From positions 20,131-84,130 of the forward strand of contig NZ_JOIJ01000018.1 in the NCBI RefSeq assembly GCF_000719975.1: DNA of 64,000 nucleotides, given 5' to 3'. Below, in pieces: positions 1-64,000 of the stretch. Numbering within the stretch: position 1 is the first letter of the stretch; each line of letters starts with the position of its first letter. The position numbers and the translations under genes were made by a program. The notes beneath the pieces are model-generated. The model was not told the DNA's origin. It did no database searches and saw only the letters and a program-made list of their open reading frames with translations. Source of the DNA: Prauserella rugosa. GTDB lineage: Bacteria; Actinomycetota; Actinomycetes; Mycobacteriales; Pseudonocardiaceae.

Positions 1-365
1 ACGTGGTGGTGGCCTCGAACCTGTTCGGCGACATCCTGTCCGACCTCGGACCCGCGTGTACGGGCACGATCGGCGTGGCACCGAGCGGCAACATCAACCC
101 GACGGGAGCCTTCCCTTCGCTGTTCGAACCGGTCCACGGTTCCGCACCGGACATCGCGGGCCGCGGCATCGCCAACCCGATCGGGCAGATCTGGGCCGGC
201 GCGATGATGCTCGACCACCTCGGCCACGCCGACGCGAGCGCGGCGATCGTCGACGCGTTCGAGCGCGTGCTGGCCGAGGGCACGGTGCGCACCCCGGACC
301 TGGGTGGCACGGCCACGTGCAGCGACCTGGGACAGGCCGTGGCCGAGGCGATCAAGGCAAGCTGA
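1..365 (+). CDS. Tartrate/D-malate dehydrogenase-like (isopropylmalate dehydrogenase superfamily), C-terminal part
   Basis: Only the last ~120 residues lie in the window; the frame is open to the left edge and stops at TGA 363-365. The visible part has the metal/substrate motif [12 protein letters not shown] and the NAD-binding segment [13 protein letters not shown] followed by ANPIG, which define the beta-decarboxylating dehydrogenase superfamily (LeuB, Icd, TtuC/DmlA). The tail [14 protein letters not shown] is closer to tartrate/D-malate dehydrogenases than to LeuB as I recall those families, so I infer NAD-dependent oxidative decarboxylation of a malate-type 2-hydroxyacid in the cytosol. 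LeuB cannot be excluded without the N-terminus. Confidence 0.8.
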
Positions 366-398
366 CCCGGCTACGGGCGGGCGCCGGTGGGCGGGTCG

Positions 399-878
399 CT
401 ACGTGGTGAACGCGTCGCGACCCGCCTGCCCACGCCACGGTTCGAGCTCGGCACGTTGCCGTTCCGCTCGGGCGATGAGCTCGTCGAAGTCGATGTCGGG
501 CAGCCGGGAGCCGAGGTCGGCCAGGTCACGCAGCGTCGTCCACAGCTGTTTCTTGCCCCGGATGCCCATCACGAGGATCTCCAGCTCGGCGAACCGGGAA
601 AGGGCCGAGTACGACCGCAGTCTGCCGTTCGGTTTGAGCCGTCCGACGCGTTCGGCGGCCACGGCGAGGCCGGTCTTCACCGGGTTGGTGCGTACGCCGA
701 GCTGCTCCATGATCGCGCGGAAGGTGTCGACGTCCTCGGCGATGCCCTGCGCCACCTGCGTGAGGGCCTCGCCGTACTCGGTGCCGTGGTTGCTGTGTGC
801 CGAGCGGCGTGCCAGCTCGCGCCACAGCGTGCCGAGGGCGAGTTGGTCGTTCAGGTAGATCGCCAGCAGACGGTTCAC
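399..878 (-). CDS. Conserved hypothetical protein, helical
   Basis: A 159-residue soluble protein starting MNRLLAIYLNDQLALG. It has no signal peptide or membrane segment and looks almost entirely helical, with a middle section rich in basic residues (residues ~60-100). The pattern recalls small conserved actinobacterial proteins of four-helix type that lack an assigned function. I do not recognise a catalytic motif. It converges on the dehydrogenase at 1-365 (33-bp gap) and lies just downstream of the DUF2231 gene on the same strand (9-bp gap), so the two may be co-transcribed. Confidence 0.7.
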   Translation of the reverse strand: MNRLLAIYLNDQLALGTLWRELARRSAHSNHGTEYGEALTQVAQGIAEDVDTFRAIMEQLGVRTNPVKTGLAVAAERVGRLKPNGRLRSYSALSRFAELEILVMGIRGKKQLWTTLRDLADLGSRLPDIDFDELIARAERQRAELEPWRGQAGRDAFTT

Positions 879-887
879 GGCTCAGCA

Positions 888-1460
888 CTACCCGACATGT
901 CCGGCTCGCACTCCTGCCGGTTCCGGCCCGGATTCGGCGGACGTCTGCTGCCAGCGGCCGACGCCGGCTCCCAGCGCGTACGACAGGTGACCGCCGAGCG
1001 CGCCACCCGCGGCGAGTGCCGTTAGTCCCGCGCACGCCCAGGCGCGGCTCGCCGACCGGTTCCGGCACGTCACGGCACGCAGGTAGAGGCCTGCGGCGAC
1101 CGCGTTGGCTCCGGCGTGGAGGAGGGCGACCCGCCGCTGGGTGGGGTCCAGCCGGGAGAAGTCGGCCAGGCCGGTCACGACCGTGGGCGGGGTGGCGGCG
1201 AGTCCGATGGCCATGAGCCGACGGGCGGCAACGGGTTGGTCGAAACCGATGTCGAGCACGGAGGAACAGGTCCACGCCCCGATCGGCACGGCCACCAGCA
1301 ACGGGTGCACCGGGTGGCCGAGCCAGGCCCCGCGAAGGAACCGGTCGAGGCCACCGCGGCCGAGCACGCGCCGCACCGAGCGTTGGACCGTGGCCGCCGG
1401 TCCGTCCACGGCACGCAGCGACTCGGTCGATTCCAGGATCCGACGTACGAACATGCCCAC
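888..1460 (-). CDS. DUF2231-like membrane protein
   Basis: A 190-residue protein with about four hydrophobic segments (residues ~48-68, 82-100, 113-128, 138-160). The motif LGHPVHPLLVAVPIGAW (residues ~47-63) is characteristic of DUF2231 membrane proteins, where the paired His residues have been suggested to bind haem or metal; the function is unproven. The start is GTG 1460, with ATG 1454 as an alternative. The C-terminal ~25 residues are polar. It is probably transcribed with the downstream hypothetical gene. It is an integral membrane protein, possibly linked to respiration, but that is inference. Confidence 0.75.
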   Translation of the reverse strand: MGMFVRRILESTESLRAVDGPAATVQRSVRRVLGRGGLDRFLRGAWLGHPVHPLLVAVPIGAWTCSSVLDIGFDQPVAARRLMAIGLAATPPTVVTGLADFSRLDPTQRRVALLHAGANAVAAGLYLRAVTCRNRSASRAWACAGLTALAAGGALGGHLSYALGAGVGRWQQTSAESGPEPAGVRAGHVG

Positions 1461-1511
1461 CGGCTACCCGCCGGACCGCGGGCCGACTCGGATGCCCCTG
1501 ACCCAGTCGGA

Positions 1512-1534
1512 AGCTGACTGTAAATCAGCCGGCA
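1512..1534 (+). repeat. Inverted 23-bp copy of the tRNA-Tyr anticodon arm
   Basis: Bases 1512-1534 are identical, in inverted orientation, to 1718-1740 inside tRNA-Tyr. They cover the anticodon stem-loop including GTA and the start of the variable arm. A further 9-base match (GCCTTCGGG) follows after a one-base gap. The flanks do not match the D-arm, T-arm or acceptor stem, so this is a fragment and not a second tRNA. Confidence 0.8.
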
Positions 1535-1641
1535 GGCCTTCGGGAGCACCAAACGGGACCACGAGGATGGGGGCCCGGGGCACTCCCCGGACGGGGTTTG
1601 GGGGCTGTGCCCCCACAAGAGATGACGAAGCTCGAAACAAG

Positions 1642-1678
1642 CGAAGGCGCCCCCAGCGACAAGCAGGGGGCGCCTTCG
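1642..1678 (-). terminator. Hairpin terminator downstream of tRNA-Tyr
   Basis: CGAAGGCGCCCCC (1642-1654) and GGGGGCGCCTTCG (1666-1678) form a perfect 13-bp stem with an 11-nt loop. It starts 6 bp after the 3' end of the minus-strand tRNA. The following bases on the minus strand contain only a weak T-rich stretch (CTTGTTT), as is common in high-GC actinomycetes. Confidence 0.75.
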
Positions 1679-1684
1679 AGCGAG

Positions 1685-1766
1685 TGGCGGGTGAGGGATT
1701 CGAACCCCCGAAGGCAGTGCCGGCTGATTTACAGTCAGCTCCCTTTGGCCGCTCGGGCAACCCGCC
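1685..1766 (-). tRNA. tRNA-Tyr (anticodon GTA)
   Basis: On the minus strand the acceptor 5' end GGCGGGT (1766-1760) pairs with ACCCGCC (1692-1686), followed by discriminator A (1685). The anticodon stem GCTGA/TCAGC encloses the loop CTGTAAA, giving anticodon GTA for tyrosine. The long variable arm is typical of bacterial tRNA-Tyr (class II), and the T-loop GGTTCGAATCC is intact. CCA is not encoded. A strong hairpin follows. Confidence 0.97.
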
Positions 1767-1919
1767 GGGTTCCGGACCTCGTCCGGCAAGGAGACAGCGT
1801 ACCGCCCACGCCTGCCGCACCCACACCCGGGTACCCGGTGACTACCCTTGCGGTGCGGCCGTGTGCACGGCCCGTCCGTTCTACCGATCAATCGATGCAG
1901 ACAGCGAGGTGCGTGCAGC

Positions 1920-2411
1920 GTGGCCGATCCGTCGTTCGACGTGGTGAGCAAGGTCGACCGCCAGGAGGTGGACAACGCGGTGAACCAGGCGGCGAAGGAG
2001 CTGTCGACCCGGTTCGACTTCCGGGGCACGGGCGCGTCCGTGGCCTGGTCCGGCGAGAACGCCATCACCGTGGAGGCGGAGACCGAGGAGCGGGTGAAGG
2101 CGGCCGTCGACGTCTTCAAGGAGAAGCTCGTCAAGCGCGGCGTCTCGATGAAGGCCTTCGACGCGGGCGAGCCCGCGGCGTCGGGCAAGATCTACAAGGT
2201 CACCGGCACGATCGTCGAGGGCATCGAGCAGGACAAGGCGAAGCAGATCTCCAAGTACATCCGCGACGAGGCGCCGAAGGGCGTGCAGGCGCAGATCCAG
2301 GGTGACCAGCTCCGCGTCTCCGGCAAGAAGAAGGACCACCTGCAGGACGTGATCGCGTTGCTGAAGGAGAAGGACTTCGGTATCGCCCTGCAGTTCACCA
2401 ACTATCGGTGA
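1920..2411 (+). CDS. YajQ family nucleotide/cyclic-di-GMP-binding protein
   Basis: A 163-residue cytosolic protein beginning [20 protein letters not shown] and ending FTNYR, the full length and both hallmark ends of the YajQ (DUF520) family. The family has two ferredoxin-like domains, binds nucleic acid or nucleotides, and in some proteobacteria senses cyclic-di-GMP; the role in actinomycetes is not settled. I chose GTG 1920 because the YajQ consensus starts there; the frame stays open upstream to 1848 but that part is not family-like. A good hairpin terminator follows at 2481-2511. Confidence 0.93.
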
Positions 2412-2480
2412 GACCTCAGGGCACGTCTTCGTGAATTGTGCGTCAACCGTTGACGCGCTGTCACCTGATCGTGTTTGAAT

Positions 2481-2511
2481 CCCCCGGTCACCGACGGAGA
2501 CCGGGGGTTTT
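2481..2511 (+). terminator. Rho-independent terminator after yajQ
   Basis: CCCCCGGTC (2481-2489) and GACCGGGGG (2499-2507) make a perfect 9-bp GC-rich stem with a 9-nt loop, followed by TTTT (2508-2511). It ends two bases before the likely start codon of the next gene. Confidence 0.85.
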
Positions 2512-2513
2512 CA

Positions 2514-3662
2514 GTGCGTAAGTCGCTCGCCGTCCTGTTCAGCGTGCTCCTGTGCCTCAGCGCCGCACCCGCGGTGGCGCACGCGGCCGAACGTCAGCTA
2601 CTGCACGACGCGTACGGCGCCTACCCGCGCGTCATCCGCACCCAGCACGGCGGCGCGGGCCACGACGGGCGCATCCTCGCCACCCTCACCAGCAACGACG
2701 ACTGGGGCTTCTACGCACCCGTCTACGAGAGCACCGACGAGGGTGAGACGTTCGAGCAGGTCGGCGAGGTCCGCGACCCGGAAGGCGTCTACGGCAAGGG
2801 CATGTGCTGCGGAACCCTGTACGAGCTGCCGCGCGCCGTGGGCGACTACGACGCCGGAACGCTGCTCTGGGCTGCGAGCTACCGGCAGAAGGCGGGCGCC
2901 GACCGCGAGATCGGCATCCGTGTCTGGGCGAGCGAGGACACCGGCCGTTCGTGGGAGTTCGTGTCCGAACCGGTGACCTCCAGCGGCAAGCCCGGCGTGT
3001 GGGAACCGGAGTTCAACGTCGACGACACCGGCGCGCTCCAGCTGCACTACGCCGACGAGCGCGGCGACCGGTTCGACCAGGTCAACGCCCAGTTGTCGAC
3101 GACCGACCTGACGAACTGGTCCGAGCCGAAGCACACGCTGGCCATGCAACCGTTCGAGGTGCGGCCCGGCATGCCGATCGTGCGCAAACTGCCCGACGGC
3201 AGGCACTACTACAGCTACGAGATCTGCAACTACGGCGAGCGGTTCTGCGACCCGTACTTCAAGATCTCCGACGACGGCGCCGACTTCGGCGACCCGACCG
3301 CACCCGGCACCCAGGTCGGCACCGCCGAGGGCAGGCACTTCGAGCATTCGCCGACCGTCTCGCTGTTCCCCGGCGGCCCCAACGGCACGCGGATCCTCCT
3401 CATCGGACAGATCTACGTGAACGCCGACGGCGAACCCAACGAGGGCAATGGCAAGACGATCCTCGCCAACGACAACCTCGGCGAGGGCCCGTGGTACGAG
3501 GTGCCGGCGCCGGTCGAGGTGGCCAACCCGGTCGACGATCCGTGCCCGAACTACAGCCCGGCCCTGCTGCCCGTCGACGACGGCGACACCATGCTCCAGC
3601 TCACGGCCGATCGCACGGCCTCCGGCTGTCAGGTCTTCTTCGGCACCGGCCCGTCGCGGTAG
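2514..3662 (+). CDS. Secreted BNR/sialidase-fold protein
   Basis: About 382 residues. The start GTG 2514 gives a textbook Sec signal peptide (VRKSLAVLFSVLLCLSAAP, then AVAHA before AERQ). The mature part has repeated aromatic/Asp motifs such as YESTDEGETFEQV and WASEDTGRSWEFV, which are Asp-box (BNR) repeats of beta-propeller sialidase-like proteins, plus several Cys pairs (CCG, CNYGERFCDPY, CPN, CQVF) that could form disulfides outside the cell. Exo-alpha-sialidase or another glycan-binding propeller is likely; the substrate cannot be told. The start codon abuts a terminator, which makes its expression puzzling. A TTG at 2475 in the same frame is an alternative start. Confidence 0.75.
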   Translation: MRKSLAVLFSVLLCLSAAPAVAHAAERQLLHDAYGAYPRVIRTQHGGAGHDGRILATLTSNDDWGFYAPVYESTDEGETFEQVGEVRDPEGVYGKGMCCGTLYELPRAVGDYDAGTLLWAASYRQKAGADREIGIRVWASEDTGRSWEFVSEPVTSSGKPGVWEPEFNVDDTGALQLHYADERGDRFDQVNAQLSTTDLTNWSEPKHTLAMQPFEVRPGMPIVRKLPDGRHYYSYEICNYGERFCDPYFKISDDGADFGDPTAPGTQVGTAEGRHFEHSPTVSLFPGGPNGTRILLIGQIYVNADGEPNEGNGKTILANDNLGEGPWYEVPAPVEVANPVDDPCPNYSPALLPVDDGDTMLQLTADRTASGCQVFFGTGPSR

Positions 3663-3713
3663 TCGGTACGCTGACCCCGAACAGGTGACGACGGGTCGAC
3701 CGGAGGGGCGGCG

Positions 3714-4595
3714 ATGAAGGGCATCGTGCTGGCGGGGGGCAGCGGCACCCGGCTGCACCCGATCACGCAGGCGGTGTCCAAGCAGCTGCTGCCCGTCTAC
3801 GACAAGCCGATGATCTACTACCCGATCTCGGTGCTGATGCTGGCCGGCATCCGCGAGATCCTGATCATCTCGACACCGTCCGACCTGCCCAACTTCCGCC
3901 GGCTGCTCGGCGACGGCAGCCAGTTCGGACTCGAGCTGTCCTACGCCGAGCAGGCCGCACCGAACGGTCTCGCCGAGGCGTTCGTCATCGGTGCCGACTT
4001 CATCGCCGACGACGACGTGGCGCTGATCCTCGGCGACAACATCTTCTACGGCCAGGGCTTCTCCCGGACCCTGCAGGCCGAGGTGGCGGGCCTCGACGGC
4101 TGCGTGCTGTTCGGCTACCCCGTCAAGGATCCGCAGCGATACGGCGTCGGCGAGATCTCCGGCGACGGCACCCTGCTGTCCATCGAGGAGAAGCCCGCGG
4201 TGCCGCGGTCGAACAAGGCGATCACCGGGCTGTACCTGTACGACAACCAGGTCGTCGACATCGCACGCGGACTGCGGCCCTCGGCCCGCGGCGAACTCGA
4301 GATCACCGACGTCAACATGACCTACCTGCGGCAGGGCCGGGCGCGGCTGGTGGAACTCTCGCGCGGGTTCGCCTGGCTGGACACCGGTACGCACGACTCG
4401 CTGCTCGAAGCAGGCCAGTTCGTGCAGGTGCTGGAACACCGGACCGGCGTGCGGATCGCCTGCCTCGAAGAGGTCGCCCTGCGCATGGGCTACATCGACG
4501 CCGACGAGTGTCACCGGCTCGGCGCGAAACTGGCCAAGAGCGGCTACGGCGACTACGTCATGGACATCGCGAAAGCCGCAGGCGCCACCGCCTGA
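3714..4595 (+). CDS. rmlA: Glucose-1-phosphate thymidylyltransferase RmlA
   Basis: The 293-residue protein catalyses glucose-1-phosphate + dTTP to dTDP-glucose + PPi, the first step of dTDP-L-rhamnose synthesis for cell-wall linker and glycans. The nucleotide-binding signature [11 protein letters not shown] lies at residues 8-18, the product-binding LGDNIFYG at ~106-113, and EEKP near 160. Length and C-terminal dimer/allosteric part match the short RmlA type. No other rml gene is adjacent, which is common for actinobacterial rmlA. The gene converges on the MFS gene (8-bp gap) with no obvious hairpin. Confidence 0.95.
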
Positions 4596-4603
4596 ACCAC
4601 GGT

Positions 4604-5806
4604 TCACGCGGGGCGGCGGTCTCCCTGGGTGCACAGCGCCACGAGGCCCGTCGCCGCCGCGAGGAGCCCAGCGGTGACCACGAGCGTCGGGGCGAAACCG
4701 CCGACCACGGCCACGAGCTGGGGACCCACGCTCGCGCCGAGGAACAGGGACGCGGTGTACAACGCGGTCGCCGCACCCACCGATTCGCCCGCGTGGGCGT
4801 GGATCGCCGCGACGAGGCCCGGCGATCCGACGGCGATGCCGCCGACGAACACCAGCAGCACCGCGGCCAACCCCACAACGCTGCCGCCCGCCACGGGCAG
4901 CAGCAGCGCGGCGATCGCCGACACCGCCAGCGACACCATCGCCCGCACGCGAGGCGCCACCCCGGCGAGTACGCGCGTCAGCAACGGCGCCAGCACGACC
5001 GCAGGCAACGCGCTCGCCCGCAACGCCAGCATCGCGCCCGGACTGCTCACCGCGTCGGGCCCGGCGAGTTCGACCACCGTGTAGACGATGACGAACGCGC
5101 CCAGCAGCGCGGCGGTCGCGAGGTACAGCCCGAGCAGCCGCGGACGGGTGAGCAGCTTCGGCACCGCAGCGAGCGCAGCCACGACCGAGTCGGCCCGCGG
5201 CGTGGCAGCCAGCGCGTCCGGCCGCAGCACCACCGTCACGACTGCGATGAGCAGCACGAACGCCCCGCTGGAGGCGAGGAACACCGCACGCCAGCCCACC
5301 GGCGCCAGCACCTGCGCGGCGACCTGCAACACGACCGCCGACGCGATGCCGGCGCTGGCCAGCGCGCTGAACGCCACGGGACGGCGCCCCGGCTCGAGGT
5401 GTCCGGTGACGTAGGCGAACCCCGTGGGCACGAGCATCGCGACCGCCATTCCCTGCACGCAGCGCAACGCCACGGCCGCGGGCAACGACGTCGCGAGCGG
5501 GACCGCGGCCGTCGTCACGGCCGCCGCGACGAGTCCGGCGAGGATCACGCGGCGTGGGCCGAACCGGTCGGCGAGCGGGCCTGCGACCAGGAAGCTCAGC
5601 GCGAACGCGAGGCTGAACGCCGTCGACATCCACGTCGCCGCCGAGGTGGACGTGCCGAATTCGGCGGCGATCGCGGGCAGCAGCGGAATGACGGCGTAGG
5701 TCTGTCCGACACCCACCACAGCGCTGGTCACCAAGGTCGCGAGGGTGCTCGCGGGCGATGCCCAGACGTGCGCGGTGCCGCGGGTGGAGAGATCCGTGGC
5801 GGTCAT
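4604..5806 (-). CDS. MFS transporter (drug:H+ antiporter type)
   Basis: About 400 residues with some 12 hydrophobic segments. The motif A-like loop GPLADRFGPRRV after TM2 is diagnostic for the major facilitator superfamily, and the overall pattern suits an efflux permease. I prefer ATG 5806 (MTATDLSTRG) over the upstream frame start at 5827, which would run into the operator palindrome. It is divergent from a TetR regulator, so drug-responsive efflux is the likely role; the substrate is unknown. Confidence 0.88.
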   Translation of the reverse strand: MTATDLSTRGTAHVWASPASTLATLVTSAVVGVGQTYAVIPLLPAIAAEFGTSTSAATWMSTAFSLAFALSFLVAGPLADRFGPRRVILAGLVAAAVTTAAVPLATSLPAAVALRCVQGMAVAMLVPTGFAYVTGHLEPGRRPVAFSALASAGIASAVVLQVAAQVLAPVGWRAVFLASSGAFVLLIAVVTVVLRPDALAATPRADSVVAALAAVPKLLTRPRLLGLYLATAALLGAFVIVYTVVELAGPDAVSSPGAMLALRASALPAVVLAPLLTRVLAGVAPRVRAMVSLAVSAIAALLLPVAGGSVVGLAAVLLVFVGGIAVGSPGLVAAIHAHAGESVGAATALYTASLFLGASVGPQLVAVVGGFAPTLVVTAGLLAAATGLVALCTQGDRRPA

Positions 5807-5823
5807 GCCTCCATGGTGTCCAA

Positions 5824-5835
5824 CCAACTAGTTGG
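5824..5835. promoter_or_regulatory. Palindromic operator candidate 1 (TetR/MFS)
   Basis: CCAACTAGTTGG is a perfect 12-bp palindrome in the 61-bp divergent spacer between the MFS gene and the TetR gene. It is the kind of short inverted repeat bound by TetR dimers. Its core CCAAC/GTTGG is shared with the palindrome 17 bp away. Confidence 0.7.
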
Positions 5836-5839
5836 ATTT

Positions 5840-5853
5840 CAACCGGCCGGTTG
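5840..5853. promoter_or_regulatory. Palindromic operator candidate 2 (TetR/MFS)
   Basis: CAACCGGCCGGTTG is a perfect 14-bp palindrome centred 17 bp from the first operator candidate. Two related palindromes spaced like this suit cooperative binding of two TetR dimers that silence both divergent promoters. Confidence 0.7.
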
Positions 5854-5867
5854 GCCACCTGGTAGAC

Positions 5868-6470
5868 ATGGACGGCATGAGCAGCACCCGCCAACGACTC
5901 CTCGATGCCGCCCGCGACGAGTTCGCCGCACACGGGATCGCCGGCGCGCGCGTCGACGCCATCGCGGCACGCGCAGGCGTCAACAAAGAGCGGATCTACG
6001 GCTACTTCGGCAGCAAGGAGAAGCTGTTCGACGCCGTGATCACCGAGGCGAAGGCCGAGCACGCCAGGGGTATCGGACTGCCCGAGGGCGACCTGGCCGA
6101 GTACGTCGGCAGGCTCTACGACTACCACCGCGAGCACCCGCTGCTGCTCCGGCTGCTGCTGTGGGAGTCACTGCACTACGACGACCGGCCCGTGCCGGAC
6201 GCCGACCGCCGCGCGCAGGGCTACGACGACAAGGTCGCCGCGCTCGCCGAGGCACTCGGTACCGACGTGGACCGGGAGACCGCCGCCACCCTGTTCACAT
6301 TGCTCGGCCTCGCCGCCTGGCCCCACACGCTCCCCCAACTCGCCGGCTTCCTCGTACCCACAGGAAGTGACGCAGGAGACGGCAGGGCCCGTGACGACGA
6401 GGAGCACCACGCGATCCTCCGCGCCCACACGGTCGCCTTCGCCCGCCGCGCGCTCAGCGGCCGAGGGTGA
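5868..6470 (+). CDS. TetR family transcriptional regulator
   Basis: About 200 residues. The N-terminal helix-turn-helix is typical: TRQRLLDAARDEFAAHGIAG followed by VDAIAARAGVNKERIYGYFGSKEKLFDAV (residues ~6-57). The C-terminal ligand-binding domain is variable, as expected. ATG 5868 fits best; a frame start at 5832 would lie inside the operators, and ATG 5877 is also possible. It most likely represses itself and the divergent MFS gene through the two palindromes between them. Confidence 0.9.
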   Translation: MDGMSSTRQRLLDAARDEFAAHGIAGARVDAIAARAGVNKERIYGYFGSKEKLFDAVITEAKAEHARGIGLPEGDLAEYVGRLYDYHREHPLLLRLLLWESLHYDDRPVPDADRRAQGYDDKVAALAEALGTDVDRETAATLFTLLGLAAWPHTLPQLAGFLVPTGSDAGDGRARDDEEHHAILRAHTVAFARRALSGRG

Positions 6471-6532
6471 CGCCGAGCGCAGGCCGGCGTCCCCCGCTGG
6501 GTGTCAGAGCTGCGGGAGTCAGGCTGCGGGGG

Positions 6533-7396
6533 TCAGAGCTGCCGGCGCGCCATGTTCTCCAGGCGGCGGATGCGGTCCTCGATCGGCGGGTGACTCGAGA
6601 ACATCCGCGACATGCGCTCGCCGGGCCGGAACGGGTTCGCGATCATCAGGTGCGACTGCGACACGACCTTGGGGTCCGGGGCCAGCGGAGCGGAGCTGGT
6701 GCCCCGTTCGAGCTTGCGCAGCGCCGACGCCAGCGCCAGCGGGTCGCCCGTGAGCTCGGCGCCGGACTGGTCGGCCTGATACTCGCGCGACCTGCTCACG
6801 CTCATCTTGATGATGCCGGCCGCGACCGGCCCGAGCAGCGCCAACAGGATCATCGCGATCGGGTTGCCGCCGCCCTCACGGTTGCCGCCGAACATGCCCG
6901 CGAACATCGCCATGTTGGCCAGGAAGCTCACCACGCTGGCCAGCGCGCCCGCGACCGACGAGATGAGGATGTCGCGGTTGTAGACGTGCGCCAGCTCGTG
7001 ACCGAGGACAGCCCGCAGCTCGCGCTCGTCGAGGATCTCCAGGATCCCCGTGGTGCAGCACACCGCGGCGTTGCGCGGATTGCGCCCGGTGGCGAACGCG
7101 TTGGGTGCCCTGGTCGGGCTGACGTACAACCGGGGCATGGGCTGACGCGCCGACGTCGCCAGCTCCCGCACGATGCGGTACATCGCGGGCTGCTGCGCCT
7201 GCGACACGGGCTGGGCCCGCATGGCACGCAACGCCAGTTTGTCGGAGTTGAAGTAGGCGTAGCCGTTCATCGCGAGCGCGATCAGCAGGCCGATGATCAG
7301 GGCGCCCCTGCCGAACAGGCCACTGATCCCGATGATGAGCGCACTCATCAGCCCCAGCAGCAGCGCTGTCTTGAGACCGTTGTGGTGCTTGTGCAC
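6533..7396 (-). CDS. htpX: HtpX family membrane zinc metalloprotease
   Basis: A 287-residue integral membrane peptidase of family M48B, involved in quality control of membrane proteins. Two hydrophobic segments open the protein (residues ~10-45), the zinc site HELAH is at 133-137, further hydrophobic segments follow at ~145-190, and the third ligand motif [10 protein letters not shown] follows at ~205. GMF-GGN in the loop is common in actinobacterial HtpX. In M. tuberculosis htpX sits next to grcC1 and menJ; here those genes are in the same window but separated. A Shine-Dalgarno-like GGAGGGTGAG precedes the start. Confidence 0.95.
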
Positions 7397-7510
7397 CAGC
7401 TCACCCTCCTCCCGCCTCGGGATCCGAAATCGGCTTGCACCCGGGCCAACGCTCAGGGCCCGGCCGAAGTTCCTGCGTAGCGCCGTGCGAGTCTACTTCG
7501 GACGTTCGAG

Positions 7511-7536
7511 GTGGGCGTGTAGCACACCACACCCAC
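7511..7536. promoter_or_regulatory. Imperfect inverted repeat in the htpX/metal-transporter divergent region
   Basis: GTGGGCGTGT (7511-7520) and CCACACCCAC (7527-7536) are inverted repeats with eight of ten positions matching. They lie in the ~200-bp spacer between divergent htpX and the binding-protein gene. It could be a metalloregulator site; it is not a clear match to a Zur, DtxR or MntR box known to me. Confidence 0.35.
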
Positions 7537-7594
7537 GCCCGGTTTCGCAGCGGCGTAGAGTAGAGTTCGTCGCACCGAAACTTCGGGGGTGGCC

Positions 7595-8581
7595 ATGGAA
7601 ATCGCGGGCGCCGAGCCCACGCGCGCCGAGCGTCGCCGACGCGCCAGGCGCCGCGATCGGCGTGCGCTCGTCGCCCTCGGTGTGGTGTTCGTCCTGGCGA
7701 TCTCGAGCGCCGTCGGCTACGCGCTCCAACCGGTGACGTCGGACAACGCGAAGCTGCGCCTGGTGACCACGACGACGTTCCTCGACGACACGGTCTCGCG
7801 CATCGGCGGCGACGACGTCGACACCGTCCGGCTCATGGGGCCCGGCGTCGATCCGCACCTGTACCAGGCCAGGGCCGGTGATCTGCGGGAGATGCGACGG
7901 GCCGACTCGGTCGTGGCCGTCGGGTTGTACCTGGAGGGTGCGCTGGAGCAGACCCTCACCGACATCGCGCGCACGAAGCCGGTGCTGTTCGCCGGTGAGG
8001 CCGTGCCGCACGACCGGCTGCTGCGGCCCGCCGCGGGTTCGGCACCCGAGGAGGAGTTCGACCCGCACATCTGGCACGACCCGCACCGCTGGGTACACGT
8101 CGTCGATGCCGTCACCCAGCATCTCGCCGCGCTGGATCCCGCCCACGCCGACGACTACCGGCGCCGCGGCGCCGCGTACCGCGGCGAGGTGCTGCGCGCC
8201 GCCGACGACGTCCAGGCGGTGATCGACCGCATCCCCGAACGCAGACGCACCCTGGTGACCTCGCACGACGCGTTCCGCTACTTCGGCGACGCGTTCGGGC
8301 TGGAGGTCGTGGCGATCCAGGGGATGTCGACCCAGCAGGAGGCGACGACGGCGGACGTCTCCCGCGTGGCCGAGCTGCTGGCACGCGAGCACGTGCCCGC
8401 CGTGTTCCTGGAGACGAGCGTGTCGCCACAGACGGTCGAGTCGATGCTGGCCGCGGCGCGGCAGCGGGGCGGCGACGTGCGGGTCGGCGGGGAGCTGTAC
8501 TCCGATTCGACCGGTTCCGACGGCAGTTATGTCGGAATGCTGCGCGCCAACGCGGCGGTGCTCGAGGAGGGACTGGGATGA
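7595..8581 (+). CDS. Metal ABC transporter substrate-binding protein (TroA/ZnuA type)
   Basis: About 328 residues. An Arg-rich N-terminus precedes one hydrophobic segment (ALVALGVVFVLAISSAVGYAL), so it is membrane-anchored or exported; no lipobox Cys is seen. The cluster A-I metal ligands are visible: DPHLYQ, the pair FDPHIWHDP, the Glu in QGMSTQQEA, and the Asp in YSDS. It lacks the long His-rich loop of many zinc-binding proteins, which favours manganese or iron, though zinc is possible. GTG 7589 is an alternative start. It is the first gene of a four-gene operon; its stop overlaps the ATPase start (ATGA). Confidence 0.9.
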   Translation: MEIAGAEPTRAERRRRARRRDRRALVALGVVFVLAISSAVGYALQPVTSDNAKLRLVTTTTFLDDTVSRIGGDDVDTVRLMGPGVDPHLYQARAGDLREMRRADSVVAVGLYLEGALEQTLTDIARTKPVLFAGEAVPHDRLLRPAAGSAPEEEFDPHIWHDPHRWVHVVDAVTQHLAALDPAHADDYRRRGAAYRGEVLRAADDVQAVIDRIPERRRTLVTSHDAFRYFGDAFGLEVVAIQGMSTQQEATTADVSRVAELLAREHVPAVFLETSVSPQTVESMLAAARQRGGDVRVGGELYSDSTGSDGSYVGMLRANAAVLEEGLG

Positions 8582-9432
8582 CCGACGACGCACTCTTCTC
8601 CGCGGAGGAGGCCGAAGACACCGACGACGCACGTTCTCCCGCGGAGGAGGCCGAAAACACCGACGACGCACGTTCTCCCGCTGAGGAGGCCGATGCCGGC
8701 ACTCGGGCGGAGGCGGCGCTGCGGTTGGAGGGGGTGAGCGCCTCCTACGGTGGCCGTCCGGTGTTGACGGGCGTGGATGTCACGATTCCGGCGGGCGTGC
8801 TGAGCGCGGTGGTGGGCCCGAACGGTGCGGGCAAGTCGACGTTGGTCAAAGCCGCGCTGGGGCTGGTGCCGTCGGTGCGGGGCAGGGTCCGCTGGCTGGG
8901 TGAGCCGTTGCGACGGGTGCGCCGGCGGGTGGCGTACGTGCCGCAGCAGGACAGCGTCGCGAAGGATTTCCCGATCACGGCCGTGCAGGTCGTGGAGATG
9001 GGGCGGTATCCGCATCGGGGTTGGCTGCGCAGGTTGACGCGCGAGGACGACGAGGTGGTCGCGGGTGCGATGGAGCAGGTGGGGGTCGCGGATCTGGCCG
9101 ACCGGCCGATCGACGAGCTCTCGGGTGGTCAGCGTCAGCGGGTGTTCCTGGCACGGGCGTTGGCCCAACGTGCAGATCTGATCGTGCTGGACGAGCCGTT
9201 CACGGCCGTCGACGCGCGCACCGAGGCGATGCTGTTGGAGATCCTCACCGGCCTCTGCCGCGGCGGTGCGTCGGTGATCGCGGTGCACCACGATCTACGG
9301 GACGTGCTCGAGCATTTCGATCACGCCGTGCTCATGGCGGGCACGGTCGTGGCCGCGGGTGCGCCGGACGAGGTCCTCACCACCGAGCATCTCGAACGCG
9401 CCTACGGCATGGCTCCGCTGGCGGTGCGATGA
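8578..9432 (+). CDS. Metal ABC transporter ATP-binding protein
   Basis: A 284-residue ATPase that powers the metal importer. Walker A GPNGAGKST is at ~80-88, the signature LSGGQRQR at 181-188, Walker B LIVLDEP at 201-207, and the switch His in VHHD follows. Family members usually begin near residue 45 here; the first ~40 residues are an extra acidic tail made of a 13-residue repeat (EEAEDTDDARSPA-like). The start overlaps the binding-protein stop and the stop overlaps the first permease start, indicating translational coupling. Confidence 0.95.
   Translation: MTDDALFSAEEAEDTDDARSPAEEAENTDDARSPAEEADAGTRAEAALRLEGVSASYGGRPVLTGVDVTIPAGVLSAVVGPNGAGKSTLVKAALGLVPSVRGRVRWLGEPLRRVRRRVAYVPQQDSVAKDFPITAVQVVEMGRYPHRGWLRRLTREDDEVVAGAMEQVGVADLADRPIDELSGGQRQRVFLARALAQRADLIVLDEPFTAVDARTEAMLLEILTGLCRGGASVIAVHHDLRDVLEHFDHAVLMAGTVVAAGAPDEVLTTEHLERAYGMAPLAVR
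8590..8692 (+). repeat. 39-bp tandem repeat (2.6 copies) inside the ATPase gene
   Basis: Copies start at 8590, 8629 and 8668 (the last partial). Each begins GCACKYTCTCC and carries GAGGAGGCCG and ACACCGACGAC. The unit is 13 codons long, so copies add without a frameshift. Similar 39-bp units occur at 34239-34316 and 30065-30103. Confidence 0.85.
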
Positions 9433-10325
9433 CGGGCGTGCTCGGAGGACTGCTCGACGCGCTGCCACTGTCCTATGCGGACGCCGTGGTGGTGGTCGGC
9501 ACGGCGGTGGTCGGCTTCGTCGCGGGACTGCTCGGCCCGTTGGCGGTGCTGCGGCAGCGCAGCATGTTCGGCGATGCGATGAGCCACGGCACGCTGGCGG
9601 GTGTCGCCGTGGCCTTCCTGGTCACCGGGGCGAAGGTGCCCGAGCTGTTGCTGCTGGGCGCCGCGGTGTCGGCGGCCGTCGCGGCGTTCGCGATGATCGC
9701 GCTCGAGCGCACGGGACGGCTGCGTTCGGACGCGGCCATCGGGGTTGTGCTTTCGGTGTCGTTGACGTTGGGCATCGTGCTGCTGACCGGGATCTCCGGC
9801 TCGGGCAACGCCAGCCAGGCCGGCCTGGACGAGTACCTGCTGGGCCAGACCGCGGGCATGGTGGAGCGCGACATCGTGGTGGCGCTGGCACTGGCGAGCG
9901 TCGCGGTCGTGGCGGTCGGGCTGGGGTTCCGTTTGTTGCGCTCGGCGACGTTCGACCCGGGGTTCACCGCGGTCGCGGGGGTCCGCACGTGGGTGGTGGA
10001 CGCGGCGAGCACGGGATTGCTGGCGCTGGCCGTCGTGCTGGGCGTACGGACGGTGGGCGCGATCCTGATGGTCGCCCTGCTGGTGGCACCGGTGGTCGCG
10101 GCGCGGCAGGTGACGTCCACGTTGGCGGTGTTGATGCCACTGTCCGGTCTCGTGGGGGCGGCCAGCGGGGCGGTCGGCGGTCTCGTGGCAGGCCGCGCCG
10201 AGCTGCCAGCCGGTCCGGTGATCGTGCTGCTGGCGACCGGACTCGCGGTGCTGTCGGTCGTGTTCGCGCCGCGGCGGGGTGTCGTGGCGAAGCTGGCGAG
10301 GGGGCGCGCCCGTGTCTCCCGATGA
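9429..10325 (+). CDS. Metal ABC transporter permease (ZnuB/TroC family), first
   Basis: A 298-residue permease with about 8-9 hydrophobic segments. The conserved early motif GLLGPLAVLRQRSMFGDAMSHG (residues ~32-53) and the later TVGAILMVALLVAPVVAAR are family hallmarks. The start ATG 9429 overlaps the ATPase stop. It probably pairs with the next gene as a heterodimer, as in TroCD/MntCD systems, rather than the homodimer usual for ZnuB. Confidence 0.93.
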   Translation: MTGVLGGLLDALPLSYADAVVVVGTAVVGFVAGLLGPLAVLRQRSMFGDAMSHGTLAGVAVAFLVTGAKVPELLLLGAAVSAAVAAFAMIALERTGRLRSDAAIGVVLSVSLTLGIVLLTGISGSGNASQAGLDEYLLGQTAGMVERDIVVALALASVAVVAVGLGFRLLRSATFDPGFTAVAGVRTWVVDAASTGLLALAVVLGVRTVGAILMVALLVAPVVAARQVTSTLAVLMPLSGLVGAASGAVGGLVAGRAELPAGPVIVLLATGLAVLSVVFAPRRGVVAKLARGRARVSR

Positions 10326-11178
10326 CGTGATGATCGTCGTGATCGCCGGCCTGCTGTCGACGTCGTGCGCGGTGCTCGGCGGATTCCTCGTGCTGCGCGG
10401 CCAGGCGCTGCTGCCGGACGCCGTCAGCCACGCGGTCCTGCCCGGCATTGTGCTGATCTTCCTGCTCACCGGGGAGCGCGCGACACTGTGGACGGTCGTC
10501 GGGGCAACGGCGTTCGGCGTGCTGTGCGTACTCGGATCGGACTGGCTGCGGCGCACCGGCGTCGTCGAATCCGACGCCGCGTTGGCGCTCGTGTTCCCCG
10601 CGTTGTTCTCGTTGGGAATCCTCGGGATCAGCAGATTCGCCTCGGGGGCGCACATCGATCTGGACTCGGCGATCTACGGCGATCTGACGTTCGCCCCGCT
10701 GCGGACCGTGTCGCTGTTCGGGGCAGACGTGCCGCAGTCGCTGGTGGTGACCGGCCTGGCGACCGTCGCCGTCGTGGCGCTCGTGGTCGTGCTGTGGCGG
10801 CCGTTGCAGGCGGCTGCGTTCGACCCGGCGTTCGCGGAGTTGGCGGGTCTACGGGGCAGGCTGATCGGCCAGGTGCTGCTGGTCGCGGTGGCGGGGCTGG
10901 CCGTCGTGGCGTTCGACAGTGTCGGGGCGATCCTGGTGATCACGTTCTTCGTGGTGCCCGCGTCGACGGCACGGCTGCTCACCGCGCGCCTTGGCACGAT
11001 GCTGGTCGTGGCTGCGTTGTGCGGGTGGGTCGCGTCGATCGCCGGGCACACGGTCGCCGTGTCGGCCGACACGTCCATCCCCGGCACGATCGGCCTGGCC
11101 AGCGGCGCGCTGTTCGTGCTCGCCCTCCTGTTCGCACCCCGCCGAGGCCTCCTCACCCGCCGCCGCGCCACCCCCTAG
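10312..11178 (+). CDS. Metal ABC transporter permease (TroD/ZnuB family), second
   Basis: A 288-residue paralogue of the preceding permease: VLRGQALLPDAVSHAVLPGI (~24-43) and SVGAILVITFFVVPASTARL are the matching motifs, with about 8-9 hydrophobic segments. GTG 10312 overlaps the previous gene by 14 bp and gives the expected N-terminus (VSPDDVMIVVIAG). The two-permease arrangement supports a Mn/Fe (Tro/Mnt/Sit) system, but zinc is not excluded. A 21-bp repeat array begins right after the stop. Confidence 0.92.
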   Translation: MSPDDVMIVVIAGLLSTSCAVLGGFLVLRGQALLPDAVSHAVLPGIVLIFLLTGERATLWTVVGATAFGVLCVLGSDWLRRTGVVESDAALALVFPALFSLGILGISRFASGAHIDLDSAIYGDLTFAPLRTVSLFGADVPQSLVVTGLATVAVVALVVVLWRPLQAAAFDPAFAELAGLRGRLIGQVLLVAVAGLAVVAFDSVGAILVITFFVVPASTARLLTARLGTMLVVAALCGWVASIAGHTVAVSADTSIPGTIGLASGALFVLALLFAPRRGLLTRRRATP

Positions 11179-11180
11179 CA

Positions 11181-11359
11181 CCCCGTGTTGCACCTCCAGG
11201 GGCCCGTGTTGCGGATCTGGGGGCGCGTGTCGTGGATTCGGGGGCTTGTGTCGCGGACTCAGGGGCGCGTGTCGCACCGCGAGGGAGCCCGTGTTGCGTG
11301 CTCGGGAACGCGTGTTGCGGATTCGGGAGCCCGTGTTGTGACCCCGGGACCCCCGTTGA
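11181..11359 (+). repeat. 21-bp tandem repeat array, about 8 copies
   Basis: Degenerate copies of a ~21-22-bp unit of the form CCCGTGTTGCGGATTCGGGAG run from just after the permease stop to just before the VOC gene. GTGTTG/GTGTCG is the most conserved core. The same unit recurs at 11839-11900 and 63769-63893 (inverted) and at 54540-54602 inside ccsB. Confidence 0.85.
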
Positions 11360-11366
11360 CGGCGAG

Positions 11367-11765
11367 ATGTCCTTCGTGGACAGTGCGCGTATGTTGCACA
11401 TCGGAACGGTGGTCATGGGGGCCGCCGACGTCCGGCGAGCGGCCACGTTCTGGGCGGCCGCGCTCGACTACGTACCTCGCGACGGCGCTCTCAACGACGA
11501 CTTCGTAGTGCTCGTGCCGCACCGGGGACACGGCCCCGGCGTGGCGATCGACTCGAGTGAGTCTCCGGTGCAACAACATCCTCGCGTCCACCTCGACCTC
11601 TACGCCGCCGACGCACAGGACCAGGAAGCCGAAGTCGCCCGGCTCGTGTCCCTGGGTGCTACGCGGGTCGACTGGGACCTCTACCCCGCCGACCCGGACT
11701 TCGTGGTGCTCGCCGACACCGAGGGCAACCGCTTCTGCGTCATCGACACGTCGCACGGCGGTTAG
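11367..11765 (+). CDS. VOC (glyoxalase-like) superfamily protein
   Basis: A 132-residue protein of the vicinal-oxygen-chelate fold. It starts with the beta-alpha unit HIGTVVMGAADVRRAATFWAAAL, contains HLDLYAADAQDQEAEVARLVSLGATRV in the middle, and ends DFVVLADTEGNRFCVID, the classic glyoxalase-like C-terminal strand with a Glu metal-ligand position. Length matches single-module family members. ATG 11367 or ATG 11391 may be the start. The substrate is unknown. It is flanked on both sides by 21-bp repeat arrays and looks monocistronic. Confidence 0.85.
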   Translation: MSFVDSARMLHIGTVVMGAADVRRAATFWAAALDYVPRDGALNDDFVVLVPHRGHGPGVAIDSSESPVQQHPRVHLDLYAADAQDQEAEVARLVSLGATRVDWDLYPADPDFVVLADTEGNRFCVIDTSHGG

Positions 11766-11838
11766 CTCCGGCACCGCCTACCTCGCGCTCACACGTCGCA
11801 CCGCGGCGCGGGGACGCAGCGCCGTAGCGTCCCCCGAT

Positions 11839-11900
11839 CCGCAACACGGCCCCCGGCCGACGCAACACGCGCCCCCGAAAGCGCAACACGCGTTCCCGAA
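11839..11900 (-). repeat. 21-bp tandem repeat array, 3 copies (inverted)
   Basis: Three units of CGCAACACGCGTTCCCGAAG type, the reverse complement of the array at 11181-11359. It ends 5 bp before the stop codon of the dimethylargininase gene and sits between two convergent genes. Confidence 0.85.
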
Positions 11901-11904
11901 GTGG

Positions 11905-12759
11905 TTACTTTCGGATCTCCAGGGTGCAGCACTTCGGGCCGCCGCCTGCCTTGCGGAGTTCCGAGATGTCGACGAACCGCACCTCGTAACCACGCTCGGC
12001 GATCCGGCCTGCCAGTCCGGTCGACTCGGTCTCGACGGGCAGGACGACGTGCCTGCCGTCGGAGACGCCGTTCAGCCCGAAGCACTCGGCGTCGGCCGCG
12101 TTGGCGATCACCGCGTCGGGGAACAGCCGCCGCAGCACGCGTTGCGACCCCGGCGAGAACGCCTCCGGGTAGTAGGCGACCTGCGCGCGCATCGCCTCCT
12201 GCTCGGGCTGCAGCACGAACAGGGCCGTGTCGAGGTGGTAGTAGCGCTCGTCGACCAGGTGCAGCGACACCACGGGCACGCCCAGCGTCTCCTGCGCCTC
12301 CGCGTGCGCACCGGGGTCGGTGCGGAAACCCGTGCCCGCGAGCAGCAGCCCGCCCGTCCAGGCGAAGTCGCCCTCGGCCTCGTTGATCTGACGCGGCATG
12401 GTCACGTCGCGGAATCCGTGCTCGACGAACCAGCGCCGGAAGTGCTCGGCCTCGGCGGCACGCTGCGGGGCACGGAACCGCGACCCCAGCACCCTGCCGT
12501 CGACCACGGTGCCCGAGTTGGCCGCGAACACCATGTCCGGCAGTCCCGGCTGCGGCGGTACCTCGTCGACCGTGTGGCCGAGTTCGCGGTAGAGATCGCG
12601 CAACGTCGTCCACTGCCGCATGGCCAGCTCGACGTCGACGGGACGGCTGGGGTCCATCCACGGGTTGATCGAGTACTCCACGGCGAAATGCCGCGGCGGG
12701 CACATCAGGTAGTGGCGGGGCGTGGGGATCCGTACGGGCAGCGCGTGGGTGTCCGTCAT
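11905..12759 (-). CDS. ddaH: Dimethylargininase / arginine deiminase-fold amidinohydrolase
   Basis: A 284-residue amidinotransferase-superfamily enzyme. It has the N-terminal MCPPRHFAVEYSINPWMDPSR, the Glu/Asp pair in EGDFAW (~120), the catalytic His in YYHLDTAL (~172), and the nucleophile Cys in KCCTLEIRK at the C-terminus. Members hydrolyse N-omega-methylarginines to citrulline plus methylamine, or act on arginine-like substrates. It is divergent from an Lrp/AsnC regulator. In mycobacteria ddaH lies beside rocD (ornithine aminotransferase), but no rocD is present here. Confidence 0.88.
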   Translation of the reverse strand: MTDTHALPVRIPTPRHYLMCPPRHFAVEYSINPWMDPSRPVDVELAMRQWTTLRDLYRELGHTVDEVPPQPGLPDMVFAANSGTVVDGRVLGSRFRAPQRAAEAEHFRRWFVEHGFRDVTMPRQINEAEGDFAWTGGLLLAGTGFRTDPGAHAEAQETLGVPVVSLHLVDERYYHLDTALFVLQPEQEAMRAQVAYYPEAFSPGSQRVLRRLFPDAVIANAADAECFGLNGVSDGRHVVLPVETESTGLAGRIAERGYEVRFVDISELRKAGGGPKCCTLEIRK

Positions 12760-12784
12760 AGTTCGAATGTAGAACCAGCCGGGC

Positions 12785-12810
12785 GCGCAAACAATCGACC
12801 ATGGTTGCGC
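12785..12810. promoter_or_regulatory. Inverted repeat between ddaH and the AsnC regulator
   Basis: GCGCAA (12785-12790) and TTGCGC (12805-12810) face each other around a 14-bp centre that itself holds the palindrome ACCATGGT. It lies in the 73-bp divergent spacer and is a plausible binding site for the adjacent Lrp/AsnC protein. A -10-like AATCAT (12822-12827) lies only 6 bp before the regulator start GTG, which suggests a leaderless mRNA. Confidence 0.5.
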
Positions 12811-12832
12811 ATCAGTGTGCTAATCATTGCGT

Positions 12833-13279
12833 GTGAACACTCTGGATCAGCGAATCGTTTCCTGCCTGGTCGCGAACGCACGCGCGAGCTACGCGGAGAT
12901 CGGCAAGGTGGTCGGTCTGTCGGCACCCGCGGTCAAGCGCAGGGTCGACCGGCTGCTCGACGACGGCGTCCTCAAGGGCTTCACCGCGGTGGTCGATCCG
13001 GAGGCGCTCGGCTGGGGAACCGAGGCGTTCGTCGAGGTGCACTGTCAGGGCAACGTGTCCCCCGCGCGCATCCGGGCGCATCTCGAGCCCGTGCCCGAGG
13101 TCGTCGCCGCCTACACTGTGTCCGGTGCGGCCGACGCGATCGTGCACCTGCGGGCCGGCGACATCCACCATCTGGAATCGGCACTCGAACGACTGCGCGG
13201 GCTGGAGATCATCGACCGCACGGTGTCCACGGTCGTGCTCTCCACACTGCTGGAACGTTCGCCCGACCCCGGCGAATGA
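12833..13279 (+). CDS. Lrp/AsnC family transcriptional regulator
   Basis: About 148 residues. The N-terminal winged HTH is typical (LDQRIVSCLVANARASYAEI, then SAPAVKRRVDRLLDDGVLKG), and the C-terminal RAM ligand-binding domain follows (GWGTEAFVEVHC through VSGAADAIVHLRA). It is likely to sense an amino acid and control the divergent ddaH and itself. GTG 12833 is chosen; an in-frame TTG at 12827 would remove the spacing to the -10-like box. Confidence 0.92.
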   Translation: MNTLDQRIVSCLVANARASYAEIGKVVGLSAPAVKRRVDRLLDDGVLKGFTAVVDPEALGWGTEAFVEVHCQGNVSPARIRAHLEPVPEVVAAYTVSGAADAIVHLRAGDIHHLESALERLRGLEIIDRTVSTVVLSTLLERSPDPGE

Positions 13280-13432
13280 GGCCCGTGTTCCCAGCGCGTG
13301 GGAGATCGACGGCGCCCCCGTCGCGAGTGAGGTAAGCCAAATCACACCCCAACACTCGCCCTGAAAACAACAAGTAACCTCGAAGTATTGCGCGCTGGGC
13401 GCGCTAGTCGTGAGAGAGGGATTTCCTGGCCC

Positions 13433-15379
13433 ATGAGCACGAGTGCGAACGGCAGCGCCACCGACGGGGCAGGCGCGCTGTCGGCGACCCGTCCGACGGA
13501 GGTCAACCAGCTCGACCGCGTGGTCATCCGATTCGCCGGCGACTCCGGTGACGGCATGCAGCTGACCGGCGACCGGTTCACGTCGGAAGCGGCCGCATTC
13601 GGGAACGATCTGGCGACTCTGCCGAACTTCCCCGCCGAGATCCGCGCACCTCAGGGCACCATCCCCGGCGTCTCCAGCTTCCAGGTGCACTTCGCCGACT
13701 ACGACATCCTCACTCCCGGCGACCGCCCCGACGTCCTCGTGGCGATGAACCCGGCTGCGTTGAAGGCCAACGTCGGTGACGTGCCCCAGGGCGGCACGAT
13801 CATCGTCAACACCGACGAGTTCGGCAAGCGCAACCTGACGAAGGTCGGCTACGAGTCGAACCCGCTCGAGGACGACTCGCTGTCGGCCTTCGAGGTCCAC
13901 GAGGTCGCCATGTCGACCCTGACGCAGGGCGCGCTGGAGAACACCGGCCTCGGCAAGAAGGACGCCGAGCGCTGCAAGAACATGTTCGCGCTGGGTCTGC
14001 TGTCGTGGATGTACCACCGGCCGACCGAGGGCACCGAGCAGTTCCTGCGCGAGAAGTTCGCGAAGAAGCCGGAGATCGCCGACGCGAACATCCTGGCGTT
14101 CCGCGCGGGCTGGTACTACGGCGAGACGACCGAGGCCTTCGGCACGACGTTCGAGGTCGCCCCCGCGAAGCTGCCCGCGGGCACCTACCGCCAGATCACG
14201 GGCAACACCGCGTTGGCCTACGGCATCGTGGCGGCGGGACAGCAGGCGAAGCTGCCGGTACTGCTGGGCACCTACCCGATCACCCCAGCCTCGGACGTGC
14301 TGCACGAACTGTCGAAGCACAAGAACTTCGGCATCACCACGTTCCAGGCCGAGGACGAGATCGCCGGTGTCGGTGCCGCACTCGGCGCCAGCTACGGCGG
14401 CGCGCTCGGGGTGACCTCGACGTCCGGCCCGGGTATCGCGCTGAAGGCCGAGACGATCGGGCTCGGCGTGATGACCGAGCTGCCGCTCGTGGTGATCGAC
14501 GTGCAGCGCGGCGGCCCCTCGACGGGTCTGCCGACGAAGACCGAGCAGGCCGACCTGTTGCAGGCCTACTTCGGCCGCAACAGTGAGTCGCCGGTGCCGA
14601 TCGTCGCCCCGGCCACGCCCGCCGACTGCTTCGACATCGCGCTGGAGGCCACGCGGATCGCGCTGAAGTACCGCACGCCGGTGCTGCTGCTGTCCGACGG
14701 CGCGGTCGCCAACGGTTCGGAGCCGTGGCTCATCCCGGACGTGTCGACGCTGCCCGACCTGTCCGTGGAGTTCGCGTCCGAGCCGAACGCTCCCGACGGT
14801 TCCGGTGAGCACTGGCCGTACGTGCGTGATCCGGAGACGCTCGCGCGTGAGTGGGCGATTCCCGGCACGCCGGGTCTGCAGCACCGCATCGGTGGTCTGG
14901 AGAAGGCCGACGGCAAGGGCAACATCTCCTACGACCCGGACAACCACGACCACATGGTCCGGTTGCGCCAGGCGAAGATCGACGGCATCGACGTGCCCGA
15001 CATCGAGGTCGACGATCCTGCCCCGAGCGGCCTCGGGGGAACCGCCAGCGGCGGCAAGGCCCGCGTGCTGGTGCTGGGCTGGGGTTCGACGTACGGCCCG
15101 ATCGGCGCCGCCGCACGCCGGGTGCGCAAGAAGGGCATGGCGGTCGCGCAGGCCCACCTGCGTCACCTCAACCCGCTGCCCGCGAACCTCGGCGAGGTGC
15201 TGGCCTCGTACGACCGCGTGGTCGTGCCGGAGATGAACCTGGGCCAGCTGGCGATGCTGCTGCGTGCCAAGTACCTGACCGACGTCCAGTCCTACACCAA
15301 GGTCGCCGGACTGCCCTTCAAGGCCGAGGAGCTCGAGGGCGTCTTCACCGACATCATCAGGGAGGTCACGTCAGAATGA
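13433..15379 (+). CDS. korA: 2-oxoglutarate:ferredoxin oxidoreductase subunit alpha
   Basis: The 648-residue KorA carries the gamma domain (FAGDSGDGMQLTGDRF, residues ~33-48) fused before the pyrimidine-binding alpha domain (TYPITPASDVLHELSK at ~279). With KorB it oxidatively decarboxylates 2-oxoglutarate to succinyl-CoA, passing electrons to ferredoxin, as an alternative TCA step known in mycobacteria and other actinomycetes. Length matches the mycobacterial enzyme (~650). ATG 13433 follows GAGAGAGG. The stop overlaps a 13-codon frame that links it to korB. Confidence 0.95.
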   Translation: MSTSANGSATDGAGALSATRPTEVNQLDRVVIRFAGDSGDGMQLTGDRFTSEAAAFGNDLATLPNFPAEIRAPQGTIPGVSSFQVHFADYDILTPGDRPDVLVAMNPAALKANVGDVPQGGTIIVNTDEFGKRNLTKVGYESNPLEDDSLSAFEVHEVAMSTLTQGALENTGLGKKDAERCKNMFALGLLSWMYHRPTEGTEQFLREKFAKKPEIADANILAFRAGWYYGETTEAFGTTFEVAPAKLPAGTYRQITGNTALAYGIVAAGQQAKLPVLLGTYPITPASDVLHELSKHKNFGITTFQAEDEIAGVGAALGASYGGALGVTSTSGPGIALKAETIGLGVMTELPLVVIDVQRGGPSTGLPTKTEQADLLQAYFGRNSESPVPIVAPATPADCFDIALEATRIALKYRTPVLLLSDGAVANGSEPWLIPDVSTLPDLSVEFASEPNAPDGSGEHWPYVRDPETLAREWAIPGTPGLQHRIGGLEKADGKGNISYDPDNHDHMVRLRQAKIDGIDVPDIEVDDPAPSGLGGTASGGKARVLVLGWGSTYGPIGAAARRVRKKGMAVAQAHLRHLNPLPANLGEVLASYDRVVVPEMNLGQLAMLLRAKYLTDVQSYTKVAGLPFKAEELEGVFTDIIREVTSE

Positions 15380-15417
15380 CCTACGACGTACTCGTTCCCG
15401 TGGAGGCGGCAGTATGA
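15376..15417 (+). other. 13-codon linking ORF between korA and korB
   Basis: ATG 15376 overlaps the korA stop as ATGA, encodes MTYDVLVPVEAAV, and its TGA (15415-15417) overlaps the korB ATG as ATGA. A ribosome could therefore pass from korA through this short frame to korB without leaving the mRNA. Whether it is translated is not shown by the sequence. Confidence 0.4.
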
Positions 15418-16478
15418 CAGCCACCGATCTGGGCCTGCCCACCATGGGCGGTCTCGACCTGGTCCCCACGACCGACGAGCCGCAGAAGGCCAAGGAGTAC
15501 AAGTCCGACCAGGAAGTGCGCTGGTGCCCGGGCTGCGGCGACTACGTCGTGCTGAACACGATCCAGTCGTTCCTGCCGACGTTGGGCCTCAAGCGCGAGA
15601 ACATCGTGTTCATCTCGGGTATCGGCTGCTCGAGCCGGTTCCCGTACTACATGAACACCTACGGCATGCACTCGATCCACGGCCGCGCGCCGTCGATCGC
15701 GACGGGGCTGGCGACGACGCGTCCGGACCTGTCGGTGTGGGTGGTCACCGGTGACGGCGACGCGCTGTCCATCGGCGGCAACCACCTGATCCACGCGTTG
15801 CGGCGGAACGTGAACCTGAAGATCCTGCTGTTCAACAACCGGATCTACGGCCTGACGAAGGGTCAGTACTCGCCGACGTCGGAGCCGGGCAAGGTCACCA
15901 AGTCGACCCCGATGGGGTCGCTGGACACGCCGTTCAACCCGGTGTCGCTGGCGCTGGGTGCGGAGGCGACGTTCGTGGGCAGGGCGTTGGACTCGGACAA
16001 GAAGGGTCTGACGGAGGTGCTCACGGCGGCGGCCCAGCACCGGGGCAGCGCGGTCGTGGAGATCTACCAGAACTGCCCGATCTTCAACGACGGCGCGTTC
16101 GACGTGCTGAAGGACTCCGACGAGGCCGCGCAGCGGATCATTCCGCTGACGCCGGGTGAGCCGATCCGGTTCGGCCCCGAGGGCGAGCTCGGCGTGACGT
16201 CGACCGGCTACGGCGGGTTCGAGGTCGGCAAGGTGGCCGACATCGGTGAGGACAACCTGGTGGTGCACGATCCGTCCATCGAGGACACGGCGTACGGGTT
16301 CGCGTTGTCGCGCATCGGCGACCAGAACCTGTCGCTCACCCCGACCGGGATCTTCCGCCAGGTCGCCAGGCCGACCTACGACGACCAGGCACGTGCCCAG
16401 GTCGAGCAGGCCCAGCAGGCCAACCCGGGTGATCTGCAGGCCCTGCTGACCGGCAAGGACACCTGGACGGTCGAGTAA
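15414..16478 (+). CDS. korB: 2-oxoglutarate:ferredoxin oxidoreductase subunit beta
   Basis: The 354-residue thiamine-diphosphate subunit. CPGCG (38-42) supplies cluster-ligand Cys residues, GIGCSSRFPYY adds a third, and the TPP/Mg motif VVTGDGDALSIGGNH through LLFNNRIYGLTKGQ is intact. It is the electron-transfer half of KorAB. Translation is probably coupled to korA through the intervening mini-ORF. It ends 22 bp before a large palindrome that faces the convergent sunset-domain gene. Confidence 0.96.
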   Translation: MTATDLGLPTMGGLDLVPTTDEPQKAKEYKSDQEVRWCPGCGDYVVLNTIQSFLPTLGLKRENIVFISGIGCSSRFPYYMNTYGMHSIHGRAPSIATGLATTRPDLSVWVVTGDGDALSIGGNHLIHALRRNVNLKILLFNNRIYGLTKGQYSPTSEPGKVTKSTPMGSLDTPFNPVSLALGAEATFVGRALDSDKKGLTEVLTAAAQHRGSAVVEIYQNCPIFNDGAFDVLKDSDEAAQRIIPLTPGEPIRFGPEGELGVTSTGYGGFEVGKVADIGEDNLVVHDPSIEDTAYGFALSRIGDQNLSLTPTGIFRQVARPTYDDQARAQVEQAQQANPGDLQALLTGKDTWTVE

Positions 16479-16500
16479 CCCCGGCCTCGGGTTCAAAGCT

Positions 16501-16547
16501 CCCAAGGGCCCCATAGTTGCGTTGAACGCAACCATGGGGCCCTTGGG
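16501..16547. repeat. Dispersed palindrome copy 1 (bidirectional terminator-like)
   Basis: Arms of 22 nt (16501-16522 and 16526-16547) starting CCCAAGGGCCCCATAG pair with a single mismatch around the loop TGA. The same element occurs at 46564-46610 and 49234-49286. It lies between the convergent ends of korB and the sunset-domain gene. Confidence 0.9.
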
Positions 16548-16551
16548 CGCA

Positions 16552-18564
16552 TTAGCCGAGGGGGCGGAAGCCGACGCGTTCGGCGTCGGCCGGGCTGCGG
16601 AACCACACCTCGGCGACCATGCGCGGGTACTGCGGCGACGCCTCGGTGACGTACCGCAATGCCGTCACGCTGGCCTTCACGGTGAACTCCGGCGACGGGC
16701 TGGCCCCGCCGGGCAGCGGCATCGCCGATCCGGGGCCGAACGGTCCGGCCTGCTGGTCCTCGCCCTCGTCGGCCGGTGCGGTGGCCTGCGGCTCGTCGCC
16801 ACGGACGGCAGCGTGCTCCTCGGGGACCTCGTCCTCGTCGAGTGATCCGTGCCTGCCGTTCGTCGGCACCTGCCCGGCCGGGGTGACGAACTGCGTCATC
16901 TCCGACCGCGCGCCGGTCGGCTGGTCGGCTGCCGGGGACGCCTCGCCCTGAGCCGGTTCCGCCGTCGGACCGCCACCGCCCTGTGCGGACTCGGCGGGCT
17001 CGAACAGCGACCCGCTCTGCACGTCCGGGGCCGGTTCCCTGCGGGTGATGGCCCGCATCGACGGCTGGATGGGCTTCGGCGCGTCGAATCCGCCCGGCGG
17101 ACGCTGTCGCGGCGTCCGCTTGGGCAGGACGTTCGTCGACTCGACGGCGTCCTCGTCGGGTCCGTCCGCGGGTCCGCCGCCGAACGCATAGGCGGGCGGG
17201 TCGGACGGCAGTGCGCCCTGCGAGTCCTGGCCCGTTTGTGCCGGGTCGGCCGGAGCCGTGCCGGGGGCCGGGTCGGTGCGCTCGCCGGATTCGGCGGGCT
17301 CGTCGCTGTCGTCGTCGACGGCTCCGGGTTCGAACAGGCTGCCGGGCCGCTTCTGCGGAGGGCCGTCGCGGCGCGTCTCCTGCTCGGGCTCCGGCTCCGA
17401 CTGAGGAGCCGGCGAGGTCTGGGGCGCAGGCGACGTCGCGGACGGCCCGCCTGCTCCGATCGCGTCGGCGCCACCCACCGGAAGTTCGGTGGTGGCCTCG
17501 AACGAGGTCACCGGGGTGAACGGGGTGCCCATGTCGAGTGCCGATGCGGCCGGACGTCCCGCCTGCCCCGCGGATTCGGCGTCGGACTCGGCGCCGCTGT
17601 CGGCCGCGGAACGGTCGTCGTGGCCCGGCTGCGCGTCGGGACCGATCAGCTGGGTGGTTTCGGTGCCCTCCGGCTGCGGCGGGCGGCTGCGCATCTCGTC
17701 GGGGTCGAGCACCGACGAGACGGGTTCGATCGGTTCGGCGTCGCCGATGGCGGGGACGTACCGGGTCTCCTCGGCGCCACCGGCGTCGTACCCGGCGTCG
17801 TCGTAGTAGTCCCCGGCGCCGCGCCCCTGGTCGCCGTAGTCCCCGTCGCCGTAGCCCTGGTCGCCGTAGCCCTGGTCGCCGCAGTCCCGGTCGGCGGCGT
17901 CGAGGGCGGCGTCGATGTCCTCGTCGGCCTCGCGGTCGGTGTCGTCGGAACGGCCGTCCGCCCGGTCGCCGTAGGGGCGGTCCTCGCGGTCGTCGAACAC
18001 CCCGCGTTCGTCGACGTCAAGAGCGTCCCGGTCGTCCCGGTCGTCGTACGCGTGCGCGCCGTACCCCTGCTTGTCCTCGGCACGGTCGTCGTAACCCCGG
18101 TCGTCGAACATGCTCCGCTCGCCGGGGACCTCGAGGTCCTCGGGCCGGTCGGCGAGGTCGAAGTCGTCGCGCTCCTCGCCGTGCGAGCCGTAGGAGTCGT
18201 AGGCACCGCGGCTCTCGCCGAGGCCGGCGAGGCTGTCCCGTTCGGGCCAGTCCGTTTCGGGCTCGTTCCGGTCGCCGGTGTCGGGGCCGCCGTAGGTCCC
18301 GGTCAGCGCGGACGCGCCGCCTGCGGCGAGCGCCTCGTCGGCGTCCCGGAAGGGGTCGTTGCGGCTCGCTCTGCCCGACATGGCGTCGCTGGCCCCGAGC
18401 GCGGGCTCGGAGATGCGGCGGAGATCGGCCTCACGGGCCGCGAGTCTCGCCTCGAGGTCCCTGACCTGCTTCCTTGCCGGTCGAACCAGAAAGACCCAGG
18501 CCAGGAAGGCGCCCAGCACGAAAGCGATCGCGCTGAACACCCAGACCTGCCCGAAAATGGACAT
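16552..18564 (-). CDS. Membrane-anchored, disordered protein with C-terminal sunset (ArfC-type) domain
   Basis: 670 residues in three parts. There is one N-terminal membrane segment (VWVFSAIAFVLGAFLAWVFLV, residues ~7-27) and a short coiled coil (RKQVRDLEARLAAREADLRR). A ~550-residue low-complexity linker rich in Asp, Glu, Gly, Pro follows, with DNA-level 15-bp repeats (GYGDQ-type peptides near residues 225-250). The last ~50 residues (EFTVKASVTALRYVTEASPQ, then AEVWFRSPADAERVGFRPLG) match the sunset domain of mycobacterial ArfC channel accessory proteins as I recall it. The short C-terminal domain probably faces the cytoplasm or wall through a long tether. Function is unknown. Confidence 0.75.
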   Translation of the reverse strand: MSIFGQVWVFSAIAFVLGAFLAWVFLVRPARKQVRDLEARLAAREADLRRISEPALGASDAMSGRASRNDPFRDADEALAAGGASALTGTYGGPDTGDRNEPETDWPERDSLAGLGESRGAYDSYGSHGEERDDFDLADRPEDLEVPGERSMFDDRGYDDRAEDKQGYGAHAYDDRDDRDALDVDERGVFDDREDRPYGDRADGRSDDTDREADEDIDAALDAADRDCGDQGYGDQGYGDGDYGDQGRGAGDYYDDAGYDAGGAEETRYVPAIGDAEPIEPVSSVLDPDEMRSRPPQPEGTETTQLIGPDAQPGHDDRSAADSGAESDAESAGQAGRPAASALDMGTPFTPVTSFEATTELPVGGADAIGAGGPSATSPAPQTSPAPQSEPEPEQETRRDGPPQKRPGSLFEPGAVDDDSDEPAESGERTDPAPGTAPADPAQTGQDSQGALPSDPPAYAFGGGPADGPDEDAVESTNVLPKRTPRQRPPGGFDAPKPIQPSMRAITRREPAPDVQSGSLFEPAESAQGGGGPTAEPAQGEASPAADQPTGARSEMTQFVTPAGQVPTNGRHGSLDEDEVPEEHAAVRGDEPQATAPADEGEDQQAGPFGPGSAMPLPGGASPSPEFTVKASVTALRYVTEASPQYPRMVAEVWFRSPADAERVGFRPLG

Positions 18565-18581
18565 TGGTGCGGTGTCCTCCC

Positions 18582-19622
18582 TCAGTGGGTGCGTGCGACG
18601 AGGTAATCGGCGACCGATTCGCAGGCATCCCGCGCCGGAGACGGCGGCAGCGCCGCCAGCTCCGTCCTCGCGCGCTGAGCGTAGCCTGAAAGGGTGGTGC
18701 GTGCGCGTTCCAGTCCACGCGACGAACGCAACAAAGCCAGCGCCTCCGCGACCTCCGCGTCGTCGCTGATCGGGCCGCTGAGCAGCTCGGACAGCCGGGC
18801 GTTCGGCTTGTCCTCCGACAATTCGTACAACATCGGCAACGTCTTGACTCCCTCGCGCAGGTCGGTTCCCTGCGATTTGCCGAGTTCGGCCGACGGCGAG
18901 TCGATGTCGATGATGTCGTCGGAGATCTGGAATGCCGTGCCGATGATGTCGCCGAACCGCCGCAGCGCCTCGACGTACTCGTCGGGAGCGCCCGAGAGCA
19001 TCCCGCCGAACCGTCCGGACGTGGCGATGAGCGAACCGGTCTTCTGGCCGATGACGGTCAGGTAGTGCTCGATGGGGTCCTCACCCTCGGCGGGTCCCAC
19101 GGTCTCGCGCATCTGCCCGGTGACGAGCTCGCCGAACGTCTCGGCGATGATCCGCGCCGCGTCGGTGCCGAGGTCGGCGACGAGCCGCGAGGCGTGGGCG
19201 AACAGGAAGTCGCCAGTGAGGATGGCGACCGTGTTGTCCCACCGCGCGTTGACGCTCTCCGCGCCGCGGCGCATCGTCGCCTCGTCCATGACGTCGTCGT
19301 GATACAGCGTCGCCAGGTGGACCAGTTCGACGGCCGCGGCAGCGGTGATCACGCCGTCCCGCGAACCGGTCTCGGTGCCGAACTGACCTGCCAGCAGCGT
19401 GAACAGCGGACGGAACCGTTTGCCACCCGCCTCGACCAGGTGCCGGGCGGCTTCGTTGACGGCGGCGACGTCGCTGCGCACCACGTCGCGGAGCAGCTGC
19501 TCGACGGCGCCGAGACCACGCGCGAGGTCGGTCAGCAGCGCCTCGTCGTCGATCTGGAGCCCGACCGAGGCGCGCAGATCCTCAAGAGCGCCGTTCTCGG
19601 TGGCGCCGTCACGCACTGACAC
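18582..19622 (-). CDS. Long-chain all-trans polyprenyl diphosphate synthase (menaquinone side chain)
   Basis: About 346 residues. Hallmarks are GGKRFRPLF, the first Asp-rich motif LYHDDVMDEATMRRG, and the second FQISDDIIDID. It condenses isopentenyl diphosphate to make the hepta- to nonaprenyl tail that MenA attaches to DHNA. It corresponds to the grcC1/hepB type found near menJ and htpX in mycobacteria. I start at GTG 19622, preceded by a GGGAG-like ribosome binding site; the frame remains open to 19778 but that part reads through a hairpin and is not family-like. Confidence 0.92.
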   Translation of the reverse strand: MSVRDGATENGALEDLRASVGLQIDDEALLTDLARGLGAVEQLLRDVVRSDVAAVNEAARHLVEAGGKRFRPLFTLLAGQFGTETGSRDGVITAAAAVELVHLATLYHDDVMDEATMRRGAESVNARWDNTVAILTGDFLFAHASRLVADLGTDAARIIAETFGELVTGQMRETVGPAEGEDPIEHYLTVIGQKTGSLIATSGRFGGMLSGAPDEYVEALRRFGDIIGTAFQISDDIIDIDSPSAELGKSQGTDLREGVKTLPMLYELSEDKPNARLSELLSGPISDDAEVAEALALLRSSRGLERARTTLSGYAQRARTELAALPPSPARDACESVADYLVARTH

Positions 19623-19663
19623 TGCTCGCTCCCGCCCTCTCGGCACTGGGTTGCACTCCTGCC

Positions 19664-19701
19664 CCGGCAGGTGCCCGCTCGGCGGAGTGGGCACCTGCCG
19701 G
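19664..19701 (-). terminator. Hairpin between nuoN and the polyprenyl synthase gene
   Basis: CCGGCAGGTGCCC (19664-19676) and GGGCACCTGCCGG (19689-19701) form a perfect 13-bp stem with a 12-nt loop. It lies 120 bp after the nuoN stop on the minus strand and just upstream of the next gene. No T-run follows. It is probably the end of the nuo transcript. Confidence 0.65.
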
Positions 19702-19820
19702 AGAATCGGCCCCAGCCTACTGGCAAGTCCGTACGCCGCGATCACGCATTCACGCTGCTCAGACGTGACCGTCGACACCGACCGGAAAGCGGCCCGTCGT
19801 CTCCGGGTTCCCCACCCGGC

Positions 19821-21392
19821 TCACCCGCCGAGTGCGAAGCCTCCCGCGCCTGCCCAGTCCAGGGCGAACGTCGGCAGCACGCCCAGCAGCAGCGTGACCA
19901 CGACACCCAGCGCGATCGACGCGGTCGTGAACGCGCCGGGCACGCTCACGGTCGGCCCGTCCGACGCCGGTTCGGAGAAGTACATGAGCACCACGACGCG
20001 CAGGTAGAAGAACGCCGCGACCGCGCTGAAGACCAGTGCGATCACCACCAGGGGCGCCATGCCGTCCGACAGCGCGGCCGAGAACACGACGAACTTGCCG
20101 ACGAATCCGCTCGTGAGCGGGATGCCGGCCAACGCCAGCAGCAGGAACGTGAACACGCCTGCCAGCAGCGGCGAGCGCTTCGCCAGTCCGGCCCACGCCG
20201 ACAGGTGCGTGGCCTCGCCGGAGGAATCGCGCACCAGGGAGATCACGCCGAACGCCGCGAGCGTGGTGAAGCCGTAGGCCAGCAGGTAGAACAGCGTGCC
20301 GGACAGGCCCTCGTCGGTCAGCGCCATGGTTCCGATGAGCAGGAAGCCGGCGTGCGCGATCGACGAGTAGGCGATCATGCGCTTGAGGTCGGTCTGGGTG
20401 AGGCCGAGCACCGCGCCGATCGCCATGGACACGATCGCGACGGCCCACAACACGCCGCGCCACTCCCAGCTGGTGGCCTCGAACGCCACGGTCAGCACCC
20501 GGAGGATGCCGCCGAACGCGGCGACCTTGGTGCACGCCGCCATGAACGCGGTCACCGGCGTCGGGGCGCCCTGGTACACGTCGGGGGTCCAGGTGTGGAA
20601 CGGCCCGACCGAACCCTTGAACAGCAGACCGACCATCAGCAGGCCCAGGCCGGCGAACAGCAGGGTGTCGCTGCGGTCGGTACCCGCGGAGGCGGTCGCG
20701 ATGTCGGCGAGCTTCACCGAACCGGCGTAGCCGTACAGCATCGCCAGGCCGTACAGGAAGAACGCGCTGGCGAACGCGCCGAGCAGGAAGTACTTCACCG
20801 CAGCTTCCTGCGACAGCAGCCTGCGCCTGCGGGCCAGACCGCACATCAGGTACAGCGGCAGGCTCAGCACCTCGAGTGCGATGAACATGGTCAGCAGGTC
20901 GTTGGCCGCGGTGAAGGCCATCATGCCGCCGAGCGCGAACAGCGCAAGCGGGAACACCTCGGTCTGCATGCCGGTCGAGCCGACCTGCGCGCGATCCTGC
21001 ACCGTGCCGGGCGCGATACCGGCCTGCGCCACGAACGAGCCGCCGGGTTCGACGGAACGGTCCGCGATCATCAGCACGGCCGCCACGCTCAACGCGAGCA
21101 GCGTGCCCCACAGGAACAGCGCGGGAGTGTCGATCGACAGCGTGCCCGACAGCGTGGTGATGTCGTGCTCGGGTTTACCGGAGACGTAGGCGCCGAGCGC
21201 GATGCCCGCGGCGGCGATCGACCCGAGGGTCAGCACGACCTGTCCGGACCAGCGCTGATGCTTGGGCACGAACGCCTCGATCAGCACGCCGACGCACGCG
21301 GCGCCGAGCACGATCACCATGGGCAGGATCGCGCCCCAGTCGATGCCGGGGGCGTCGATCGTCTGCACTTGCTGGGCGAGATACGGGTTCAC
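19821..21392 (-). CDS. nuoN: NADH-quinone oxidoreductase subunit N
   Basis: 523 residues with about 14 membrane segments. It is one of the three antiporter-like proton-pumping subunits of complex I. The discontinuous-helix signature and conserved Lys are in VGLLFKGSVGPFHTWTPDVYQGAP (K within FKGSVGPFH), followed by GLTQTDLKRMIAYSSIAHAGF. Start GTG 21392 lies 9 bp after nuoM. It is the last gene of the operon. Confidence 0.96.
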   Translation of the reverse strand: MNPYLAQQVQTIDAPGIDWGAILPMVIVLGAACVGVLIEAFVPKHQRWSGQVVLTLGSIAAAGIALGAYVSGKPEHDITTLSGTLSIDTPALFLWGTLLALSVAAVLMIADRSVEPGGSFVAQAGIAPGTVQDRAQVGSTGMQTEVFPLALFALGGMMAFTAANDLLTMFIALEVLSLPLYLMCGLARRRRLLSQEAAVKYFLLGAFASAFFLYGLAMLYGYAGSVKLADIATASAGTDRSDTLLFAGLGLLMVGLLFKGSVGPFHTWTPDVYQGAPTPVTAFMAACTKVAAFGGILRVLTVAFEATSWEWRGVLWAVAIVSMAIGAVLGLTQTDLKRMIAYSSIAHAGFLLIGTMALTDEGLSGTLFYLLAYGFTTLAAFGVISLVRDSSGEATHLSAWAGLAKRSPLLAGVFTFLLLALAGIPLTSGFVGKFVVFSAALSDGMAPLVVIALVFSAVAAFFYLRVVVLMYFSEPASDGPTVSVPGAFTTASIALGVVVTLLLGVLPTFALDWAGAGGFALGG

Positions 21393-21401
21393 GATGGCCG
21401 G

Positions 21402-22949
21402 TTACCTTTCCTGCACCGCGGTGATGGTCTGCTCGACCGACGGGTTGACGGTGTCCAGCACGGGCTTGGGGTAGAAGCCGAGGCCGATGATCAGCACCAC
21501 GAGGGGCGCGAGTGCCGCGATCTCCTTGCCACCCAGGTCGCGGATGGTCTTGCGCGCGCCGGTCGCGGGTGCCTCGACGGTGCCGGGACCGGGGGAGGCA
21601 CCGAGCAGCGCGTCGCCGCGGACGGGTCCGGTCATGATCCGCTGGTACAGCCACAGGATGTAGGCCGCCGCCAGCACCATGCCCACCGTCGCGACGATCG
21701 CGAACACGGGCCGGGTGTCGAACGCGCCCAGCAACACCAGGAACTCGCTGATGAACGAGTTCGTGCCCGGCAGCGACAGCGCGGACAGCCCCGCGATCAG
21801 CAGCATTGCGGCCAGCACGGGCGTCACCTTCGCCATGCCGCCGTACGCGTCGATCCGGGTGTCGCCGCCACGCGTGGCGATGATGCCGAGCACCAGGATG
21901 AGCATGCCGGTGGCGAGGCTGTGGTTGAGCATGTACGTCGCCGACCCCGCCACGGACTGCTGGGTGAAGGCGAAGATGCCGAGCGCGATGAATCCGAAGT
22001 GGGCGATCGACACGTAGGCCACGAACCGCTTCATGTCGGTCTGGCCCGCCGCCAGCATCGAGCCGTAGATGACACCGACCACGGCGAGCACCAGCACCAG
22101 CGGGGCGAGCTCGGCGCTGGCGTCGGGGGTCATCGGCAGGCTGTAGCGCAGGAACCCGAACGTGCCGACCTTGTCGAGCACGCCGACCAGCAGCACCGTC
22201 ACGCCCACCGGTGCCTGGCTCGCCGCGTCGGGCAGCCAGGTGTGGAACGGGACCAGGGGTGCCTTGATGGCGAAGGCGAGGAAGAAGCCGAGGAAGATCC
22301 AGATCTGCGTCTCGAGCGGGGCCTCGCTGACGACCTGCACGAGCGTGGCCCAGTCGAACGTCCCCTGGCCCAGTTCGTCGGCGGCCAGCGAGTAGGCACC
22401 GATCGCCGACGCCAGCATGATCAGTCCGCCGAGGAACGAGTACAGGAAGAACTTCACCGCCGCGTACTGCCGCTTCGGCCCGCCGTAGCCGCCGATGAGG
22501 AAGTACATCGGGATGAGCATGATCTCGAACAGGACGTAGAACAGGAACACGTCCGTCGCGGCGAACACCGCGATGGTGAGCGCCTGCTGCAGCAGGATCA
22601 GCGACAGCAGGCCCCCGGTGTCCTTGCCCTCCGGAAGCTTGTCCGTCGAGCGCAGCAGGGCGATCACGATTGGCACGAGCAGTGCGATGACCGCGATCAT
22701 CAACAGCGCGATGCCGTCGATGCCGAAGGAGACGTGCACCCCGAACGCCGGGATCCACTCCATCGACGACACCTGCTGCAGCCGGTCGCCGCCCGGGTCG
22801 TAGCTCAGCCACAGCGGCAGGATCAGCACGAGCTCCACAACGGACACCGCGAAGGCGGTCGTCGTGGCGAGCCGGTCGTCCTTGCGGAGCAGCGCCACGG
22901 CCACCGCGCCGAGCAGCGGCAGCAGGATCAGTGCGAGCAGCCAGGTCAT
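21402..22949 (-). CDS. nuoM: NADH-quinone oxidoreductase subunit M
   Basis: 515 residues and about 14 membrane segments. Conserved proton-channel features are [23 protein letters not shown] (Lys in IKAPL) and [21 protein letters not shown]. It is the second antiporter-like subunit, located in the membrane arm of complex I. Its start overlaps the nuoL stop by 4 bp. Confidence 0.97.
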
Positions 22950-24859
22950 CCGAACCTCACCAACAACAGAGCGCCGACGATCAGGAACGTTCCGCCGAGC
23001 ATCGACAGCGCGTACGAGCGGACGAAACCGGTCTGCATGCGGCGCAGTCGTCCGGAGCTACCACCGAACAGTGCGGCGAGCCCATTCACCGCGCCGTCGA
23101 AGCCCCGGTTGTCGAAGAACACCGCGAACCGCGTGAGCCACAGGCTCGGCGTCGCGACGAGGGCCTCGTTGAGCGCATTGCCGTACAGGTCCTTGCGCGC
23201 GGCACGCACGGGCCAGGCGACCCGTTCGGGACGTTCGACCGCCGTGTACTTCGACCCCTCCGTGCTGCGTCCGAACAACGCCCACGCGCCGAGCACCCCG
23301 AGCCCCGAGACGAGCACCGTCAACCACGGGATCAGCGCGTGCGGCAGCACACCGTGGTGGCTCTCGGCCAGCGCGCCGACCGACGGGGCGAGGAACTCGG
23401 CGAGCGTGTCCCCGCCGATGAGCAGTCCGCCCGCGGCGACCGATCCGACCGACAGCACGATCATCGGCGCCGTCATCGTCGGTGGCGATTCGTGCGGATG
23501 GAACTCACGCCCGTCGGAGGACTTCTCGCCGCGCCAGCGCTCCTTGCCGAAGAACGTCAACAACACCAGGCGGGTCATGTAGAAGCCGGTGATGCCGGCG
23601 GCCAGCAGTGCCGAACCGCCCAGCACCCAGCCGCGCCAGCCCTCCTGGCCGAACGCCGCCTCGATGATGGCGTCCTTGGTGAAAAAGCCCGACAGGAACG
23701 GGAAGCCGATGATCGCCAGGTAGCCGAGGCCGAACGTGACGGCGGTGATCGGCATCTTCTTCGCCAGCCCGCCGAACTTGCGCATGTCGACCTCGTCGTT
23801 CATGGCGTGCATGACCGAACCGGCCCCGAGGAACAGACCGGCCTTGAAGAAGCCGTGCGTCAGCAGGTGGGCGATGGCCAGCGCGTAGCCGAACGGGCCC
23901 AGTCCGACCGCCAGCATCATGTAGCCGATCTGACTCACCGTGGAGTAGGCCAGCACCTTCTTGATGTCGTCGTAGGCACAGCCGATGATCGACCCGAGCA
24001 GCAACGTGAACGCACCCACGAGTGCGACCACCAACCTGCCGTCCTCGGTGAGGTTGTAGATCGGCGCGCCGCGGGCGATCAGGTACACACCCGCGGTGAC
24101 CATCGTCGCGGCGTGGATCAGCGCCGACACGGGGGTCGGACCCTCCATGGCGTCCGGCAGCCACGCCTGCAGCGGGAACTGACCGGACTTGCCGCACGCA
24201 CCCAGCAGCAGGAGCAGGGCGATCGCCGTGACCACGCCCGGCGACACGTCACCGATGCCCGCGAACACGGCCTCGTAGCTGGTGCTGCCGATGTGCTTGA
24301 ACATCAGGAAGATCGCGATCGCGAGACCGACGTCGCCCACGCGGTTCATCAGGAACGCCTTCTTCGCCGCCGTGGCCGCCGACGGGCGATCGGTGTACCA
24401 CCCGATCAGCAGGTACGACGCGAGGCCGACACCCTCCCAGCCGAGGTACAGCATCACGAAGCTGTTGCCCAGCACCAGGATGAGCATCGAGGCGACGAAC
24501 AGGTTCAGGTAGGCGAAGAAGCGCCTGCGGTCCCGGTCGTCGGACATGTAGCCGATCGAGTAGACGTGGATCAGCGCACCCACACCCGTGATCAGCAGGA
24601 CGAACGTCATCGACAGCGGGTCGATGCGCAGTCCGAAGTCCACCTGCAGCGCCTCGACCGGGATCCACGACCACAGCGTCGTATCGGCGGCCTGGGTCAG
24701 CGATTCCGAGAAGAACAGCGCGAGACCGTACACAAAGGACGCCGCGACGGTCGCGCAGCCGAGCAGGTGGCCCCAGCCGTCGGTGCGTCTGCCGCCGAGC
24801 AACAGTACGAGCGCGCCGAGCGCCGGGAACGCGACCAGCAGCCACGATGATGCGATCAC
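22946..24859 (-). CDS. nuoL: NADH-quinone oxidoreductase subunit L
   Basis: 637 residues with about 16 membrane segments, the distal antiporter-like subunit of complex I with the long lateral helix at the C-terminus. Key motifs are [48 protein letters not shown] and [19 protein letters not shown]. Start GTG 24859 is preceded by GAAGGGA. A 187-bp gap separates it from nuoK, the largest internal gap in the operon. Confidence 0.97.
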
Positions 24860-24895
24860 AACTATTTCCCTTCGGGGCCCACGTTGGCAGGGTGG

Positions 24896-24917
24896 CCACC
24901 CGGACGCGTCCAGGTGG
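24896..24917. promoter_or_regulatory. 22-bp near-palindrome in the nuoK-nuoL gap
   Basis: CCACC, C, GGACGCGTCC, A, GGTGG reads the same on both strands except one mismatched pair. It sits in the 187-bp non-coding gap between nuoK and nuoL, where the rest of the operon has overlapping genes. It may be an RNA hairpin that tunes nuoLMN expression or a protein site; the sequence alone does not decide. Confidence 0.4.
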
Positions 24918-25046
24918 ATGAGCTACAAGGCAGGCGGTCGCGACTCGTATTGACATACTCGAGCGGTCGCCAACGCAGTAGATCGCCGCCTGGGCGCGTC
25001 CTACCCGACCACATACGCAGGTCTCCCACCTTCTATTTCGCCCTGT

Positions 25047-25346
25047 TCAGTACTTCAGGAGGTTGGTGTCGTCGATGGAGGCCGAGCGGCGGGTGCGGAA
25101 GATCGCCATGATGATGGCGAGGCCGACCACGACCTCCGCCGCCGCGACGACCATCACGAAGAAGGCCATCACCTGTCCGTCGATGTCGCCGTTGATGCGC
25201 GCGAACGTGACCAGCGACAGGTTCACGGCGTTGAGCATCAGCTCGATGCACATGAACACCACGATCGCGTTGCGCCGCACCAGCACGCCGACCGCGCCGA
25301 TGGTGAACAGCAGCGCCGACAGCAGCAGGTAGTAGGTCGGGGTCAT
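25047..25346 (-). CDS. nuoK: NADH-quinone oxidoreductase subunit K
   Basis: 99 residues, three membrane helices. The two membrane Glu residues of the proton path are visible in [15 protein letters not shown] and [13 protein letters not shown]. It is full length. The start ATG overlaps the nuoJ stop by 4 bp. Confidence 0.97.
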
Positions 25347-26284
25347 GCCTTGTCCTCCGTGCCGTTCGCAGCACCGCCGGTCGGGGCCGGGGTGTCGGCG
25401 CCGGCGCCGGCGCCCGAGTCCTCACCGGTCCCGGAACCCGCCGAACCCGCGTCGGGCCCCACGAGAGCGCGGGCGTTCTCGCGCTCGACGCGGTCGAGGT
25501 GTTCGCGATGCGCCTGCAACTGTGCGGTCGGCGTGGACTCGATGAGCTCCGACAGCGATTCGGGGGCGATCGAGCCGTCCGGCAGCAGTGCGGGCGTGGC
25601 CACCGAGTTCGACGTCGCGTACACCCCGGGTCCCGGTTTGGGCGAGGGCCGCTCGTACTCACCGCGGAACCGCGCCTCGACGAGGTCGCGCTGGCTGCGC
25701 TTGCCTTCCTTGGAGTGCCGGTCGGTGAAGGCCAGCACCATGGCCCCCATCGCCGCCGTGATGAGCAGCGCCGAGGTCAGTTCGAACGGGAACAGGTAGT
25801 CCTGGAAGATCACGCGCGCCAGGCCGCCCGCGCCACCGCCGTCGGGCGTCCACGGGTTCATCGGCGGTGCGGGCGGCACGTCGGTCAGCGCGCGGGTCAG
25901 CGCCCCCGCGAGCACGCCGGCCACGCCGATGCCCAGCAACGCGGCCATGAGCCGCTGTCCTCTGAGGACTTCGAGCACCGAGTCGGACGACTCCCTGCCC
26001 ACCATCATCAGCACGAACAGGAAGAGCATCATGATCGCGCCGGTGTAGACGATGATCTGCGTGAACCCGAGGAACGGCGCGTGCTGAACCATGTAGAGCA
26101 TGCCCAGCGACAGCATCGTCAGCACGAGCCACAGGGCCGAGTGCACCGCATTGCGGGCGAAGATCATGCCGAGCGCGCCGGCCACCGCGATGGGCCCGAG
26201 CACCCAGAACGCGACGGCCTCGCCCGTGGACACCGTCGCGTCGGCCCCGGCCTGCGCCAGCACCAGCGACGTCTCCGTCCTCAT
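25343..26284 (-). CDS. nuoJ: NADH-quinone oxidoreductase subunit J
   Basis: 313 residues: five membrane helices in the first ~190 residues, with the conserved [13 protein letters not shown] and [18 protein letters not shown] region of TM3, which bears the pi-bulge. The remaining ~120 residues are a hydrophilic tail ending in a low-complexity Gly/Ala/Ser/Pro stretch. Long NuoJ tails are known in actinobacteria. It overlaps nuoI and nuoK by 4 bp each. Confidence 0.95.
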
Positions 26285-26847
26285 CGGACCGCCTCCTCGG
26301 TGTCGGTCTCCACGGTCTGCTGCTCGGGCACGCCGCGGCCCCGCGCGAGCTCGGGGCCGCCCACGTAGTAGTCCTGCTCGTCGTCACCGAGCCGCATCGG
26401 GTGCGGGGGCTGCTCCATCCCGGGCAGCAGCGGTGCCAGCAGGTCCTCCTTGGTCCAGATGAGGTCCTGCCGGTTGTCGTCGGCCAGCTCGTAGAAATTG
26501 ATCATCGTGAGCGACCGGGTGGGGCACGCCTCGACGCACAGGCCGCAACCGATGCAGCGCAGGTAGTTGATCTGGTAGTCCGCGCCGTAGCGTTCGCCCG
26601 GCGAGTACCGCGCTTCCTCGGTGTTGTCGCCGCCCTCGACGAAGATCGCGTCCGCGGGGCACGCCCAGGCGCACAGCTCGCAGCCGACGCACTTCTCCAG
26701 CCCGTCGGGATGGCGGTTCAGCTGGTGCCTGCCGTGGTACCGCGGCGCGGCGGGCGCGCCGATCTCCGGGTACTCCTCGGTGGCGACCTTCTTGAACATC
26801 ATCCCGAAGGTGACGCCGAATCCCTTGACGGGATCAAAGATTCCCAT
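26281..26847 (-). CDS. nuoI: NADH-quinone oxidoreductase subunit I (two 4Fe-4S clusters)
   Basis: 188 residues. Two ferredoxin-type motifs, [12 protein letters not shown] and [12 protein letters not shown], hold clusters N6a and N6b, which hand electrons to NuoB. The N-terminal amphipathic helix ([12 protein letters not shown]) docks on the membrane arm. It overlaps nuoH by 14 bp. Confidence 0.97.
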
Positions 26848-28225
26848 CGGACTCTCCTTCCTTCGAGCCTTCGGACGAGCCGACGGTCGACGGACTCAGC
26901 TCCGCCTGCTTCTTCGCCTCGGACTTGCGCCGTGCCTCGAGGGCCTTCTTGCGCGGCGTGGTCTCCGGCACCTTCAGGTCGAGCGGCGGCACCGGGTGCC
27001 CACCGCCGGTCGTCGACACCATTCCGGCGTCCTCCGGCGGCTGCTTCTCCGGAATCAGCAGGGTCAGCAGCACGATCACGACGATGACGACGCCGCCGAT
27101 CATGAGCAGCTGCCCCGTGGAGACGCCCTCGGCGTTGCGCAGCGCCCGCACCGTGGCGATCAGCAGCAACCAGACCAACGCGGCCGGGACGAGCACCTTC
27201 CAGCCGAGTTTCATGAACTGGTCGTAGCGGAACCGCGGGAGCGTGCCGCGCAGCCAGATGAAGCCGAACAGCAGCACGCACATCTTCATCAGGAACCACA
27301 GGGCAGGCCACCAGCCCTGGTTGATCGCCGCGTCGGCGCCGATGAACGGGAACATGCCGCCGCCGAGGAACAGCGTCGTCGCGAACGCCGAGACGATCAC
27401 CATGTTCGAGTACTCGGCGAGGAAGAACATCGCGAACTTCATCGAGCTGTACTCGGTGTGGAACCCGCCGACCAGTTCGGACTCGGCCTCGGGCAGGTCG
27501 AACGGCGCACGGTTCGTCTCGCCGACCATCGAGATGATGTAGATGACGAAACTCGGCAACAGCAGGTAGAAGTACCACCCGCTGTCGGCCTGGGCCGCGA
27601 CGATGCCGCTGGTGGCCATCGACTGCGAGTACAGCACCACGCCGATGATCGACAGGCCCATCGCGATTTCGTACGAGATGACCTGCGCGGCCGACCGGAG
27701 TCCGCCCAGCAGCGGATACGGCGACCCGGAAGCCCAGCCGCCGAGCACGATGCCGTACACGCCGATCGAGGCGCCCGCCAGCACGAGCAGCACGCTCACC
27801 GGCAGTTCGATCAGCTGCAGCACGGTGCGTTCGCCGAAGATCGTCACCTCGCCGCCGAAGGGGATCGCGGCGAGGCCGATCAACGCGGGCACCACCGCCA
27901 CCACGGGCGCCAGGAAGTAGATCTTCCGGTCGGCCGTGTCGGGGATGACCTGTTCCTTGAACGGCAGCTTGATCGCGTCGGCCAGCGACTGCAGCATGCC
28001 GAACGGGCCGACCCGGTTCGGGCCGGGCCGGTTCTGCATCCGGCCGACGATCTTGCGCTCCCCCACGATCAGCACGACCGTGAAGATCGGCCCGATCAAC
28101 ATGATCACGACGGCCTTGAGCAGGATCAGCCACCACGGGTCGTCGGCGAGCAGTTCCGCCCTGTTGAGCGGTTCCTGCGCGGCCTGCGCGAGAACCGGTG
28201 TCGAAAGCTGTGAGCTGAGGGTCAC
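26834..28225 (-). CDS. nuoH: NADH-quinone oxidoreductase subunit H
   Basis: 463 residues with about 8-9 membrane helices. Quinone-site motifs are [23 protein letters not shown], the acidic loop [30 protein letters not shown], and [18 protein letters not shown]. The C-terminal ~60 residues are charged and extend past the usual end, as seen in other actinobacteria. It is the quinone-chamber subunit of complex I. Confidence 0.97.
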
Positions 28226-30744
28226 CGCACGCCTCCTGCGATGTCGACGAGCGCGCCGTGTCCGGCGCCGAGCGCGGCACGCACCTTCGAACCCGGCGAG
28301 TTGCCCGGAAGCCAGACGACGCCGTCGGGCACGTCGGCGATCTCGATCGGCAGCGTCACCGAACCGCGGTCGGTCGACACGGTCACGTGATCACCGAGTC
28401 CGTCCGCGGTGGCCTGCGACATCCGCGCGACGACGCGCCGTGCCGTTCCCGCCAGCGCGGGTTCGTCGATCTGCAGCGAGCCGTCGTCGATGAGCTGCCG
28501 CCACGTCGCCAGCAACGCCGCACCGTCGGCCGGTGCCTGCGGTTCCGCGACCGGGCAGTCCGGCGCGGCGGCCCGCGCGGTGTGCGCCGGCAGGCGGTCC
28601 AGGTCACCGAGGGCGGCGGCCGGGGTCTGGGTGAACAGGTCGGCGTCCATCTCGACGCCGAGGGTGTCGAGCACCCGGCAGTCCGACAGCGCTCCCGTGC
28701 CCTCGAGCGTCACGGTGAACGGCCTGCGCCTGCCCTCCCAGTTGAGGAACGTGCCGTTCTTCTCGTCGACCGGCGCGATCGGAAGCACCACGTCCGCGTA
28801 CGGCGTGACCGTGCTGGGCAGCATCTCCAGCGACACGACGAACGACGCGGCGTCCAGGGCCTTGCGGGCCAGGGCCGGGTCGGGCAGGTCGTCGAGGTCG
28901 ACCCCGCCGACGACGAGTCCGTCGAGGTCGCGGGTGACGATCGCGTTCAACATCCCCGTGACGTCCCTGCCCGGCTCGGCGGGCAGCGTGCCCGCCGCCA
29001 TACCCCAGTGGGCCTCGACCTCGGCTCGCGCCGCCTGGTCGGTCACGGACCTTCCGCCGGGAAGGAGGTTCGGCAGCGCGCCTGCCTCGACGGCCCCGCG
29101 TTCGCCCGCCCTGCGCGGGATCCACGCCAGCCGCGCGCCGGTGCGTTCGGCGAGGCGGTGCACGGCGGTCAGCAGTCCGGGCACCTCCGCGGCCCGCTCG
29201 CCGACCAGCACCACGGCGCCGTCGGCCCGCAGCCCCTCGTCGACGTCGGGAGCGTGCTCGGCGATGCCGTCGACGGCGCTCGCCTCGCCTCCCGGCTTGC
29301 ACGCGAGCAGTTCCCCGAACGTCTTCGACACCGCAGGCGACGTCCATTGTCCGATGTGGACGACCTGGACGTTCTTCGTCCGCGCCCCCTTGCGGAGCCT
29401 CAGGAAGACGGCAGGTGCCTCCTCCTCCGGTTCGAACGCCACGCACAACACGAGCGGAGCGTTCTCCAGGTCGGTGAAGGTCACGCCGCCGTCGCGGCCG
29501 GTGTCGACACCGGGCCCGCCTGCGACGCGGGAGGCGAGGAAGTCCAGTTCCTCCGCCGAATGCGCGCGGGCGCGGTGGTCGATGTCGTTGGTCCGCAGCG
29601 CCACGCGGGCGAACTTGCTGTAGGCGTAGGCGTCCTCGACGGTCAGCCTGCCGCCCGGCAACACCCCGACGCCCTTTCCGTCGCGGGCGGCCGCCAGGCC
29701 TGCGGCGGCGGCGCGCAGCGCCTCGGTCCACGACGCCTCGACCAGCTCACCGCTGTCGGCATCGCGCACGAGCGGCCTGCGGATGCGCTGTTCGGCCGTT
29801 TCGTAGCGGAACGCGAAGCGGCCCTTGTCGCAGATCCACTCCTCGTTGACCTCGGGGTCGTCGCCGGCGAGCTTGCGCATCACCTTGCCGCGGCGGTAGT
29901 CGGCCCGCTCGGCGCACCCGGACGAGCAGTGCTCGCACACGCTGGGCTTCGACACGAGGTCGAACGGCCGCGACCGGAACCGGTACTGGGCGCTGGTGAG
30001 TGCACCGACCGGGCAGATCTGGATCGTGTTGCCGGAGAAGTACGACTGGAACGGTTCACCCCCCGCCGAAGCACTCTTTCCCGCTGAAGCGGAATCGGAC
30101 CCCGAGGTGTGTGAGGCGGCGTCCAGCACGTCCGCCGTCTCCGACGTCCCGATCTGCTGGTGGGCACCGCGCTCGAGCAGGTCGATGAACGGATCGCCCG
30201 CGATCTGCGCCGAGAACCGGGTGCACCGCTGGCACAGCACACAGCGTTCGCGGTCGAGCAACACCTGCGAGGAGATCGGCAGCGGCTTCGGGAACGTGCG
30301 CTTCCGGTCGACGAACCGCGACTCGGCACGGCCGTGCGCCATCGCCTGGTTCTGCAGCGGGCACTCGCCGCCCTTGTCGCAGATCGGGCAGTCCAGCGGA
30401 TGGTTGATGAGCAGCAGCTCCATCACACCCTGCTGGGCCTTGTCCGCCACCTCGGACGTCATCTGGGTCTTGACCACCATGCCGTCGGCGACCGTCATCG
30501 TGCACGAGGCCTGCGGCTTCGGCATGGGCCTGCCGTTCATCTCGACCTCGACCAGACACTGCCTGCACGCACCGGCCGGGTCGAGCAGCGGGTGATCGCA
30601 GAACCGCGGAATCACCGTGCCGAGCCGTTCGGCCGTGCGGATCAGCAGCTCACCCTTCGGCGCGACGACCTCCTGGCCGTCGATGGTGAGCTTGACGTGC
30701 CCCTCCGGCACGTCCACCTCGGGGGATTCCGGTGCCACCGTCAT
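28222..30744 (-). CDS. nuoG: NADH-quinone oxidoreductase subunit G
   Basis: 840 residues. The N-terminal 2Fe-2S domain is present (FCDHPLL, then [10 protein letters not shown]), followed by a His/Cys 4Fe-4S region ([16 protein letters not shown]), a further [10 protein letters not shown] motif, and a molybdopterin-like C-terminal domain. It relays electrons from NuoF/NuoE. A 30-residue Ser/Ala-rich insertion ([22 protein letters not shown]) around residues 208-230 precedes the conserved [20 protein letters not shown]; it contains one unit of the 39-bp repeat. ATG 30744 overlaps nuoF. Confidence 0.96.
30065..30103 (+). repeat. Single 39-bp repeat unit inside nuoG
   Basis: GCCGAAGCACTCTTTCCCGC starts a 39-bp segment that resembles the unit at 8590-8692 (about two thirds of positions match copy 1), on the strand opposite to nuoG. 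It underlies the Ser/Ala-rich insertion of NuoG and keeps the frame. Confidence 0.55.
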
Positions 30745-32108
30745 GCCTGTGCTCCAACCGGTTGCGCGACCTGCGAATCGGCAGCGGCCCCGCCGAGCGA
30801 GGCCTGCTCGGCCTGCGACTGCTGCGTGGCGGTGGGCCGGTTCGACTCGCACAGCGCGAGGAACTCGTCACGGAAGTACTTGATGCCGCTCTGGATGGGG
30901 CTCACCGCGGCGTCGCCGAGCGCGCAGAACGAACGGCCGCCGATGTTGTCGCACACGTCCAGCAGCGTGTCGATGTCCTGCTCGGTGCCCTTCCCCTCGA
31001 CCATGCGCTCGAGGATCTGGGCCAACCAGAACGTGCCCTCCCGGCACGGCGTGCACTTGCCGCACGACTCGTGCTCGTAGAACTGCGTCCACTTCATCAC
31101 CGCCCACGGCACCGACACGGTCTCGTTGAACACCTGCACCGCCGTGGTGCCCAGCATCGAACCGGCCTCGGCTGCGCCCTCGAAGTCCAGCGGCACGTCC
31201 AGGTGCTCGGCCGTGAACAGCGGCGTCGACGACCCGCCCGGAGTCCAGAACTTCAGCGGGATCCCGTTCTTCATCCCGCCGCACATCTCGAGCAGCTCCC
31301 GCAACGTCGTGCCCAACGGCGCCTCGTACTGGCCGGGACGTTCGACGTGCCCCGAGATCGAGTAGATCTTCGGACCGGGCGACTTCTCGGTGCCCATCGC
31401 GCGGAACCAGTCCGCACCGCCGTTGATGATCGACGGGACGGTCGCGATCGTCTCCACGTTGTTCACCGTCGTCGGCGCGGCGTACAGACCCGCGGCCGCG
31501 GGGAACGGCGGCTTCAGCCTCGGCTGGCCACGACGGCCCTCCAGCGAGTCGAGCAGCGCCGTCTCCTCACCGCAGATGTAGGCGCCCGCGCCCGCGTGCA
31601 CCGTGATCTCCAGGTCGAAACCCGAGCCGAGGATGTCGCGCCCCAGGTAACCCGCGTGCTTCGCCTCCCGCACCGCCGCGTGCAACCGGCGCATCGGATG
31701 CAGCGCCTCACCACGGATGTAGATGAAGCAGTGGTGCGAACGCATCGCGTACGCCGCGATGATGCAGCCCTCGATGAGCGCGTGCGGGTCGGCCATCATC
31801 AACGGGATGTCCTTGCACGTGCCCGGCTCACCCTCGTCGGCGTTGATCACCAGGTAATGCGGCTTCTCCTCATCCTTCGGCATGAAGCCCCACTTCACAC
31901 CGGAAGGGAAACCCGCACCGCCACGGCCACGCAGCCCCGCGTCCTTCACCATCTGGACGACCTGCTCCGGCGTGCCGCTCAGCGCCTTCCGCACCGCGGT
32001 GTAGCCCTCGAGCTTCTCGTACGTCGCCAACCGCCACGACTGCGGCGACAACCACCGCTTCGTCAACACCGGCGTCAGCGGCGCCTTCTCCGAGGTACCG
32101 TCGCTCAT
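30741..32108 (-). CDS. nuoF: NADH-quinone oxidoreductase subunit F (FMN, 4Fe-4S)
   Basis: 455 residues. The FMN/NADH-binding stretch [17 protein letters not shown] and [12 protein letters not shown], the second glycine loop [19 protein letters not shown], and the cluster N3 ligands [12 protein letters not shown] are all present. This is the NADH-oxidising subunit. The start ATG 32108 overlaps the nuoE stop; upstream in-frame sequence to 32438 belongs to nuoE in another frame. Confidence 0.97.
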
Positions 32109-32842
32109 TTCGCCTCCACCTCCGGCAGGGGGACGTCCTCCGGCGCAGCCGGCGCCGTCCAGCCCCGATCCGCGGCCAACTGCGCACCCCGCAACGTCTC
32201 GACCGCCTGCGACGGCCCGTCCACATCGGACCAGAACTCGTCGTCGTCGGTGGGCAACAGCCCGGCGAGGCGCCGCTCCACGGTCTTGAAGTCCGACAGC
32301 GGAGCACCGCGCGTCGGCGCGGGCTTGTCCCCCCGCCGCAACGCATCGACCAGCTCGACGGCGCTCTGCTCGCTCTGGTTGTCGAAGTACTCGTAGTTGA
32401 CCTGCAACACCGGAGCCAGATCGCACGCGGCAAGGCACTCGGCGTGCTCGAGCATGATCGAACCCGGCTCACCCGGCGTCCCCGCGACCTCCTCGTGCCC
32501 CAGCGGAGCCCCTTCGGAACCGAGGTGATCCTGCAGCTTCTTGTAGATCGCGTCGCCACCCATCGCCGCGCACAGCGTGTTCGTGCACACGCTCACGAGA
32601 TGCTCACCGCACGGCTTGCGCTTGTACATCGTGTAGAACGTCGCGACGGCCGACACCTCGGCCTCCGACAACCCGAGCTGCTGGGCACAGAACGCGATGC
32701 CCTCCTGGCTCACGAACCCCTGCACCGACTGCACGAGATGCAGCAACGGAAGCAGCGCCGACCGCGACTGCGGATAGCGGGCGATCAGCTCCTTGGCCTC
32801 GGCGACCGTGTCCTCGCCGAACGTGGGCGTTTCGGTGCTCAC
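32105..32842 (-). CDS. nuoE: NADH-quinone oxidoreductase subunit E (2Fe-2S)
   Basis: 245 residues with a thioredoxin-like 2Fe-2S domain. The ligands are in [14 protein letters not shown] and [17 protein letters not shown]. The last ~60 residues are an actinobacterial extension. Start GTG 32842 forms a GTGA overlap with the nuoD stop. It works with NuoF and NuoG in the NADH module. Confidence 0.96.
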
Positions 32843-34212
32843 CGGTCCACTCCCCCCATCACCGGGTCGATCGAGGCGACGGCCGCGATGACGTCGGCGA
32901 CCAGGCCGCCCTCCGACATCGCGGGCATCGACTGCAGATTCACGAAACTGGGCTCGCGCACGTGCACCCGCATCGGCCGCGTCCCACCGTCGGACACGAG
33001 GTGGAAGCCGAGCTCCCCGCGCGGCGACTCGACGGTCGAGTACACCTGGCCCGGCGGAACCCGGAAGCCCTCGGTGACGAGCTTGAAGTGATGGATCAAC
33101 GACTCCATCGACTGGCCCATGATCTTGCGGACGTGGTCGAGCGAGTTACCCATGCCGTCACTGGAGATCGACAATTGGGCGGGCCACGCGATCTTGCGGT
33201 CCTCCACCATCACCGGACCCGGCTCGAGTTTCTCCAGCACCTGGCGGATGATCCGCAACGACTGCCGCATCTCCTCGACCCGCAACAGGTACCGCGCCCA
33301 GCAATCGGCGTCCGTCGACGTCGGCACCTCGAAGTCGAACTCGTCGTAACACGAGTACGGGTCGGTCTTGCGCAGGTCCCACGCCAGGCCCGCCGACCGC
33401 AGCACCGGGCCGGTCACGCCCAACGCCAGGCACGCGTCGACCGGCAGATAACCGACCCCCTTGAGCCGGTTGCGCCAGATCGGCTGGCCCGTGAACAGCT
33501 TGTCGTACGAGGGAAGCCGCTCGTCGATGGTCTTGCAGAACTCGGTGACCTTCTCGACGAAGTCGTCCGGCATGTCCTGCGCCAACCCGCCCGGCCGGAT
33601 GAACGCGTGGTTCATCCGCAGACCGGTGAGGTGCTCGAGCAGATGCAGCACCTCCTCGCGTTCCCGGAACCCGAGCGTCATCGCCGTCGTCGACCCGAGC
33701 TCCATGCCACCGGTGGCGATGTAGACGAAGTGCGACCCGATGCGGTTGATCTCCATCAACAGCACCCGCAACAACTGGGCCCGCCGCGGAACCTCCAGCT
33801 CGAGCAGCTTCTCCACCGCGAGGCAGTAGCCCATCTCGTTGAACAGCGGCGACAGATAGTCCATGCGCGTCACGAACGTGACGCCCTGCGTCCACGTCCG
33901 GTACTCGCAGTTCTTCTCGATACCCGTGTGCAGATAGCCGATCACCGACCGGAGCTGGGTGACCGTCTCCCCCTCCATCTCCAGCACCAGCCGCAACACC
34001 CCGTGCGTCGACGGGTGCTGCGGCCCCATGTTGATGATCATGCGCTCGTCGTGCGAGACATCCGAGAGCACGTCGTCCCAGTCACCACCGCTGACGGTGT
34101 AGACCGGACCCTCCGTGGTCTCCCTCGGCTCGGCGTAAGGCGCACTGTCGGCACCGGCCGGCGTGGTGTCCGTCCCGGTCGAGACGTCGGCGATGTGATC
34201 GCTAGTGGTCAT
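32839..34212 (-). CDS. nuoD: NADH-quinone oxidoreductase subunit D (49 kDa)
   Basis: 457 residues. The quinone-site loop [19 protein letters not shown], the Tyr-containing [12 protein letters not shown], and the C-terminal [17 protein letters not shown] are conserved. A ~40-residue polar N-terminal extension precedes the conserved part. Its ribosome binding site GGAGG (34221-34217) lies inside a degenerate copy of the 39-bp repeat that fills the nuoC-nuoD spacer. Confidence 0.97.
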
Positions 34213-34215
34213 GGT

Positions 34216-34316
34216 GCCTCCAGCGGGAGTTCGACAGTAGCGGTGTTCTCCGCGCCTCCAGCGGGAACACGAACTTCGGCGGTGTCCTCCGCGCCTCCAG
34301 CGGGAACACGAACTTC
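34216..34316 (-). repeat. 39-bp tandem repeat array (2 full copies plus a degenerate one) between nuoC and nuoD
   Basis: On the minus strand two 39-bp units (34316-34278 and 34277-34239) differ at two positions. Each reads GAAGTTCGTGTTCCCGCTGG and then AGGCGCGGAG. A third, decayed copy (34235-34216) keeps CCCGCTGGAGGC and provides the nuoD Shine-Dalgarno. This is the only part of the nuoA-K block where genes do not nearly touch. Confidence 0.85.
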
Positions 34317-34326
34317 GGCGGGAAGC

Positions 34327-35085
34327 TCACGAGTACGACCTCCGCGTGTCCGGCGGCGGAATCTCCGCACCCTTGTACTCGACGGGAATGCCGCCGAGCG
34401 GATAGTCCTTGCGCTGCGGATGCCCCTCCCAGTCGTCGGGCATCAGGATGCGAGTCAGCGCCGGGTGGCCGTCGTAGACGATGCCGAACATGTCGTAGGC
34501 CTCGCGCTCGTGCCAGTCCGCCGTCGGGTAGACCTCCACAATGGACGGAACATGCGCGTCGTCGACATTCATCGTCACCTCGAGGCGGATCCGCCTGCGG
34601 TAGGTCATCGACAGCAGGTGGTACACCGAGTGCAGGCGCTGCGGCACGTCCTCGCCGTAGTCCACACCGGACACCGAGCTGCACACCTCGAACCGCAGCC
34701 CCTCGTCGTCACGCAGCACGCGGCACATCGAAACCAGGTGCGCGCGGTCGACGTAGAACGTGATCTCCCCACGGTCGACGGTGACCTGCAGGATCGCCTC
34801 GGCGGGAATGCCGTTCTCACCCAACGCGGCGTAGAACTCGTCGGCGAAGTCGTCGAACCAGCCGCCGTAGGGACGTTCGGCAGGCGGCGGTGAGTACGCG
34901 GGCAACCGCAGCCCGCCGTAACCGGACGTGTCGCCGCTACCGGATACGCCGAACATGCCCTTCCGCTCGCGGCCCGCGACCACCCTCGCTGGTTCCGCGC
35001 CACGCGGCTCGAGACCGGACTCCGGCCGCTCCGCGCTCGAGTTCTGCCCGCCCGTGGTGGGGTTCTGGCTGTCGGATTCAGACAT
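34327..35085 (-). CDS. nuoC: NADH-quinone oxidoreductase subunit C (30 kDa)
   Basis: 252 residues; the conserved 30-kDa core runs from ~85 to ~245, with [19 protein letters not shown] and the signature [40 protein letters not shown]. The first ~80 residues are a Gly/Pro-rich extension. NuoC is separate from NuoD here, as usual in actinomycetes. It is part of the peripheral arm. Confidence 0.96.
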
Positions 35086-35094
35086 GACGTCGAC

Positions 35095-35643
35095 CTACTT
35101 CTTCGCGTACTTGATGGACGACGGGACGATCTCGGTCCTGGCGCCGCTCTCGGCGCGCAGCTGCGCGCGGCGGGCGTTCAGCGGCTCGTCCTGAACCTTG
35201 GCGTGCAGCTTGAGGATCGCGTCGAGCAGCATCTCCGGCCGCGGCGGACAGCCGGGCAGGTACATGTCGACGGGCACGATGTGGTCGACGCCCTGCACCA
35301 CCGCGTAGTTGTTGAACATGCCGCCGGACGAGGCGCACACACCCATGGCGAGCACCCAGCGCGGCTCGGCCATCTGGTCGTAGATCTGGCGCAGGACCGG
35401 CGCCATCTTCTGCGTGACCCGCCCGGCGACGATCATCAGATCGGCCTGACGCGGCGTGGCGCTGAAGCGCTCCATGCCGAACCGCGCGATGTCGTAGCGG
35501 GAGCCGCCGCTGGTCATCATCTCGATGGCACAGCACGCGAGGCCGAACGTCGCGGGCCACATGGAGTTCTTGCGCGCCCAGTTGACGACGCCCTCCAGGC
35601 TGGCCAGCAGGATTCCGTTGGGGAGCTTTTCCTCAAGACCCAT
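35095..35643 (-). CDS. nuoB: NADH-quinone oxidoreductase subunit B (cluster N2)
   Basis: 182 residues. The N2 4Fe-4S ligands are the adjacent Cys pair in [10 protein letters not shown], Cys in [19 protein letters not shown], and Cys in [16 protein letters not shown]2 is the last cluster before quinone. The length is normal. Confidence 0.97.
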
Positions 35644-35649
35644 GGCGCA

Positions 35650-36153
35650 TCAGTTCCAATCCAGGCCGCCGCGGCGCCACACGTAGAAGTCCGCGATGAA
35701 GAACGTCGCGATGAACAGGGCCACCGCGCCGAGGCCCCACAGCCCGAGCGCGTCCGCGGCGACGGCGTACGGGAAGAGGAAGACCATCTCGATGTCGAAG
35801 AGGATGAACAGCATCGCCGTGACGTAGTAGGCGACGGGCATGCGGCCCGCACCGGCCACGGGCTGCGGCGACGGTTCGATGCCGCACTCGTAGGCGGCCG
35901 TCTTGGCCCGGTTGTAGCGGCTCGGGCCGACGAGCGGGCCGAGCAGCACGGAGAAGATTCCGAACGCGGCGGCGAGGACGATCAGCAGCACCAGTGGCAG
36001 ATAGATGCCGATGCCGGCGGCCGAGCCCTGTGCCAGCACCTCGTGGGCCTGCGTCTGGGTGGACCCGATGCCGGCCTGCACGTGCTCGGCCGGGACGTGA
36101 CTCGCCGAGGCGAGACCGGCCGGCGCGAACGTGACGTTCACTGCGGGCACCAT
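35650..36153 (-). CDS. nuoA: NADH-quinone oxidoreductase subunit A
   Basis: 167 residues and three membrane helices; YECGIEPSPQPVAGAGRMPVAYYVTAMLFILFDIEMVFLFPYA is the family core and carries the conserved Cys and acidic residues of the quinone-gate loop. About 45 extra residues precede the first helix. It is the first gene of the operon, downstream of the Rex-like operators. Confidence 0.95.
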   Translation of the reverse strand: MVPAVNVTFAPAGLASASHVPAEHVQAGIGSTQTQAHEVLAQGSAAGIGIYLPLVLLIVLAAAFGIFSVLLGPLVGPSRYNRAKTAAYECGIEPSPQPVAGAGRMPVAYYVTAMLFILFDIEMVFLFPYAVAADALGLWGLGAVALFIATFFIADFYVWRRGGLDWN

Positions 36154-36297
36154 CCTTTCCGCGTCGTTGCGTTCGGACGTGTTGTGGTGTGCTGCCTGTG
36201 TGATCCGGGCGACGCCCGGACCGACTCGTCAGGGACGCAGGTCACAGCCATGGCCGTGACGAATCGAGCGCGCCGCGTGACGTCCCGACCCCTGACG

Positions 36298-36315
36298 TCG
36301 TGAAATCGTTCACAA
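36298..36315. promoter_or_regulatory. Rex-type operator 1 upstream of nuoA
   Basis: TCGTGAAATCGTTCACAA matches the Rex consensus TTGTGAAnnnnTTCACAA at all but one position. It is centred 32 bp (about three helical turns) from the second site. Rex is the NADH/NAD+-sensing repressor known to control nuo in Streptomyces. Confidence 0.8.
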
Positions 36316-36329
36316 GCCCTCCTAAGCGG

Positions 36330-36347
36330 TTGTGAAGCGCTTCACAA
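36330..36347. promoter_or_regulatory. Rex-type operator 2 upstream of nuoA
   Basis: TTGTGAAGCGCTTCACAA is a perfect 18-bp palindrome and a complete match to the Rex consensus. It lies just downstream of a plausible minus-strand promoter, where bound Rex would block transcription when NADH is low. Confidence 0.88.
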
Positions 36348-36358
36348 AGCATGGGGCC

Positions 36359-36387
36359 AGTGTAGGACTCAAGTCACAGGCTGTCGC
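36359..36387 (-). promoter_or_regulatory. Candidate nuo operon promoter
   Basis: On the minus strand GCGACA (36387-36382) and TACACT (36364-36359) are spaced by 17 bp, giving a predicted start near 36352, immediately before the perfect Rex site. The two hexamers are only moderately close to consensus, so the assignment is tentative. Confidence 0.45.
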
Positions 36388-36563
36388 TAGCCCCTTCCTT
36401 ATAAGGGAGACCTAAGTAGGCACGCCGTGCACAGCCGGCGGGACACGGCCGAACGGCCCACGACCAGCGCAAAACGGATCGCGAGGACAGCCGCGATGTG
36501 GATCATGAAACCCGACGTGATCTATCCCACGTAGGGCGTTTCGTCGGGTACGAGGTGCGGCCC

Positions 36564-37835
36564 TCAGGCACTCGGTGTGACGCGCGCCATCGCGGCGATG
36601 ATGCGGTCCACCGCGTCGCCGCCCTTCGCGTCGTAGCAGCCCGAGAGTCCCTTGTAGACGAGCGGGATGATCGGGTTGACGCGCAGACCGTACTTCGTGG
36701 CCGCGCGCATGACCTTCGGCTTGCCGATGAGCTTGGCGAAGACGTTGCCGAGGCGGTAGTAGCCGCCCATCAGGTCGGCGACGGCACGCGGATACCCGGC
36801 CAGCGCTCGCTCGCGCGAAGGGCCTTCCGGACGGGCCAGCGCCTGCACCACGTGCTCTGCGGCGAGCTGCGCCGATTCCATGGCCGCGGAGATGCCCTCG
36901 CCGTTGAACGGGCTCACCATCCCGCCCGCGTCGCCGAGCAGCAGCATCCCGTCGCGGTAGTGCGGGGTGCGGTTGAAGCCCATGGGAAGGCCCGCCCCGC
37001 CGATCCTGCCGACCGCGTTCTCCTCCCGGTAGCCCCATTCCTCGGGGGTTCCGTCGAGCCACGAGCGCAGCAGCTGGCGGTAGTCGATGTTGCGGAACGA
37101 CGCGGACGTCGACAGCATTCCGAGCCCGACGTTGACCGTGCCGTCACCGAGCGGGAACGCCCAGCCGTAGCCGGGCAGCAGCTTCGGGTTGGCCGGGTCG
37201 GCGCGGTCCCACAGTTCGAGGTGACCCTCGATGTACTCCTCGCTGTGCCGAGGGCTCTTGTAGTACCGGCGGACGGCGACGCCCATGGGGCGCTTGTCGC
37301 TCTTCTCGATGCCCACCGACAGTGCCAGGCGGGCGGACACCCCGTCGCACGCCAGCACCAGCGGGGCGCGGTAGCTCACCGGCCGCTTGTCGGGCCCCGC
37401 CTTGCCTTCGACGCCGACGACACGTCCGGTGCGCTCGTCGGTGAGCGCGCCGGTGACCGTCGTGCGTTCCTGCAGCCGGGCGCCCGCCTTGACCGCGGTC
37501 TGGGCGAGGAGTTCGTCGAAGTCGTGGCGGGTGCGGGAGACGCCGTAGGGCGGGTAGCTCGTCAGGTCGGGCCAGTCGAGCTGCAGGTGCAGGTCGCCGG
37601 TGATGATGCGCAGACCCTTGCTGAAGGTCCAGCCCGCCTCGGGGCTCATGTCGAGGCCGAGGTCGATCAGCTGCTTGACCCCGCGCGGGGTCAGCCCGTC
37701 GCCGCAGACCTTGTCGCGGGGGAACGTGGTCTTCTCGAGCAGCAGCACGTCCACGCCGGCGCGGGCGAGGTACGTGGCGACGGTCGATCCCGCCGGTCCT
37801 GCTCCGACGACGATGACCTCGGCATCCTGAGTCAT
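36564..37835 (-). CDS. menJ: Geranylgeranyl reductase family flavoprotein, likely menaquinone reductase MenJ
   Basis: 423 residues. The N-terminal FAD-binding VIVVGAGPAGSTVATYLARAG (residues ~8-28), the PRDKVCGDGLTPRG motif of the geranylgeranyl-reductase group, and GDAGGMVSPFNGEGI for FAD complete the fold. MenJ saturates one double bond of the menaquinone side chain in mycobacteria; the location next to menG and upstream of nuo supports that role. Its ATG overlaps the menG stop (ATGA), so the two are coupled. Confidence 0.9.
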   Translation of the reverse strand: MTQDAEVIVVGAGPAGSTVATYLARAGVDVLLLEKTTFPRDKVCGDGLTPRGVKQLIDLGLDMSPEAGWTFSKGLRIITGDLHLQLDWPDLTSYPPYGVSRTRHDFDELLAQTAVKAGARLQERTTVTGALTDERTGRVVGVEGKAGPDKRPVSYRAPLVLACDGVSARLALSVGIEKSDKRPMGVAVRRYYKSPRHSEEYIEGHLELWDRADPANPKLLPGYGWAFPLGDGTVNVGLGMLSTSASFRNIDYRQLLRSWLDGTPEEWGYREENAVGRIGGAGLPMGFNRTPHYRDGMLLLGDAGGMVSPFNGEGISAAMESAQLAAEHVVQALARPEGPSRERALAGYPRAVADLMGGYYRLGNVFAKLIGKPKVMRAATKYGLRVNPIIPLVYKGLSGCYDAKGGDAVDRIIAAMARVTPSA

Positions 37836-38575
37836 GAGTCGATTTTCGCAGGACTACCGGCCGGCTCGGGGGCCGGTGGCTCTTCGGGCTCGGGTTTGCG
37901 TGCCCGGTGGATGGCGACGGCGCCGAACATGAGGTTCAGCCACTCGACCTTCGTCCAGCCCGCCGAGGCGATGATCTCGCCGAGCGCGCGCTGATCGTGC
38001 CAGGTCAGCATGGATTCGGCGAGGTAGCCGTAGGCCTCCGGGTTGGAGGCGGCTCGCCTGCCCAGCCAGGTCAGCAGCCGCAGGACGATCCTGCGGTAGA
38101 CGAAACGGATGGGCGCGAACGTCGGCGTGGACACCTCGCAGATCACGAGCCTGCCTCCGGGTTTGACCACGCGCAGTGCCTCGACCAGCGCCGCCTTGGT
38201 GTCGACGAAGTTCCGCAGCCCGAACGACACGGTCACGGCGTCGAAGGACTCGTCGGCGAACGGCAGGTGGAGCGCGTCGGCGGCGATCATGGGAAGGCCG
38301 CGGCCGCGCCCGTTGCGGAGCATCTCGAGCGAGAAGTCGGCGGCGACGCACCAGGCGCCGTCGCGGGCGTACTCCTCGGTGGATACGCCGGTCCCGGCGG
38401 CGAGGTCGAGGACCCGTTCCCCCTCGCGTGCCTCCAGGGCACCGGCGGTGGTGGCACGCCAGCGGCGGTCGAAGCCGAAGGTCATCACGGAGTTGGCACG
38501 GTCGTACCCGGCCGCGACGCCGTCGAACATGGCGGCGACCTCGCGAGGATCCTTGTCCAGCGAAGCTCGAGACAT
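37832..38575 (-). CDS. menG: Demethylmenaquinone methyltransferase
   Basis: 247 residues, UbiE/MenG family, which methylates demethylmenaquinone with SAM in the final quinone-ring step. Motif I VLDLAAGTGVSTEEYA, the family signature SFDAVTVSFGLRNF, and RVVKPGGRLVICEVSTP are all visible. It begins ATG 38575 and is co-transcribed with menJ. Confidence 0.93.
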   Translation of the reverse strand: MSRASLDKDPREVAAMFDGVAAGYDRANSVMTFGFDRRWRATTAGALEAREGERVLDLAAGTGVSTEEYARDGAWCVAADFSLEMLRNGRGRGLPMIAADALHLPFADESFDAVTVSFGLRNFVDTKAALVEALRVVKPGGRLVICEVSTPTFAPIRFVYRRIVLRLLTWLGRRAASNPEAYGYLAESMLTWHDQRALGEIIASAGWTKVEWLNLMFGAVAIHRARKPEPEEPPAPEPAGSPAKIDS

Positions 38576-38646
38576 GTTCCGAGACTAAGGCGGCCGCGCG
38601 GAGCGCGTCCTTATGGGTGGCGGTGGGACGCCATGAGCGCCGGCCG

Positions 38647-39780
38647 CTACCCGGGAGCCAGCACCTGCAGCATGCCCTCGACGGCGCGTGGCCAGGTGAA
38701 TTCCTCGGCCCGCGCTCTCGCCGACGTGCGACGCGCGGCCTCGGGGGTTTCGAGCAGGTCCGTCACGGCGCCCGCGAACGCTCCGGCGTGGTCGGCCACC
38801 GCGGCACCGCAGCCGGGCCGCACGATCTCCCGCAACGCCGACGAGCGCGACACCACCACCGGCGTGCCGGAGGCCAGTGCCTCCAACGCCGCGAGACCGA
38901 ACGTCTCGTGCGGGCCCGGCGCCAGTGACACGTCCGCGCTCGCCAGCAGACGTGCCACGGTGGCCCGGTCGGACACGTAGCCGAGGAACCGCACCGGAAG
39001 GCCGCGGGCCCTGCGTTCGAGCGCGCGCCGGCGCGGACCGTCCCCGGCGACGACGAGCCGCACGTTGGCCCCCGCCTCGGTGAGTTCGGCGACGGTGTCC
39101 ACGCTGCGCTCGACGTGCTTCTCCGGCGACAGGCGTCCACAGTGGACGACCAGCGCGTCCGCGTCGCCCGCCAGTTCCCTGCGCCACGAACCGTCGCGCA
39201 GGTCCGGCCGGAACGTGCGCAGATCGACGCCGAGGGGCACGCGCTGCACGTTGGGCGCACCGATGCGGTCGAACTCGCCGCGGGCAAAGGCCGTGGTGCA
39301 GACGACCTTGTCGTAGGTGCCCGCCATGCGCCGGTTGGCGACGTCGGCCACGCGTTCGGCCATCGGGCGCGGCAGGAGGAACTGGCGCAGCAAGCGGTCG
39401 AGTCGTTCGTGGGAGATCACCACGCTCGGCACTCCCCGCTCGCGTGCCCACGCGCCCATGCCACGCAGGGTGAGGCGGTCGGACACCTCGAGCCGGTCGG
39501 GCGCGAGCCGCTCCAGCAACGCCCGCACGCGGAACGGGTCGACGGCGCGGTATCCGCCGGTGCCCGGGATGCGCGGCGCGGGCAGTGCCACCCGGCGCAC
39601 GCCGCCGGCAAGCACGGTGTCCTCGTGGCGCGGACCCGGGACGACGAGCGTCACCCGGTGCCCGCCCGCGACGTATCCGGCTCCGAGATGGTGCAGTGCG
39701 GTGCGCAGCCCTCCGGACCGCGGCCCGTAGAAGTTGGCCAGCTGAACGATGTGCAGCGACTCCGTTCCCACCGGGCCCAT
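38647..39780 (-). CDS. GT4 family glycosyltransferase
   Basis: 377 residues with the GT-B fold. The N-terminal nucleotide-free domain starts HIVQLANFYGPRSGGLRTALHHL; the C-terminal donor-binding part has HCGRLSPEKHVERSV and the EX7E motif in GPHETFGLAALEAL. It is a retaining glycosyltransferase, likely using GDP-mannose or a similar donor for phosphatidylinositol mannosides or related glycolipids. It directly follows the mgtA-like gene (3-bp gap), and the two share the same architecture. Confidence 0.88.
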   Translation of the reverse strand: MGPVGTESLHIVQLANFYGPRSGGLRTALHHLGAGYVAGGHRVTLVVPGPRHEDTVLAGGVRRVALPAPRIPGTGGYRAVDPFRVRALLERLAPDRLEVSDRLTLRGMGAWARERGVPSVVISHERLDRLLRQFLLPRPMAERVADVANRRMAGTYDKVVCTTAFARGEFDRIGAPNVQRVPLGVDLRTFRPDLRDGSWRRELAGDADALVVHCGRLSPEKHVERSVDTVAELTEAGANVRLVVAGDGPRRRALERRARGLPVRFLGYVSDRATVARLLASADVSLAPGPHETFGLAALEALASGTPVVVSRSSALREIVRPGCGAAVADHAGAFAGAVTDLLETPEAARRTSARARAEEFTWPRAVEGMLQVLAPG

Positions 39781-39783
39781 CGC

Positions 39784-40902
39784 TCACGCCGCCTTGATGA
39801 TCCGGCCCCGGACGGCGTCGTAGTGCCCGACGAGCTGCCTGCACACCGCGGGCCAGGTCCTGCCCAGTACGGCCCTGCGCGCGGCACGGCCCATGTCCGC
39901 CCTGGTGTCGGCGGGGCGGAGCAGCTCGACCGCCTCGGGCAGCGCGGTGGCGAAGTCCTCCCGGTCCGGAGGCAGGAGCAGTCCGGTGACGCCGTGGTCG
40001 ACCAGGTCGCGGGGTCCGCCCGCGGCGGGCGCGATCACGGGCAGGCCCGAGGCCATCGCCTCCTGCACCGCCTGGCAGAACGTCTCGTGCGGGCCGGTGT
40101 GGACGAACAGGTCGAGGCTCGCGTAGGCCGTGGCGAGATCGTCGCCGTACTGCGCACCGAGGAACGCCGCCTGTGGCAGCGCGGCGCGCAGCGGTTCCAG
40201 CTCGGGACCGTCGCCGACCACGACGACCCGCACCCCGGGCGCGTCGGCCAGTGCGGCGAGCCTGCCGACCTCCTTCTCGGGCGCCAGCCTGCCCACGAAT
40301 CCGACGAGCAGTTCACCGCCCGGGGCCAGTTCGGCGCGCAGCGCGGGGTCGGCGTGGCCGGGGTCGAACCGTTCCACGTCCACTCCCCTGCCCCACCGGT
40401 GCACGCGCGGTACCCCGTGCAGTCGCAGCTGGTGGGCCGAGTCCGACGAGGGCGCCAGCGTCCGGTCGGCCCGTGAGTGCAGTCGGCGCACCCACCGCCA
40501 CGCGGCTCGCGCCCCGAGTCCGAGGCCGTACGCCTCGGCGAATCCGGCGATGTCGGTCTGGTAGACGGCCACGGTCGGCACCCCGAGGCGGCGCGCGGCC
40601 GCGAGTCCCCTGGCTCCGACGACGAACGGTGAGGCGAGGTGCACCACGTCCGGGCCGAACCCGGCGAGCGCGGTGAGCACGGTCCGGGTGGGCACACCGA
40701 CCGGCAGGGTGTTCACCACGGGCAGGTCCACGGACGGCACCCGCACGACGGGTGCGCCGCGGTACTCCTCGGGACCGGCGCCGGGCGCGACCACCAGCAC
40801 GTCGTCCCCGCGGGCCGTCAGATGCTCGACGACCCGCAGCACGGAGTTGGTCACGCCGTTCACCTGCGGCAGGAAGCTCTCGGTGACGATGGCAACGCGC
40901 AC
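39784..40902 (-). CDS. mgtA: GDP-mannose-dependent alpha-mannosyltransferase-like (MgtA type)
   Basis: 372 residues, GT4. [28 protein letters not shown] at the start and [23 protein letters not shown] and [29 protein letters not shown] (EX7E) are typical of the MgtA/PimB-like group. In M. tuberculosis mgtA (Rv0557) lies between menD and menG, the same neighbourhood as here. It is a cytosolic or membrane-peripheral enzyme of mannolipid synthesis; the exact acceptor is not shown. Confidence 0.85.
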
Positions 40903-41088
40903 GTCTCAGAGCGTGCGGCCCGCCGGCGGCGACGGTGCCACGCTCACGTAACGCCGCGCCGAACGGCCGCGGAACACTCCACCGCCCACGGTGAGCACGG
41001 CCACCCGGTCGAGTCGTCGTCGGATCGCGAGCGAGGCGTCATCTCCGCTTCGCATGCCGGACACCCGCGATCGCCACTGTGGAGAGGC

Positions 41089-41919
41089 ATGACCCTCTCG
41101 TCCCGCATGCTGCGCCCGGTCGACCCCGGGCTGGTCTCCCAGGCGCTCGAGGTGGCAGGCCGCCTCGCGGGCGACGCCACCGACGTGATCACCGCGACCG
41201 CTGGGCGGGGCGCGCGCCCGACCACGAAGGAATCGCCGTTCGACTGGGTCACCGACACCGACCGCACCCTCGAACGGCACACCCGCCGCGTGCTGGCTGC
41301 CGAGTTCCCCGGCATCCCGGTCGTGGGTGAGGAGTACGGCGACGACAGCGGTGCCGAACACGCCGAGTACCGGTGGGTGGTCGACCCCGTGGACGGCACG
41401 GCCAACTACGTCGCAGGCATCCCGTGGTGCTCCTACAGCCTGGCGCTCGTCGACGCCGACGGGCCGGTGGTCAGCGTGGTCGCCGACCCGTACCGGGGGC
41501 AGGTCTACAGCGCGGGACGCGGGCGTGGGGCCCGCGCCAACGGGGCGCTCGTGCGGGTGCCGGAGTGCGCGGGGACGGCGGGCGCGATCGTGTGCACCGA
41601 ACTCACCGGCGGCGATGCCTGGCCCGGGATGGCGCGGTTCGTCGAACGAGCCGCCCGCGCCCACTCGGGCACGCGCATCCTCGGCTCGTCCGCGCTGGCG
41701 GTCACCCAGGTCGCGCTGGGGCACGCCGTGGCCGCGGTGCTCGACGGGTACCGGGAGTGGGACGTGGCCGGCGCGCTGGGGATCGCCACGGAGGCCGGCG
41801 CGGTCATCCTCGACCGGCGCGGCCGGCAGGCCACCCTGCCGCTCGACGGCATGCTCGTGGCCGCACCCACGGTCGCGGACGACGTCCTCGGCTGGTGGAC
41901 CGGCGCCCAGGAGGAGTAA
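41089..41919 (+). CDS. Inositol monophosphatase family protein
   Basis: 276 residues, Mg-dependent phosphatase of the IMPase/HisN group. Metal-site motifs are WVTDTD (53-58), GEEYG (80-84), DPVDGTANYVAGIPW (99-113) and WDVAGALGIATEAG (~224-237). Substrate is probably inositol phosphate or histidinol phosphate. ATG 41089 follows GGAGAGG. The 3' end (41892-41918) is duplicated at 42742-42768, where the same reading frame again encodes WTGVQEE and a stop; see the insertion finding. Confidence 0.92.
   Translation: MTLSSRMLRPVDPGLVSQALEVAGRLAGDATDVITATAGRGARPTTKESPFDWVTDTDRTLERHTRRVLAAEFPGIPVVGEEYGDDSGAEHAEYRWVVDPVDGTANYVAGIPWCSYSLALVDADGPVVSVVADPYRGQVYSAGRGRGARANGALVRVPECAGTAGAIVCTELTGGDAWPGMARFVERAARAHSGTRILGSSALAVTQVALGHAVAAVLDGYREWDVAGALGIATEAGAVILDRRGRQATLPLDGMLVAAPTVADDVLGWWTGAQEE
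41892..41918 (+). repeat. Direct repeat, left copy (3' end of inositol phosphatase gene)
   Basis: Begins CTGGTGGACCGGCGCCCAGG and ends GAGGAGTA. It matches 42742-42768 at 25 of 27 positions; the copies are exactly 850 bp apart. Confidence 0.88.
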
Positions 41920-41966
41920 CGCCGACCTCTCGCTCGCCCTCACCGTCAAGGTGGCACGATTCCGCA

Positions 41967-42713
41967 ATGGACGGAGCCGGGTCACCGCCGACCGCGTTGG
42001 TATACGTCGACGGTTTCAACCTCTACAGGCAGCTGCTGGAGGGCCAGCCTCAATACAAATGGCTGGATCTCACCGCGCTGGCTGATCAGGTCTTGCCCGA
42101 CTATCGCGTGATCGGGGTCCGCTACTTCACCGCAAAAATCAAACAGCTCCCTGGCAAAGACGCGAGCGCCCCGCAGCGCCAGCAGGCGTACCTGCGTGCG
42201 CTCGCCATCTTGGAGCGCGTTGAGGTGTTCCTCGGAAAGTTCCGGGTGGACGCCCGGATCATGCCCAAGCACCCCATCGAAGTGGATTCTCACGGGAAGC
42301 CGGTCCGCGTCAAGGTGAAGAAGACAGAGGAGAAGGGCTCGGACGTTGCGCTGGCCAGTCGACTTCTGGTCGACGCGATGCAACGCAAGGCTGACATCTA
42401 CGTCGTGTGCACCAACGACTCGGATCTCGTCATGCCGCTTCACCTCGTCCAGGCTGAGCTCGGCGGCGACATCGGATTGCTATCGCCTGTGCAATGCAAG
42501 CGAGCAAGTAACGAACTGAAGCAGACCAACCCCCGCTGGCACCGGCAGATCACACATGCGGATCTGCAGCGTAGCCAACTCCCCGACGTTCTGACCGACA
42601 AGTACGGGACCGTCCACCGGCCACAGAAATGGGCCACAAATTCCGAAGGCCCCGCCGAAGCGGGGCCTTCTAACCAGCGGCCGAAGCCCACTGGGGGTGT
42701 GCCCTCAGGGTAG
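41967..42713 (+). CDS. NYN domain (PIN-like) predicted RNase
   Basis: 248 residues. The acidic NYN active-site residues are visible: D15 in VYVDGFNLYRQ, D126 in EKGSDVALASRLL, and N150-D-S-D in CTNDSDLVMPLHL. NYN proteins are metal-dependent nucleases of the PIN-like fold; some act on RNA, others in defence or competition, and the role here is unknown. The GC content looks clearly lower than in neighbours and codon use is less biased (AAA, ATA, CTA-type codons appear). It lies alone between two copies of the inositol-phosphatase 3' end, so it was probably acquired recently. Confidence 0.85.
   Translation: MDGAGSPPTALVYVDGFNLYRQLLEGQPQYKWLDLTALADQVLPDYRVIGVRYFTAKIKQLPGKDASAPQRQQAYLRALAILERVEVFLGKFRVDARIMPKHPIEVDSHGKPVRVKVKKTEEKGSDVALASRLLVDAMQRKADIYVVCTNDSDLVMPLHLVQAELGGDIGLLSPVQCKRASNELKQTNPRWHRQITHADLQRSQLPDVLTDKYGTVHRPQKWATNSEGPAEAGPSNQRPKPTGGVPSG
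42646..42671 (+). terminator. Hairpin inside the 3' end of the NYN gene
   Basis: GAAGGCCCCGC (42646-42656), CGAA, GCGGGGCCTTC (42661-42671) forms a perfect 11-bp stem. It falls ~40 bp before the annotated stop. It looks like a transcription terminator that now lies in coding sequence, or the true end of the gene's ancestor was earlier. Confidence 0.55.
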
Positions 42714-42741
42714 CGCACAGTGCCGCCCCTGTCAGGTTCGA

Positions 42742-42768
42742 CTGATGGACCGGCGTCCAGGAGGAGTA
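42742..42768 (+). repeat. Direct repeat, right copy (restored 3' end of inositol phosphatase gene)
   Basis: CTGATGGACCGGCGTCCAGG followed by AGGAGTA; in frame it would encode WTGVQEE-stop, the same as the phosphatase tail WTGAQEE-stop. It ends 8 bp before the stop of the convergent DUF3592 gene. Confidence 0.88.
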
Positions 42769-42775
42769 GGCGCCC

Positions 42776-43360
42776 TCAGGCGGCGGTGCGGTGTCGGCGG
42801 CGGCGGGGCACGATGCGGCCGCCTGCCTTCCTGCGCAGGAACCACAGCAGCGGGCCGGCGACGAGCCACGTGAACAGTGCGGTGGTGCTCGTCGGCAACA
42901 GGGTCAGCACCCACGTGCGCCCGGCGATCTTCACCAGGTCCGGCTCCGTGGTGTCGTACTCGACGCGCACCAGCTGTCCCTGGCTGAGACCGTCCGGGTA
43001 CAGCACGCCCAGGTCCGGGTTGTGCGACTCGCCGTCCGGGGTGTCGTAGCGGATCAGTGTCCGGTCCCAGGTCACCTGTTCGACCTGGGCGACGGCCGTG
43101 CCACGGTTCTTGGCGATCTCCCGGTCGTTGACCCACGCGCCGCCCGCGAGCACGAAGCATTCGAGGGTGATCAGCGCCGCCAGGCCCAGCACGATCCACG
43201 CGCCGATCCGCCAACGCCGCTCCGTGCGCCCGGCCTGATCGGCCGTGCCGGCGGCACCCGCCTGGCCGGCGTCCGAGTTCGACGCAGGGTCGGTCGTCGC
43301 GTCGGTCGCCGTGTCGCTGTCCGGCGGCGACTCGGGTGCCGGCTGGGACGAGGAGGTCAC
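42776..43360 (-). CDS. DUF3592-like membrane protein
   Basis: 194 residues. A polar, Asp/Thr-rich N-terminus (~50 residues) is followed by one membrane helix (WIVLGLAALITLECFVLAGGAW), an extracytoplasmic ~75-residue beta domain (IRYDTPDGESHNPDLGVLYPDGLSQGQLVRVEYD, DUF3592 type), a second helix (ALFTWLVAGPLLWFL), and a basic tail. A conserved membrane protein lies next to menD in mycobacteria too (Rv0556). The function is unknown. Confidence 0.75.
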   Translation of the reverse strand: MTSSSQPAPESPPDSDTATDATTDPASNSDAGQAGAAGTADQAGRTERRWRIGAWIVLGLAALITLECFVLAGGAWVNDREIAKNRGTAVAQVEQVTWDRTLIRYDTPDGESHNPDLGVLYPDGLSQGQLVRVEYDTTEPDLVKIAGRTWVLTLLPTSTTALFTWLVAGPLLWFLRRKAGGRIVPRRRRHRTAA

Positions 43361-43416
43361 ACCGCAATCCTAGGTGCAGCCACCGAACCGCCGTCCCCTC
43401 GTGTCCTCGACACCCG

Positions 43417-43731
43417 TCAAGCGGCGGACGACGGCAACCCGAGATCGACGGTGGCGTCGTCGACCGACACGACGATGCGCATCCCTCCACCCAAGGCGGC
43501 GACGTACGCCCGCACCGTGGCGACGGTGAGCTGGTCGAGCTGCCCTCGCTCCAGGGCGCTGACCCGCGGCTGTGTCACGTCCATGCGCTCGGCGACCTCG
43601 GTCTGGGTCAGGCCCGCGTGTTCCCGAAGCTGCGCCAGGTTGTACCCGGTTTCGTAAGCATCCTGCTCGGCGCGTGCCTGCTGCACGCCCTCCTCGGTGA
43701 TCTGCCCACGCGCGACGGCGTCCCGGCGCAA
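43417..43731 (-). CDS. XRE-type helix-turn-helix regulator, HigA-like antitoxin
   Basis: 104 residues at most. The HTH region LAQLREHAGLTQTEVAERMDVTQPRVSALERGQLDQLTVATVRAYVAALGG is a standard XRE/HigA domain, and the tail MRIVVSVDDATVDLGLP is seen in antitoxins paired with Gp49/HigB-type toxins. The frame starts at TTG 43731; an internal GTG at 43686 is also possible. The toxin gene that should lie upstream is reduced to a fragment, so this protein is probably an orphan antitoxin or has become a plain regulator. Confidence 0.78.
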   Translation of the reverse strand: MRRDAVARGQITEEGVQQARAEQDAYETGYNLAQLREHAGLTQTEVAERMDVTQPRVSALERGQLDQLTVATVRAYVAALGGGMRIVVSVDDATVDLGLPSSAA

Positions 43732-43741
43732 GGCGTCCCCC

Positions 43742-43840
43742 GTAATCGGTACCGCTCAATGTGTCGACCAACGGCCGGCCCAGATGAGGACCGTCCTCGG
43801 CCAGTCGATCCAGAGGACAGTACAGCCTGCTTCCGGCAAT
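43742..43840 (-). pseudogene. Remnant of a HigB/Gp49-type toxin gene
   Basis: On the minus strand the frame reads LDRLAEDGPHLGRPLVDTLSG, which matches the central motif of HigB (Gp49-like) mRNA-interferase toxins. Upstream it meets a stop codon, and downstream the KELRPG part expected next is missing; the frame runs into the antitoxin start region. No complete toxin can be made. Order (toxin then antitoxin) agrees with a former higBA pair. Confidence 0.7.
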
Positions 43841-43906
43841 TCACGTGGAGTGACGGGCGGCGCCCCTGCTCGGCGCGCGACCGGGCGGGGTCGGGTCAGC
43901 CGGTGG

Positions 43907-45574
43907 TCAGCCGGTGACCGCGGTGGCCACGGCTTCGCGCAGGGTGGCGTGCAGTTCGCGGTGCCTCGTGCGGTCCGCCCTGACCTCCACCACACGCAGT
44001 CCCGGAGCGGGAGCCAGCGCCTCGCGGAACTCCTCGAGCGTGTCCGCCCGGCGGTACGGCACGCGGTAACCGGCACACAGTGCTGCGAGGTCGGCGCCGT
44101 GCGGGGTGCCGAAGATCCGCTCGAATCCCTCGCTGTGTTCGGGCGATCCCTGTTCGAGCAACGAGAAGATGCCTCCGCCGTCGTCGTTGACCACGACGAT
44201 CGTCAGATCGGGCCGGTCCTCCGCGGGCCCGATCAACAGCCCGTTGATGTCGTGCAGGAACGTCAGATCGCCCAGCAGCGCGTACGACGGTCCCCTGTGG
44301 ACGCTCGCCGCGCCGACGGCCGTCGACACGGTGCCGTCGATGCCTGCCACCCCGCGGTTGCGGTGCACCAGCACGTCGGGGCGCCTGCCGCCGACGAGCG
44401 CCACGTCGCGCGCCGGGTTGGACGAGCCGACCACCAGCAGCGCGTCCCGTGGCAGCTCCCGCACCAACTCCTCGGCGACCCGCAGTCCGCTCGGCCACGG
44501 CTCCCGAGCGAGCGTCTCGTGCACCGCGGCCGCGGCGGCGGCGTCGGCGCGCTGCCACCGCGCCAGCCACTCGGGGTCCGCCGGCTTCGTGGGCGCGTCG
44601 AACCACTGCCCCACCTGCCGCACGTTGTGGGCCGGCGCGGGCCAGTCCGCGTCGGGCCGCACGAGCAGCACCTCGACGGCCGGGTCCGACAACAGGCGTT
44701 GCACCTGGCGGAACACGGTCGGCCTGCCGATACACAGCACCTGCTCCGGCTTGTTCTCGGCGAGGAACTCCTCGATCCCCAGCAGCCACGCACCACCCGA
44801 GATGGCCGTGTCCCCGCCGAGTCCGAGCCCTCCGGTCTCCGACAGCACGGGCCAGCCGTGTTCCGAGGCCCATTCACCGGCGGCGTGCACACCCGCGTCG
44901 CAGGCGATGACCAGTCCCTGCCGCGCCGAGGGCACCACGAACGACGGCAGCGCCCCGTACTCGGGCAGTTCCGTCCACCTGGCCCCGCGGGCTCGGCCGT
45001 CGAGCGACTCGTACCAGTCGGCCTCGCCGTCGGGCACGAGCGGCTCGCGGAACGGCACGTTGAGGTGCACCGGTCCGCACCGCCACTCGCCATAGGCGGC
45101 GTTCCAGGCTCGGCAGATCTGGCTCCGCCAGTACGCGTTCTGCCCGGCGCGGCGTTCGGCGACGGCGAGCTCGTCGAAGTAGCGCACCGCACCGCCGTAG
45201 AGGTGCTGCTGGTCGATGACCTGGTTGGCGCCCGCAGCCCGCAGCTCGGGCGGCCGGTCGGCGGTGAGCACGATCAACGGCACCCCAGCCCGGTCGGCCT
45301 CCAGGACGGCGGGGTGGAAGTTCGCGGCGGCTGTACCCGAGGTGCAGACCAGTGCCACGGGCCGCCCGGTGCGCGCGCCGATGCCCAGAGCGAGAAAGCC
45401 CGCGCCACGCTCGTCGATCCGGACGTGCAGCGTGAGCTTGCCCGCGGCCTCGGCGTCCCGGAGCGCCAGCGACAACGGTGCGTTGCGCGAACCGGGGCAC
45501 AGGACGACGTGCGAGACGGTGTTGCGGACCAGCTCGTCGACGATGACCCTCGCCTGCGCGGTGGAAGGGTTCAC
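43907..45574 (-). CDS. menD: 2-succinyl-5-enolpyruvyl-6-hydroxy-3-cyclohexene-1-carboxylate synthase
   Basis: 555 residues, thiamine-diphosphate enzyme that joins isochorismate and 2-oxoglutarate, the first committed menaquinone step. The N-terminal VLCPGSRNAPLSLALRDA with HVRIDERGAGFLALGIG holds the catalytic Glu, and the C-terminal NDDGGGIFSLLEQGSPEHSEGFERIFGTPHG is the TPP/Mg region of MenD. GTG 45574 follows GAGGGGG. It is divergent from menB with a ~48-bp spacer, so the two share a promoter region. Confidence 0.97.
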   Translation of the reverse strand: MNPSTAQARVIVDELVRNTVSHVVLCPGSRNAPLSLALRDAEAAGKLTLHVRIDERGAGFLALGIGARTGRPVALVCTSGTAAANFHPAVLEADRAGVPLIVLTADRPPELRAAGANQVIDQQHLYGGAVRYFDELAVAERRAGQNAYWRSQICRAWNAAYGEWRCGPVHLNVPFREPLVPDGEADWYESLDGRARGARWTELPEYGALPSFVVPSARQGLVIACDAGVHAAGEWASEHGWPVLSETGGLGLGGDTAISGGAWLLGIEEFLAENKPEQVLCIGRPTVFRQVQRLLSDPAVEVLLVRPDADWPAPAHNVRQVGQWFDAPTKPADPEWLARWQRADAAAAAAVHETLAREPWPSGLRVAEELVRELPRDALLVVGSSNPARDVALVGGRRPDVLVHRNRGVAGIDGTVSTAVGAASVHRGPSYALLGDLTFLHDINGLLIGPAEDRPDLTIVVVNDDGGGIFSLLEQGSPEHSEGFERIFGTPHGADLAALCAGYRVPYRRADTLEEFREALAPAPGLRVVEVRADRTRHRELHATLREAVATAVTG

Positions 45575-45622
45575 GTGCGAGCCCCCTCGATGCATCGGGT
45601 GGAACGGCCTATTGTCCCAGGC

Positions 45623-46546
45623 GTGCATGACACCCAGGTATCGGAACTGTTCGACCCGGACGCGTGGACACCCGTCGAGGGGTTCGAGTTCACCGACATC
45701 ACCTACCACCGTTCCACCCAGAGCCGTTCCGGCAAACGCGTCGTCCGAGTGGCGTTCGACCGCCCCGACGTGCGCAACGCGTTCCGCCCGCACACCGTCG
45801 ACGAGTTGTACCGCGCACTCGACCACGCCAGGACGAGTTCCGACATCGGCTGCGTGCTGATCACCGGCAACGGCCCGTCGCCGAAGGACGGCGGCTGGGC
45901 GTTCTGCTCCGGCGGTGACCAGCGTATTCGCGGCCGGTCCGGCTATCAGTACGCGAGCGGCGAGACGTCCGACACGGTGGATCGGGCCCGAGCGGGCAGG
46001 CTGCACATTCTCGAGGTCCAGCGGCTGATCAGGTTCATGCCGAAGGTCGTCATGGCCGTCGTTCCGGGGTGGGCCGCGGGTGGCGGGCATTCGCTGCACG
46101 TGGTGTGCGACCTCACACTCGCCTCGCTCGAACACGGCAGGTTCAAGCAGACCGACGCCGACGTCGGATCGTTCGACGGCGGGTTCGGCTCGGCGTACCT
46201 GGCCCGCCAGGTCGGGCAGAAACGGGCGCGCGAGATCTTCTTTCTCGGCCGCGAGTACTCGGCGACCGAGGCCTTCGAGATGGGTGCCATCAACAGGGCG
46301 GTCCCGCACGAACAGCTGGAGTCCACGGCGCTGGAATGGGCGTTCGACGTGCTGGGCAAGTCACCGACGGCGCAGCGGATGCTCAAGTACGCGTTCAACC
46401 TGATCGACGACGGCCTCGTCGGCCAGCAGCTGTTCGCAGGCGAGACGACCCGCCTGGCGTACATGCAGGACGAGGCGGTCGAGGGCCGCGACGCCTTCCT
46501 CGAGAAACGCGACCCGGACTGGACCAACCACCCGTACTACTACTGA
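45623..46546 (+). CDS. menB: 1,4-dihydroxy-2-naphthoyl-CoA synthase
   Basis: 307 residues, crotonase family. It closes the second ring of the naphthoquinone (OSB-CoA to DHNA-CoA). Oxyanion-hole and substrate loops are FCSGGDQRIRGRSGY and VVPGWAAGGGHSLHVVCDL; DADVGSFDGGFGSAYLARQVG carries the MenB-specific Asp/Ser/Gly pattern, and the tail DPDWTNHPYYY is the classic MenB end. GTG 45623 is taken as start. A large palindrome follows the stop. Confidence 0.97.
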   Translation: MHDTQVSELFDPDAWTPVEGFEFTDITYHRSTQSRSGKRVVRVAFDRPDVRNAFRPHTVDELYRALDHARTSSDIGCVLITGNGPSPKDGGWAFCSGGDQRIRGRSGYQYASGETSDTVDRARAGRLHILEVQRLIRFMPKVVMAVVPGWAAGGGHSLHVVCDLTLASLEHGRFKQTDADVGSFDGGFGSAYLARQVGQKRAREIFFLGREYSATEAFEMGAINRAVPHEQLESTALEWAFDVLGKSPTAQRMLKYAFNLIDDGLVGQQLFAGETTRLAYMQDEAVEGRDAFLEKRDPDWTNHPYYY

Positions 46547-46563
46547 CCCGGCGGATTCACGCT

Positions 46564-46610
46564 CCCAAGGGCCCCATAGTCGCGTTGAACGCAACTATGG
46601 GGCCCTTGGG
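46564..46610. repeat. Dispersed palindrome copy 2
   Basis: 22-nt arms (46564-46585, 46589-46610) starting CCCAAGGGCCCCATAG pair with one mismatch around loop TGA. It sits between menB and the next gene on the same strand. Confidence 0.9.
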
Positions 46611-46629
46611 TGCATCCCCGCGGAGGAGC

Positions 46630-47070
46630 TTGGATGAGCCCGGACAACGCTCCCGCCCGCTGCCCGAGACGCCGGACGAGCGGGACGAACAGCAGCGCAA
46701 ACAGGGCCTCTGGACCGACAAGGACGCGCACGGCGGTGTCATGGTCGGCACCTATGTCGACGACCTGCGCCACGGCGAGTGGAAGCACTACGCCGACGAC
46801 GGCCGGCTGCGCGCCGAGGGCCAGTACGCCGACGGCGAGCTGTCCGGGCAGTGGACCTGGTACCGAGCCGACGAACAGCTGATGCAACGCGGCAGTTTCC
46901 TCCACGGGGAGAAACACGGAACCTGGGAACGGTGGAACGCCCAAGGCCGGGCCATCGACCGCGGCGACTTCGAACACGGCAAGAAGGTCGGCGCCTGGGA
47001 GCAGTACAACCCCGACGGCACCGTGAAGAAGACCACGCGGCACCGATCCCCTCAGTCCCGAGACAGCTGA
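46630..47070 (+). CDS. MORN/YwqK-like repeat protein
   Basis: About 146 residues. After a polar N-terminus, the units GTYVDDLRHGEWKHYADDGRL, GQYADGELSGQWTWYRADEQL, GSFLHGEKHGTWERWNAQG and GDFEHGKKVGAWEQYNPDG form four MORN-like beta-hairpins of ~23 residues. Such YwqK-type proteins are sometimes labelled antitoxins, but here it is a single gene in the men cluster and no toxin is next to it. TTG 46630 fits the family N-terminus but is only one base from GGAGGAG; ATG 46740 is an alternative. Confidence 0.75.
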   Translation: MDEPGQRSRPLPETPDERDEQQRKQGLWTDKDAHGGVMVGTYVDDLRHGEWKHYADDGRLRAEGQYADGELSGQWTWYRADEQLMQRGSFLHGEKHGTWERWNAQGRAIDRGDFEHGKKVGAWEQYNPDGTVKKTTRHRSPQSRDS

Positions 47071-47131
47071 CCTCCCCGGTACGCCACCCAGGTGCACCGC
47101 CGGTGCCGACGGGGCGACCTACGCTGGTGCG

Positions 47132-48289
47132 GTGCAGGTCGTGTTCACGGACGGTTCCCCTGGCTCGGTCGCCGAGCTCGACACCGCGTTGCGCAGCGCG
47201 CTCGCCGGCGGCGACACGCTGTTGCCCCTCGATCCCCGCAACCCGAAGAGCGCCGAGCTGCGCGAGGCCATGGCGCCCGGCGAGCCGGTCGAACCCGACA
47301 CCGCGGTGATCATCCCGACGTCCGGGTCGACCGGGGAGGCCAAGGGCGTGCTGCTGTCGGCGTCGGCCCTCGTGGCCTCGGCCCACGCCACCCACGCGCG
47401 GCTCGGCGGACCGGGCCGCTGGCTACTGGCCACGCCCGCCAACTACGTCGGCGGGCTCCAGGTGCTCACGCGGGCGCACCTGGCCGGCACCGACCCGGTG
47501 GTGCTCGACATCTCCGCCGGATTCCGCCCCGAGGCGTTCGCGGAGGCCACCCGCGAACTGCTGCGAGAGCCGGGCCCGCACTACACGGCGCTCGTGCCCA
47601 CCCAGCTGGCTCGCCTGCTCGACGCGGGCGGCAGCGCGGCCCACAGCGCCGCCGCCTACGACGCGATCGTCCTCGGCGGAGCCCGACTCGACGACGACCT
47701 CGCAGCCCGCGCCAGGGCTGCCGGGGTGCGCGCGGTGTCGTCGTACGGCATGAGCGAGACCGCCAGCGGATGCGTCTACGACGGCGTGCCCCTCGACGGG
47801 GTGCGGGTGCGCCTCGGCGAGGGCGACCGGATCGAACTCGCCGGCGAGGCGCTCACCCACGGCTACCGGCTGCGCCCCGACCTGACCGCACAGGTCCTGT
47901 CGGCGGACGGCTGGTTCCGCACCGGCGACGTGGGCCGCATCCACGACGACGGCACCCTCACCGTGCTCGGCCGCGTCGACGACATGATCAACACCGGCGG
48001 TGTGAAGGTGCCCGCCGGAGGTGTCGAAAGCGTGCTGACGAGCCACGACGCGGTACGCGCGGCGTGCGTCGTCGGCCTTCCGGACGCCGAATGGGGACAG
48101 CGGATCGCCGCAGCCGTGGTCGCCGACCCCGAGCTCGCGCAGGTCCCGTTCGACGAACTGCGGGCACTGGTGAAACAGCGCCTCGGCAGGGCGGCGGTGC
48201 CGAAGCTGCTGCGCGGGGTCCCCGAGCTGCCGCTCATCGGGCCCGGAAAGGTGGACCGCGCCGCGGTGCGCGCCCTGCTCACGACGTGA
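47132..48289 (+). CDS. menE: o-Succinylbenzoate-CoA ligase
   Basis: 385 residues, adenylate-forming enzyme that activates OSB before MenB. The AMP-binding loop IIPTSGSTGEAKGVLLSASAL (residues ~60-80), SSYGMSETASGCVYDG, and the Asp-containing WFRTGDVGRIHDDGTLTVLGRVDDMINTGG are conserved; the C-terminal Lys is in GPGKVDRAA. It is shorter than many MenE proteins, as usual in actinobacteria. GTG 47132 is the likely start. Confidence 0.94.
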   Translation: MQVVFTDGSPGSVAELDTALRSALAGGDTLLPLDPRNPKSAELREAMAPGEPVEPDTAVIIPTSGSTGEAKGVLLSASALVASAHATHARLGGPGRWLLATPANYVGGLQVLTRAHLAGTDPVVLDISAGFRPEAFAEATRELLREPGPHYTALVPTQLARLLDAGGSAAHSAAAYDAIVLGGARLDDDLAARARAAGVRAVSSYGMSETASGCVYDGVPLDGVRVRLGEGDRIELAGEALTHGYRLRPDLTAQVLSADGWFRTGDVGRIHDDGTLTVLGRVDDMINTGGVKVPAGGVESVLTSHDAVRAACVVGLPDAEWGQRIAAAVVADPELAQVPFDELRALVKQRLGRAAVPKLLRGVPELPLIGPGKVDRAAVRALLTT

Positions 48290-48352
48290 CGTTCGCCCGC
48301 CCGAGCCCCTCCTGCCGATCACGACCGACCGGGCACGCGAAACAATGCGGGC

Positions 48353-49225
48353 ATGGCGACAGTCGCAGAGTGGATCGAAGGCGCACGTCCCCGCACGTTG
48401 CCCAACGCGCTCGCACCGGTGATCGCGGGCTCGGGCGTGGCCGCGCAGCTCGACGCGTTCTCGTGGTGGCGGATGCTGCTGGCGCTGCTCGTGGCGCTGT
48501 CGCTGATCATCGGCGTGAACTTCGCCAACGACTACTCCGACGGGGTGCGCGGCACCGACGCCGACCGGGTCGGCCCGCTACGGCTCGTGGGCTCGGGTGC
48601 CGCCCAGCCCATCCAGGTGCTGACGGCGGCCGTGAGCTGCCTCGGGGTCGCGGCGGTCAGCGGACTGGTGCTGGTGGTGGCGACGGGACACTGGCGACTG
48701 CTGCTGCTCGGCGGCATGTGCCTGGCCGCCGCGTGGTTCTACACCGGTGGCCGCAAACCGTACGGCTACAGCGGGTTCGGCGAGGTCGCCGTGTTCGTCT
48801 TCTTCGGACTGGCCGCCGTGCTGGGAACGGTCTACGTGCAGGCCGGAGCGGTCACGTGGGAGGCGGTCGCCTGCGCCGTCGCGATCGGCGGACTGTCCTC
48901 GGGCGTGCTCGTCGCCAACAACCTGCGCGACATCCCCACCGACGCCGAGTCGGGCAAACGCACGCTCGCCGTCCTGCTGGGCGACCGGCGCACCCGGCTG
49001 CTGTACGTCGCGCTGGTCGTGGTCACCGCCCTGTTGACGGTGGCCCTCGGCCTGGCGCACCCGCTCGCGTTCATCGCGCTGGCGGCGTTGCTGCTGCTGG
49101 TCAAGCCGGTGCACACGATGGTCAGCGGCCGCACGGGACTCGAACTCGTCCCGGTGCTGCGCGACACCGGACTGGCGATGCTCGCGTGGTCGCTGCTGAC
49201 CGCCGCCGCCCTCACCCTCGCCTGA
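48353..49225 (+). CDS. menA: 1,4-dihydroxy-2-naphthoate polyprenyltransferase
   Basis: 290 residues, eight or nine membrane helices, UbiA superfamily. It attaches the polyprenyl chain to DHNA at the membrane. The first Asp motif is [17 protein letters not shown] (~51-67) with the following [10 protein letters not shown], and the second is [19 protein letters not shown]. Start ATG 48353. It is convergent with the PLP-enzyme gene and followed by the third palindrome. Confidence 0.96.
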
Positions 49226-49233
49226 ACGCGAAT

Positions 49234-49286
49234 GCTCCCAAGGGCCCCATAGTCGCGTTGAACGCAACTATGGGGCCCTTGGGAGC
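49234..49286. repeat. Dispersed palindrome copy 3 (bidirectional terminator-like)
   Basis: The longest copy: arms of 25 nt from GCTCCCAAGGGCCCCATAG to the mirrored end around loop TGA. It fills the space between convergent menA and the PLP-enzyme gene. Confidence 0.92.
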
Positions 49287-49299
49287 TTTGAACCGGGGG

Positions 49300-50391
49300 T
49301 TACGGGAAGCGGCCCGTGTCGAGGAAGGTGTCGAGGGCCTTGCGGTGCGGGGCGAGGTCGAAGCCCTGCTCGGCGATCCACTCGTCGGAGTAGTACGTGT
49401 TCGAGTAGCGTTCGCCGCCGTCGCACAGCAGCGTGACGACGCTGCCCTGCTCGCCCTCGGCGAGCATGCGTGCGATGATCGTGAACGCGCCGTAGAGGTT
49501 GGTGCCCGTCGAACCGCCCGCCCAGTGGCCGGTGTGCTCGCGCAGGAACCGGATCGCCGCCAGCGAACCCGCATCGGGCACCCGGATCATCTCGTCGATG
49601 ATCTCGGGCACGAACGACGGCTCCACCCGCGGACGTCCGATCCCCTCGATCCGCGACGGCATACCCGTCCCGTAGTCGCGCGCGCCCGTCTCCCACGCCC
49701 CGTAGAACGCCGAGTTCTCCGGGTCGACCACGGCGATGCGGGTGTCGTAGCGCCGGTACCGCGCGTACCGGCCGAACGTGGCGCTCGTACCACCCGTGCC
49801 CGCCCCGACGACGATCCACGCGGGCACCGGATGCCGTTCCATCTCGAGCTGGGCGAACACCGACTCGGCGATGTTGTTGTTGCCCCGCCAGTCGGTGGCG
49901 CGCTCGGCGTAGGTGAACTGGTCGAGGTAGTGCCCGCCGCATTCGGAGGCGAGCCGTTCGGCCTCGCTGTACATGGCCACCGGCACGTCCACGAAGTGGC
50001 ACCGGCCGCCGTAGAACTCGATGAGGTCGATCTTCTCCTGGCTCGTCGTGCGCGGCACCACCGTCACGAAGTCGAGTCCGAGCATCCGCGCGAAGTACGC
50101 CTCCGACACCGCGGTGGAGCCGCTGGATGCCTCGATGAGCGTCGTCTCCGGCCCGATCTGGCCGTTCACCAGCCCGTACAGTACGAGCGAACGCGCGAGC
50201 CGATGCTTGAGGGAACCGGTGGGGTGGACCGACTCATCCTTCAGGTACAGATCGATGCCCCACTCGGGAGGCAGCGGGAAGACGTGCAGGTGCGTGTCGG
50301 CCGAGCGGTTGGCATCGGCCTCGATGATGCGAACGGCTTCGCGGACCCAGTCGCGGCGCGTGCGACCCTCCGGCCCCGGCGACACCGTCAC
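49300..50391 (-). CDS. PLP-dependent cysteine synthase/desulfhydrase family protein (Cds1-like)
   Basis: 363 residues, fold type II PLP enzyme. The PLP Lys is in [14 protein letters not shown], the substrate loop is [15 protein letters not shown], and the phosphate-binding [14 protein letters not shown] is present; the C-terminal [18 protein letters not shown] closes the family pattern. It resembles mycobacterial Cds1 (Rv3684), which releases H2S from cysteine, more than CysK (which has a TGNTG loop). The start GTG overlaps the upstream gene stop by 4 bp. Confidence 0.85.
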
Positions 50392-50819
50392 TCGGCCGCC
50401 TTGCCCGTGTCTTTACCCGACTCCGCGGCGTCCGGCTCCGGGGCGCCCGGTTCCTCGGCGCCCGGCTCCGCGGCGTCCCCAGAGTCCCCAGAGTCCCCAG
50501 AGTCCTCGGTGCCCTGCGGTTCCTCGGCGTCCTCGGGTCCGCGCTCGCCACGCAGCTCGGCGCGCAACTGAGCCCGCTTGCGTGCGCGGTTCTCGTTGCG
50601 AGCCGCCAGCGCCGCCGTGACCCGCGCGTTGAGGCCCTTGAACAGCAACATGCCCAACGGCAGTCCGACGACGAGCGCAACGATGAGCGCCACCAGCAGC
50701 GGCACGCCGACGAGCACCAACAGCGCGGCGAGCACGGCGACGAGCGCGAACCGCGCGAGCAGGTACAGCGTCAGGTCACGGGCGAGGTGCTGCTGCGTGG
50801 CCGGTGCGGAGGCGTTCAC
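50388..50819 (-). CDS. DUF4229-like membrane protein
   Basis: 143 residues. Two hydrophobic segments ([20 protein letters not shown] and [19 protein letters not shown]) are followed by a basic helix ([19 protein letters not shown]) and an acidic low-complexity tail encoded partly by 9-bp tandem repeats (GDS units at ~108-117). The arrangement is typical of DUF4229 actinobacterial proteins. Function is unknown. It overlaps the Cds1-like gene, so the two are co-translated. Confidence 0.75.
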
Positions 50820-50822
50820 GCT

Positions 50823-51290
50823 CTACGAGGTTACGTCGTCGTCGAGCAGCTGATTGTTCGGCCTGCCCTCGAAGCGGGTCGACAGCACCACCGTGGTGCG
50901 GGTGCGTCCGACCCCGTCGATCCGCCGCAGCCTGCCGAGGGTGTGCTCGAGTTCGTCCACGGTCTCGACCCGCACCTTCACCACGAACGCCTCGTCCCCC
51001 GCGACCGCGTAGCAGCTCTCCACCTCGGGCAGCACGCTCAGTTCGTCCGCGATCTCGTCGTTGGAGGCGGTGTCGGTGGGCTGGATACCCACCAGCGCGG
51101 TCACGCCCAGTCCGACGGCCCGCGGGTCGACCGTCGCGTGGTAGCCCGTGATGACACCGGCCGCCTCGAGCTTGCCGACCCGCTCGTGCACCGACGACGG
51201 CGACAACCCGACGGTCCTGCCGACCTCGGCATAGGTGGCCCTGCCGTTGTCCCTGAGGGCGGCGATGATCTTCCGGTCCACATGGTCCAC
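50823..51290 (-). CDS. Lrp/AsnC family transcriptional regulator
   Basis: 155 residues. The winged HTH is DRKIIAALRDNGRATYAEVGRTVGLSPSSVHERVGKLEAAGVITGY (residues ~4-49) and the RAM domain is GVTALVGIQPTDTASNDEIA through CYAVAGDEAFVVKVRVETVDELE. Being directly upstream of the DUF4229 and Cds1-like genes (3-bp gap), it may control cysteine degradation, as Lrp-type proteins (DecR/CyuR) do in enterobacteria; that link is inference. Confidence 0.92.
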   Translation of the reverse strand: MDHVDRKIIAALRDNGRATYAEVGRTVGLSPSSVHERVGKLEAAGVITGYHATVDPRAVGLGVTALVGIQPTDTASNDEIADELSVLPEVESCYAVAGDEAFVVKVRVETVDELEHTLGRLRRIDGVGRTRTTVVLSTRFEGRPNNQLLDDDVTS

Positions 51291-51503
51291 CCGGCCACGT
51301 TAAAGGCCTTCCCATGTCCCCCGCCGGGCCGGGTTCCGGTCCGGAACGCGCCCACCAGGGCAAATGTCCGAACCGATCCGTTTGTCCATTACCTCCTCTT
51401 TACTCGCCAACAACCGTTCGAGTACCCGACGGGCGGAGTGCCACGATTGATGGCGGTCCAGAACCTGGACCGAAGATCAACGGTGGTTCAAAGGAGGCGG
51501 ATA

Positions 51504-51713
51504 GTGACCGCGACCACAGGAGGACGGCTGCTCACCCCGGGTGAGGTCGCCGCATTGTTCCGCGTGGACCCGAAGACGGTGACCCGCTGGGCCACGGCAG
51601 GCCGCATCGGATCGATCCGTACCCCGGGCGGACATCGCCGATTCCGGGAGGCCGAGGTCAACGAGCTCCTCGCCGAGCTCACCACCGACCCCAACGGTCC
51701 CCAGCAGCCCTGA
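51504..51713 (+). CDS. bldC: BldC family MerR-like developmental regulator
   Basis: 69 residues, essentially one winged HTH: LLTPGEVAALFRVDPKTVTRWATAGRIGSIRTPGGHRRFREAEV. BldC in Streptomyces is a 68-residue DNA-binding protein that delays entry into development and binds cooperatively to direct repeats. GTG 51504 is preceded by AAAGGAGGCGG, a near-perfect Shine-Dalgarno. Confidence 0.95.
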   Translation: MTATTGGRLLTPGEVAALFRVDPKTVTRWATAGRIGSIRTPGGHRRFREAEVNELLAELTTDPNGPQQP

Positions 51714-51797
51714 GGTCGTCCCCGAGGCGCATTACCCGTCGGAGCACTCCCTCGAGGCGCTAGGCTGGAGTCAGTCAGCCCACGGGAAGGAGCGAGC

Positions 51798-51980
51798 ATG
51801 CTGTATTTGCTCGCGGCGATCGGCGCCATCACCATTGCCGTTGTTCTGTGGCGGTTGCTCGGTGCCGAACGGGTCGGTGCGAGTACCCGGCAGAGCCCGG
51901 TCGCCCCTGACGACGACCCGGAATTCCTGCGCAAACTCGGGGAACAGAAGCCGAAGACGAACGACGAGGACGACAAGTAG
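51798..51980 (+). CDS. Small single-pass membrane protein
   Basis: 60 residues. One N-terminal helix (MLYLLAAIGAITIAVVLWRLL) is followed by a charged cytoplasmic tail ending EQKPKTNDEDDK. A good ribosome binding site (GGGAAGGAG) precedes ATG 51798, and a strong hairpin follows, so it is a real, probably monocistronic gene. I do not recognise the family beyond similar short proteins next to bldC in other actinomycetes. Confidence 0.75.
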   Translation: MLYLLAAIGAITIAVVLWRLLGAERVGASTRQSPVAPDDDPEFLRKLGEQKPKTNDEDDK

Positions 51981-51996
51981 TCTCGTCGCAAGCGCC

Positions 51997-52042
51997 GAAG
52001 GCCGACCGCAGCCGGTGATCCACCGGCCCGCGGTCGGCCTTC
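51997..52042 (+). terminator. Long hairpin terminator between the small membrane protein and the ParA-like gene
   Basis: GAAGGCCGACCGC (51997-52009) pairs perfectly with GCGGTCGGCCTTC (52030-52042), and the loop itself holds a second stem GCCGGTG/CACCGGC. The sequence TGTTTG follows. It can serve both converging genes. Confidence 0.85.
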
Positions 52043-52094
52043 TGTTTGTGCGCCTGCGCCGCATCGCCGCCGGCTGCGGCGCACGGGCAGGTCT

Positions 52095-53711
52095 TTACCT
52101 GACGAGCCGGTCGGCGGCGAATCCGTCGGCGACCGTGGCCGCGAGTTCGAGCAGCGCGGTGCGGGTGTTCTTGCCCAGACGATCCAGGTCGATCTCCGCG
52201 CCCTCCTCGAGGTGCGGGTCGAACGGGATCCGCACCACGCCACGCGTACGCGCCGAGAAGTGCGCGGTCAGCTTGTCGAGGTCGACCGAGCCCGACTTGG
52301 GACGCACCGAGTTGATCACCGTGATCGACCGCTGCACCAGTTCGCCGTAGCCGTGGGCGTCGAGCCAGTCGAGCGTCGCCGACGCGCTCCGCGCCCCGTC
52401 GACCGATCCGGACGAGACGATCACCAGCGAGTCCGCGAGGTCCAGAACACCCTTCATCGCCGAGTGCATCAGACCGGTGCCGCAGTCGGTGAGCACGATG
52501 TTGTAGAAGTGCTCGAGCAGGTCGACGGCCCTGCGGTAGTCGTTCTCCGAGAACGCCTCCGACACGGCCGGATCCTGTTCGCTGGCCAGGATCTCCAGCC
52601 TGCTGCCGCCCTGCGAGGTGTAGGCACGCACGTCGCTGTAGCGCGTGATCCGGTCGGCATCGCGCAGCAGGTGCCGCACGGTGGCGGTGGTCTCGATCGG
52701 GATCTTCTGCGACAGCGTGCCGCGGTCCGGGTTCGCGTCGACGGCGATCACCCGGTCGCCGCGCAGCGACGCGAACGTCGAACCCAGCGTCGTCGTGGTC
52801 GTCGTCTTGCCGACGCCGCCCTTCAAGCTGAGGATGCCGATCTTGTAGCACCCGCGTAGCGGCTGCTGGACCCGCGCGGTGAGGTCCCGCTGCGCACGGT
52901 CCGCGGGACCCTCCCCCGGGTTGACCAGCTTGCCCGTGCCGAGATAGAGGGCCTTGCGCCAGCCCGACTTCGGCGGCCGCTTCGTCTGCTTGACGAGGCT
53001 CGTGCCGGTCAGGTCCGCATCACCCGCCGCCTGCGCGGAGCGCTGCGGCTGCGGCAGCGGCGGCAACGGCTGCCCCTGAGCCGCCTGCCCCTGAGCCGCC
53101 TGCCCCTGAGCCGCCTGCCCCTGAGGTGCCTGCCCCTGAGGTGCCTGCCCCTGCGGAACCTGCCCGTGCTGGGCCTGGTCGTACTGGGGCGGATACTGCG
53201 CGGCCGGCTGCACACCGTGCTGGCCCTCGAAGTACGACTGCGCATACGAGGACCGGGGCTGTTCGTACTGGGGCTGCTCGTACTGGGGCTGGGCCGCCTC
53301 GTGCTGGGCGAACTGGGAGTACTGCGCGTACTGCTGATACGGCGCGTTGCCCTGCGCGTGCTGGCCCTGTCCCGGCTGACCCGGGGCCTGCTGCCCCTGA
53401 CCGTGCGCCGCCTGCGCGGGATCGGCCGCAGCGGCCTGTTCCGGCGTGAGCGGCGGCAGATTCGGGTCGTAGGGCTGCTGGGCCGGGTAGTGCACCGCGG
53501 GCTGCGTCTGCTCCGATTCCGGGACTCCCGCGCCCTGCTGGGCCGGGTTCTGCGGCGGGCTCACGCGCTGCGTCGCCTCGGGGTTCTCGGACAGGCCCGG
53601 CGAGTCCGCGGCCTCGGGCGGCCGGGTGGAATCGGTCAGTTCCTCGCCGAGATGGTGGGCGCCATGAGGGTTCTGCGGTTCCTGCCCTGTGGGGTCGTGT
53701 CCTGCGGTCAC
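52095..53711 (-). CDS. ParA/MinD-like ATPase with long Gln/Pro-rich N-terminal region
   Basis: 538 residues. The first ~250 residues are disordered, with peptide repeats such as QYEQPQYEQP and a run of QGQAPQGQAAQ (15-bp DNA repeats at ~53080-53165). The C-terminal domain has the deviant Walker A KGGVGKTT (~297-304), switch I DANPDRGTLSQK, and switch II VLTDCGTG. It resembles actinobacterial MinD/ParA-like proteins, including the EspI type of ESX loci, and the protein next to ccsB in mycobacteria (Rv0530). Cargo is unknown. GTG 53711 start. Confidence 0.85.
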   Translation of the reverse strand: MTAGHDPTGQEPQNPHGAHHLGEELTDSTRPPEAADSPGLSENPEATQRVSPPQNPAQQGAGVPESEQTQPAVHYPAQQPYDPNLPPLTPEQAAAADPAQAAHGQGQQAPGQPGQGQHAQGNAPYQQYAQYSQFAQHEAAQPQYEQPQYEQPRSSYAQSYFEGQHGVQPAAQYPPQYDQAQHGQVPQGQAPQGQAPQGQAAQGQAAQGQAAQGQPLPPLPQPQRSAQAAGDADLTGTSLVKQTKRPPKSGWRKALYLGTGKLVNPGEGPADRAQRDLTARVQQPLRGCYKIGILSLKGGVGKTTTTTTLGSTFASLRGDRVIAVDANPDRGTLSQKIPIETTATVRHLLRDADRITRYSDVRAYTSQGGSRLEILASEQDPAVSEAFSENDYRRAVDLLEHFYNIVLTDCGTGLMHSAMKGVLDLADSLVIVSSGSVDGARSASATLDWLDAHGYGELVQRSITVINSVRPKSGSVDLDKLTAHFSARTRGVVRIPFDPHLEEGAEIDLDRLGKNTRTALLELAATVADGFAADRLVR

Positions 53712-53773
53712 CGCTTCGTTCCTCCGCTGCTGTCGGTGCTGGGAGCGACGCTACCCGCCCGTCACCGGTCGCG

Positions 53774-54787
53774 TCAGCCAACTCCCGCGTACGAGTGCAG
53801 GCCCGTGGTCACCAGGTTCACGAAGAACAGGTTGAACACCGTGGCCGCGAAACCAACGACGTTGATGATCGCCGCGCGGTTCCCCCGCCACCCCGCGGTG
53901 GCACGGGAATGCAGGTACGCGGCGTAGATGATCCACGCGATGAAGGCGACCGTCTCCTTGGGATCCCAACCCCAGAACCGGCCCCACGCGGCCTCGGCCC
54001 AGACCGCACCGCACAGTACGCCGAAGGTGAAGACCGGGAACGCGAACACCGTGGTGCGGTACGCAATGCGGTCGAGGACCTCCTTCGCGGGCAGCTTCGC
54101 CGCGAAGGACGCGAAGGAGTCCGGATTGCTCTCGTTCCGCGCCTTGACCAGATAGAGGATGCTCGCCACCCCGGGCACGAGGAACACACCGGACGAGGCC
54201 GCGGCGGCCGCGACGTGGATGATCAGCCAGTACGACTGGAGCGCGGGCTGCAGCGGCGCAGCCTCCGAGTACAGCCAGGTGCCGCCGACGAACATCAGGA
54301 TCACGTTCGGCAGGAGCACGAACATCGACAGGTGCCGCACCGGGTGTTTGCGCAGGAGCACCAGCCAGGCCGCGACGGCGACGAGGCACGTGATCATCAC
54401 GTACTCGTACATGTTGCCCCACGGCACGCGGTCGGTCGCGAGGCCGCGCAGCACCAGCGCGGCGCCGTGCAACAGCAGGCCCAGCACCGTGAGCGCGACG
54501 CCCATCCGCCCGAACCGCTCGGCCCTGGTCCGCTCCGCGCCCGTGTTGCGGGTTCCGGAGCCCGTGTTGTCGCTTTCGGGGCCCGTGTCGTCGTTTCCGG
54601 GAGACACGTCGTCCGCACCCGCGCCGGCCGTGACGAGCTGGCGGGTGCGGGTGCGTTCGGCGACCTTCCTGCCGTGGCGCCCGAAGGACTGCTCCACGAG
54701 GAAGAACACCATCGCCAGGATGTAGATGACGACGGATGTGGTGTACGACCAGTCGCTGTACTGTGACAACGTCTCGTTGACCGGCAT
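53774..54787 (-). CDS. ccsB: Cytochrome c biogenesis protein CcsB (ResC type)
   Basis: 337 residues and about eight membrane helices. The haem-handling WWD-type motif WGRFWGWDPKETVAF (~275-289) and conserved His residues (LLLHGAAL, IIHVAAAA, YLHSR) are present. With ResB it exports and ligates haem to apocytochrome c outside the membrane (system II). Between helices 1 and 2 (residues ~60-85) is a Gly/Asp/Thr-rich insertion (DNTGSGTRNTG) encoded by three 21-bp repeat units. ATG 54787. Confidence 0.95.
   Translation of the reverse strand: MPVNETLSQYSDWSYTTSVVIYILAMVFFLVEQSFGRHGRKVAERTRTRQLVTAGAGADDVSPGNDDTGPESDNTGSGTRNTGAERTRAERFGRMGVALTVLGLLLHGAALVLRGLATDRVPWGNMYEYVMITCLVAVAAWLVLLRKHPVRHLSMFVLLPNVILMFVGGTWLYSEAAPLQPALQSYWLIIHVAAAAASSGVFLVPGVASILYLVKARNESNPDSFASFAAKLPAKEVLDRIAYRTTVFAFPVFTFGVLCGAVWAEAAWGRFWGWDPKETVAFIAWIIYAAYLHSRATAGWRGNRAAIINVVGFAATVFNLFFVNLVTTGLHSYAGVG
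54540..54602 (+). repeat. 21-bp tandem repeat, 3 copies, in frame within ccsB
   Basis: Three exact-length units (CCCGTGTTGCGGGTTCCGGAG and two variants) lie on the strand opposite ccsB. They encode 7-residue peptides of DNTGSGT type in the loop after the first helix. The same unit makes intergenic arrays at 11181, 11839 and 63769. Confidence 0.85.
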
Positions 54788-54798
54788 CGGATGCCCTT

Positions 54799-56400
54799 CT
54801 ACTTCCGGCCGAGGAGGTCCGCCGCGATCCGGGTGAACTCCTCGCCGTACCCGGCTTGGTCGGTGCGGGCGAGCCCGCCCACTTCTACTACGGTACGTCG
54901 TTCCCCGTCGGGCGCAGCGCGCACCCACAGTCTGCGCCGCTTGATGAACAGCGACGCGCCGAGGCCGACGAACATCACAACGGCGAAGCCGAGGACCCAG
55001 TTCTGCGTCGGGTCGTGCGACACCTGCAACGACACGAACCGCTCGACGCCGTCGAAGCTCACCTTCGTGCCGTCGTCGAGCGTCACCGACTGGCCGACCT
55101 CGAGGTTCTCGCGCGCGACCCGGTCGAGCCTGCCGCTGTCCACCATCGACTGGTCGATCTCGAAGATCGACTGCCCGCGCCCGGAGTCGACACCGAGGTC
55201 ACCGCGCATGATGTCGACGGCCACCGTCGGGTTGTTCAGCTCCGGCCCCGCCGACGAGAGCACGCTGCCGTGCATGGCGGGGGTCGGGGCGAACAGCCCC
55301 GTCACCGCGAGCTGGTTCTCCCTGCGCTCCACCGGGTCGGTGATGCCCGGCTCCTCGAACTTCGTCGCGCCCTGGGACAGGTAGGTGGTCTGGTCGACGG
55401 GCCGCCACTGGATGGTGTGCGTACGGCTCTGCCCGTCGGGGAACGTGACCGTGAACGTCGGCGCGAACCCGTGCCCCAGCAGGTACAACCGGTCGCCCGC
55501 GGTGCGCAGCGGGCTGTTGACCGCGAGGTCGTAGGGCTGCCAGTCGCCGGTGGTCAGGGCGTCACCGGACTGGTAGTCGATGCCCGCCTCGTAGGCGATC
55601 GGCTGGCCGTTCTTGAACTCGGCGTGGAAGTCGTTGACGCGCACGCAGAACGGGTTCAACTCGGTGCCGTCCACGCGCAGGCCGGGGTTGAACGAGTCGA
55701 AGTTGTAGATGCCGGAGTTGCAGAACTCCGAGCCGTCGGCCAGCACGATCACCTGGCCCTCGTAGGAGTACAGCGCGCCGCCCGCGAACGCGATGATCAC
55801 GCCGAGCATGCCGAAGTGGAACGCGAGGTTGCCGGTCTCGCGCAGGAACCCGCGTTCGGCGCTGATGCTGCGGGCGCCGCCGGGCTCCTCGCGCTCGACG
55901 ATCCGCCAGCCGCGCAGCCGTTTGCGCGTGGTGGCCATGACGGTCTCGACGTCATCGGCCGTGTGGCCGTGTTCGTGGTGCGGCAGGCGGGCGAGGTTGC
56001 GCGGGGTCAGCACCGGCTTGGCGCGCATGCTGCGCACGTAGTCCGACGTGCGCGGCACGAGGCAGCCGATGATCGACACCATCAGCAGCAGGTAGATCGC
56101 CGAGAACCAGACGCTGGAGTAGACGTCGAAGAACTGCAGCCGGTCGAGCAGCGTCCCCCACCAGCCGTGTTCGCCGAGGTACTCGTTGACCTTCTGCTCG
56201 TTGAGCGAACGCTGGGGCAACAGCGCGCCTGGCAGCGCGGCGAGGGCGAGCAGGAACAGCAGAATCAGCGCCGTGCGCATCGACGTGAGCCCGCGCCAGG
56301 TGTTGCGCACGAACGCCCACGCCTTGCGCAGCGGCGTCTGACGGTAGGTGGTGCCCGCGTCGCCGTTCGGGTCGGTCGAGGTCTGGGTCGGAGGGGTCAC
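54799..56400 (-). CDS. resB: Cytochrome c biogenesis protein ResB (Ccs1)
   Basis: 533 residues. Three N-terminal membrane helices (LILLFLLALAALPGALLPQ, FSAIYLLLMVSIIGCLVPR, FHFGMLGVIIAFAGGALYS), a large extracytoplasmic domain (~220-450) and a final helix (WVLGFAVVMFVGLGASLFI) give the standard ResB plan. It chaperones apocytochrome and forms the haem-ligation complex with CcsB. GTG 56400 makes a GTGA overlap with ccdA; ccsB follows 11 bp downstream. Confidence 0.95.
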   Translation of the reverse strand: MTPPTQTSTDPNGDAGTTYRQTPLRKAWAFVRNTWRGLTSMRTALILLFLLALAALPGALLPQRSLNEQKVNEYLGEHGWWGTLLDRLQFFDVYSSVWFSAIYLLLMVSIIGCLVPRTSDYVRSMRAKPVLTPRNLARLPHHEHGHTADDVETVMATTRKRLRGWRIVEREEPGGARSISAERGFLRETGNLAFHFGMLGVIIAFAGGALYSYEGQVIVLADGSEFCNSGIYNFDSFNPGLRVDGTELNPFCVRVNDFHAEFKNGQPIAYEAGIDYQSGDALTTGDWQPYDLAVNSPLRTAGDRLYLLGHGFAPTFTVTFPDGQSRTHTIQWRPVDQTTYLSQGATKFEEPGITDPVERRENQLAVTGLFAPTPAMHGSVLSSAGPELNNPTVAVDIMRGDLGVDSGRGQSIFEIDQSMVDSGRLDRVARENLEVGQSVTLDDGTKVSFDGVERFVSLQVSHDPTQNWVLGFAVVMFVGLGASLFIKRRRLWVRAAPDGERRTVVEVGGLARTDQAGYGEEFTRIAADLLGRK

Positions 56401-57176
56401 AGGGGCAACCTCGTGTCGGTGATGAAGGCGTCCCTGAGCCACGACGTCAGCTCCGCCCACAGACCGGACACGAGCATGACGCCGACCACGAGCAGCAACG
56501 CGCCGCCGAAGATCTGCACCCGCCTTCCGTTGCGGCGCAGCCACGCCGTGGCGGACACGGCCCACTTCGTACCGGCCGCGATGAGCAGGAACGGCAGACC
56601 GAGTCCGATGCAGTAGACGAGCACGAGCACGAACCCGCGGGCGCCCGTGCTGCCGCTGGCCGCCGAGATGGCGAGGACCCCGGACAGCGTCGGGCCGATG
56701 CACGGCGTCCAGCCGAGTCCGAACACCGCGCCGAGCACGGGCGCTCCCCACAGGCCCGCCCGCGGGACGTGGTGCGAACGCACCTCCCGCTGCAGGCCGG
56801 GCACGAGCCCGAGGAACACCAACGCCATGAAGATCGTGATCACGCCGCCGACGCGTTGCAGCGTCTCGGTGTTGACGAGGATCGCGTCGGCCAGCCACAC
56901 GAGGCTGCCGACCCCCGCCGTGAACACGACGGTGAAGCCCAGCACGAACAGCGCGGTGGCGCCGACGACGGACCGTTTGCCACGCTTCGGCTTCTCCGAG
57001 GCCTCCGCGGCATCGACGGCAGGGGCGTCGGATCCGACGAGCGCGGCCAGGTAGGCGAGGTAGCCGGGGACGAGCGGCACCACGCAGGGGGAGGCGAACG
57101 AGACGGTGCCGGCGAGGAGGGCCACCGCTGCGGCCAGCAGCAGCGGTCCGGACATCGCCAGCTCGGTCGCGTTCAC
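56397..57176 (-). CDS. ccdA: Cytochrome c biogenesis protein CcdA (thiol-disulfide transporter)
   Basis: 259 residues, six membrane helices. The paired Cys residues are in SFASPCVVPLVPGYLAYLAALVG and LGWTPCIGPTLSGVLAISA, typical of CcdA, which carries reducing equivalents across the membrane to ResA. The start is GTG 57176 (MNATELAMSG), with ATG 57155 as an alternative. Confidence 0.95.
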   Translation of the reverse strand: MNATELAMSGPLLLAAAVALLAGTVSFASPCVVPLVPGYLAYLAALVGSDAPAVDAAEASEKPKRGKRSVVGATALFVLGFTVVFTAGVGSLVWLADAILVNTETLQRVGGVITIFMALVFLGLVPGLQREVRSHHVPRAGLWGAPVLGAVFGLGWTPCIGPTLSGVLAISAASGSTGARGFVLVLVYCIGLGLPFLLIAAGTKWAVSATAWLRRNGRRVQIFGGALLLVVGVMLVSGLWAELTSWLRDAFITDTRLPL

Positions 57177-57251
57177 GACACCCAGACTAGGGAATGGGGT
57201 CGGTGTGAAGTCCCCTGGGCCCTGCCTCCACCTGCGGCGATGCGGCGCGCG

Positions 57252-57857
57252 TCACTCCTGCGCGCCCTGGCCGGACTCGGCAGCCAGATCCTCGACAACC
57301 GGGAGGATGTCGCCGGCCAACAGGTCCCGCAGGTAGACCGCGGCGACCCGGCCCTGCTTGTCGACGACGATCGTCGACGGCACGACGTTCCTCGGGTAGC
57401 CGGTCAGGCCGAGCAGCGACCGGCCGGACGGGTCGTAGATCGACGGGTACGTCAGCCCGCGGTTGCGCATGAAGTCCTGCGGGGCGGTCCGGTCGAAGTC
57501 GCGCACGTCGATGCCCAGCACCTCGACGCCCTCGTCCTTCTTCTGCTCGTAGACCTTCTGCAGTTCGGGCGCCTCGGTGCGACACGGTCCGCACCACTGA
57601 CCCCAGATGTTGATGACGAGCACCTTGCCGCGGTAGTCGGTGCTGGAGATCTGCTCGCCCTCGTCGAACAGGTCCTCACCCGACACCTCGGGCAGCTCCT
57701 GCCGTTCGTCGCCGCTGTAGGTGATGTCAGTCTTCCCGCCGGGGGCGACGAAGTTGAACGACGTGCCGCGTTCGACGGCGTCCTGGCCGCTCGTGCACCC
57801 GGTGAGCGCCAACGCCCCGGCCAGCACGCACGCCGCGAGTCTCCTGCGGCGGTTCAT
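57252..57857 (-). CDS. resA: ResA/TlpA-like thioredoxin-fold lipoprotein
   Basis: 201 residues. A lipobox ends at Cys21 (ALALTGC), so it is anchored outside the membrane. The active site is WCGPC (88-92), followed by the cis-Pro in VVPSTIVVD (~163). It keeps apocytochrome c CXXCH thiols reduced, using electrons from CcdA. Its start overlaps the phosphatase gene stop by 4 bp. Confidence 0.93.
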   Translation of the reverse strand: MNRRRRLAACVLAGALALTGCTSGQDAVERGTSFNFVAPGGKTDITYSGDERQELPEVSGEDLFDEGEQISSTDYRGKVLVINIWGQWCGPCRTEAPELQKVYEQKKDEGVEVLGIDVRDFDRTAPQDFMRNRGLTYPSIYDPSGRSLLGLTGYPRNVVPSTIVVDKQGRVAAVYLRDLLAGDILPVVEDLAAESGQGAQE

Positions 57858-58483
57858 GCGCCGGTCACCGTCGGGTCGGTCGTGCCTGCGGGTTCGCTGT
57901 AGACGATGTCGGTCAGCTCCTCACCGTCGAACACCAGGCTGGTCAGCGACGCGAGCGAGCACTGCCGCGACCGCGGGTCGTGCCAGAGCCGCCTGCCCTC
58001 GAGGAACCGCCGCACCGTCCAGATCGGCAGCTGGTGTGACACGCACAGCACCTCGCCGCCCTCGGCGGCCGCCCGCGCGCGGTACACCGCACCGAGCATG
58101 CGGCGGGCGATGTCGACGTACGGCTCACCCCACGACGGCCGCACCGGGTTGCGCAGCTTCGGCCAGTGCTCCGGCTTCCGCAGCGCCCCGTCGCCGACGC
58201 TCACCCGCTGCCCTTCGAAGGCGTTGTCGGCCTCGATCAGCCGCTCGTCGGTGGCGATGTCGAGCCGGTGCGCCCCCGCGATGGGTTCGGCCGTCTCCTG
58301 GGCGCGCTGCAGCGGCGAGGCGACGACCCGCACGAGGTTGTGCGGGCGCAACGCCTGCGCGACGAGCACGGCCTGCTCACGGCCACGGTCCGACAGCCCG
58401 TACCCGGGCAGCCTGCCGTAGAGGATGCCCTCGGGGTTGTGCACCTCGCCGTGCCGCAGCAGGTGCACGATCGTGCGGCTCAT
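57854..58483 (-). CDS. Histidine phosphatase (phosphoglycerate-mutase superfamily)
   Basis: 209 residues. The catalytic motif is LLRHGEV (residues ~8-14), the second His is in VSHQLPIW, and R and E of the pocket are in [12 protein letters not shown]. The substrate is unknown. The same gene lies between hemL and resA in M. tuberculosis (Rv0525). ATG 58483 overlaps the hemL stop; the frame continues upstream in hemL but without family similarity. Confidence 0.92.
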
Positions 58484-59802
58484 GCCCGCTCCGGCGGGGT
58501 CGCGGCCGCCGCGGCACGGGCGGCCGCGGGCGCGGCCGCCTCGATGAGCTCGAATGCCGCGTCGTCCATGGCCGCATTGACGAACCACGCCTCGAACGCG
58601 CTCGGCGGGCCGTAGACGCCCGCGTCGAGGAAGGCGTGGAACAGCGGGGCGTAGCGCCACGTCTCGGTCGCGGATACCTCGTCGAAATTGGTCGGAGCGG
58701 TCTCGCCGAAGAAGACGGTCACGAGGTTGCCCGCCATCGACACGGTGTGCGCCACGCCCGCGGCGGTCAGCGCGTCACCGAGGATCGAGGCGATCCGCCC
58801 GGCGTTGGTGTCGAGCACGCGGTAGACGTCGGCGTCGGCGTGCCGCAGCGTCGTCAGGCCCGCGGCGACGGCGACGGGGTTCCCGGCCAGCGTGCCCGCC
58901 TGGTAGACGGGGCCGAGCGGGGCGAGTTTGGCCATCACGTCGGCGCGCCCGCCGAACGCGGCCGCAGGCAGCCCGCCGGACATCACCTTGCCGAAGGTGT
59001 AGAGGTCGCCCGCGACGCCGTCGATGCCGTACCAGCCCGCCGACGACACGCGGAAGCCCGTGAGCACCTCGTCGATGATCAGCAGCGAGCCCGCCTCGTG
59101 GGCGATGTCGCGCAGCGCGGCGTTGAACCCCTCGGCCGGCTGCACGGCACCCATGTTGCACGGGGCGCCCTCGGTGATGACCGCGGCGATGTCGCCGGGG
59201 TTCTCGGCGAAGGCGGCCCGCACGGCGTCGAGGTCGTTGTAGGGCACGACGATGGTGTCGGCGGCCTGCGCACCGGTGACACCCGGCGACGTCGGCAGGC
59301 CGAGCGTGGCGACACCCGAGCCTGCCTGCGCCAGCAGCGCGTCGACGTGGCCGTGGTAGCAACCCGCGAACTTGACGATCTTGGCGCGGCCGGTGAACGC
59401 GCGAGCGAGGCGAATCGCCGTCATCGTCGCCTCGGTGCCCGAGTTGACGAGCCGCACCTGCTCGACGGGCTCGACGCGGCGGATGATCTCCTCGGCCAGC
59501 TCGACCTCACCGGTGGTCGGCGTACCGAACGACAGGCCGTGCGAGGCGGCCTCCCTCGTCGCCTCGACCACCGCGGGGTGGGCGTGTCCGAGGATCATCG
59601 GCCCCCACGAGGAGACCAGGTCGACGTAGCGGTTGTCGTCGGCGTCCCACAGGTAGGGACCGCTGGCCTTGACCATGAACCGTGGGTCACCGCCGACGGA
59701 CGCGAACGCGCGCACCGGGGAGTTCACGCCACCGGGCGTCGCCGCGGCAGCGCGCCGGAACCAGGACTGGGACTTCTCGACCGTGCTCTTGCTGCCTGTC
59801 AC
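58480..59802 (-). CDS. hemL: Glutamate-1-semialdehyde 2,1-aminomutase
   Basis: 440 residues. PLP enzyme that makes 5-aminolevulinate by the C5 pathway for haem. The PLP Lys is K272 in [18 protein letters not shown], and [32 protein letters not shown] and [10 protein letters not shown] are all standard. It heads the hemL-phosphatase-resA-ccdA-resB-ccsB run; coupling by ATGA overlap links haem synthesis to cytochrome c assembly. Confidence 0.97.
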
Positions 59803-59826
59803 GCCTGCCAGTCTCGCAAAACGCCG

Positions 59827-60345
59827 TCAGCCTGCGGTGCCTGCCTCCTGACCGGAGTGACCGCCGGCATTCCGGCGGGCCGCCGTGCCGTGGTCGGTGC
59901 CGTGGTTCGTGTCGTGGTCGCCATCGGTGTCGACGTCGGGGTCCGGGTCGGGGTTCGCGCGCTTCTTCGGCTTCCTGCCCTTGGCGGCGATGCCCAGCAT
60001 CAACTGCCGGATCGCATCGATGACCAGCACGAGCGCCACGGCACCGAGCGCGACGGCGAGGGCGATGCCGCTGCCCTCGTAGACCCGCGAGGTCAGGTCG
60101 GCACCGTCAGAGGCCTGCACGGTCACCTCGCGGATCGACGAGTTCCACACCGGGAACGCGACCACCACCGCGACGGCGGCCAGCACCAGTTCGACGAGCG
60201 CGACGACGACGCGCCAGGGCTGGTGCAGTCTGCCCCGAGCGCGGCGGGGCCCGTCCGCGCTGCGCTGCGCGGAACGTGGCCCTTCGGCCGCGGATCCGGT
60301 CGCGGCGGGCTCGATGGCGGTGTCCGTACGGGCGTGCTCAGTCAC
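59827..60345 (-). CDS. Conserved membrane protein
   Basis: About 172 residues. Two membrane helices (VVVALVELVLAAVAVVVAFPVW and GIALAVALGAVALVLVIDAIRQL) enclose a ~25-residue extracytoplasmic loop. The C-terminal ~45 residues are polar and repeat Asp-Thr/His (DPDPDPDVDTDGDHDTNHGTD). I do not recognise a family. GTG 60345 overlaps the upstream gene by 8 bp, and hemL is 24 bp downstream. Confidence 0.6.
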   Translation of the reverse strand: MTEHARTDTAIEPAATGSAAEGPRSAQRSADGPRRARGRLHQPWRVVVALVELVLAAVAVVVAFPVWNSSIREVTVQASDGADLTSRVYEGSGIALAVALGAVALVLVIDAIRQLMLGIAAKGRKPKKRANPDPDPDVDTDGDHDTNHGTDHGTAARRNAGGHSGQEAGTAG

Positions 60346-60850
60346 GGCGTGAGTTTCGCACGGCACCGCGCAGCGCCGCCGTGAACGTCTCCGTGTCCTG
60401 CGACCAGGCGAGCACGTGGGTGCCGTCGGCCAGCTTCAGTTCCACGCCGTCGTAGCGCCTCGGCACGGTCGGACCGCCGCCGAGCACCCTGGTCCCGGGC
60501 CGCGGTTCGCGGGTCAGCACCGAGGCGATGTCGGCGACGGGAACGCGTTCGGTGCCCTGCACCAGCTGGGTGTCGGTGACCCGGACACGCAGGAACCGCC
60601 GGCGGGCGAGCACCCAGATGCCGTTGAGCCACAACAGCCCGACACCGGTGATGATCCACATGAGCCAGTGCGGCCGGTCGCCCATGACCACCTCGGCGAC
60701 GGCGCCCGCGGCGGCCAGTGCGGGGCCGAGCACCAGCCGCCAGTACGACGCGCCCGCCTCGGCGTAGTGGACGGTCTCGGATGTCCCGGTGCCCGCGGGC
60801 TGACCGGCGCCGTCGCTCTTGCTGCCGGTGTCGTTGTTGTCGTCGCTCAC
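60338..60850 (-). CDS. DUF3093-like membrane protein
   Basis: 170 residues. After an acidic N-terminus come two helices (YWRLVLGPALAAAGAVAEVVM and WLMWIITGVGLLWLNGIWVL), then a ~90-residue beta-rich cytoplasmic part (FLRVRVTDTQLVQGTERVPVADI through GVELKLADGTHVLAWSQDTETFTAALR). This plan, short double-pass with a PH-like tail, is typical of DUF3093 proteins of actinobacteria. GTG 60850 forms a GTGA overlap with the upstream gene. Function is unknown. Confidence 0.7.
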   Translation of the reverse strand: MSDDNNDTGSKSDGAGQPAGTGTSETVHYAEAGASYWRLVLGPALAAAGAVAEVVMGDRPHWLMWIITGVGLLWLNGIWVLARRRFLRVRVTDTQLVQGTERVPVADIASVLTREPRPGTRVLGGGPTVPRRYDGVELKLADGTHVLAWSQDTETFTAALRGAVRNSRRD

Positions 60851-61365
60851 GGCCGTTTGAGCACCCTCGGGAAGTAGGGGTCGACGCTCGGCAGGTACAT
60901 CAGCGCCGCGCCGACGAGCGCGAGCAGCACCGCGCCGATCACCAGGTATCCCCCGCCGAGCAGGGAGAACAGGGCGACCAGGACGACGAGCACGGTGACG
61001 ACGGTGCGCGCCGAACGCGTGCCCTGCCTGGCCTTCCAGGCGAACAGCACCATGAGCGCGCCGACGGCCACCGCGCCGACGATCAGCGACCACAGCATCG
61101 ACTCCACGCCGGAGGCGATCTGGTCGTTGGAGATGTTCTCGTCGGTGTTGCGCTGGATGAGCGTGTCGGTGAGCGCGTCCTTGTTCAGCAGTTGCAGCAC
61201 GAAGGCCACCACCAGGACCGCGGCCGCGGCGACGACGAGCCAGAAGGCGGCGTTCACCGGTTTCGGCGGTTCGGGCCGGTCGGGCTCCGGTTCGCCAGGC
61301 CGCAGCGGCTCGGGAGGCAGCCCCCGGGCGCGCCGCTGGTCGTCGCTTTCGTCGGCTTCGCTCAT
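60847..61365 (-). CDS. Conserved membrane protein, four helices
   Basis: 172 residues. A Pro/Glu-rich N-terminus (EPLRPGEPEPDRPEPPKPV) precedes four membrane helices (FWLVVAAAAVLVVAFVLQLL, MLWSLIVGAVAVGALMVLF, VVTVLVVLVALFSLLGGGYL, VIGAVLLALVGAALMYLPS). It ends with a short basic tail. It is the first of three overlapping membrane-protein genes located between hemB and hemL. No function is assigned. Confidence 0.7.
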   Translation of the reverse strand: MSEADESDDQRRARGLPPEPLRPGEPEPDRPEPPKPVNAAFWLVVAAAAVLVVAFVLQLLNKDALTDTLIQRNTDENISNDQIASGVESMLWSLIVGAVAVGALMVLFAWKARQGTRSARTVVTVLVVLVALFSLLGGGYLVIGAVLLALVGAALMYLPSVDPYFPRVLKRP

Positions 61366-61497
61366 GCCCCAGAAGACTAGGCGCCGCGTAGCGGCTCGTT
61401 GGGGGGTGGTGGCCGGGAGACGGGCGGGCTAGGCGGCGCGCAGCGACTCGGAAGCGGGTGGTGGCCGGCGACGCATCCGCAGCGCCACCGAGGTGGG

Positions 61498-62469
61498 TCA
61501 GTCCAGCCAGCCGGCGGCCTCGGCAGCCCAGTACGTCAGGACCAAGTCGGCCCCGGCGCGCCGGATGGACGTGAGCACCTCGAGGATCGTGCGTTCCCGG
61601 TCGACCCAGCCGTTGGCCGCGGCACCCTCGATCATCGCGTACTCACCGGAGATGTTGTACGCCGCGACCGGCACCGACGAGATCTCCGACGCCGCCCTGA
61701 TCACGTCCAAGTAGGACAGTGCGGGCTTGACCATGATCGCGTCGGCGCCCTCGGCGAGGTCCAGTTCGATCTCGTGGAGCGCCTCGCGCGGATTGGCCGG
61801 GTCCTGCTGGTAGGTGTTGCGATCGCCCTGCAGCTGCGAGTCGACGGCTTCGCGGAACGGTCCGTAGAACGCGCTCGCGTACTTGGCCGAGTACGCCAGG
61901 ATCGCCGTGTCGGTGAACCCGGCGTCGTCCAACGCGCGGCGGATGACGCCCACCTGGCCGTCCATCATTCCGCTCGGCCCCAGCCAGTGCGCACCCGCGC
62001 GGGCCTGCGCGAGCGCCATCTCGGCGTACCGCTGCAGCGTCGCGTCGTTGTCGACCCCGCCGTCGGCGTCCAGCACGCCACAGTGGCCGTGGTCGGTGAA
62101 CTCGTCCAGGCACGTGTCGGCCATGAGCACGGTGTCGTCGCCGAGCTCGGCGCGCAGGTCGCGCAGCGCGACGTTGAGGATGCCGTCGTCGGCGGTCGCC
62201 GCCGATCCGGTGGCGTCCCGCGTCGCGGGGATGCCGAACAGCATGAGCCCGCCGACCCCCGCGGCGACGGCCTCGGTCGCCGCCTTCCGCAACGAGTCAC
62301 GGGTGTGCTGCACGACTCCCGGCATGCTCTCGATGGGCCGCGGTTCGGACAGTCCCTCCGCGACGAACATGGGCAGGATCAGCTGACGGGGACGCACCGT
62401 GGTCTCGCTGACGAGCCGGCGCACGGCCGGAGTGGTGCGCAACCTCCGGGGACGATGCTCAGGGAACAC
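61498..62469 (-). CDS. hemB: Delta-aminolevulinic acid dehydratase (porphobilinogen synthase)
   Basis: 323 residues. It condenses two 5-aminolevulinates to porphobilinogen. Schiff-base Lys residues are K197 ([16 protein letters not shown]) and K248 ([11 protein letters not shown]). The metal site reads [14 protein letters not shown]120 and C130 are kept, but the middle Cys of the three-Cys zinc site is Asp122, so metal preference may differ from classical zinc enzymes. It is separated from hemL by three membrane-protein genes. Confidence 0.96.
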
Positions 62470-62521
62470 GCCGCCAGGCTACTCGCCCGGCCTACGATGC
62501 GGGCCGACGGAAGGACCGACC

Positions 62522-63691
62522 ATGCCAAGCCCCACACGTTCGCTCGACGTCCTGACCCTCACCCGTGACCTCGTCGCCGTGAACACCATCGATGCCGGCG
62601 AGAACGCGGCGCTCGACGTCGTCGCACCCCTGCTGTCCGAAGCCGGGTTCACCGTCGAGGTCGCCGAGCACGAACCGGGACGCGGAACGCTCGTCGCCGA
62701 GTGGAACACCGGCCACGACACACCTCCGCTGTGCCTGTCCGGCCACGTCGACACGGTGCCGCTGGGCGAGGCCGACTGGTCCCACGACCCGTTCCACGCC
62801 GACCCCGACGGCGACCGCCTCTACGGCCGCGGCACCACGGACATGAAGGGCGGCGTGGCGGCGATCGTGTGCGCGGCGATCGGTGTCGCCACGGCCGCTC
62901 ACGCGCCGCGGGCCGGACTGCGCCTCGTGCTCACCGCCGCCGAGGAGACGGGCTCGCACGGCGCGCGCGGAGCCCTCGACGTGCTGGACGGCCGCCCCTC
63001 AGGACCGCTGCTGATCGCCGAGCCCACCGACAACGCCGTGTTCCACGGACACAAGGGCGCGTTGTGGCTGGCTGCCAGGGCCACGGGCGTCACCGCGCAC
63101 GGCTCGATGCCGCACCTGGGTGAGAACGCCGTCTACAAGCTCGCCCGCGCGGTGCGCGCGTTCGAGGAGTTCACGTTCAGCGCGCAGGAACACCCGGCGA
63201 TGGGTGGGCCGACGCTGAACGTCGGCACCATCCGAGGCGGGCTGAACACCAACTCGGTTCCCGACTCGGCCGTGGCTACGGTCGACATCCGCACCGTGCC
63301 CGGCCAGGACCACGCGACGCTCACCGAGATGCTCCGGGCACGGGTGGGCGACGACGCGGCACTCGAGGCGCTCATCGACCTGCCCGCCGTGTGGACCGAC
63401 CCGGCCGACGAGTGGGCCGCCTCCGTCGCCGCGATCGCCACCGACGTCACGGGCGGGCCGCAGGGTGGCGGGGTGCAGGACGGCGGGGTGCAGGGTGGCG
63501 CTCCGCGGGCGGCGACGTACTTCACCGACGCGTCGGTGCTCACGCCGGCGCTGGGCGGCGTGCCGACGGTCGTCTGCGGTCCGGGCAGGCCCGAGCTGGC
63601 CCACGTCACCGACGAGTGGGTGTCGATCGCCAGGCTCCGCGAGTCGGAGGAGATCATCCGCCGGGTCGCGGCGGCGTGGTGCGGCGTGTGA
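62522..63691 (+). CDS. dapE: M20 family peptidase, succinyl-diaminopimelate desuccinylase type
   Basis: 389 residues, co-catalytic zinc hydrolase. The metal ligands are in LSGHVDTVPLG, GRGTTDMKGG (bridging Asp) and TAAEETGSHGARG (catalytic Glu next to a ligand Glu); the lid domain follows. It probably removes succinate from N-succinyl-LL-DAP in lysine/DAP synthesis, although other M20 amidases look alike. A 15-residue Gly/Gln-rich stretch (GGPQGGGVQDGGVQGG) at ~313-328 is an unusual insertion from a small DNA repeat. ATG 62522 follows GGAAGGA. Confidence 0.85.
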   Translation: MPSPTRSLDVLTLTRDLVAVNTIDAGENAALDVVAPLLSEAGFTVEVAEHEPGRGTLVAEWNTGHDTPPLCLSGHVDTVPLGEADWSHDPFHADPDGDRLYGRGTTDMKGGVAAIVCAAIGVATAAHAPRAGLRLVLTAAEETGSHGARGALDVLDGRPSGPLLIAEPTDNAVFHGHKGALWLAARATGVTAHGSMPHLGENAVYKLARAVRAFEEFTFSAQEHPAMGGPTLNVGTIRGGLNTNSVPDSAVATVDIRTVPGQDHATLTEMLRARVGDDAALEALIDLPAVWTDPADEWAASVAAIATDVTGGPQGGGVQDGGVQGGAPRAATYFTDASVLTPALGGVPTVVCGPGRPELAHVTDEWVSIARLRESEEIIRRVAAAWCGV

Positions 63692-63768
63692 CGTCCAGGT
63701 GACTCGCTCGCGCCGGGTCGTCCCGGCGGAGAACCGTACGAGCGAAGGGCGCGCAAGTCCCCTCGAAC

Positions 63769-63893
63769 GACAACACGGGCCCCTGAGTGCGCAACACGAG
63801 TTCCCGAACCCGCAACACGGCGCCCCGGAGCTGCAACACGGGGCCCTGAATGCGCAACACGAGCTCCCGAGTCCGCAACACGCGGACGCCCCG
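63769..63893 (-). repeat. 21-bp tandem repeat array, 6 copies (inverted)
   Basis: Units of CGCAACACGAGTTCCCGAACC type, exactly 21 bp apart for the first five, then a partial one. This is the reverse complement of the array at 11181-11359. It lies between dapE and the IS30-family element. Confidence 0.85.
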
Positions 63894-63902
63894 CCGCACC
63901 CG

Positions 63903-64000
63903 GGCGGTTTCCAGGGGTCCTCGCAACACCTGATGGCTAGTTGGTCGTCAGTAGATCACGCAGACGCTCGGCTGGGGTATCCCAGTCGAGCGTCTTGCGT
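63903..64000 (-). mobile_element. IS30-family insertion sequence, one end (continues past the window)
   Basis: A transposase C-terminus (63937-64000) is followed outward by CGGTTTCCAGGGGTCCTCGC then AACACC, which has the position and style of an IS30-type terminal inverted repeat. The outer boundary near 63903 is estimated; the other end, target duplication and full transposase lie outside the window. Confidence 0.6.
63937..64000 (-). CDS. IS30-family transposase, C-terminal fragment
   Basis: On the minus strand the frame entering from the right edge reads RKTLDWDTPAERLRDLLTTN and stops at TAG 63939-63937. The motif RKTLxWxTPAERL is the well-known end of IS30-family DDE transposases. Only 20 residues are visible, so intactness cannot be judged. 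Confidence 0.8.
   Translation of the reverse strand, partial: RKTLDWDTPAERLRDLLTTN

Follow-up and report, generated by a model that had tools for sequence, protein, structure and literature searches.

Type III toxin-antitoxin systems (ToxIN, CptIN, TenpIN) combine an endoribonuclease of the ToxN fold with a small structured RNA, whose repeats lie upstream of the toxin gene in one operon (as given in the available text of PMC5086642). In C. difficile, the abortive-infection protein AbiF, encoded on a mobile element, is neutralised by the small RNA RCd22, which consists of two motifs and a terminator and is located upstream of the protein gene (as described in excerpts of PMC12373285). Proteins with an NYN domain also act on RNA: the CRISPR-associated NYN protein of B. 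fragilis trims RNA and possesses the triad D13/D118/D143 (available part of PMC11346440). Another NYN family is represented in PADLOC by HEC-09 (Hma-embedded candidate), a one-protein model with no RNA partner listed. Several HECs have been validated, and HEC-09 was not found among those in the available part of PMC12988326; the sole mention of the term that was found, in excerpts of PMC12447246, is its correlation with phage susceptibility in Pseudomonas. The anti-phage function of HEC-09-type NYN proteins is put forward as a hypothesis, since HEC-09 is a candidate family and this sole mention ties it to phage susceptibility. Among the matches listed for open-licence papers, an NYN protein paired with a small RNA gene outside CRISPR was not found.

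The locus considered here lies in a 64,000-nucleotide stretch of Prauserella rugosa DNA (contig NZ_JOIJ01000018.1, positions 20,131 to 84,130), called the window below. Its features are listed in Table 1. An insert at the 3' end of an inositol-phosphatase gene carries an NYN gene and a convergent gene for a predicted small RNA. Since this RNA gene also accompanies relatives of the NYN gene, the foreign insert is suggested to be a predicted two-part, RNA-controlled toxin, possibly directed against viruses.

Table 1. Features of the insert and its flanks (positions in the window)
Feature	Position	Strand	Basis
suhB-like inositol monophosphatase gene; 3' end is the insertion site	41089..41919	+	PF00459, E=1.6e-47
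Left repeat copy, end of the suhB-like gene	41888..41918	.	one copy in G006
Inserted DNA, 819 bp, GC 0.625	41919..42737	.	missing from 6/6 congeners
NYN ribonuclease gene (predicted), 248 aa	41967..42713	+	profile, PADLOC, alignment, structure model
Predicted small structured RNA, ~63 nt	about 42638..42700	-	promoter and terminator, from which both ends are inferred
Hairpin 1, resembling a terminator; UUCG loop, with GGAATTT behind it	42645..42670	-	per-sequence reading
Hairpin 2, the 5' one in the RNA, with a UUCG loop	42674..42694	-	covariation
RNA promoter, -10 box TACCCT	42707..42712	-	promoter scan
RNA promoter, -35 box CTGACA, two bases inward of the right repeat	42730..42735	-	promoter scan
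Right copy of the 31-bp direct repeat	42738..42768	.	repeat search
Convergent neighbour gene	42776..43360	-	ORF list; Pfam matches 0

Integrative elements at the 3' ends of genes or tRNAs and their integrase-less derivatives are recognized by direct-repeat ends, a kept gene end and an empty site. In the window, the insert is bounded by a direct repeat of 31 bp (28/31 identical, start spacing 850), whose ungapped score of 22 compares with a best of 16 and a mean of 9.0 when the two flanks were block-shuffled 300 times. The preliminary description had given ends of 27 bp with 25 identical positions; these coordinates are correct, and the full repeat measures 31 bp. Six congeners were searched besides the own genome, and both flanks are present in all of them. 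The flank matches in G006 (87% and 86% identity) overlap by 32 bases (G006:C3:67359-67390), which represents an empty site with one repeat copy and without the insert, and this is the outcome that the preliminary description had named as proof of insertion. In the other five congeners the matched blocks are at most about 210 bp apart. The NYN gene is missing at this site in 6/6 congeners; its presence in every relative had been named as the observation speaking against insertion. Taken together, the repeat, the empty site of G006 and the six congeners without the gene indicate that DNA was inserted and that the end of the inositol-phosphatase gene was duplicated, as first proposed, and sequence comparison places the event at the 3' end of the Inositol_P gene and in the lineage leading to the window genome. 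The single copy in G006 agrees with the right repeat at 30/31 positions and with the left repeat at 29/31, which fits weakly with the right copy being the older one.

The composition of the insert differs from that of its surroundings. The NYN gene has the lowest GC content of all genes in the window (0.620 vs 0.701 for the window), the low GC of the inserted segment having been noticed earlier, and only 0.24% of 1266 sliding 747-bp segments are equally GC-poor, every one of them over the NYN gene. The earlier label of the upstream gene as an inositol phosphatase is borne out (Inositol_P, PF00459), in contrast to the DUF3592 label of the downstream gene, for which 0 Pfam families were matched. 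The claim that NYN is the sole gene of the insert has to be corrected, because the convergent predicted RNA gene overlaps the NYN 3' end. A recombinase is absent from the insert, where two further ORFs of at least 80 aa lie wholly inside (153 and 92 aa, antisense) and have no Pfam match. Passive movement of an insert without its own integrase is plausible as a mode of transfer.

Units of related organization are found in other genomes. The NYN unit of G106 sits at the 3' end of a TetR-like gene (label assigned by eye) between exact 23-bp repeats that are 811 bp apart, with the far flank rearranged relative to congeners. In G993, the 3' end of a DEAD-box helicase gene is the site of two stacked units of 837 and 1144 bp, made up of an NYN gene and a DUF3800 gene (PF12686), with a 222-nt repeat (86% identical). 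The same helicase gene end is followed in G1246 by AbiE, IrrE-like, NYN, DUF4143 and DUF3800-like genes, among which the helicase end recurs in partial copies. A repeat of a tRNA-Phe end in G1117 (49 bp, 1971 bp apart) surrounds a 78-aa Phage_integrase remnant; with a tyrosine-recombinase remnant within its repeats, this locus is the closest parallel. Repeat-flanked copies thus carry the end of their own local gene, contrary to the earlier expectation that other NYN copies would stand beside the same 27-bp ends. Of the relatives L062-L069 from the genome_contigs collection, 7/8 are without a flanking repeat longer than 17 bp, and the repeat of L065 is a second copy of the RNA. In a Jiangella-like locus (L205) NYN directly follows tRNA-Thr, and a repeat of the tRNA end was not found there.

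Site-specific integration followed by loss of the integrase would be the simplest common reading of the repeat-flanked NYN units. The flanking repeat could instead have resulted from homologous or illegitimate recombination with a related genome, which is in line with an insert without a recombinase and with the repeats missing in some relatives. This origin is rather unlikely, given that four unrelated genomes (window, G106, G993 and G1117) have repeats at the 3' ends of genes or of a tRNA, one of them (G1117) together with the integrase remnant. On the integration reading, the segment would have arrived at the gene 3' end through a recombinase of the tyrosine type; the incoming end would have restored the gene, and the second copy would have stayed at the far side. 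The recombinase would have worked in trans or been lost. An enzyme acting in trans is possible, because the window genome has 11 PF00589 matches outside the insert.

The product of the inserted gene is, according to profiles and the structure model, an NYN-fold nuclease with predicted ribonuclease activity. It matches PF01936 with 26.4 bits (curated cut-off 24.2), and residues 11-222 match the 203-position HEC-09 model of PADLOC (E=4.4e-35); both matches agree with the preliminary description of a predicted RNase of a candidate-defence type. A match to PHROG 7929, a family of unknown function, was also obtained, and the NCBIfam search with the protein gave no match. Across 48 aligned relatives, D15 and D153 never vary, and conservation of D126 and D151 is 90% or higher. 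The structure model built from 43 sequences has a pLDDT of 88.1, with low confidence for residues 226-244. Its top five PDB matches in Foldseek are all NYN structures (E 6e-8 to 1e-4; 2qip with E=6e-8, 5yaa and 6fdl among them); the sequence-profile search of PDB found no chain at E<=1. The conserved NYN core stops at W222 (base 42632). The remainder is a low-confidence tail running across the RNA gene, and many relatives terminate directly behind W222.

Close relatives of this protein occur sporadically, as judged from the genomes searched at E<=1e-20: within the order they were found in the own genome only, of 397, and within the phylum in 13/396 genomes, own included. For the wider NYN family, at least 7000 proteins were scored. 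Relatives are present in 441/72,556 plasmid records and in 3/50,697 phage records, all with less than 60% identity.

A two-hairpin element located behind the NYN core is common to loci whose proteins are 36-71% identical. On the strand opposite NYN, the order is -35 box, -10 box, about 12 bases, hairpin 2, a linker of 2-4 bases and hairpin 1. Hairpin 2 often has a UUCG loop, and a T-rich stretch follows hairpin 1 in most loci. The promoter in the window is of the sigma70 type (CTGACA-17-TACCCT). The alignment A1 comprises 23 loci picked for structure visible by eye after NYN; L087 (a near copy of L088), L071-L073, L075-L081, L090, L093 and the distant family loci L034-L061 are absent from it, and the loci left out were met only later, by covariance models.

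Type III antitoxins are pseudoknotted; for the present RNA, RNAalifold, with nested folds only, gave 13 consensus pairs for the 23 loci, 10 of them with double compensatory change. In hairpin 2, 87% of the cells pair and 7/9 pairs have changed on both sides; its covariation reaches 0.394, against 0.03-0.151 with the partner slid, and 0/500 shuffles reach this value. The per-pair control was applied to hairpin 2 alone, because MAFFT displaced hairpin 1 by one base between A1 groups, and hairpin 1 was read sequence by sequence. Two pairs of hairpin 2 contain wobbles (U-G in 11/23 loci, G-U in 7/23), which would become A-C on the opposite strand, and this settles which strand the RNA is on. Within the 60 bases preceding hairpin 2, the best sigma70-like promoter stops 12-13 nt short of the hairpin in 22/23 loci and 24 nt short of it in L065. 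The combined Fisher p over these related, eye-chosen loci (5e-15 on the RNA strand vs 0.76 on the other) is too small because the 23 loci are related, and the single-locus p exceeds 0.1 in 8/23. No Rfam family was matched at gathering score in 8 related loci, and only sub-threshold matches were obtained for the window and L114 (RsmY, 21.7 of 57 bits; istR, 21.7 and 22.9 of 45). By computation, a conserved structure and a promoter mark a predicted RNA gene beside NYN.

The hairpins could be a mere bidirectional terminator between convergent genes, and NYN a stand-alone candidate defence nuclease in an acquired segment. Hairpin 1 is indeed terminator-like and sits between convergent genes in the window, compensatory changes occur in terminators too, and the one-protein form of the HEC-09 model suits a nuclease acting without a partner. 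This explanation is nevertheless unlikely: hairpin 2 covaries on its own with its strand fixed, the promoter keeps its distance in all but one of the loci on one strand only, and related RNAs lie 5' of NYN on the same strand (L072, L077, L076, L080 and L199) or divergently (L036 and G133).

The linkage of the RNA to NYN was followed with two covariance models. R1, made from A1, was run over 296 class genomes and matched 11 of them at 12 places; 10 of these matches adjoin NYN, and 8/12 are A1 loci. R2, made from 37 sequences and run over 200 family genomes, gave 5 matches, all beside NYN genes (4/5 used in model building). Both models together yield 16 distinct whole-genome matches, of which 11 are model-building loci, found by construction. 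Three of the five new matches adjoin NYN (G1027, G914:C62 and G133), one (G991) is 44 bp from an NYN remnant, and one (G1099, L214) is without an NYN trace. Nowhere else in the searched genomes was a match above threshold, which shows the models to be specific. The class sample contains the RNA beside 10/11 NYN matches, 8 of the 10 belonging to A1; the fragmentary locus L090 has no RNA beside it, and no intact close NYN relative without the RNA was found in this sample.

R2 was also applied to 36 further NYN-centred loci, where it gave 16 matches in 16/36 sources, 13 of them not used in model building. Fifteen of the 16 lie no more than about 100 bp away from the NYN match; that of L049 is 180 bp from a truncated NYN alignment; 12/16 have E 0.002-0.45 and are weak singly. 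No R2 match at E<=1 was obtained in 20/36 loci, and the best model match in the enteric plasmid loci L198, L200 and L201 has E 1.2.

The position of the RNA relative to NYN is variable. Among loci matched at E<=0.001 with R1 or R2, each counted once, the RNA is 3' of NYN and convergent in 27; it precedes NYN on the same strand in 5 (L072, L076, L077, L080 and L199, the last a Serratia plasmid locus), and in 3 (L036, L040 and G133) it is 5' and divergent. L199, L036 and L040 belong to the R2 set, and L036 and L199 pass with R1 too. A 3' same-strand position was met in 9 loci with weak E-values only (0.015-0.45). Occurrence on either side and either strand indicates a linked gene and not a terminator, a 3' UTR or a mobile-element end. 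Antisense pairing is unlikely to be the common mechanism, judging from the sequences, because the overlap with the NYN message is not constant.

Alternatively, a non-autonomous transposon or a recombination cassette (IS200/605-like or integron-like) could carry NYN as cargo, the structure being its DNA end, recognised as a folded single strand. The structure adjoins the right end of the insert, and NYN and DUF3800 of L114 are stacked as successive units with repeated ends. IS200/IS605-like elements insert without target duplication; here, 31 bp of the host gene end are duplicated. Integron cassettes are characterized by attC core sites and an integron integrase. The left insert end is without a matching structure, the structure turns up on either side and either strand of NYN, and its G-U pairing fits RNA of one strand, so that this alternative is very improbable. 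The reading of the hairpins as IS200/605-, integron- or omega-RNA-like was dropped on account of the variable side and strand and of the promoter that the structure carries.

The two components decay unequally. An intact RNA stands beside an NYN gene in pieces in L064 (1763-1861, 66.9 bits) and beside a short NYN C-terminal fragment in L194 (2169-2270, 36.9 bits); in L065 (4749-4847, 81 bits) NYN is reduced to its last codons, and in L218 an intact RNA is near an NYN remnant. The RNA of L193 (2287-2386) is 358 bp off an intact NYN gene and has no NYN remnant of its own. An RNA outlasting a decayed NYN gene would be the pattern expected of toxin and antitoxin, in a small sample of sequences.

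A role of the RNA as activator, guide or processing substrate of the nuclease, in an RNP immune system, is doubtful. Stable linkage with free position would suit an RNP as well, and the CRISPR-associated NYN trims RNA (available part of PMC11346440). The 4 loci with an intact RNA beside a decayed NYN, a small sample, show the reverse of what would be expected if the RNA were a mere cofactor.

We therefore lean, by a modest measure, towards an NYN ribonuclease and its RNA partner forming a protein-RNA toxin-antitoxin of type III- or AbiF-like character, carried by a miniature or decayed integrative element. Such a compact mobile module of two genes would comprise the NYN-fold ribonuclease and the convergent two-hairpin RNA. 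The RNA would bind the nuclease and restrain its activity, as type III and AbiF-type RNA antitoxins do. During phage infection the RNA level would fall, and the freed enzyme could cut RNA. The broader proposal, that HEC-09-type NYN proteins and two-hairpin RNAs constitute an undescribed, widely transferred toxin-antitoxin or immune module, with an RNA gene that has several times moved around the nuclease and switched strand and with sub-kilobase cassettes duplicating gene ends, is possible and falls somewhat short of an even chance.

Candidate defence genes such as HEC-09 are each scored on one protein. Should their function involve a small RNA gene, tests in which the protein is cloned alone could miss or misjudge such candidates. 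If the proposed module is real, NYN/PIN-like proteins would add a new fold to the short list of nucleases that are known to be restrained by an RNA partner. A clean case is offered by the window, with a congener empty site and a module of about 0.8 kb containing the nuclease, the RNA, its promoter and gene-end repeats only.

Compared with integrative elements at gene 3' ends, the window insert likewise has direct-repeat ends, a kept gene end and an empty site, but only 819 bp between the repeats and no recombinase inside. Relative to the HEC-09 model, the window module adds a predicted RNA gene. Structured RNA motifs reportedly accompany DUF3800 genes, according to a structured-RNA survey of 2017. 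DUF3800 genes resemble the window unit as single nuclease-like genes in small units, and a PF12686 DUF3800 gene is stacked beside NYN in L114; the protein is different, however, and none of the Rfam DUF3800 motifs was matched here.

The window model shares its fold with the NYN domains of the B. fragilis CRISPR-associated protein, MARF1 and VPA0982. The triad of the B. fragilis protein has its counterpart in D15, D126 and D151/D153 of the window protein (available part of PMC11346440), which differs in its linkage to a small RNA gene and in having no CRISPR among the ORFs listed beside it. AbiF/RCd22 offers the same combination of an abortive-infection type of protein on mobile DNA with a small RNA of two motifs and a terminator, although the proteins are unrelated, RCd22 lies upstream, and its action is experimental whereas that of the window RNA is predicted (excerpts of PMC12373285). 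Type III systems likewise pair a predicted endoribonuclease with a small structured RNA ending in a terminator, and their gene order recurs in L072, L076, L077, L080 and L199, where the RNA is directly ahead of NYN on the same strand. The window protein has the NYN fold instead of the ToxN fold, and its RNA is present as one convergent copy with its own promoter instead of leading repeats in one operon (available text of PMC5086642). The module is not classed as type III because these two features fail; by analogy, it may work like type III all the same.

The small two-hairpin RNA predicted beside the NYN ribonuclease gene is found at one site in two genomes of the same genus (loci L214 and L218), between genes which by eye resemble sbcC and proB. 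A remnant of the NYN gene is present in one of these genomes, and none was found at the RNA-bearing locus of the other; the RNA of this site is perhaps a retained orphan antitoxin. Two RNA copies accompany a single NYN gene in each of loci L193 and L194.

In L183 (G1246:C138:17000-32000) a DEAD-box helicase gene has a hot spot at its 3' end, and partial copies of this end are interspersed among the genes that stand in a row behind it. Downstream of the DUF3800 gene of L114, a locus with units stacked at a helicase gene end, a repeated element (GAAACCCC..., copies 88% alike) may represent another structured RNA.

Coordinates of the features within the extracted loci
Locus	Positions	Feature	Setting
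L183	3806-12516	HTH, IrrE-like, AbiEi/AbiEii, NYN, DUF4143 ATPase, DUF3800-like genes	behind helicase gene 3' end
L114	16353-17096	DUF3800 gene	own unit, adjoining NYN unit
L114	14334-14419; 17099-17184	GAAACCCC... element	
L214	1501-1593	RNA	place equivalent to L218
L218	1501-1592	RNA	place equivalent to L214
L193	2287-2386; 2647-2746	RNA	
L194	2169-2270; 2423-2522	RNA	
L202	3279-3993	NYN gene, convergent RNA	Mycobacterium abscessus prophage
L205	7140-8052	NYN gene and RNA, immediately after a tRNA-Thr gene	

The prophage copy (L202) lies close to the tyrosine integrase end. A repeat of the tRNA-Thr end was looked for at L205 and not found. Around position 5001, flanks judged by eye resemble restriction-modification genes (L063, L066) or an IS200-type transposase (L068).

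Enteric bacteria also have HEC-09-like NYN genes on small plasmids, 3.5-9 kb in size (L198-L201). Among these four loci the covariance model of the RNA has no match in L198, L200 and L201, and matches 5' of the NYN gene in L199. Plasmid records that contain a relative number 441 in total.
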